Shown here in pieces: positions 1-33,980 of a stretch of DNA of 33,980 nucleotides (position 1 is its first letter; each line of letters begins with the position of its first letter). The DNA comes from Thermoleophilaceae bacterium (lineage in GTDB: Bacteria > Actinomycetota > Thermoleophilia > Solirubrobacterales > Thermoleophilaceae): positions 1 through 33,980 of the forward strand of contig JACCVG010000185.1 in assembly GCA_013698335.1 (NCBI GenBank). Direction: 5' to 3'. A model generated the notes under the pieces. The model worked only from the letters and a program-made list of their open reading frames with translations. It did not search any database and was not told where the DNA came from. The translations under genes were made by a program, and so were the position numbers.

Positions 1-921
1 GCGCAGGAGCGCGGCGCCGTCCTGTTGGCCCACAACTACCAGCTCCCGGAGATCCAGGACGTAGCCGACTTCGTCGGGGATTCGCTCGGGCTCTCGCGCC
101 AGGCGGCAGCCTCCGGTGCCGATCTGATTGCCTTCTGCGGCGTTCACTTCATGGCCGAGACCGCCGCGATCCTCTGTCCCGCGGCGACCGTGTTGCTACC
201 CGACCTCGACGCCGGCTGCTCACTCGCCGATTCGATCACTGCCGACCAGCTGCGCGCCTGGAAAGGCGAGCATCCCGGGGCGCTGGTCGTCATGTACGTG
301 AACACGACCGCCGAGGTCAAGGCCGAAACCGATTACTGCTGCACCTCCTCGAACGCCGTCCAGGTCGTCGAACACATCTGGCGCGAGCACGGCCCCGACA
401 CCGAGATCCTGTTCGGTCCAGACATGTGGCTCGGGGCCTACGTCGAGCGGGTGACCGGCCGGCGGATGCACGTCTGGGACGGTGAATGCCACGTCCACGC
501 CGGGATCCGCCCCTCCGACATCCGCGACGTGCGCGCAGAGCATCCGGCCGCCGAGTTCATGATCCATCCCGAGTGCGGCTGCACCACCCAGGTGATGGAG
601 TACGTCGCCGCGGGAGACGTCGATCCGGAGCGCACCCACATGCTCTCCACCGGAGGAATGCTGGATTTCGCACGCAGCTCGTCGGCTGAGGAGTTCATCG
701 TCGCCACCGAGACCGGGATGCTCTACCCGCTCGAGCAGGAGAACCCCGGCAAGCGGTTCATTCCCGCAAACCGCCAGGCCTCCTGCCGCTTCATGAAGAT
801 GATCACGTTGCCCAAGTTGCGCGACGCGCTGCGCGAGTGCGCACCCGTTGTCACCGTAGCGCCGGCGATCGCCGAACGCGCGCGCGTGCCGATCGAGCGG
901 ATGGTCTCGATCACCCCGTGA
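1..921 (+). CDS. nadA: Quinolinate synthase NadA (5' truncated by window edge)
   Basis: Frame 1 is open from base 1 ([35 protein letters not shown]); conserved Cys motifs [16 protein letters not shown] and [11 protein letters not shown]. Confidence 0.95.
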
Positions 922-1682
922 GCGGTGCCGTCCCGCCACGTCTGCGGCGGATCTTCCCGGAACCCGCCGAGCTGACCGTCGAATCGTTTCTCGAGGAGCT
1001 GCTCGCCCGTCGAGCCGACCGTGCCCCGCGCGAGGACCGCCCCTGGCTGGCTCTCAACATGGTTGCCTCTGCGGACGGCAGGGTGGCGCTCGACGGCCGC
1101 AGCGAGGGTCTCAGCGGCTCGGCGGATCGCGCACTCTTCCACGCGCTGCGCGCGACCACGGACGCGGTCCTGTTTGGCGCCAAGACCGCCAACCTCGAGC
1201 GCTACGGACGCATGGTCAAGGATCCAGATCGTCGTGCCTTGCGCGAACGGGCGGGCCTCGCGCCCGAACCCTTGGCGGTCTGTGTCTCCGGTGAGCTCAG
1301 TGTGTCGGCGGAGCTTCCATTGTTCGCCGAGCTGGAGGCGCGGGTCGTTGTCGCGACCCGTGCCCTCGGCCGCCTCGAAGGGGCGCGGGCCGAGGTCGAC
1401 TATCTCCGCCTCGGCGATGCGGGCCTCGAGACCCTGGTGCGCGCGCTTCGCTCCGATCACGGCGTCGAGCACGCCCTCTGCGAGGGCGGCCCCCGCCTCA
1501 GCGCCACGCTGCTCGCCGAGGGTCTCGTCGACGAGTTCTATCTGACGATCGCTCCGCTGCTCGTGGGTTCGCCCCCGTTCCCGGTCGTTCAAGGGCCGCT
1601 GGCACAACCGATCCGGCTCGAGCTGCTCGACAGCATCGAATCGGCCGGAACGGTGTTTCAGCGGTACGGAGTTGCCAGCTAG
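918..1682 (+). CDS. RibD C-terminal / dihydrofolate reductase-like pyrimidine reductase family protein
   Basis: GTG at 918 overlaps the nadA stop (GTGA); motif [22 protein letters not shown]...[18 protein letters not shown]. Confidence 0.85.
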
Positions 1683-1776
1683 CAAGCCCACACCCGCTGC
1701 CGCCGATCGAGACCTGAAGGTGCAGAATGCGTTGCACCCCTGGGAAAGATCGAATGGACCCGCTACAACCAGATCG

Positions 1777-2634
1777 ATGGCAGCCGGGAACTCCGAGGTC
1801 GCGGCGCTCGCCCAGCAGGGCCAGCAGCGTCGTGCCGAACAGATGAGCGAGCGCTCGCGCATGCGCAGCGGGGAGGTCCCCGTCGTCGAGTTGCGCGACG
1901 TGTCGAAGGTCTACGGCGGGGGCACCGTGGGCCTCGAGCGCGTTTCGCTGGAGATCGGTCGCGGCGAGTTCATCTTCCTCGTGGGGCCGACGGGGTGCGG
2001 TAAGTCGACGTGCCTGCGCCTGCTGATGAAGGAGATCGAGCCTTCCGAGGGCGAGCTCTTCATAGCCGGTCGCTCGCTCAAGGTGATCAAGCGCAATCGC
2101 GTGGCCCACCTGCGCCGCAACATCGGCAACGTCTTCCAGGACTACAAGCTGCTTCCGAATCGGACGGTGGCCGCGAACGTCGCCTACGCGCTCGAGGTCG
2201 TCGGCCAGCCGCGCTCGGAGATCCGCCGCAAGGTCCCCGAGATCATCCGCCTCGTCGGCCTCTCGACCAAGCTCCACAACTACCCCGACGAGCTCTCCGG
2301 GGGCGAGCAGCAGCGCGTCTCGATCGCGCGGGCGTTCGTCAACCATCCGCCACTGCTGCTGGCCGATGAGCCGACCGGCAACCTCGATCCCGAGACCTCG
2401 ATCGGGATCATGCAGCTGCTCTACCGGATCAACCGCACCGGGACGACCGTCGTCGTAGCGACCCACGACCGCGACATGGTGGACAAGATGCGCCGCCGCG
2501 TCGTCGAGCTCTACGAGGGCCGGGTGATCCGCGACGAGCGCTCCGGGCTTTACAGCCCCGACGAGTCGACGAGCGAGTTCGCGATCCGCCTGCGCGGTGA
2601 GTTCGGCATCGGCGCCGAGGGGCACCCCAACTAG
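1777..2634 (+). CDS. ftsE: Cell division ATP-binding protein FtsE (start uncertain: 1777, 1843 or 1861)
   Basis: Walker [10 protein letters not shown], signature [14 protein letters not shown], Walker [13 protein letters not shown]; followed by ftsX. Confidence 0.93.
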
Positions 2635-2637
2635 CCG

Positions 2638-3549
2638 ATGCGCCTCGGCTTCTTCCTCAAGGAGGCGTTCCGCGCGCTGCGCCGCAACGCCGCGCCCAGC
2701 TTCGCCGCGACGATGACGATCCTCGTCACCGCGCTGCTGCTCGGCGTATTCATCCCGATCGTCCAGGCGACGACCGGCGGCGCCAGCCAGGTCCGCGATC
2801 GCGTGCTGCTCGACGTCTACGTCAAGGACGCGGCGACGGAGCCCCAGATCCAGCGGCTTGGAACCGCGCTCAAGAATCTCGACAACGTCGGTGAGGTCGA
2901 GTTCATCTCCAAGGCGACGGCGCTCAAGGCTGAGATGAAGGAACGCGGCTCCGAGGCCTACGAGGTGCTCGGCAACAACCCGCTCCCGGACGCTTTCCGC
3001 GTGACCCCCGACGATCCCGATCGGATCGACGCGCTCGCAGACGCGATCGTCGTCCCGGACTCGGGTGAGAAGCGCGGGTCGATCACGTCGAGCCCGGCGT
3101 TCGCGATCATCGACGAGATCCAGAACAAGGAGGAGGAGACCCAGAAGATCCTCTCAGCTACCGGCGGGATCTTTGTCGGCGCGATTGTCCTGGCGGTGCT
3201 CCTGACGATCGCCTCGGTCGCCCTCGTCGCGAACACGATCCGGCTCTCGGTCTTCGCCCGGCGGCGGGAGATCGAGGTGATGAAGCTGGTCGGCGCGACT
3301 AACTGGTTCATCCGCTGGCCGTTCGTCATCGAGGGCGTCGTCGTCGGCGTGATGGGCGGGATCCTCGCGATCCTCCTGCTCGCGCTCGCGAAGGTGACCG
3401 TCATCGATTCGCTGCAACAGACCTTCGACTTCCTCTCGACGCCGGAGACGCTTGGCTTCCTGCCGCTCTCGCTCGTCCTTTTGTTCGCCTGCGTGGCCGT
3501 CTCGGCGATCGGCTCGGGTCTCACCCTGGGCCGCTTTCTCCGCGTATAG
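2638..3549 (+). CDS. ftsX: Cell division protein FtsX (permease-like)
   Basis: MRLGFFLKEAFRALRRN N-terminus, four predicted TM segments, follows ftsE. Confidence 0.93.
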   Translation: MRLGFFLKEAFRALRRNAAPSFAATMTILVTALLLGVFIPIVQATTGGASQVRDRVLLDVYVKDAATEPQIQRLGTALKNLDNVGEVEFISKATALKAEMKERGSEAYEVLGNNPLPDAFRVTPDDPDRIDALADAIVVPDSGEKRGSITSSPAFAIIDEIQNKEEETQKILSATGGIFVGAIVLAVLLTIASVALVANTIRLSVFARRREIEVMKLVGATNWFIRWPFVIEGVVVGVMGGILAILLLALAKVTVIDSLQQTFDFLSTPETLGFLPLSLVLLFACVAVSAIGSGLTLGRFLRV

Positions 3550-3593
3550 CGCCTCGCTAACCTGTTCGGGACGCGCCGGCGGCGCTCCGATCC

Positions 3594-4775
3594 ATGCTCA
3601 GCACCGTTCGCGCATTCATCCTCGCGCTGTTCCTAGCGCTGATCGCCTTCGCCGGAGGGCTCTACCTCGGCGGCCATCCCGAACGGCTGCCGAGCGGGCT
3701 GCGCGCGATCTTCGTCGGCGAGGATCGGGCGCTACGAGCCGAGATCGAGGCCGCGATCAACGCTTTCTTCTTCGAGAAGGTCGATCCGGCTTCGCTCGAG
3801 GAGGGCTCTCTGCGAGGGACCGTCGCGGCGCTCGGGGACCCTTTCTCGAACTACTTCTCGCCCGAAGACGCGCGCGGGCTGCGCGACTCGTTGTCGGGCA
3901 ATTTCGACGGGATCGGCGTCGCTATCGACGCCGGAAAGCAGGGTCTCGAGGTGCTCGTCGTCTACGAGGACACGCCCGCGGAGGGCGTCGATATTCAGGT
4001 CGGTGACCTGATCACTGAGGTCGACGGTGAGTCGATCGCGGGGGAGCCGCCGGAAGTTGCGACCGCCAAGATCAAGGGGCCGGCCGGTACCCCGGTCGAG
4101 CTGACGCTGGTCGATCCGAAGACCGGACGCGAGCGAACGGTCAGGCCCAAGCGCGCCAACATCGAGGTCCCCGTGGTCGAGACAAGTGTCGAGGAGGTGG
4201 AGGGCCGCAAGATCGGTGTGATCCAGTTGATCACGTTCTCGGAGGGTGTCCACGCTGACGTCGCCAAGGCCGTCAAGAAGCTCACGCGACTGCACGTCGA
4301 CGGGCTCGTGCTCGACATGCGCGGCAACGGTGGCGGCCTGCTCACCGAGGCGGTGCTCGTCGCGAGCGTCTTCATCGAAGAGGGTGAGATCGTCGCGACG
4401 CGCGGTCGCACCTCGCCCGAGAGGGTCTACGAGGCGCTCGGTACGGCGGTCGACACCGACACGGAGATGGTCGTGCTCGTCGATGGCGGAACCGCGAGCT
4501 CGTCCGAGATCGTCGCCGGTGCGCTTCGCGACAGCGGCCGCGCCGAGGCGATCGTCGGTGAGACGACGTTCGGCAAGGGGGTCTTCCAGGAGATTATTCC
4601 GCTCTCCAACGGGGGGACGGTCAACCTCACCGTCGGCAGCTACTTCCTGCCGCAGGGCGACAACCTCGCCGACGCCGGAATCGAGCCCGAAGTCAAGGCG
4701 GTCGACGACCCGCGCACCGAGCCCGACGAGGCGCTTCCTCGCGCTCTCGACCAGCTTACGTCGAACCTCCCGTGA
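3594..4775 (+). CDS. S41 family C-terminal processing peptidase with PDZ domain
   Basis: N-terminal TM segment, PDZ region, LVDGGTASSSEIVAGALRD and TFGKGVFQ catalytic motifs. Confidence 0.92.
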   Translation: MLSTVRAFILALFLALIAFAGGLYLGGHPERLPSGLRAIFVGEDRALRAEIEAAINAFFFEKVDPASLEEGSLRGTVAALGDPFSNYFSPEDARGLRDSLSGNFDGIGVAIDAGKQGLEVLVVYEDTPAEGVDIQVGDLITEVDGESIAGEPPEVATAKIKGPAGTPVELTLVDPKTGRERTVRPKRANIEVPVVETSVEEVEGRKIGVIQLITFSEGVHADVAKAVKKLTRLHVDGLVLDMRGNGGGLLTEAVLVASVFIEEGEIVATRGRTSPERVYEALGTAVDTDTEMVVLVDGGTASSSEIVAGALRDSGRAEAIVGETTFGKGVFQEIIPLSNGGTVNLTVGSYFLPQGDNLADAGIEPEVKAVDDPRTEPDEALPRALDQLTSNLP

Positions 4776-6532
4776 GCTCGCGGGCACCGGGCCCCGCCGA
4801 GCCCCGGATTGCGGTCCTCGCGCGGCGCGGCAGGCTTACGGTCGCTGAGCCGGTCTTCGAGCGCGGTGGCGGCCGGGTGGCGCTCGAGGGCCGGGCGCGT
4901 GGTGATGCGCAGCCCGGCGACCTCGTCCTGCTCGGCCGCGGCAAGCGCGGAGTACGGGTCGTGCGACGGGTCGGGCGCGCGTCGGTCACGCGTGACGTGC
5001 TCGAGGGGCTGATGCTCGAGCGAGGGCTGCGGCGGCGATTCCCGACCGGGGTCGAGTCCGAGGCAGCTGAGGTCTCGCACAGCCCCGCTCGTGGGATGGA
5101 CGCCGTCGGGCGGGCCGACCTGCGAGCCCTGCCGACCCTGACGATCGATCCGACCAGTGCACGCGATTTCGACGATGCCATCTCGGCCGAGGCGCTGGGC
5201 GACCGCGTCCGGGTCTGGGTCCACATCGCCGATGTGAGCGCCTACGTCCGGCCCGGCACGGCGCTCGAGAAGGAAACCTTGCGCCGCGCGACCAGCGTCT
5301 ACGTCCCCGGGGCGGTCGAGCCGATGCTCCCGGAAACGCTCTCCAACACCGCTTGCTCGCTGGTGCCCGGCGAGGACAGGCTCGCCGTGAGCGTCGAGCT
5401 GGAGCTGGACGGTGCCGAAGTGCGTTCGGCCGCCTTCACGCGTTCGCTGATCCGCTCTGACGCACGGCTGACCTATGACCAGGTGGACGCCGTCTTCGCG
5501 GGTGCCGAGCGCGCAGCGGACCCGTGGGGCGAGCCGCTCGCGCTGGCGCGCCGGGTGGCGGCCGAGCTGACGCTACGGCGCGAGCAGCGCGGGGCCCTGG
5601 CGATCGAGTCGAGCTCTGAGCCGGCCTTCGGCTTCGACGCCGCCGGGCGGGTCGAATCGGTCGCGCGCGAACGGCAGACGGAATCCCATCGGCTGATCGA
5701 GGCGCTGATGATCCTCGCCAACGAGCAGGTCGCGGGGCTACTCTCCGATCGTCGCCTGGCGACGCTCTACCGGGTCCACGAGCGCCCTGATCCGGCCGCC
5801 GTGGAGGCGCTCGTCGGGAAGCTGGCCTCGCTCTCGGTCCCGACGCCACCGATGCCGCGGTCGATCGCGCCGCAGCAGGCCGCCGAGCTCGTCGGGGAGA
5901 TCAGCGTCATGGTCGCCGAGCACGTTCGATCGAACGGCGGGCGCGGCGCGGCGGCGTTCACCTCGCTCGTGCTCCGCTCGCTCAAGCAGGCCTACTACTC
6001 GCCCCGCAACCTCGGCCACACGGGCCTCCAGAGCACACGCTACTGCCACTTCACCTCGCCGATCCGCCGCTACCCCGACCTCGTCGCACACCGCGCCCTG
6101 CTCGCCGCGATCGGCGCCGACGACGTCGCGCCGCGGGCCGACGCGCTCGAAGAGGCGGCGGCCTGGTCGAGCCAGGTCGAGCGCGACGCGATGCGGATCG
6201 AGCGCTCGGCCGATGACATCTGCCTCGCCTTCCTGCTCGAGCGCTCGCTCGCCGAGCGGGCGCACGACGATCGCGACTTCAACGGCGAGGTCGTCGGGCT
6301 GATCGGGTCGGGGGCGTTCATCCGATTCGGCGCCGAGGGGTTCGAAGGCTTTCTGCCGGTCCGCCGCATGCAGGGCTACTGGACGCTCAACGAGCAGGAG
6401 ACGATCCTCTCGACCGGCAGCCCCGGCGGGACGCTGCGGTTGGGTGATCCGGTTGCGGTCCGGGTCGATCGCGTTGAGCCGCTCCGCGGCCGCACGGACC
6501 TGGTGCTCGCCGAGGATCGACGGGTAGCGTAG
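4772..6532 (+). CDS. rnr: Ribonuclease R / RNB family exoribonuclease
   Basis: RNB motif TIDPTSARDFDDAIS; FTSPIRRYPDLVAHR; C-terminal S1-like region; precedes smpB. Confidence 0.92.
   Translation: MSSRAPGPAEPRIAVLARRGRLTVAEPVFERGGGRVALEGRARGDAQPGDLVLLGRGKRGVRVVRRVGRASVTRDVLEGLMLERGLRRRFPTGVESEAAEVSHSPARGMDAVGRADLRALPTLTIDPTSARDFDDAISAEALGDRVRVWVHIADVSAYVRPGTALEKETLRRATSVYVPGAVEPMLPETLSNTACSLVPGEDRLAVSVELELDGAEVRSAAFTRSLIRSDARLTYDQVDAVFAGAERAADPWGEPLALARRVAAELTLRREQRGALAIESSSEPAFGFDAAGRVESVARERQTESHRLIEALMILANEQVAGLLSDRRLATLYRVHERPDPAAVEALVGKLASLSVPTPPMPRSIAPQQAAELVGEISVMVAEHVRSNGGRGAAAFTSLVLRSLKQAYYSPRNLGHTGLQSTRYCHFTSPIRRYPDLVAHRALLAAIGADDVAPRADALEEAAAWSSQVERDAMRIERSADDICLAFLLERSLAERAHDDRDFNGEVVGLIGSGAFIRFGAEGFEGFLPVRRMQGYWTLNEQETILSTGSPGGTLRLGDPVAVRVDRVEPLRGRTDLVLAEDRRVA
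6525..6530 (+). promoter_or_regulatory. Candidate -10 box TAGCGT, 8 nt before smpB ATG
   Basis: TAGCGT aggcggcg ATG; same box and spacing as mscS at 18710. Confidence 0.35.
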
Positions 6533-6538
6533 GCGGCG

Positions 6539-7012
6539 ATGGCCAAGAAGGGCAAACGGAAGGCGGCGCCGGGCGATGTCGCTACCAATCGCCGGGCGTC
6601 GTTCAAGTACACGCTGACCGATCGCTGGGAATGCGGAATGGTGCTCCAGGGCTCCGAGGTCAAGTCGATGCGCGCCGGAGCGGTCCAGCTAAAGGACGCC
6701 TACGCGGCCGTCGACGGTGGCGAGGTGTTTCTCCACAACATGCACGTCGCGCCCTACCCGGCGGCCTCGCGAGAGAACCACGAGCCCGAGCGGGTGCGCA
6801 AGCTGCTGCTCCACGAGCGCGAGATCGAGCGGATCCTCGGGAAGACCAACGAGAAGGGGCTGACGCTGGTGCCGACAAGGGTCTACTTCTCCGGACGCAA
6901 CGCCAAGGTCGAGATCGCGCTGGCGCGCGGCAAGGACCTCTACGACAAGCGGCGTGACCTCAAGGCCAAGGACGCCCGTCGCGAGATCGAACGCGGTCTA
7001 CGTGGGGAGTGA
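6539..7012 (+). CDS. smpB: SsrA-binding protein SmpB
   Basis: NRRASFKYTLTDRWECGMVLQGSEVKSMRAG...KDLYDKRRDLKAKDARREI. Confidence 0.97.
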   Translation: MAKKGKRKAAPGDVATNRRASFKYTLTDRWECGMVLQGSEVKSMRAGAVQLKDAYAAVDGGEVFLHNMHVAPYPAASRENHEPERVRKLLLHEREIERILGKTNEKGLTLVPTRVYFSGRNAKVEIALARGKDLYDKRRDLKAKDARREIERGLRGE

Positions 7013-7873
7013 GCGCGGCAGGTACGTCGCGGTCATCGCGAGGCCGAGCACGACGACCAGGCCGACGTAGCTGAGCGCGACCAGCGCCCGCGTGCGCGGG
7101 GTGACTTCGTTGTAGCGCTTGGACTCCGGAGACTTACGCTCCTTCCAGCGACGGTAGGTCTCAAAGCCGCCCACCAGCACGACCAGCAGCAGGATCGGGT
7201 TCGGGAAGACGAACACCATCCCGATCAGCAGCGCCCAGCCGACGCCCCACATCCAAGGGGTGAGGGCAGCCATCGCGCGGCCGCCGTCGAGCGGCAGCAC
7301 GGGGAGGAGGTTGAAGAGGTTGATCAGGAAGCCGGTGTAGGCGAGCGCCTGGAAGAACACGTTTCCGGTCGCCAGCCAGAGCGCGACCGGTATCAGGCAA
7401 CCGAGCGAGCCGAGAATGGGGCCGGCGAGCCCGACGCGAGCCTCAGCGCCCGCATCCTTCGGCAACTCCTTCATCGCGACGACCGCTCCGAGGAACGGGA
7501 TGAACATCACGGGGCTCGATTTGATCCCCTCCCGCCGCAGCTGGAATACGTGGCCGAGCTCGTGGACGAACAGCAGCGCCACGAAACCGACCGCGAAGCT
7601 CCAGCCCCAGATCAGCGCGTAGGCGGCGACCGACACGAGCGCGCTGGCGGAGGTCGTGAACAGCTTGACCTTCGTCAGGGCGAGCAGGACGAACTTGAGC
7701 TTCGCGCCGAAGTTGAGGATCAGCAGGCCGACGGCCGCCGCGGCGCCCGCGATCCGCTTCCAGGGCGACTTCGGGCGTGCCGGCTCGGGCGAGTAGGTCT
7801 CCGGGTAGTGGCTCTGTGGCCCGTCGGCGGGTTGCGGGCCGACCGTCGCCGGGGTGGGGGAGTGGGATTCCAC
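6998..7873 (-). CDS. Site-2 protease family (M50) membrane metalloprotease
   Basis: HELGH zinc motif, LPLDGGR motif, multiple TM segments; GTG start at 7873 inferred (VESHSPTPATVG). Confidence 0.85.
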   Translation of the reverse strand: MESHSPTPATVGPQPADGPQSHYPETYSPEPARPKSPWKRIAGAAAAVGLLILNFGAKLKFVLLALTKVKLFTTSASALVSVAAYALIWGWSFAVGFVALLFVHELGHVFQLRREGIKSSPVMFIPFLGAVVAMKELPKDAGAEARVGLAGPILGSLGCLIPVALWLATGNVFFQALAYTGFLINLFNLLPVLPLDGGRAMAALTPWMWGVGWALLIGMVFVFPNPILLLVVLVGGFETYRRWKERKSPESKRYNEVTPRTRALVALSYVGLVVVLGLAMTATYLPRSLPT

Positions 7874-7933
7874 GCTTCCAGTGTGGCAATCCCGCACGCC
7901 GGACTGCTCCACGGCGTGGGAGGATGCCTCGCG

Positions 7934-8794
7934 GTGGCCGACGAAAAGCCCCAGACCAGCTCCAAGGCGATTCTCAATCCGCGCTCGTCCGGGACGACGA
8001 CGATCGGCTCGGTGCCGCCCGTCGACCCGCCCGATGGGCCTCGCCGCTCGCCGCTGCGCGAGGGTGGGATCGGAGAGCGACTGCTGGTGGTCCTGACGAT
8101 CCTGCTCACCTTCGGGGCGGCCGCCTACGTCTTCTCTGCCGAGGAGCAGGACGCACTCAGCGATCCGCTGAAGCGCGCCGCCCGCGGCGAGGTCGATTCG
8201 GGAACGGCGATCTCGTTCACGCGCCGGGAGAACATCCGGCGCGCCCTGACGGTGATCGGCGAGACGGCCGCGCCGGGCGCGACGATCGGGACGTTCACGA
8301 TCCGGCCGGATCGGATCGACGTCACGACGATCAACCCGGACGGCCGGACCCAGACCGGCCAGGTCGACCTCGATTACTCGCTCGAGCTGCGCGACTTCTC
8401 GACGAGCGACTACGACGGGCTCGACCGCTCGGAGATCGACCCCGCCGCACCGGCCAAGATCATCGATCGCGCGCAGCGCGCGGCGGGACTGCTCCCGGCC
8501 GACTTCGACTACATGACGATCAGCGCCTATCCGACCGAACTCATCGAGTCCTCCTGGAGCGCCTTCTGGTCCGAGCCGCCGCGCGGCAACGACATCGCCG
8601 CCGCGATCGACGGCAGCGACGTCCGTCCGCTCGGCACGGCGGACGCGGCCGCACGCAAAGCGCAGGCAAAGGCGACGGCGGCCGCCGAACGCGCCCGACG
8701 TGCCGCCGCCAAACAGGCCGAGCTCGCGATCGAGCAGGCGAAGTGCGCCGTCAAGGCGCTCGATGGGGAAGCGCTCGCGCGGTGCTACCGATGA
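7934..8794 (+). CDS. Membrane-anchored hypothetical protein
   Basis: GTG at 7934 with upstream GGGAGGA; TM RLLVVLTILLTFGAAAYVF; Ala/Lys-rich C-terminal tail; stop overlaps next ATG (ATGA). Confidence 0.75.
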   Translation: MADEKPQTSSKAILNPRSSGTTTIGSVPPVDPPDGPRRSPLREGGIGERLLVVLTILLTFGAAAYVFSAEEQDALSDPLKRAARGEVDSGTAISFTRRENIRRALTVIGETAAPGATIGTFTIRPDRIDVTTINPDGRTQTGQVDLDYSLELRDFSTSDYDGLDRSEIDPAAPAKIIDRAQRAAGLLPADFDYMTISAYPTELIESSWSAFWSEPPRGNDIAAAIDGSDVRPLGTADAAARKAQAKATAAAERARRAAAKQAELAIEQAKCAVKALDGEALARCYR

Positions 8795-9501
8795 TCCGCC
8801 TCGCCCGCTCACTTGTCGGCCTCGGGATGATCGCCGCCGCTTCGGTGCTCGCGGGCTGGGCGATCTACGGGTTGGTTCGTACGGGGACCTGCGCGTCGGG
8901 AGGCCCCTACATCTCCGCTCGTCCCTGCCCGCCGGGCACCGACCTCAAGATCATCGGCTTGGTCGGCGCGGTCTTCGCGACGCTGGCCGGGGCGGTGATA
9001 TCGCCCGTCCGCGGCTCTGGCCGACTCGCCTGGGGGCTTGGCTTCACCCTGCTGGGCGCGGGTGCGCTCGTCGCCGCCTTCGGACCAGCCAAGCCGCCCG
9101 ATGGCGGGATTGGCCTGCTGATCCTTGGGGTTGCCCTCGGCTGCGTGTTCGGTGCGATGGGTCTCCCCGGCCTGATCGGGGCAATCTTCGCCGGGGCGGG
9201 GCGGGCGAAGGCGATCGAGTTGATGTCCTCCGGCGACGCGTCTGTCGCGACCGTCGACCTCACCGGGGGCGAGCTCGATCCGGAGCAGGCCAAACGGGTC
9301 GGCGATGTATTCGGTTCGCTCGGTATGGGTGAGCTCGCCACGACGCTCCGGCAGCACGCTCGTAGCGCCGGATCCGCGACCGGCCCGGCGAGCGCACCCG
9401 ATCTGACCGCCGAGCTGACCAAGCTCGCCGAGCTTCGCACCGGGGGAGCACTGACCCAGGCCGAGTTCGATCAGGCCAAGAAGAAGCTGCTGGGTCTGTA
9501 G
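8791..9501 (+). CDS. Multi-TM membrane protein with C-terminal SHOCT-like domain
   Basis: ATG at 8791; TM segments; C-terminus LTKLAELRTGGALTQAEFDQAKKKLLGL is SHOCT-like. Confidence 0.8.
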   Translation: MIRLARSLVGLGMIAAASVLAGWAIYGLVRTGTCASGGPYISARPCPPGTDLKIIGLVGAVFATLAGAVISPVRGSGRLAWGLGFTLLGAGALVAAFGPAKPPDGGIGLLILGVALGCVFGAMGLPGLIGAIFAGAGRAKAIELMSSGDASVATVDLTGGELDPEQAKRVGDVFGSLGMGELATTLRQHARSAGSATGPASAPDLTAELTKLAELRTGGALTQAEFDQAKKKLLGL

Positions 9502-9519
9502 GATTAGAAGCGCTCATAC

Positions 9520-9883
9520 GGGGACGACAGGCTTCGACGTGGTTGTCTCGTGCGAGCAGTTGCGAGCCGAGGTCCCCGGTCGGCCTCGTAAAACAACCGG
9601 GAAAACCATAAGTGCGGACTCTCACGAGTACGCCCTCGCTGCTTAGCAACAACTAAGCGAGCGAGGTGTCGGCCCGCCCTCGGCCCGTGGGGTGGAAATC
9701 CGGCATCAACAACGGGCTCCACCCGCGCCGAGCGCCTTCGGCGGCGCGGGGAAATCTAAGGAGGCTGGCCCCCCGCCACCCTGCCTGAGCGGCGATCGGG
9801 GAGCGAGACACAGAGCTCTGGCTACGCTCGTAGAAGCTGTTCGTGCCCGACCGCGGACGTGGGTTCGATTCCCACCGTCTCCA
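9520..9883 (+). ncRNA. ssrA: Transfer-messenger RNA (tmRNA), CCA not encoded
   Basis: Acceptor stem GGGGACG (9520-9526) pairs with CGTCTCC (9876-9882); GTTCGATTCCCAC T-arm; ATAAGT before resume codon; tag ORF 9614-9646 encodes ADSHEYALAA-stop. Confidence 0.95.
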
Positions 9884-9977
9884 TCAGAACGAGTGACAGG
9901 CAGTGCAGGACCGACGTCGCGTGCGTAATCCGGTGGTGCTGAGTTGGCTGCCGGGCGTTCGTGGGTACTAGTCGGGA

Positions 9978-10394
9978 ATGACCGAAACCAAGCCCCACAG
10001 AATCCTTGCCCTCGTATCCGAGCCCGTCTCAGGGGAGCAGCTGCGCAGCGCGATCGGCGAATCGGCCGCCAACGCCGAGGTGCTCGTCGTAGCGCCGGCG
10101 TTGATCTCGCGTACGCGCTGGATCTTCGCCGACCCCGATCCCGCCATCGACCGGGCCGAGGCCGTTCAAGAGGAAACCGTCCATCAGCTCGACGAGGACG
10201 GCGTCGACGCTGCCGGCAACACGGGCGAATCCGACCCACTGCTGGCGATCCAGGACGCGCTCGCGACGTGGCCCGCCGACGAGCTGGTCGTCTTTCACCA
10301 TCCGGAGGCAGAGGCCAACTGGCTCGAAGACGGCCTCGTGGACGACGCGCGCGCGCGCTTCTCGCTGCCGATCAAGGAGTTCACCGTCGAGTAG
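9978..10394 (+). CDS. Small hypothetical protein, possibly universal-stress-protein-like alpha/beta fold
   Basis: [28 protein letters not shown]...[21 protein letters not shown]; strong codon bias. Confidence 0.65.
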
Positions 10395-10419
10395 GAGTCG
10401 TGACCGATCGGTATCTTGA

Positions 10420-10454
10420 GCGGTTGGACGTCAACGCTTTCGCGCCCCAACCGC
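10420..10454 (+). promoter_or_regulatory. Hairpin immediately 5' of the ahcY Shine-Dalgarno
   Basis: Perfect 8-bp inverted repeat GCGGTTGG/CCAACCGC (10420-10427 / 10447-10454), then CAGGAG. Confidence 0.35.
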
Positions 10455-10465
10455 CAGGAGAAACC

Positions 10466-11919
<1,454 letters not shown>

Positions 11920-11923
<4 letters not shown>

Positions 11924-12807
11924 TCGGCAGCGACCGCCAGGGCCCCGGGGATTGGTTCTCCGCGGGCGTGGCGGCGGCGTTCGGTGTCGCGGACTTGGTT
12001 GAAGAAGCTCGTGTTCTTACCGCGACGAAGGGCGACGGGGACGATGGGGCGGCTGGCTCGCACCGCCGCGACGGTTGCGTTGAATCCGAGCACGTGAGCG
12101 GGTGTCCAGCTGAGACCGAAGATCTCGCGGACCCGGGGCGGCAGCGATCCGCGGATCAGGAGGTTGTGAAGCTGCATCGCCGGTGCATTCGGCGCCGGAA
12201 CCGGGATCTGAAACATGATCGCCACGCTGAGCCTCCGCGCGTCCGCGCTGAGATGCGCCTCGGATGATTCGATCCTCCCGCGGAAGTACTCGCGGAACTG
12301 GGCGTGCGACCCCGGTGCGACCTCGCGTGGCATCCCGAACAGCTCGCCAAAGCGGACGTAGTCGGCCCAGAAGGCGTCGCGCTCGGACTCCGTAAGCGGT
12401 CCGACGAGCAGCTCGTAGAAGGTTCGAGCCGAATCCGCCGCGACCGCGATCGTCCAGAGCATCAACTCGGGATCGTGCGCGGAGTAAGGGGTGCCCGCCG
12501 GATGAGCGCCGGACCCTTCCGCGAGGACGCCGTTCACGCGGTCGTGCATCCCGTGGACCGCCGCGAGGACGCGATCGGCTTCGTCGCGCGAGCCGAAGAA
12601 GATCGTCTCGAACATCTTGCCCGTCCGAGTCAGCCGCTCGAAAGGTGTCGCGCGGCCGCGCGTGTGGTTCAGCGTCCCGATGAAGTTGAGTGGCGCAAGG
12701 GCCCCGATCGCCAGGGCCCGCTGCCCATAGAGCAGCCCGACGGCACGCTCCGAGTGGACCCGCCGCAGGACCGACGTGCCGGCCGGGAAGTAGCCCTCAG
12801 CGGCCAT
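11920..12807 (-). CDS. DUF2236 / MpaB-like oxygenase family protein
   Basis: [38 protein letters not shown]...[20 protein letters not shown]. Confidence 0.85.
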
Positions 12808-13456
12808 TGGTCCTCGCCCGGCCGCGCGCGATGCCGACGGCGCCTTCGCCGGTGATCACGAACAGCTCGGCGACGTCGGCGATCAGATCGTCGAGGTCGA
12901 TGCTCAGACGACCGTCGAGCCACGCGATCAAGAGCTCGGTCACACCTCCGACGAGCAACGCGCCGGTCACCTCGCTGATCGGGTCGGTATCGCCCGGTTC
13001 GCCATAGAACTCTCTGGCATAGGAGGCCAGCAATCCGGCCCAGGCGTGCATCGCGGCGAGCCGCCGCTTGGCCAGTGCCTCGTTCCCGAGCGCTTCCACC
13101 AACAGCACCCGCGCGCGTCGGGGGTCCTCGGTTGCGTGTCTGACGAACGCGCCGATCGACGCCTCGGCCTTAGCGTGGGCGTCGGGGGGCGCACGGTCGT
13201 AGGCGACGATGGTCGACCGCGCCAGCTCGGCGGCCGCTTCGTCGAAGACCGCCAGCAGCAGATCGTCGAGGTGCTCGAAGCTCTCGTAGAAGTAGCGGGG
13301 GTTGAGCTCCGCCCGGCGGCAGATCGCCCGCACGCTGGTGCCCTGCCAGCCCTCTGTGCCGAGCAGGTCGAATGATTCGTCGAGCAGCCTGCGCCGCCGG
13401 TTCGCCTGCCGAACGTCGGCCGCCATCCCGCCGTAGACACCCGTCGCGGTGGTCAT
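12797..13456 (-). CDS. TetR family transcriptional regulator
   Basis: N-terminal HTH: RRRLLDESFDLLGTEGWQGTSVRAICRRAELNPRYFYESFEHLDDLLLAVFD; overlaps the downstream oxygenase gene. Confidence 0.88.
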   Translation of the reverse strand: MTTATGVYGGMAADVRQANRRRRLLDESFDLLGTEGWQGTSVRAICRRAELNPRYFYESFEHLDDLLLAVFDEAAAELARSTIVAYDRAPPDAHAKAEASIGAFVRHATEDPRRARVLLVEALGNEALAKRRLAAMHAWAGLLASYAREFYGEPGDTDPISEVTGALLVGGVTELLIAWLDGRLSIDLDDLIADVAELFVITGEGAVGIARGRARTNGR

Positions 13457-13588
13457 CTGGAAACGAGTGTATCCAAACTGACGGACCTCTAAAGGTTTGC
13501 GATGGGGCCGCCGATGTAGCCACAGCAAGAAACCCCCGCAGGCGCATCATTTCGCCCACCGGACCGGACGAACCGACACATTCCGCAG

Positions 13589-13607
13589 AGAGGTGTGTTA
13601 CATCTCT
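13589..13607. repeat. Imperfect inverted repeat AGAGGTGT-GTT-ACATCTCT
   Basis: 8-bp arms with one G-T pairing; upstream of the TetR gene, so an operator or an RNA hairpin is possible. Confidence 0.4.
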
Positions 13608-13667
13608 AAGAACGGATTAAAGGAACGTCCGAATAACCATCGAAGCTACACCTGAATGGTGAGCATC

Positions 13668-13683
13668 TCGGTAGGGGTACCGA
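13668..13683. repeat. Perfect inverted repeat TCGGTA-GGGG-TACCGA
   Basis: 6-bp arms with 4-nt loop in the AT-richer intergenic region. Confidence 0.45.
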
Positions 13684-13735
13684 TAGGAAAATTTAGGATG
13701 AACTCGCTGCTACACGGTTTACGTCTTGAAGGACT

Positions 13736-13754
13736 CGTCTCGGCCGAAGAGACG
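13736..13754. repeat. Inverted repeat CGTCTC-GGCCGAA-GAGACG
   Basis: 6-bp arms with 7-nt loop. Confidence 0.4.
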
Positions 13755-13972
13755 GGCACCGCAGCGAAGCGCTCACGCCGCCCGGGCAATCGCAACCGCC
13801 CTCAGCGCTCCTCCTACAGCCCCAGCCGTCCGCCCCGCTCCGCCACTCGACCCCGGTTCATGAACGACGAGCGCGACACCACCGACGGCGGCTGGTAGCC
13901 GCCCCGGGCATCTCGCCCGAGCCGGGGCCAAACGGCCCGGGCGCGTAGGCTTCCCTGCGGGGCAGCCTGCAA

Positions 13973-15301
13973 GTGACCGAAGCGCCGACCAATTACGCCC
14001 GCAGCGGCGACGTCCACATCGCCTACCGCGTCTTTGGCGAGGGACCGATCGACCTGCTCTACGTACCGACGTGGATCTCGAACATCGGGGTGATGGACGA
14101 GGAGGGCTCGCCGGCGAGGCCGTTCTTCGGACGGCTCGGAGAGTTCGCCCGCCTCATCGGCTTCGACCGTCGCGGTTCGGGTCTGTCCGACCCGATCGTC
14201 GGGGTCGCGACTCTCGACGAGCAGATGGACGATGTGATTGCCGTCCTCGATGCAGCCGGATCGAAGCAGACCGCGCTGTTCGCGCAGCTCGAGGGGGGAG
14301 CGATGGCCACGATGTTCGCCGCCACCCACCCCGAACGGACGAGTGCATTGGTGCTCTTCTCGGCATGGGCCCGACTGCTCTGGGCCGAGGATTACCCCTG
14401 GGCGGCCACGCGCGAGGAGCGCCAGCCACGGATCGACGCGCTCCTCGAGAACTGGGGCGATGGCAGCTGGGTCGCCGGTTTCGCACCGTCGCGGATGAAC
14501 GATCCGGGCACGGTGCGCTGGTTCGCGCGTTTGCAACGGTTCGGCGCGAGTCCCGCGACCGCCCGCGCGATAATCCAGGCGATCGGGGAGACCGACGTCC
14601 GTGGAATCCTCCACTCGATCCAGGTTCCGACGCTGGTCATGCGTCGCAAAGACGATCAGTTCATCGCGCCGGAGCACGCCCGCTACCTCTCTGAGAACAT
14701 CCCGGGCGCGCGCCTCGTCGAGGTCCCGGGCGTCGATTCGGTCGCGATCTCCGGCGACGCCGAGCCGGTGATCGCCGAGATCGAGGAGTTTCTGACCGGG
14801 GCGCGCAGCGAGCGCGAGCCCGATCGCGTACTCGCCACGGTTCTGTTCACCGATATCGTCGACTCGACCGCCCGCGCCGCAGAGCTCGGTGACAGCCGCT
14901 GGCGGGAGTTGCTCGCTCGCCACGACACGCTCGTGCGCCGCCACGTGGAGCGCAACCGCGGCCGCGCCGTCAAGTCGACGGGCGACGGGGTCCTTGCCAC
15001 CTTCGACGGCCCCGCCCGTGCGATCCGCGGTGCGCGCGAGATCGTTCAGTCGGCCGCCGACCTGGGAATCCGCATCCGCGCTGGACTCCACACCGGCGAG
15101 TGCGAGGTGATCGGCGACGACGTCGGTGGGCTCGCGGTTCACATCGGCGCGCGCGTGATGAGCAAGGCGGGCCCGGGCGAGGTGATGGTCTCCTCGACCG
15201 TACGCGACCTGGTTGTCGGGTCGGGGATCGACTTCAGCGATCGGGGCGAGCACGACCTCAAGGGTGTGCCCGGACCCTGGCGGCTGTTCGCCGTCGCGTG
15301 A
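13973..15301 (+). CDS. Alpha/beta-hydrolase-fold domain fused to class III adenylate/guanylate cyclase domain
   Basis: N-terminal hydrolase-like region; C-terminal cyclase VLFTDIVDST...VKSTGDGVLATFDGP...GLAVHIGARV; Rv1900c-type architecture. Confidence 0.9.
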   Translation: MTEAPTNYARSGDVHIAYRVFGEGPIDLLYVPTWISNIGVMDEEGSPARPFFGRLGEFARLIGFDRRGSGLSDPIVGVATLDEQMDDVIAVLDAAGSKQTALFAQLEGGAMATMFAATHPERTSALVLFSAWARLLWAEDYPWAATREERQPRIDALLENWGDGSWVAGFAPSRMNDPGTVRWFARLQRFGASPATARAIIQAIGETDVRGILHSIQVPTLVMRRKDDQFIAPEHARYLSENIPGARLVEVPGVDSVAISGDAEPVIAEIEEFLTGARSEREPDRVLATVLFTDIVDSTARAAELGDSRWRELLARHDTLVRRHVERNRGRAVKSTGDGVLATFDGPARAIRGAREIVQSAADLGIRIRAGLHTGECEVIGDDVGGLAVHIGARVMSKAGPGEVMVSSTVRDLVVGSGIDFSDRGEHDLKGVPGPWRLFAVA

Positions 15302-16668
15302 GCGCCGAGGGCTTCGCCAGCGTAGACGTGGCCGTCGTCGGCGCCGGCCTCGCTGGCCTCTCGGCGGCTCGCGAGCTCGAGCGCCGGGGGCGTTCGGTCC
15401 TGGTGCTCGAGGCGCGCGACCGCGTCGGGGGGCGGACGCTGAACGGCGAGATCGGCGATCGAGCCGCGGTCGAGTTGGGTGGCCAATGGATCGGCCCGAC
15501 CCAGACCCGGATGCGGAAGCTGGTTGGCGACCTCGGTCTGCGCACGTTCCCGACCTACGGGACCGGAGCGCATCTGACCGAGTTCGAGGGTGCCGTGATC
15601 AAGCACAAGGGGACGATTCCCCGGATTTCCGGTCCAGTGCTGCTCGACGTCGCTCGCGCGCAGCGGAAGCTCGACGCGATGGCCGACGAGGTCCCGCTGG
15701 AGGCGCCCTGGAAGGCGCCGAAGGCGCTCGAGTGGGACAGCCAGACGTTCTGGTCGTGGATGCGCGCCAACCTGTTCACCAGGGGCGGCTGGTCACTCGT
15801 CCAGTTGGCCGTCGAGTCGGTCTTCGCGGCCGAGCCAGAGGACCTCTCCCTGCTTCACGTCCTCTTCTACATCCACTCGGCAGGCGGCTTCGACGCGCTC
15901 GTCGATACCGAGGGAGGAGCGCAGCAGGACCGCGTCGTCGGCGGGTCGCAACTCGTGTCGATCGCGATCGCAAAGCGGCTCGGTGGTCGCGTCGTCCTGG
16001 GCGCGCCCGTCCGGCGGATCGCCCAGGAAGCGGACGGTGTCCGCGTCGTAGCCGAAGGGGCGATCGCGACGGCCAGGCGCGTCCTGGTCGCGATGTCGCC
16101 GACGCTCGCCACGCGACTCGTGTTCGATCCCGCGCTGCCGGGCCTGCGTGACCAGCTGACCCAGCGGACCGGCCAGGGTGCCGTGATCAAGTGCATGGCG
16201 GTTTACGAGCAGCCGTTCTGGAGGGCGGCTGGGTTGACCGGACAGGCCACGAGCGACGTGGGGCCGGTGAAGCTGACCTTCGACAACACGCCGGCCGAGG
16301 GAGCCCCTGGCGTGTTGCTGGGCTTCCTCGAGGGCCGGCAGGCGCGGATCCTCGGGCGCGAGTCGAGCGAGCTGCGCCGCGAGGTCGTGCTGAGCTGCTT
16401 TGCGCGGCTGTTCGGGCCGGAAGCCGCGACCCCGCTGGATTACCTCGAGCGCGACTGGGCCGAGGAGGAGTGGACCCGCGGGTGCTACGGGGCTTACATG
16501 CCCCCTGGTGTCTGGACGGGGTTCGGGACTGCCCTGCGCGCGCCGGTCGGACGAATCCACTGGGCCGGTGCCGAGACGGCGACGGTCTGGAGCGGCTACA
16601 TGGAGGGTGCGGTGCAGTCGGCCGAACGGGCGGTGGAGGAGATCTCGGCGGCCGAGGGGTGGAGCTAG
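15298..16668 (+). CDS. Flavin monoamine oxidase family protein (FAD-dependent)
   Basis: VAVVGAGLAGLSAARELERRGRSVLVLEARDRVGGRT; C-terminal HWAGAETATVWSGYMEGAVQSAERA; GTG overlaps the cyclase stop. Confidence 0.92.
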   Translation: MSAEGFASVDVAVVGAGLAGLSAARELERRGRSVLVLEARDRVGGRTLNGEIGDRAAVELGGQWIGPTQTRMRKLVGDLGLRTFPTYGTGAHLTEFEGAVIKHKGTIPRISGPVLLDVARAQRKLDAMADEVPLEAPWKAPKALEWDSQTFWSWMRANLFTRGGWSLVQLAVESVFAAEPEDLSLLHVLFYIHSAGGFDALVDTEGGAQQDRVVGGSQLVSIAIAKRLGGRVVLGAPVRRIAQEADGVRVVAEGAIATARRVLVAMSPTLATRLVFDPALPGLRDQLTQRTGQGAVIKCMAVYEQPFWRAAGLTGQATSDVGPVKLTFDNTPAEGAPGVLLGFLEGRQARILGRESSELRREVVLSCFARLFGPEAATPLDYLERDWAEEEWTRGCYGAYMPPGVWTGFGTALRAPVGRIHWAGAETATVWSGYMEGAVQSAERAVEEISAAEGWS

Positions 16669-16672
16669 CGCC

Positions 16673-17464
16673 ATGGATCTCGGGCTCGACGGCCGGGTAT
16701 GCGTGGTGACCGGCGCGAGCTCGGGGATCGGGCTCGCGACCGCGCGGCGGCTGTCTGTGGAGGGTGCCGGCGTCCTCTTGGTGGCGCGCCACGTGGACGC
16801 ACTCGACCTGGCCGCCGCGAGTTGCGGGCCTGGTCGGGTGGCGACCCTGTCATTGGACATGACCGGGGCCGATGTCGGCGAGCGCGCGCTCGAGGCAGCT
16901 CGCGCGGAGCTGGGGGAGCCGTGGGCGTTGGTCAACAACGCGGGGACGATGGATGTCGTCGCGCTCGCCGATCTCGTCGATCGCGACTGGAACGACCAGT
17001 GGGATCTCAACGTGATGGCGTCGATGCGGATGATGCGCTCCTTCGCGCCCGCGATGGCGCGGGGTGGGGGAGGACGAATCGTCAACGTCAGCTCCTCCTC
17101 GGGCAAACGATCCTCGGGCAACAACGCCGCCTACTCGGTCGCCAAGACGGCCCAGCTCGCCCTGTCACGCGCCTACGCCGACGGCTACGCCGCGGAGGGG
17201 GTGCTCGTCAATGCGCTCGCGCCGGGAATGACCGACACACCGCTCTGGCACGCCGAGGGCGGATTGGGCGATCAGGTCGCCGCGGCGCGCGGTGTTCCTC
17301 GCGAACAGGCCCTCTCCGATGCTCGCGCGAAGATTCCGCTCGGTCGTTTCGGCACCGAGGACGAGATCGCTGCCGTTGCGACGTTCCTCTGCTCCGAGGA
17401 TGCCGCGTTCGTGACCGGTGCCGTCTGGTCCGTCGACGGAGGCTCGGTGCCGACCGTTATCTGA
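16673..17464 (+). CDS. Short-chain dehydrogenase/reductase
   Basis: TGASSGIG cofactor motif, NNAG, catalytic YSVAK. Confidence 0.93.
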   Translation: MDLGLDGRVCVVTGASSGIGLATARRLSVEGAGVLLVARHVDALDLAAASCGPGRVATLSLDMTGADVGERALEAARAELGEPWALVNNAGTMDVVALADLVDRDWNDQWDLNVMASMRMMRSFAPAMARGGGGRIVNVSSSSGKRSSGNNAAYSVAKTAQLALSRAYADGYAAEGVLVNALAPGMTDTPLWHAEGGLGDQVAAARGVPREQALSDARAKIPLGRFGTEDEIAAVATFLCSEDAAFVTGAVWSVDGGSVPTVI

Positions 17465-17921
17465 TCTCGGCGAGCGCCTTCAGCACGAGCGCGTCGTGCT
17501 TCTTGGGCTGGATCTTGGGGAAGACGGCCGCGGCAATGCCGTCTCCATCGATCACGACGGTCGCGCGTGCGGTGCCCATGTAGGTGTTGCCGTACATCGA
17601 CTTCTCGATCCACGTTCCGTAGAGCTCGCAGACTGCGTGGTCCTCATCTGCCAGCAGCGTGAAGTTGAGCGAGTGCTTCTCGTGGAAGTGCTTGACCTTG
17701 GCGACCGGGTCGGGCGAGACACCGATCACGGTCGCGTCGTGCTCGCTGTAGTCGGCGGCGTGATCGCGCACTCCACATGCTTGCGTCGTGCAGCCGGATG
17801 TGTCGGCCTTGGGATAGAAGTAGACGACGACCGGGGTGCCGAGCAACGCCGAGAGGGTTACCGGGCCGCCGTCCTGGTCGGGCAGCGTGAAGTCGGGCGC
17901 GCGCTCGCCGGTCTCGATCAT
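17457..17921 (-). CDS. bcp: Thioredoxin-dependent peroxiredoxin, Bcp/PrxQ type
   Basis: APDFTLPDQDG, YFYPKADTSGCTTQACGVRD (peroxidatic and resolving Cys). Confidence 0.93.
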   Translation of the reverse strand: MIETGERAPDFTLPDQDGGPVTLSALLGTPVVVYFYPKADTSGCTTQACGVRDHAADYSEHDATVIGVSPDPVAKVKHFHEKHSLNFTLLADEDHAVCELYGTWIEKSMYGNTYMGTARATVVIDGDGIAAAVFPKIQPKKHDALVLKALAEIR

Positions 17922-17929
17922 CGCCGCCC

Positions 17930-17935
17930 AATCTA
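17930..17935 (-). promoter_or_regulatory. Candidate -10 box TAGATT, 8 nt before bcp ATG
   Basis: Minus strand reads TAGATT gggcggcg ATG. Confidence 0.45.
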
Positions 17936-17953
17936 TGCGACCGGAGGGACCCC

Positions 17954-17959
17954 TAGGGT
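17954..17959 (+). promoter_or_regulatory. Candidate -10 box TAGGGT, 7 nt before GTG 17967
   Basis: TAGGGT tctcgat GTG. Confidence 0.4.
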
Positions 17960-17966
17960 TCTCGAT

Positions 17967-18659
17967 GTGGGGGTGGTCGCCTACACGGTCCGCCGATCCG
18001 ATCGCGCCCGCCGCGCGCGGCTGATCGTCACCGCCGAGGGCGTCGAGCTCGTCGTGCCGCGCCGGATGGCGCTCGCGGAGGCCGCAGAGCTCGTCCGGGA
18101 AAAGCGTGGCTGGCTCGCGTCTCAACGCAGCCGCCTGCGGCGAGCGGCCGCCGAGCATCCTCCTGTACGGGTTGATCACGGGGCCCAGATCCCGTACCTG
18201 GGGGAACATCTGCGGCTGTCGGTACGGGTCGAGCCCGGACGCCGACGGCCGTTCGTGCGCAGGACGGGCGACGCGCTGACGATTTCGGTTGGCTCCCAAG
18301 CCGGCGACGCGGTGCGCGAGACGCTCGAGCGGTGGTTCCGAGAGCGCGCGCGGGTCGAGATCACTGAGCGCCTCGATGCAGCCGCAGCCCGGGCCGGGAC
18401 GTCCTACTCGCGGCTGGCGATCCGCGATCAACGGACACGGTGGGCGAGCTGCTCGGCGAACGGGACGATGAGCTTCAACTGGCGGCTGTTGCTGGCTCCG
18501 GCGGCGGTGCTCGACTACGTCGTCGAGCACGAGGTGGCCCACCTCGAGGTACCCGACCACTCGGCCAGGTTCTGGGCACTCCTCGCCCGTCGGTTGCCGA
18601 GCTACCGCAACGCGCAGCGGTGGCTCCGCGATCACGGCCCGTCCCTGCGGCTCGAGTAG
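17967..18659 (+). CDS. YgjP-like M48-family metallopeptidase
   Basis: VVEHEVAHLEVPDHSARFW zinc motif; RDQRTRWASCSANGTMSFNWRLLLAP. Confidence 0.9.
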   Translation: MGVVAYTVRRSDRARRARLIVTAEGVELVVPRRMALAEAAELVREKRGWLASQRSRLRRAAAEHPPVRVDHGAQIPYLGEHLRLSVRVEPGRRRPFVRRTGDALTISVGSQAGDAVRETLERWFRERARVEITERLDAAAARAGTSYSRLAIRDQRTRWASCSANGTMSFNWRLLLAPAAVLDYVVEHEVAHLEVPDHSARFWALLARRLPSYRNAQRWLRDHGPSLRLE

Positions 18660-18709
18660 GTCTCGGCCTTTCCGACTCTCCCACGCACGCTCCCGTGGAA
18701 TCAATCATC

Positions 18710-18715
18710 TAGCGT
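18710..18715 (+). promoter_or_regulatory. Candidate -10 box TAGCGT, 8 nt before mechanosensitive channel ATG
   Basis: TAGCGT ctgggccg ATG. Confidence 0.4.
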
Positions 18716-18723
18716 CTGGGCCG

Positions 18724-19614
18724 ATGGCGACCTGGATTCCCGAGACCAAGAGCCACGAGTGGGAGCAAGCCGGACTTTCGGCCCAGCTGGTCCACCGCAA
18801 CGCGGTGCGCGCGCGCTTGGAGCTGCTCGTCCTGGGGCCGCTGATCGCGGGGGTGCTCGTCGTATACAACCTGCGCGAGGAACTCGAGCTGCCCGAGATT
18901 CCTGTCCGGATCGGGGCCGTCCTGCTGCTCGTCCTGCTCGGCTACCGGCTCGCGCGCGACCTCGGGCGGATGATGGGCCCGACGCTGCTGCGCCGCGTCG
19001 AGCCGGGTACGGCTGGCACGCTCGGCTTCCTGATCCGGTTGTCGACGATCGGGATCGCGATCATCGTCGCGCTGAACGTGGCTGGGTTGGATCCCGCAGC
19101 GCTCGCGGTCGGTGGCGCGGTCACCGGTGTCGTGATCGGCCTCGCGGCCCAGCAGACACTCGGCAACGTGTTTGCCGGCACGGTCCTGTTGACCGCCCGC
19201 CCGTTCCGTGTCGGGGAGCGCGTGCGGTTGCTGGGCGGCAACGTTAACGGGCAGATGGAGGCGACGGTCAGTTCGCTCGGGCTGCTCTACACGACGTTCA
19301 TGAGCAAGGGGGAGCGGATCATGATCCCGAACAACATCGTTATGCAGCTTGCGATTCAGCCGCTGCGCGAGCCCTCGGCGATCGACGTCCGCGCGCGGGT
19401 CTCGTCGGGAACCCGACCGACCGACCTCCAGCGGATCCTCGCCGAGCGTGTGACGATCGCGACGCGCGGCGTCCCCCGAATCGATGTCGAGGAGGTCGAC
19501 GGGGATGAGGTAGTTGTACGTGTGACGGCGACCCCCGCAGACGAAGCAGACGGCGCGCAGCTCGCCGACGAGGTCGTCGCTGCCCTCTCCCAGAACGAAG
19601 ACCCGGAGGCCTAG
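18724..19614 (+). CDS. Small-conductance mechanosensitive channel (MscS family)
   Basis: VGGAVTGVVIGLAAQQTLGNVFAGTVLLTARPFRVGERV, then beta domain. Confidence 0.93.
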   Translation: MATWIPETKSHEWEQAGLSAQLVHRNAVRARLELLVLGPLIAGVLVVYNLREELELPEIPVRIGAVLLLVLLGYRLARDLGRMMGPTLLRRVEPGTAGTLGFLIRLSTIGIAIIVALNVAGLDPAALAVGGAVTGVVIGLAAQQTLGNVFAGTVLLTARPFRVGERVRLLGGNVNGQMEATVSSLGLLYTTFMSKGERIMIPNNIVMQLAIQPLREPSAIDVRARVSSGTRPTDLQRILAERVTIATRGVPRIDVEEVDGDEVVVRVTATPADEADGAQLADEVVAALSQNEDPEA

Positions 19615-19615
19615 C

Positions 19616-20458
19616 ATCTCAACATCGGAGACGCCGGCAGTCGGCCCCGAGGGTGGGCCGATCCGCCCGCGCGAGGCAACCGCCGCCGCGCGGATCGGAG
19701 TCCCGGCACGCGGCAACCGCCGGCTCGACGCGCTGCTGGCGGCGGCCAACTCCGACGAGCAACTCAAGGCGTGGTGGCACATGCAGCACGTCAACGCCAA
19801 CCGGCTCGGGATGTCCGACCACTCCTGGGTTCACATCCAGATCGTGAGCAACATCGCCCTGCGCCTGTTCCGCCTGCTCCACCGGCGCGGCATCGAGCCG
19901 GTGATGGTCACCGAGCACCTGATGCGCGCACACGACGCCGAGGTCGTGATCCTCGCCGGGGCCCTGATGCACGACGTCGGCATGTCGATCCATCGCACCG
20001 ACCACGAGGCCTACAGCCTGTTCCTCGCCGCGAGCAAGCTGCCGCAGCTGCTCGAGCAGGTCTACGAGGAGCCCGAGCGCACCGTCGTCGTCGCCGAGGC
20101 GCTGCACGCGATCATCGGCCACCGCCGTCGCGGTGATCCGTTCACGCTCGAGGCTGGCGTGCTGCGGGTCGCCGACGCGCTCGATCTCTCGAAGGGCCGC
20201 TCGAGAGTTCCGTTCGAGCAGGGTCGACTGAACATCCATTCGCTCTCGGCCGCTGCGATCGACGAGGTCAAGATCTCCGCCGGACGCGACAAGGCGGTGC
20301 GGATCGAGATTGCGATGAACAACTCCTCGGGCATCTTCCAGGTCGATGAGTTGCTCGCGACCAAGCTGCGCGGCTCAGGCCTCGAGGACCACGTCGAGGT
20401 GATCGCGCGGATCGACGCCGAGCACGAGAAACGCCTCGTCCCGGTCTTTCGGATCTAG
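19616..20458 (+). CDS. HD-domain phosphohydrolase-like protein; inferred ATC start (first in-frame ATG is 19781)
   Basis: GGAGG (19605-19609) lies 6 nt before ATC; frame gives (M)STSETPAVGPEGGPIRPREATAAARIGVPARGNRRLDALLAAANSDEQLKAWWHMQHV; HD motif LMHDVGMSIHRTDHE. Confidence 0.8.
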   Translation: MSTSETPAVGPEGGPIRPREATAAARIGVPARGNRRLDALLAAANSDEQLKAWWHMQHVNANRLGMSDHSWVHIQIVSNIALRLFRLLHRRGIEPVMVTEHLMRAHDAEVVILAGALMHDVGMSIHRTDHEAYSLFLAASKLPQLLEQVYEEPERTVVVAEALHAIIGHRRRGDPFTLEAGVLRVADALDLSKGRSRVPFEQGRLNIHSLSAAAIDEVKISAGRDKAVRIEIAMNNSSGIFQVDELLATKLRGSGLEDHVEVIARIDAEHEKRLVPVFRI

Positions 20459-20462
20459 CCCC

Positions 20463-21230
20463 TCAGACGCCCGCGCCGGCCCCGCCGCGGCCCTCACCCG
20501 CAGCGAACCGGCCCGCGCCTTCGACGGCGACCGCAAAGACTTCCATCCCCGCTTCGGCCTCGCGCTCCAGCCCCTCCGCGAAGGTCATGCCGATCCCTTC
20601 GATCGCGGCAGCCCGGTCAGCCAGCATCGTCTCCTGGGGGAAGCGCGCCAGTGCTTCAGCGATCTCCAGAGCCCGGTCGAGGTGCTCTCCGGCCGGCACG
20701 ATCTGGTTGATCAGGCCCATCGCGAGCGCCTCTTCGGCCGCGACCATCCGCCCGGTGAGGATCAGGTCGAGCGCCCGTCCGAGCCCGATGATCCGCGGCA
20801 TCCGTTGTGTCCCTCCGTCGATCAGCGGGACTCCCCACCGGCGCTCGGGAAACCCGACCGTCGAGCCCTCGGCGGCGATCCGCAGGTCGCACCAGAGCGC
20901 GAGCTCGAGCCCGCCCGCCAGACACCACCCGGAGATCGCGGCGATCGTCGGCTTGGAGGGGGTGATGCGGCTGAAGCCGAGCGGACCGCCGGGGTCCGCG
21001 AGACGAGGGCCGAAGGTCTCGATCGCCTTCAGGTCAGCTCCGGCGCAGAAGGCGAGGTCGCCCGAGCCGGTGATCACGAGCACACGTGCTTCATCGTCGG
21101 CCGCGAACCGCTCATAGGCCGCCTTCAGAAGCTCCGCTGTGGGCCCGTCGATTGCATTACGCCGCTCCGGGCGGTTGATCGTGATCAGCGCCGCGGCTCC
21201 GCGGCGTTCGTAGAGGACCTGCTCGCTCAT
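20463..21230 (-). CDS. Enoyl-CoA hydratase/isomerase (crotonase family)
   Basis: ALITINRPERRNAIDG, DLAFCAGADLKAIETFG, AAISGWCLAGGLELALWCDLRIA. Confidence 0.93.
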   Translation of the reverse strand: MSEQVLYERRGAAALITINRPERRNAIDGPTAELLKAAYERFAADDEARVLVITGSGDLAFCAGADLKAIETFGPRLADPGGPLGFSRITPSKPTIAAISGWCLAGGLELALWCDLRIAAEGSTVGFPERRWGVPLIDGGTQRMPRIIGLGRALDLILTGRMVAAEEALAMGLINQIVPAGEHLDRALEIAEALARFPQETMLADRAAAIEGIGMTFAEGLEREAEAGMEVFAVAVEGAGRFAAGEGRGGAGAGV

Positions 21231-21244
21231 GCGGGGAGGGGCGG

Positions 21245-21505
21245 CTACCAGCCGACGCGTTGGCGGGCGCCGTGGTCCTCGTGGTGCCGCCTCTCGAGTT
21301 TGTGCTGGATCAGCGACATCACGACGACGAACCCGGCGAAGAAGATGACGACGCCGAGCGAAAAGAAGGTGATCATGCGATCGGTTGTCTCGCCGAGCAG
21401 GCCCTCGCCGTTGTCGTGCTCGACGGCCTGTGCGAACGCGGACGTGGCGGTGGTCGCCAGCCAGAGCGCGGCGAATAGCAGGCTTGTGAGCGTGCGACGG
21501 AACAT
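21245..21505 (-). CDS. Small membrane protein with signal peptide and one TM helix
   Basis: MFRRTLTSLLFAALWLATTATSAFAQA signal-like region; ITFFSLGVVIFFAGFVVVMSLI TM; divergent from ppa. Confidence 0.7.
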   Translation of the reverse strand: MFRRTLTSLLFAALWLATTATSAFAQAVEHDNGEGLLGETTDRMITFFSLGVVIFFAGFVVVMSLIQHKLERRHHEDHGARQRVGW

Positions 21506-21517
21506 TTGCGGGCGGAC

Positions 21518-21546
21518 TTTACCGTTCCGGCGGGCCGCGTTATCCT
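21518..21546 (+). promoter_or_regulatory. Candidate ppa promoter TTTACC-N17-TATCCT, 6 nt before GTG
   Basis: -35-like TTTACC at 21518-21523, -10-like TATCCT at 21541-21546, GTG at 21553. Confidence 0.5.
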
Positions 21547-21552
21547 CGCGCC

Positions 21553-22053
21553 GTGTCCGAGGCGCCCCTCACGGTCTACATCGAGATTCCGAAGGGGTCG
21601 CGCAACAAGTACGAGTTCGACCACGACTCGGGCCTGCTGAAGCTCGATCGGTTCCTCTTCTCCTCGGTCGTCTACCCGCTCGACTACGGCTTCATCCCCG
21701 ACACGCTGTCACTCGACAGCGACCCGCTCGACGTGATGGTCTGCGTCTCGGAGCCGACCTTCCCCGGCTGCACGATCGACGTCAATCCGATCGCCCTCTT
21801 CAAGATGGCCGACGACAAGGGGATCGACGACAAGGTCATCTGCGTTCCGATCTCGGATCCGACGTGGAACAAGTTGCAGCGACTCGAAGACCTGCCTCAG
21901 CAGCTGACCAACGAGATCGCACACTTCTTCTCGATCTACAAGGACCTCGAGCGCAAGACGGTGACGGTTGACGGCTGGTACCCACGCGAGGTGGCGTTGC
22001 AGGAGATCGAGGATTCTCGCCGCCGCTGGCGCGAAGCCGGCGACGGCGCCTAA
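21553..22053 (+). CDS. ppa: Inorganic pyrophosphatase
   Basis: IEIPKGSRNKYEFDHDSGLLKLDR; DYGFIPDT; DSDPLDVMV. Confidence 0.96.
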   Translation: MSEAPLTVYIEIPKGSRNKYEFDHDSGLLKLDRFLFSSVVYPLDYGFIPDTLSLDSDPLDVMVCVSEPTFPGCTIDVNPIALFKMADDKGIDDKVICVPISDPTWNKLQRLEDLPQQLTNEIAHFFSIYKDLERKTVTVDGWYPREVALQEIEDSRRRWREAGDGA

Positions 22054-22061
22054 ATAGTCCG

Positions 22062-22067
22062 TAGTCT
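22062..22067 (+). promoter_or_regulatory. Candidate -10 box TAGTCT, 8 nt before uppP ATG
   Basis: TAGTCT gcgcgccg ATG. Confidence 0.4.
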
Positions 22068-22075
22068 GCGCGCCG

Positions 22076-22900
22076 ATGTCGATTCTCCAGGCGATCGTGC
22101 TCGGCGTGGTCCAGGGGCTGACCGAGTTCCTACCGATCTCGAGCACCGGCCACCTGCGGATCGTGCCCGCCTTCCTCGGCTGGGAGGATCCGGGCGCGGC
22201 GTTCACGGCGATCACTCAGCTCGGAACTATGGCCGCCGTGCTGCTCTACTTCCGCGCCGATCTCTGGCGGATCGCGGTCGCCTGGACCGCGAGCCTGACC
22301 GATCGATCGCGGCGCTCGGAGCTGGACGCGCGACTTGGCTGGTACCTGATTCTCGGCACGATCCCGATCGGTATCCTCGGACTCGCCTTCAAGGACCAGA
22401 TCGAGACCGGCGCGCGGTCGCTCTACGTGATCGGGATCGCCCTAATCGCCCTCGGCCTGTTGCTGTTGCTCGCCGAGCGGGTCGGTAAACGGGAGCGCAA
22501 GATCGAGAGCGTCGGCCTGCGTGACGGGCTGTTGGTCGGCCTGGCGCAGGCGGCAGCCCTGGTGCCGGGGGTCTCGCGCTCGGGTGCCACGATCACCGCA
22601 GGCCTGTTCCTCGGTCTTGAGCGTGCCGACGCGGCCCGGTTCTCGTTCCTGCTCTCGATTCCAGCCGTTGTGCTGAGCGGAGGGTTCGAGATGCTCAGCT
22701 ACTTCGGCGATCGGGGCCTGGGAACCGAGTCGGTCGTTCCGCTGGTCGTAGCGACGGTCTTCGCGTTCATCTCGGGCTTCGCCGCGATCGCCTTCCTGCT
22801 CCGCTTCCTGGCGACCCACTCGACGGCGGTCTTCGTCATCTACAGAGTGGTCCTGGGGACGATCGTGCTGGCGCTCGCGGCGTCGGGCACGATCTCCTAG
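22076..22900 (+). CDS. uppP: Undecaprenyl-diphosphatase UppP
   Basis: VQGLTEFLPISSTGHL; LVPGVSRSGATITAGL. Confidence 0.96.
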   Translation: MSILQAIVLGVVQGLTEFLPISSTGHLRIVPAFLGWEDPGAAFTAITQLGTMAAVLLYFRADLWRIAVAWTASLTDRSRRSELDARLGWYLILGTIPIGILGLAFKDQIETGARSLYVIGIALIALGLLLLLAERVGKRERKIESVGLRDGLLVGLAQAAALVPGVSRSGATITAGLFLGLERADAARFSFLLSIPAVVLSGGFEMLSYFGDRGLGTESVVPLVVATVFAFISGFAAIAFLLRFLATHSTAVFVIYRVVLGTIVLALAASGTIS

Positions 22901-22903
22901 GTC

Positions 22904-22909
22904 TAACCT
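22904..22909 (+). promoter_or_regulatory. Candidate -10 box TAACCT, 7 nt before ATG 22917
   Basis: TAACCT gcctgcg ATG. Confidence 0.4.
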
Positions 22910-22916
22910 GCCTGCG

Positions 22917-23273
22917 ATGCGCACGGCGCTCAACTATCTGATCATCGTCCTCGTCGCGCTCGCGCTGACGCTGATCCCCGGCGGGGACGCCTCGCTCGGC
23001 GTGCTCCTGACACTGCTGACGCTCGCGTTCTTCGCCGGCATCGCGCTGTTCGGCGTGAAGCTCTACCGCGAGAATCAGCTCACGCTCGACGCGCTGACCG
23101 CCGGGCAGCGCACCGTCTTGTACGGCTCGATCGGACTCGCCCTGCTGACGTTCACCGCCACCTCGCGGCTGTTCGGCTTCGGCGGGGTCGGCTTCCTGCT
23201 CTGGTTCGCGCTGCTCGCGATGGCGGCGTTCGGGTTGTACTGGGCCTACACGCAGTCCCGCACCTACGGGTGA
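22917..23273 (+). CDS. Small membrane protein, about four TM segments
   Basis: Hydrophobic ORF; stop overlaps next GTG (GTGA). Confidence 0.75.
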   Translation: MRTALNYLIIVLVALALTLIPGGDASLGVLLTLLTLAFFAGIALFGVKLYRENQLTLDALTAGQRTVLYGSIGLALLTFTATSRLFGFGGVGFLLWFALLAMAAFGLYWAYTQSRTYG

Positions 23274-23743
23274 GCGGGGTCGCGCGGGTCTGGGTCGCTG
23301 GATCGGCCGAGGCACCCGCGATCGCCGGGCTGCTCGCCGAGTTCCGTGACTGGATGGGACGCTCGGCACCGGGTGATGGCGCGCTGCTCGCCAGCGTCGA
23401 GTTGCTGCTGGCCGACGGAGGCTGCGAGTACATCTTGGCGGCGCCGACGCCGGATGGCGAGGGCGAGGCGATCTGTCAGCTGCGCTACCGCCACGGCGTC
23501 TGGTATTCGGCCCCCGACTGCTGGCTGGAGGATCTCTACGTCCGTCCGACGGCGCGTGGGAGGGGGCTCGGGGGTGCGCTGATCGAGGCAGCGTGCGCGC
23601 GGGCGCGAGCGCGGGGGTGTCGGCGAATCGAGCTCGACACCGATACGGGCAATGTGCCAGCGCTCGGCCTCTACCGGCGGCTCGGCTTCAGCGCCAAAGA
23701 TGCTCAGGGAGAGACGCGGGTGTTGATGCGCCGGGCTCTGTAA
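23270..23743 (+). CDS. GNAT family N-acetyltransferase
   Basis: LEDLYVRPTARGRGLGGALIEAACARARARGCRRIELDTDTGNVPALGLYRRLGF. Confidence 0.92.
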   Translation: MSGVARVWVAGSAEAPAIAGLLAEFRDWMGRSAPGDGALLASVELLLADGGCEYILAAPTPDGEGEAICQLRYRHGVWYSAPDCWLEDLYVRPTARGRGLGGALIEAACARARARGCRRIELDTDTGNVPALGLYRRLGFSAKDAQGETRVLMRRAL

Positions 23744-23784
23744 ACGAGTCGTCGCTCGAAGCGTGCCGTTGTGTAGCGGGGCGG

Positions 23785-23808
23785 CGGCCCCGAGGTGGAC
23801 CGGGGCCG
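23785..23808. repeat. GC-rich hairpin CGGCCCCG-N8-CGGGGCCG
   Basis: Perfect 8-bp arms between the GNAT gene and the next operon; no T-tract. Confidence 0.4.
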
Positions 23809-23822
23809 TCACGGTTGCGGGG

Positions 23823-24107
23823 ATGAACCGTCCCATACGTGGAATCGGGTCCGTACGTGTGGCTCTGGTCGCGGCTGGATGTGTGCTGCTCACGGCTGTC
23901 GGGCCCGCCGGCGCCGTCATCCACGAAGACTCCAAGCGCTGGGATTGCCGGACTATGGGCGACCTCGAGTGCGGACCGGGGCTCGCGCGCTACTGCGATC
24001 GAACGGGCATCCGCTATTGCAACACTGCCCGCGCCTGCCGGCGGATCGCAAACCGGCCGCACCCGCTGCCCGGACGCCGGCTGGCATGGTCCTGTGAGAT
24101 CCAGTGA
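23823..24107 (+). CDS. Small secreted Cys-rich protein (six Cys after the signal peptide)
   Basis: MNRPIRGIGSVRVALVAAGCVLLTAVGPAGA signal; mature WDCRTMGDLECGPGLARYCDRTGIRYCNTARACRR...WSCEIQ; stop overlaps next GTG. Confidence 0.65.
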   Translation: MNRPIRGIGSVRVALVAAGCVLLTAVGPAGAVIHEDSKRWDCRTMGDLECGPGLARYCDRTGIRYCNTARACRRIANRPHPLPGRRLAWSCEIQ

Positions 24108-24472
24108 TGAGGATGCGGGCGGCGCGGGGATCTGCAGGTCAGGCGAGTGTCGAGATGGTCGCGGCGCTGCCGTTCGTCATCTTGATCGCGGCGCTCCTGA
24201 TCCAGTGCGCGATCGGCGGGTACGCGCTCTGGGCGTGTGCGAACGCCGCGCGCGTCGCGGCGCGAGCGGCGCTCGTCGGCGGTGACCTTGACCGCGCCGC
24301 GCGGAGCGCGCTTCCCGACGCCTTCGAGAACCATTTGACGGTGAGGGCTGAAGAACAGAGCGTCGAGGTGTCCTTCGAGCTGCCGCTGCTGGTCTCGGCG
24401 GGCTCGCTGCGGGTTCCGATCGAGGTCGGCAGCGGGCTGCCTCTAGCGGCCGGCGTCGGAGCAGCCCCGTGA
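24104..24472 (+). CDS. TadE-like pseudopilin
   Basis: GQASVEMVAALPFVILIAALLIQCAIGGYALWACANAARVAAR; GTG start, GTGA overlaps on both sides. Confidence 0.8.
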   Translation: MMRMRAARGSAGQASVEMVAALPFVILIAALLIQCAIGGYALWACANAARVAARAALVGGDLDRAARSALPDAFENHLTVRAEEQSVEVSFELPLLVSAGSLRVPIEVGSGLPLAAGVGAAP

Positions 24473-24813
24473 CCGCTGCGCGGTCGAGGGGGGCCAGCGG
24501 GCAGGCGAGCATCGAGTTGCTCGGGGCTCTCCCCGCGGTGGCCATGGTCGGGCTGGTCTGCTTTCAATTGCTCGCAGTCGGCCACGCGACGGTTCTGGCC
24601 GGGGCGGCGGCCGAGGCCGGCGCGCTCGCTCTGGCGGGAGGAGCAAGCGCCTCCGAGGCCGCGCTCGCGGCCGTCCCCGGTGCGCGGCGCATAGACCTAC
24701 GCACCGAGGTCGACGGCGGCACGGTACGCGTCGAGCTGCGGCCGAGCTCGCCGATCAGGGCGGTCGGCGATGCGCTCGTCGTGGAGGCACGCGCTTCGGT
24801 ACGGGCGCCGTGA
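24469..24813 (+). CDS. Second TadE-like pseudopilin
   Basis: SGQASIELLGALPAVAMVGLVCFQLLAVGHATVLAGAAAEAGALALAGG; GTGA overlaps. Confidence 0.75.
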   Translation: MTAARSRGASGQASIELLGALPAVAMVGLVCFQLLAVGHATVLAGAAAEAGALALAGGASASEAALAAVPGARRIDLRTEVDGGTVRVELRPSSPIRAVGDALVVEARASVRAP

Positions 24814-25523
24814 GCGCGATCGCCCGTCGGCCCTTCGCGGAGATCTGGAGAACGGCGGTCGGCTTCCTGATCGAGCCGGTCGACCGGACGGCCTGTTCTC
24901 GAGTGTCGACCGACGGGCTCGTGGTTGCCGTGATCGGCCTCGCTCCCGGTTGCGGTACGACGACCGTCGCGCGGTTGCTGGCGCTCGTACTCGCGCGGGG
25001 CTCAGACAGTGACGCCGCCGTTGTAGTCAGCGACGAGCGGCCGGGCCGGCGCGGCTCACTCGGCCCCGGTGGGCGTCTCGCACGAAGGCTGGGGGTCACC
25101 TCGGCACGCGGCTGCGGCCGCCTTGCGGTCGTCCCTGCCGATGGGCTCCGGGGTGCGGTCGACCAATCGCGCGGACGAGCACCGGTCGTGGTCGACGTCG
25201 ACTACGGCGCCAACTGGGCTGTCGCCGCATCGCTCGCCCACCTCTGCGTGGTAATCGCCGGTGCCGATTCAGATAGCGCGCTGGTCGCGCTCGTCGCCGA
25301 CGAGCTGACAGCCCTTGGCGCAGCGCCGTTGGTGGCGCTCAACCGGGTCGAGTCCGGTTCCACCGCCGACGTGCTGCTCCCCGAGGCGGCTCTGGCTGCT
25401 CGGCTCGTTCGGGCGGGAATGCGGCCTACCGGTCCATTGTGGGATCGCGGCTCCGGCCTGGGTGATCTGTGCAGGCTCGGTGACGGGCGCCGGCAACGGG
25501 TGGCCCTCGATCCCGCGGGATGA
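24810..25523 (+). CDS. ParA/CpaE-like P-loop-fold protein with degenerate Walker A
   Basis: VVAVIGLAPGCGTTTVARLLALVLARG...APVVVDVDYGANWAVAASLAHLCVVIAGADSDSALVALVADELTALG. Confidence 0.65.
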   Translation: MSAIARRPFAEIWRTAVGFLIEPVDRTACSRVSTDGLVVAVIGLAPGCGTTTVARLLALVLARGSDSDAAVVVSDERPGRRGSLGPGGRLARRLGVTSARGCGRLAVVPADGLRGAVDQSRGRAPVVVDVDYGANWAVAASLAHLCVVIAGADSDSALVALVADELTALGAAPLVALNRVESGSTADVLLPEAALAARLVRAGMRPTGPLWDRGSGLGDLCRLGDGRRQRVALDPAG

Positions 25524-25689
25524 GGATCCAGAGCGCGATGTAGAGCAGCAGCTGTGGTCCCGGGAGCACGATCGAGATGACGAACGCCACTCGGACGATG
25601 GTCGCCGAGACGCCGAACCGCCGCGCGAGGGCGCCACAAACCCCGGCGACTACGCGTTCGTCAGCCCGTCGGGCGAGCCCCGTGTTCAT
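25426..25689 (-). CDS. PspC-domain membrane protein
   Basis: MNTGLARRADERVVAGVCGALARRFGVSATIVRVAFVISIVLPGPQLLLYIALWILIPRD. Confidence 0.85.
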   Translation of the reverse strand: MNTGLARRADERVVAGVCGALARRFGVSATIVRVAFVISIVLPGPQLLLYIALWILIPRDRGPPVAGARHRACTDHPGRSRDPTMDR

Positions 25690-25695
25690 CGGTCG

Positions 25696-25701
25696 ACTGT
25701 A
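25696..25701 (-). promoter_or_regulatory. Candidate -10 box TACAGT, 6 nt before the PspC-protein ATG
   Basis: Minus strand reads TACAGT cgaccg ATG. Confidence 0.45.
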
Positions 25702-25788
25702 CCCGTCGATGACTGCTGGCCGAATGCGGGTGGGGGAGGCTCCGCCACCGATCCCACGGGCTGTTGAAGGGCTTGCGATGCTTGTCGA

Positions 25789-27051
25789 ATGGATCCTCCC
25801 CAGCAGGCACTGGGCGAAGCCGACCAACTCGCGCTGCAGCGACGGGTGCTCGTCGTCCTGTCCGTGTCCCAGGTCTTCGCGGGGGTCGGTTTCTTCATCG
25901 GGTTGGCGGTGATCGCGCTGCTCAGTCGGGAGCTGTCCGGCTCGGCCGCGCTGAGCGGGATGCCCCCGGCGATCGCGGTCATCGGTTCGGCGCTCGCCGC
26001 TCCGCCGATAGCCGCGCTGATGGGACGGTTCGGCCGACGCCCAGGCTTGGTCGCCTGTTACGCGATCGCCGCGCTCGGTTCGCTTGTGATTGTCGCTGCC
26101 GCTGGGCTCGGCAGCTTCCCCGGGGTCTGTGCGGGTGCCTTTGGATTCGGCCTCGGCAGCACCGCGATCCTGCTCGCTCGCTACGCGGGCGCCGACCTCA
26201 GCCCGGCGTCCCGGCGCGGCCGTGCGGTCAGCACCGTTCTGGTGGTCACGACCGTCGGAGCATTGCTCGGGCCCAACCTTTCGCAGGGGGCTGCGACGGT
26301 CGCCGATCGGCTCGGCGGCCCCGCGCTCGCCGGACCGTTTGTCGTCTCAGCCGTCGGCTTCGTGATCGCCGCGCTGATCCTGGCGATGTTCTTGCGGCCG
26401 GATCCGCTGCTCGTCGCGCAGCGGCTCGGGAAAGAGACAAACGGAGGTCAGGATCCAGGGCTCGGCGAGGTTGCTCGCGGTTGGACTCCGCTCGCACTCG
26501 TGGCCCTCGCAACGCTCGTCGCGATCAACGCGGCGATGATCGCGATCATGACGATGACCCCGATCCACCTCGCCGACGGCGGTGGATCGCTCGGCGTGAT
26601 CGGTCTGGTGATTTCACTTCATCTCGGAGCAATGTTCCTGCCCTCTCCTCTGACCGGCTGGGCGAGCGACCGCTATGGCCGGCTGCCTGTGATCGCGGCC
26701 GGGGCGGTCGTCCTGTGCGCCGCCGGTGCGCTCGCTTCGATCGCCGCGCCGGACGCGTTCGTCCTGATCGCGTTTGCGCTGGTCCTGCTCGGGCTCGGCT
26801 GGAACCTCGGGTTAGTCAGCGCCAGCGCGCTGCTGATCGATGCCACGCCGCCGGCCGCGCGTCCCCGCGCGCAGGGCCTCTCCGATCTGGCGATGAGCTT
26901 CGGGGGTGGGGGTGCGAGCCTCGGCTCCGGACTGGCGCTCCAGCACAGCGGCTACAGCTCGCTCGGTCTCGCGGGCGTCGTGATCGGGGTGCTGCTGGTG
27001 CTCACGGCGATCGCCGCGCGCCGCCTTCCCGAGATGGCCCCCCAGACTTGA
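25789..27051 (+). CDS. MFS transporter
   Basis: About 12 hydrophobic segments; LMGRFGRRPGLVACY and GWASDRYGRLPVIAAG loop motifs. Confidence 0.9.
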   Translation: MDPPQQALGEADQLALQRRVLVVLSVSQVFAGVGFFIGLAVIALLSRELSGSAALSGMPPAIAVIGSALAAPPIAALMGRFGRRPGLVACYAIAALGSLVIVAAAGLGSFPGVCAGAFGFGLGSTAILLARYAGADLSPASRRGRAVSTVLVVTTVGALLGPNLSQGAATVADRLGGPALAGPFVVSAVGFVIAALILAMFLRPDPLLVAQRLGKETNGGQDPGLGEVARGWTPLALVALATLVAINAAMIAIMTMTPIHLADGGGSLGVIGLVISLHLGAMFLPSPLTGWASDRYGRLPVIAAGAVVLCAAGALASIAAPDAFVLIAFALVLLGLGWNLGLVSASALLIDATPPAARPRAQGLSDLAMSFGGGGASLGSGLALQHSGYSSLGLAGVVIGVLLVLTAIAARRLPEMAPQT

Positions 27052-27055
27052 CGCC

Positions 27056-27673
27056 GTGAGGTCCCGTCTGCTCAGCGAACGGTTCACCGAGGCGCTCGCC
27101 TACGCAGCGGAGCTGCACGCGGGGCACCGCCGCAAGGGCCCCGGAGACCTGCCCTACATGGGCCACTTGCTCGCCGTCGCCAGCCTGGTGCTCGAGGACG
27201 GGGGATCCGAGCAGGAGGCGATCGCCGCGCTGCTACACGACGCGATCGAGGATCAGCCGCGGGACGGTGGAACCCGGACGGAGATCGGAGATCGGTTCGG
27301 GCCCGCGGTGCTGGCGATCGTCGAGTGCTGCACCGACGCCGACAGCCACCCGAAGCCGCCGTGGGCCGAGCGCAAGAACGAGTACCTGCGTCACCTGCGC
27401 GAGGACGACCTGCCGGAGGGGGTGCTGCGCGTGGTGGCCGCCGACAAGCTCCACAACGCTCGCTCGTTGCTGAGCGATTACCGCGCCGTGGGCGATCAGC
27501 TCTGGATCCGCTTCAACGCGGGCAGCGCCGAGGGACAGCTCTGGTACTACGGGGCGGTCGCAGACGTGCTGGTCGAGCGGGGCGCCGGGCCGCTGGCGGC
27601 GGAGCTGCGCGAGACGGTGGACGAGCTGGTTCGGCTGGTGGAAGCCGAGCAGTCGGTTTCCCCGGAGGGGTGA
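27056..27673 (+). CDS. Stand-alone SpoT/Mesh1-type HD phosphohydrolase
   Basis: AAELHAGHRRKGPGDLPYMGHLLAVASLVLEDGG...AALLHDAIEDQP...IVECCTDAD; DKLHNARSLLSDYR. Confidence 0.85.
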   Translation: MRSRLLSERFTEALAYAAELHAGHRRKGPGDLPYMGHLLAVASLVLEDGGSEQEAIAALLHDAIEDQPRDGGTRTEIGDRFGPAVLAIVECCTDADSHPKPPWAERKNEYLRHLREDDLPEGVLRVVAADKLHNARSLLSDYRAVGDQLWIRFNAGSAEGQLWYYGAVADVLVERGAGPLAAELRETVDELVRLVEAEQSVSPEG

Positions 27674-27785
27674 TCGTCGACCGCGGATGAGGCGATTCCG
27701 TCTGCTCTTGGATCGTCGCCGGAGGGTCCCGTAGGCGTAACGAATTGCGGGCCGGCCGTCGGCCCGGCGGGGCGATCGTCTCACG

Positions 27786-29114
27786 ATGGGCAGTCACCGC
27801 AGCGAAGCGGGTCAGGCGATCGTGCTCGTCATCGGGGCGATCGCGGTCGCGTTATGTGTCGTACTCGTCTTGGGTGCCTTCGGACAAGCGATGCTCGGCA
27901 AGGGGCGCCATCAACGGGGTGTCGACCTGGCGGCGGTCTGCGCGGGCCAGGTGATGCGTGATCTGCATCCCCGGTTGTTCGAGCCGGCTCGGCTTTCCGA
28001 CGGCCGGATCAATCCCAGCCATCTCACGCGAGCCCTCTATCTGAGTGAGGCGCGTGAGGCGGCGCTCAGATGTGGGCGGCGCAACGGTGTGGCCATCGAG
28101 CCTCGCTGGGTGAAGTTCGTCGATGCGGCCTCAATGGCGCCCGTTCGGGTGGCGGTTTCCGTTCGCGGTTCTCAGCGCATCAGAGAACCCGTCGATTCCG
28201 AAGTCCCGATCCACGCGGAGGCGCAGGCCGAGATCGTCCCGGTCGTGTCACCGCCCTCCGCACCCGCCGAGCCTTCCGGCGGCGAGTACTCGGGTCCGCT
28301 CGAGTACCGCCAAGGCAAGCCGATGCGCCCCGATGTCGCGCTCGCCTTCGACCGCATGGCGGCGGCGGCGCGCAGGGAGGCGGGTATCGCCCTGACGATC
28401 ACGAGCGCGTTCCGCACCAACGCCGAGCAGGCCGGCCTGTTCGCCGCCAACCCGAACCCGAAGTGGGTCGCTCCGCCCGGGACGAGCCTCCACCGGTTGG
28501 GCACCGAACTCGATCTCGGACCGCCGTCGGCCTACGGCTGGCTCGCGTCCAACTCCGAGCGCTTCGGGTTCCTCAAGCGGTATCCGCACGAACCCTGGCA
28601 CTTCGGTTACACCCGCAATCCGGGAACGACCTCCGTCGGCTTCGGGACTCGGTCGACTCCCGACGGCCGCCGCAGCTCAGTCCCGTCCTTCGTTCCCGCG
28701 CGCTACCAGGAGCCGATCGCGACTGCCGCCCAGCGCTGGAACGTTTCAGCGGGACTGCTCGCGGCTCAGCTCTTCGCCGAGAGCAATTTCAACCCGGCCG
28801 CGCAGTCGAGCGCCGGAGCTCAGGGCATCGCCCAGTTCATCCCGGGCACGGCGCGCGCCTACGGCCTGTCGAATCCCTTCGATGCCGAGCAGGCGATCGA
28901 CGCCCAAGCGCATCTGATGCGCGACCTGCTCCGGCAGTTCGCCTCCGTCCCGCTGGCGCTCGCGGCCTACAATGCCGGCCCCGGCGCGGTTTCGGCCTGC
29001 GGGTGTATCCCGCCCTACCCCGAGACCCGGGCCTACGTCGCGAAGGTCCTAGGCCTGCTCTCGGGTGGGGGTGAGCTCGTCGGTCAGGGCTTCGAGGTCA
29101 AGCTGGTCCGCTGA
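27786..29114 (+). CDS. TadG-like N-terminal helix fused to VanY D-Ala-D-Ala carboxypeptidase and SLT lytic transglycosylase domains
   Basis: GQAIVLVIGAIAVALCVVLVLGAFGQAMLGKGRHQRGVDLAAVCAGQ; VanY SLHRLGTELD and EPWHFGY; SLT ESNFNPAAQSSAGAQGIAQFIPGTA...ALAAYNAGPGAV. Confidence 0.88.
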   Translation: MGSHRSEAGQAIVLVIGAIAVALCVVLVLGAFGQAMLGKGRHQRGVDLAAVCAGQVMRDLHPRLFEPARLSDGRINPSHLTRALYLSEAREAALRCGRRNGVAIEPRWVKFVDAASMAPVRVAVSVRGSQRIREPVDSEVPIHAEAQAEIVPVVSPPSAPAEPSGGEYSGPLEYRQGKPMRPDVALAFDRMAAAARREAGIALTITSAFRTNAEQAGLFAANPNPKWVAPPGTSLHRLGTELDLGPPSAYGWLASNSERFGFLKRYPHEPWHFGYTRNPGTTSVGFGTRSTPDGRRSSVPSFVPARYQEPIATAAQRWNVSAGLLAAQLFAESNFNPAAQSSAGAQGIAQFIPGTARAYGLSNPFDAEQAIDAQAHLMRDLLRQFASVPLALAAYNAGPGAVSACGCIPPYPETRAYVAKVLGLLSGGGELVGQGFEVKLVR

Positions 29115-29143
29115 CCCGCAGTCACCACGGGGGTCTCGGCGTC

Positions 29144-29149
29144 TAGATT
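29144..29149 (+). promoter_or_regulatory. Candidate -10 box TAGATT, 6 nt before uvrC GTG
   Basis: TAGATT cgatgg GTG. Confidence 0.45.
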
Positions 29150-29155
29150 CGATGG

Positions 29156-31033
29156 GTGGCTTCCACCGCCGAGCTCAGCCCTCGCGAGCAGCGACTCGCC
29201 GAACAGCGGCGCGCGCTTCCCGATGGCCCCGGCGTCTACCTCTTCCGCGGCTCACGCCGCAAGGTCCTCTACGTCGGTAAGGCCAAGTCGATCCGCAAGC
29301 GGGTTGGCTCCCACTTTTCGAAGCCGGCGAGGCGCGGCGTCAGCGAGATGCTGTCCCAGATCGAGACGATCGATTTCGTCGCGACACAGACCGAAGCCGA
29401 GGCGCTGCTCGCCGAGCAGAACTTCATCAAGCGTCATCGGCCGCGCTTCAACGTCCGCCTGCGCGATGACAAGTCCTATCCCTACATCGCGATCTCGCTC
29501 GACGAGGACTTCCCGCGGGTCTACTTCACGCGCGAGCGACACCGTCGCGAGCGGGTCTACTTCGGCCCGTACTCGAACGCGAAGCGGGTGCGGGAGACAC
29601 TCAATCTGCTCGGCAAGGTCTTCCAGTTCCGCACCTGCGAAGGCAAAACTCCGGGACGCAAGTCGGGCAGCCCCTGTCTCGACTACTACATCAAGCGCTG
29701 CCAGGCGCCCTGTGTGGACTACATCTCCAAGGAGGAGTACCGCACGAGCATCGACATCATCGTCCGTTTCCTCTCGGGCCGCTACCGCCAGATCGAGCGC
29801 GATCTCGAAGACCGGATGCAGGCCCACTCCGACGCCGAGGAGTACGAGCAGGCGGCGCTGTTCCGCAACCGCCTGCAGGCCGTCCGCTCGCTGCTCGAAC
29901 GCCAGCGGATCGCCAACGAATCGGTCGGTACGCTCGACGCGATCGCGGTCGCCGTCGACGGCACCGATGCCAACGCCCAGGTCTTCCAGGTCCGCGACGG
30001 TGTGCTCGCCGATCGGCATAGCTTCTATCTCGAGAACGCCGCGGCGCGCGAGGAGGCCGAGGTGGCCGAGGAGTTCATCCTCCAGTACTACGCGACTTCA
30101 CCCGCGATCCCGCCCCAGCTGATCGTCCCCGCGGGGCTCGAGGACAGCGAGCTGCTCGCCGAGCTGCTCGCCGAGCGCCGCGGCGCTCCAGTCGAGGTCC
30201 GTCACGCCGAGCGTGGCGACAAGCGCCGGATCCACGAGCTCGCCACCCGCAACGCCCAGCTCGCGCTCGACCAGGACCGGCTGCGCACCGAGCACCGCCG
30301 CAGCCAGCGGATCGACGCGCTCGAGGGGCTGCGCACGGAGCTCGGCATGGAGGCGATCCCGATGCGGATCGAGTGCTTCGACATCTCGAACCTCGGCGAG
30401 ACCCACACCGTCGCGTCGATGGTCGTCTTCGAGGGTGGCGCGCCGAAGAAGTCCGACTACCGCCGCTTCGGGATCCGCGATGCCGCCCAGGACGACTTCG
30501 CCGCGATCGGCGAGGTGCTCGCGCGTCGAATGGCGCAGTACGAAGCTCAACGCGAGCGATCGCCGCACGAGCGCGGCTACGACGAGAGCTTCGCGTCGAT
30601 CCCCTCGCTGATCGTGATCGACGGCGGGAAGGGCCAGCTCGCGGCCGGAGTCCGAGAGCTTGGAGCGTTCCGGGAGCGGGGGGTGACGGTCGTCAGCCTG
30701 GCCAAGCGGATCGAGGAGGTCTTCCTGCCGAACGCTCGCGAGCCGCTTCGGCTGCCACACGATTCCGCGCCGCTGCAACTGCTCCAGCGGGTCCGCGACG
30801 AGGCCCACCGGTTTGCGATCGAGTTCCACCGGGGCCGCCGCGACGCCGCGATGACCCGCTCGGTGCTCGATGACCTGCCCGGTGTCGGTCCTTCGCGCAA
30901 GCGGCTGATCCTCGAGCACTTCGGCTCTCCCGAGCGGTTCCTGCAGGCCAGCCGCGATGACCTCGAGGCGGTCCCCGGCTTGCCCGGCAAGGTCGCGCGC
31001 GATGTGCACGCCCACGTGCACAAGGCCGGCTAG
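29156..31033 (+). CDS. uvrC: Excinuclease ABC subunit C
   Basis: LPDGPGVYLFRGSRRKVLYVGKAKSIRKRVGSHF GIY-YIG domain; ECFDISNLGETHTVASMVVF; C-terminal HhH. Confidence 0.97.
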   Translation: MASTAELSPREQRLAEQRRALPDGPGVYLFRGSRRKVLYVGKAKSIRKRVGSHFSKPARRGVSEMLSQIETIDFVATQTEAEALLAEQNFIKRHRPRFNVRLRDDKSYPYIAISLDEDFPRVYFTRERHRRERVYFGPYSNAKRVRETLNLLGKVFQFRTCEGKTPGRKSGSPCLDYYIKRCQAPCVDYISKEEYRTSIDIIVRFLSGRYRQIERDLEDRMQAHSDAEEYEQAALFRNRLQAVRSLLERQRIANESVGTLDAIAVAVDGTDANAQVFQVRDGVLADRHSFYLENAAAREEAEVAEEFILQYYATSPAIPPQLIVPAGLEDSELLAELLAERRGAPVEVRHAERGDKRRIHELATRNAQLALDQDRLRTEHRRSQRIDALEGLRTELGMEAIPMRIECFDISNLGETHTVASMVVFEGGAPKKSDYRRFGIRDAAQDDFAAIGEVLARRMAQYEAQRERSPHERGYDESFASIPSLIVIDGGKGQLAAGVRELGAFRERGVTVVSLAKRIEEVFLPNAREPLRLPHDSAPLQLLQRVRDEAHRFAIEFHRGRRDAAMTRSVLDDLPGVGPSRKRLILEHFGSPERFLQASRDDLEAVPGLPGKVARDVHAHVHKAG

Positions 31034-31070
31034 CAACGAACCGCTCCGCGGGACGCGATAGAACCCAACC

Positions 31071-32995
<1,925 letters not shown>

Positions 32996-33014
32996 TCATC
33001 TGGCGGGTGCCGGT

Positions 33015-33980
33015 ATGCGCGCGTCGATGACGGGGTTCGAAAAGCGGACGCTCGAGGATCTCGCTGTCGAGCGCGGCGCACGAATCCTCGTTCGAGCCGA
33101 CTTCAACGTTCCGCTCGAGGGCGGGCGGATAACCGACGACACCCGTATCCGGGCCGCGCTGCCGGCGATCGTCCGGCTGCGCGAGCGCGGCGCCGCCGTG
33201 ATTCTGGCCTCCCACCTCGGTCGTCCTGACGGACCTGATCCCGAGACCTCGTTGGCGCCCGTCGCAAAGCGGCTCTCGGAGCTGTTGGGCACGGATGTCG
33301 TGCTGGCACGCGGTGTGGTCGGCGCGGAGGTCAGCGCCGCTGCCGAGGCGCTCGCGCCCGGCGAGGTCCTGCTGCTCGAGAACACCCGCTGGGAGCCCGG
33401 CGAGGTCGCCAACGACCCCCGGCTCTCCGAGCAACTGGCCGGTCTGGCGGAGGCGTTCGTCAACGACGCCTTCGGCGCAGCGCATCGCGCCCACGCCTCG
33501 ACGGCGGGCGTCGCCGACTATCTCCCGGCTGTCGCCGGCCCGCTGCTCGAGCACGAGGTCCGCACGCTGAGCGCGATCGCCGAGGCCCCGGACCGACCGC
33601 TCGTCGTCGTGCTCGGTGGCGCGAAGGTCTCGGACAAGGTCGGCCTGATCGAGCGTTTCCTCGACACGGCGGAGGCAATCGTGATCGGCGGGGCGATGTG
33701 CTTCGCCTTCTTCCGCGCACAGGGGATCGCGACCGGTGACTCGCTCGTCGAGGAGGAGGGGATCGCGCTCGCCGAGCGAGCGCTCGAGCGAGCTGCGAAC
33801 GGATTGCCGTCTGCTGCTGCCCGTCGATCTCGTGCTCGGCCGCGAGTTCTCGGCCGCCACCGAACTGCGTGCGCTCGACGGAGTCGAGGTCCCCGAGGGC
33901 TGGATGGGTCTCGACGTCGGCCGGCGCACGACCGAGGCCTACGCGAGCGAGATCGCGGGCGCGGGGACAGTGCTATGGAA
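33015..33980 (+). CDS. pgk: Phosphoglycerate kinase (3' truncated by window edge; apparent 1-nt frameshift near 33804-33807)
   Basis: LVRADFNVPLEGGRITDDTRIRAALP; ASHLGRP; VNDAFGAAHRAHAST; LGGAKVSDK; homology moves to another frame at RLLLPVDLVLGREF. Confidence 0.93.
   Translation, partial: MRASMTGFEKRTLEDLAVERGARILVRADFNVPLEGGRITDDTRIRAALPAIVRLRERGAAVILASHLGRPDGPDPETSLAPVAKRLSELLGTDVVLARGVVGAEVSAAAEALAPGEVLLLENTRWEPGEVANDPRLSEQLAGLAEAFVNDAFGAAHRAHASTAGVADYLPAVAGPLLEHEVRTLSAIAEAPDRPLVVVLGGAKVSDKVGLIERFLDTAEAIVIGGAMCFAFFRAQGIATGDSLVEEEGIALAERALERAANGLPSAAARRSRARPRVLGRHRTACARRSRGPRGLDGSRRRPAHDRGLRERDRGRGDSAME

What the first reader, a model, noticed from the sequence alone, without database searches (positions are those of the whole stretch)
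19526..20458. HD-domain gene with an apparent ATC start behind a perfect Shine-Dalgarno
Frame 2 is open from 19526 (after TGA 19523-19525) and contains no ATG, GTG or TTG before ATG 19781, yet the sequence upstream of 19781 reads as protein (PREATAAARIGVPARGNRRLDALLAAANSDEQLKAWWHMQHV). ATC at 19616-19618 sits 6 nt after GGAGG (19605-19609) and 2 nt past the upstream MscS TAG (19612-19614), a typical translational-coupling geometry. Initiation there adds 55 residues (ISTSETPAVGPEGG...). ATC is permitted by genetic code table 11 but common gene callers ignore it, so the gene would normally be annotated truncated.
Basis: partly seen in the sequence, partly recalled or inferred. Interest (0 to 1): 0.75.

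Follow-up and report, generated by a model that had tools for sequence, protein, structure and literature searches.

The report
HD gene starting at ATC codon
A soil-type actinobacterium's HD-domain enzyme gene has no ordinary start codon in front of its conserved beginning, and probably starts at the rare codon ATC, a habit that other genes of this bacterial family seem to share, so standard gene finders would cut the protein short.

Summary
The HD frame is open from 19526, has no ATG/GTG/TTG before 19781, and ATC 19616 sits 6 nt after GGAGG and 1 nt after the MscS TAG. Orthologues and a structure model show that the residues before 19781 are real protein: invariant P30, L37 and W54 from Actinomycetota to Chloroflexota, pLDDT above 90 from residue 21, and a helix spanning residue 56. 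A start at 19781 is therefore rejected.

ATC 19616 is the best start in the sequence as given (SD energy -9.5; GGAGG at this spacing precedes 0.45% of internal ATC codons). It is not proven. In four near relatives the ATG/GTG start aligns with codon 3 (TCG 19625), the hexamer coding signal begins there, and a leaderless-type -10 (TAGCAT) lies 7 nt upstream. One base change there, real or an assembly error, could have removed an ordinary start.

The wider result came from following it up. rapZ, in this window and in three other genera, has ATC as its only usable start. holA of a closed genome of the family has ATC exactly where about 28 relatives have ATG/GTG. bioD has CTG. ATC initiation is therefore likely a family habit. 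The principle is known (Streptomyces infC ATC, sigR GTC); these cases are new members.

The parts
18724..19614 (+). MscS-family mechanosensitive channel gene; its last codons carry the SD and its TAG lies between SD and ATC
   Evidence: Pfam PF00924 at 29.8 bits, above cut-off; ORF
19605..19609 (+). GGAGG Shine-Dalgarno, 6 nt before ATC 19616
   Evidence: Sequence; anti-SD duplex -9.5 kcal/mol
19612..19617 (+). TAGCAT, -10-like hexamer (TANNNT) of the type that precedes leaderless genes; includes the MscS stop codon
   Evidence: TANNNT 5-8 nt upstream of 13.4% of gene starts against 0% of internal codons; 5% of tight gene pairs
19616..19618 (+). ATC, proposed start codon (codon 0)
   Evidence: only near-cognate with a strong SD in the region where orthologues start
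19625..19627 (+). TCG (codon 3), aligned with the ATG/GTG starts of L003, L004, L005, L009; rival lost-start position
   Evidence: hexamer coding signal turns positive here
19616..19780 (+). 55-residue N-terminal extension missed by ATG/GTG/TTG gene calling; conserved core from about 19670
   Evidence: Orthologue alignment, coding log-odds, AlphaFold2 model
19616..20458 (+). HD-domain phosphohydrolase-like gene, 280 codons from ATC plus stop
   Evidence: Pfam HD PF01966 27.1 bits, cut-off 22; orthologues in 39 of 61 related genomes
31071..31952 (+). rapZ, second gene of the window without a canonical start before Walker A; candidate start ATC 31071-31073
   Evidence: NF003828 RapZ 348.5 bits over the whole model; starts compared

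Best explanation
The gene encodes an HD-domain phosphohydrolase-like protein of about 280 residues whose N-terminus lies at or near 19616 (near certain). In the sequence as given, translation most likely starts at AUC 19616 on the mscS-HD messenger: the GGAGG in the last mscS codons binds the 16S tail, the ribosome ending at UAG 19612-14 is held within 1 nt of the AUC, and initiator tRNA pairs with it by two of three bases, giving fMet at low efficiency, possibly under IF3 restraint. Shown: gene extent, anatomy, and the lack of any canonical start. Inferred: cotranscription, coupling, AUC use and weak expression.
For: No canonical start. The core before 19781 is conserved; P30, L37 and W54 invariant in 35 sequences. 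Helix 48-63 spans residue 56, pLDDT 91-97 over residues 21-50. ATC lies inside the scatter of orthologous starts, with SD -9.5. G015 aligns without gaps from codon 0 (FTTS.. to ISTS..) and starts upstream at TTG. AUC use recurs in the family: rapZ in G000, G015, G004 and G010; holA in closed genome G003. SD-supported ATC gives low but above-background initiation in Mycobacterium smegmatis (PMC4633059); infC starts with ATC in Streptomyces, and sigR uses GTC behind a very strong SD (PMC5472188).
Against: Codons 0-2 score as non-coding (-6.1) and the signal turns positive at codon 3. Four near relatives start at the position of codon 3, all of them followed by Glu as here. TAGCAT lies 7 nt before it. 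A draft MAG cannot be read-checked. No same-genus genome shows whether ATC is kept.
Confidence: 0.55

Rival explanations
1. The gene belongs to the leaderless type: TAGCAT is the -10 and the normal start was at 19624/19625, as ATG/GTG followed by GAG in relatives. A single-base difference, a real mutation or an assembly error, has removed or shifted that start in this contig.
For: Codon 3 aligns with the ATG/GTG starts of L003, L004, L005 and L009; 70 canonical starts in the sample sit 6-7 nt after TANNNT; coding signal starts at codon 3; the MAG does hold an apparent nonsense change in another gene (L192).
Against: Requires an unseen base change. TAGCAT overlaps a stop codon, so TAGNNT can arise by chance, and no -35 is evident. 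Orthologous starts scatter widely. Several other genes lack a canonical start, two of them (rapZ, murJ) in more than one genus and one (holA) in a closed genome, so assembly error is not a general explanation.
Confidence: 0.3
2. Another near-cognate codon in frame starts translation: CTG 19580 inside mscS, ATC 19661 or ATC 19694.
For: CTG 19580 has SD energy -7.1 and ATC 19661 has -8.0; G006 (L011) has an in-frame GTG at the position of 19661; some orthologues start at codons 12-26.
Against: Weaker SD; the region 19580-19615 scores as non-coding (-8.1), while 19625-19660 scores as coding (+4.0).
Confidence: 0.1
3. Translation starts at ATG 19781 and the upstream similarity is a remnant (truncated or decaying gene).
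For: First canonical start; standard callers would choose it.
Against: It would remove invariant P30, L37 and W54 and cut helix 48-63; coding signal upstream is strong (+20.2 over 29 codons); the rest of the ORF is intact.
Confidence: 0.03

Closest known systems
infC (IF3) ATC start in Streptomyces and ATT start in E. coli
   Same: Near-cognate AUN start in a chromosomal gene, missed by ordinary gene callers (PMC5472188)
   Different: Different gene; here infC itself starts with GTG in every relative read; no autoregulation is expected
sigR GTC start in Streptomyces
   Same: Actinobacterial gene with a rare start behind a very strong SD, giving a protein start other than the annotated one (PMC5472188)
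   Different: GTC, not ATC; proven by mutation, whereas here only inferred
Non-canonical starts of Deinococcus deserti (Baudet et al. 2010, known here by title only, from the reference list of PMC3305630; paper not held)
   Same: Non-canonical initiation codons in several genes of a GC-rich bacterium; leaderless genes in the Deinococcus-Thermus phylum (PMC12340547)
   Different: Different phylum; there proteomics supports the starts
Leaderless genes of mycobacteria and Deinococcus (-10 6-7 nt before the start)
   Same: TANNNT 6-7 nt before many starts here too
   Different: In M. smegmatis leaderless starts need ATG or GTG, and ATC served as negative control (PMC4633059); holA and rapZ here suggest leaderless ATC

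Membership tests
Genes with a near-cognate (ATC/ATT/GTC-type) start codon | No ATG/GTG/TTG in frame upstream of conserved protein sequence | tested here: met
Genes with a near-cognate (ATC/ATT/GTC-type) start codon | Near-cognate codon at the position where orthologues start | tested here: inconclusive
   ATC is within the scatter of starts, but four near relatives align 3 codons downstream
Genes with a near-cognate (ATC/ATT/GTC-type) start codon | Strong SD at proper spacing | tested here: met
   GGAGG, 6 nt, -9.5 kcal/mol
Genes with a near-cognate (ATC/ATT/GTC-type) start codon | Same rare start kept in close relatives | not testable with these tools
   No other genome of the genus is held; orthologues in other genera have canonical starts
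Genes with a near-cognate (ATC/ATT/GTC-type) start codon | N-terminal peptide or mutational proof; IF3 dependence | not testable with these tools
   Needs experiment
HD domain (PF01966) | Score above Pfam gathering cut-off, with conserved His/Asp residues | tested here: met
   27.1 against 22 bits; H119, H126, D129, H130 and D187 invariant
PPX/GppA C-terminal HD-like domain | Significant fold match | tested here: inconclusive
   Best Foldseek E 6e-3, TM about 0.35; no PDB sequence hit
Leaderless genes | -10 6-7 nt upstream and an in-frame start codon at the transcript 5' end | tested here: not met
   TAGCAT is present, but the in-frame codon is TCG 19625; ATC 19624 is out of frame

The most novel reading that the evidence does not exclude
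Thermoleophilaceae tolerate AUC (and CUG) as start codons in a sizeable set of core genes (rapZ, holA, bioD, this HD gene, possibly murJ, rlmD, pth), including AUC at the very 5' end of leaderless mRNAs, a context reported to be inactive in mycobacteria. This would imply relaxed start-codon checking in the lineage and systematic 5' truncation of its annotated proteins.
Probability: 0.45. Interest if true: 0.65.

Novelty: new member of a known kind. Interest (0 to 1): 0.45.

Why it matters
Common gene callers allow only ATG, GTG and TTG, so proteins with other starts are truncated or missed, and Walker A or catalytic regions can be lost (rapZ here). A lineage where the same essential gene carries ATC in some genera and ATG/GTG in others at one aligned position lets one test how start-codon fidelity evolves, and whether leaderless mRNAs can start at AUC.

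Tried and rejected
Start at 19781: rejected by conservation, coding signal and the structure model. Pseudogene: rejected, the ORF and conserved HD residues are intact. IF3 gene as a lineage precedent: infC starts with GTG in the relatives read. Same-genus genomes: none held, and a search of 399 genomes of the class found nothing closer than the G010 orthologue. The raw rate of genes with coding signal before the first canonical start is not clearly higher than in Rhodococcus pRHL1 or Sinorhizobium pSymB stretches, whose few cases look like gene fragments; I therefore rest the family claim on aligned genes, not on the rate. The gene in L145 has TAGGCT-6 nt-ATC, but relatives start at scattered sites, so it is only a candidate. 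No PDB sequence relative; no defence-system hit.

Full report
CHECK. The sequence is as described. TGA 19523-25 precedes an open frame to TAG 20456-58 with no ATG/GTG/TTG before 19781. GGAGG 19605-09, TAG 19612-14 and ATC 19616-18 are in place; the gap from TAG to ATC is 1 nt. The window is contig C55 of a 2.07 Mb draft MAG in 248 contigs, 85% complete, related to Thermoleophilaceae/Solirubrobacterales MAGs. No other genome of its genus is held.

GENE EXTENT. Searches found the gene in 39 of 61 related genomes and in further Solirubrobacter, Chloroflexota and Gemmatimonas records. The sequence before 19781 is conserved: R/P-R-E/D-A ... A-P-T-R-G-N-R-R-L-E ... A-A-N-x-D-x-Q-L-K-A-W-W-H. Over 35 sequences P30, L37 and W54 are invariant, N34 and D47 nearly so (residue 1 = codon 19616, residue 56 = ATG 19781). 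The AlphaFold2 model (mean pLDDT 84.6) has helices 18-23, 35-46 and 48-63 with mean pLDDT above 90 in each block from residue 21 to 60; residues 1-12 are disordered. Hexamer log-odds are +20.2 for 19694-19780, +3.2 for 19661-19693, +4.0 for 19625-19660, -6.1 for 19616-19624 and negative before. The annotated-style start at 19781 is wrong; the start lies upstream of about 19660.

WHICH CODON. In-frame near-cognates are CTG 19580, ATC 19616, ATC 19661 and ATC 19694. Anti-SD energies are -7.1, -9.5, -8.0 and -2.0. About 3% of 6233 internal in-frame ATC codons reach -9.5 and 0.45% have GGAGG in this spacing window. Orthologous canonical starts mostly scatter from codon -11 to +8 relative to ATC 19616, a minority starting at codons 12-26. 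In favour of 19616: best SD, correct region, coupling geometry, and an ungapped alignment with G015 (FTTSAHGASAPPDGPLSPRDA to ISTSETPAVGPEGGPIRPREA) whose TTG start lies five codons further up. In G015 an oppositely oriented ABC-transporter pair lies between mscS and HD, so the tight mscS-HD junction of the window may be a derived arrangement that brought a ready SD in front of a former inner codon (inference). Against 19616: four near relatives (L003, L004, L005, L009) begin with ATG/GTG aligned to codon 3 (TCG 19625), each followed by a Glu codon as here; coding signal begins there; and TAGCAT 19612-17 is a -10 of the leaderless type 7 nt upstream. TANNNT 5-8 nt upstream marks 13.4% of gene starts in the sample and none of the internal control codons, with 6-7 nt the commonest spacing; in tight gene pairs the figure is 5%. 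An ordinary start at 19624/19625 lost by one base, in nature or in the assembly, therefore remains a serious rival (0.3). I give ATC 19616 0.55.

WIDER PATTERN. A hexamer survey of 0.63 Mb of the same MAG (430 well-scored genes) and 0.4 Mb of closed genome G003 of the same family (266 genes) listed further genes with coding signal before any canonical start. rapZ in this window (RapZ model NF003828 matched over its full length from residue 4) has TAG 31059-61, then AAC CCA ACC ATC GAA GAT, with the first ATG after Walker A. Its homologous codon is ATC with no canonical start in G000, G015 (TGA CAC ATC), G004 and G010, and ATG or GTG in G001, G016 and G023. ATC is also the inner residue in relatives that start upstream, so it may be an old codon that took over the start. 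holA in closed genome G003 reads TAG CCT CGC GCC ATC GCC GAG CTG; about 28 relatives have ATG or GTG at or next to that codon, nearly all at exactly that codon, often 6-7 nt after TAGNNT. bioD has CTG in this MAG and in G011 where about 20 relatives have ATG/GTG/TTG. murJ has no canonical start in this MAG or in G010, and no good near-cognate either; this stays unexplained. pth in G003 may start at CTG in a CTGA overlap. The recurrence in several genera and in a closed genome argues against assembly error as the general cause. The raw rate is not clearly above that of two control replicons, so no frequency is claimed.

FUNCTION. Pfam HD (PF01966, 27.1 bits, cut-off 22) with invariant His/Asp residues. 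Fold search gives only weak similarity to the C-terminal domain of exopolyphosphatase/GppA (E about 6e-3, TM 0.35). An HD phosphohydrolase of unknown substrate is the fitting description.

COMPARISON. Rare starts are known: infC ATT/ATC and sigR GTC, the latter behind a very strong RBS (PMC5472188). In M. smegmatis SD-supported ATC initiates weakly (0.2% of selected reads) and leaderless initiation required ATG or GTG (PMC4633059). The SD-supported ATC proposed here is therefore biochemically reasonable and probably weak; leaderless ATC as suggested for holA and rapZ would be more surprising.

LIMITS. No reads, no same-genus genome and no expression data. All initiation claims are inference from sequence.

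Noticed in passing
window 31059-31130 (rapZ): rapZ has no ATG/GTG/TTG before Walker A; ATC 31071 is the only reasonable start, 6 nt after TAGAAC, and the same lack of a canonical start with ATC at the homologous codon holds in G015 (L198), G004 (L205) and G010 (L212).
   Followed up: yes
L300:11662-12624 minus (holA, closed genome G003): ATC at the codon that is ATG/GTG in nearly all of about 28 relatives, 6 nt after TAGCCT: apparent leaderless ATC start.
   Followed up: yes
L187:11549-12223 (bioD) and L228: CTG at the codon that is ATG/GTG/TTG in about 20 relatives.
   Followed up: partly
L119 minus, upstream of 2491 (murJ) and L265: No canonical and no good near-cognate start although the promoter-like TACTATAGC and the protein are conserved; several relatives start with GTG 6 nt after TATAGC.
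   Followed up: partly
L192:1085-1200: Histidine-kinase-like gene interrupted by an in-frame TAG (nonsense change or assembly error).
   Followed up: no
L290:215-817 (pth) and L123 minus 5549-6928 (rlmD): First canonical start lies inside the conserved domain; CTG (in a CTGA overlap) and ATC are candidate starts.
   Followed up: partly
L307-L336 upstream of holA: TAG, in several cases the stop of the upstream ORF, doubles as the start of the -10 (TAGNNT) of the next, leaderless-type gene.
   Followed up: partly
L086-L115 (infC): infC begins with GTG in a TAGTG context in the relatives read, so the ATC/ATT start known for infC elsewhere is absent in this order.
   Followed up: yes
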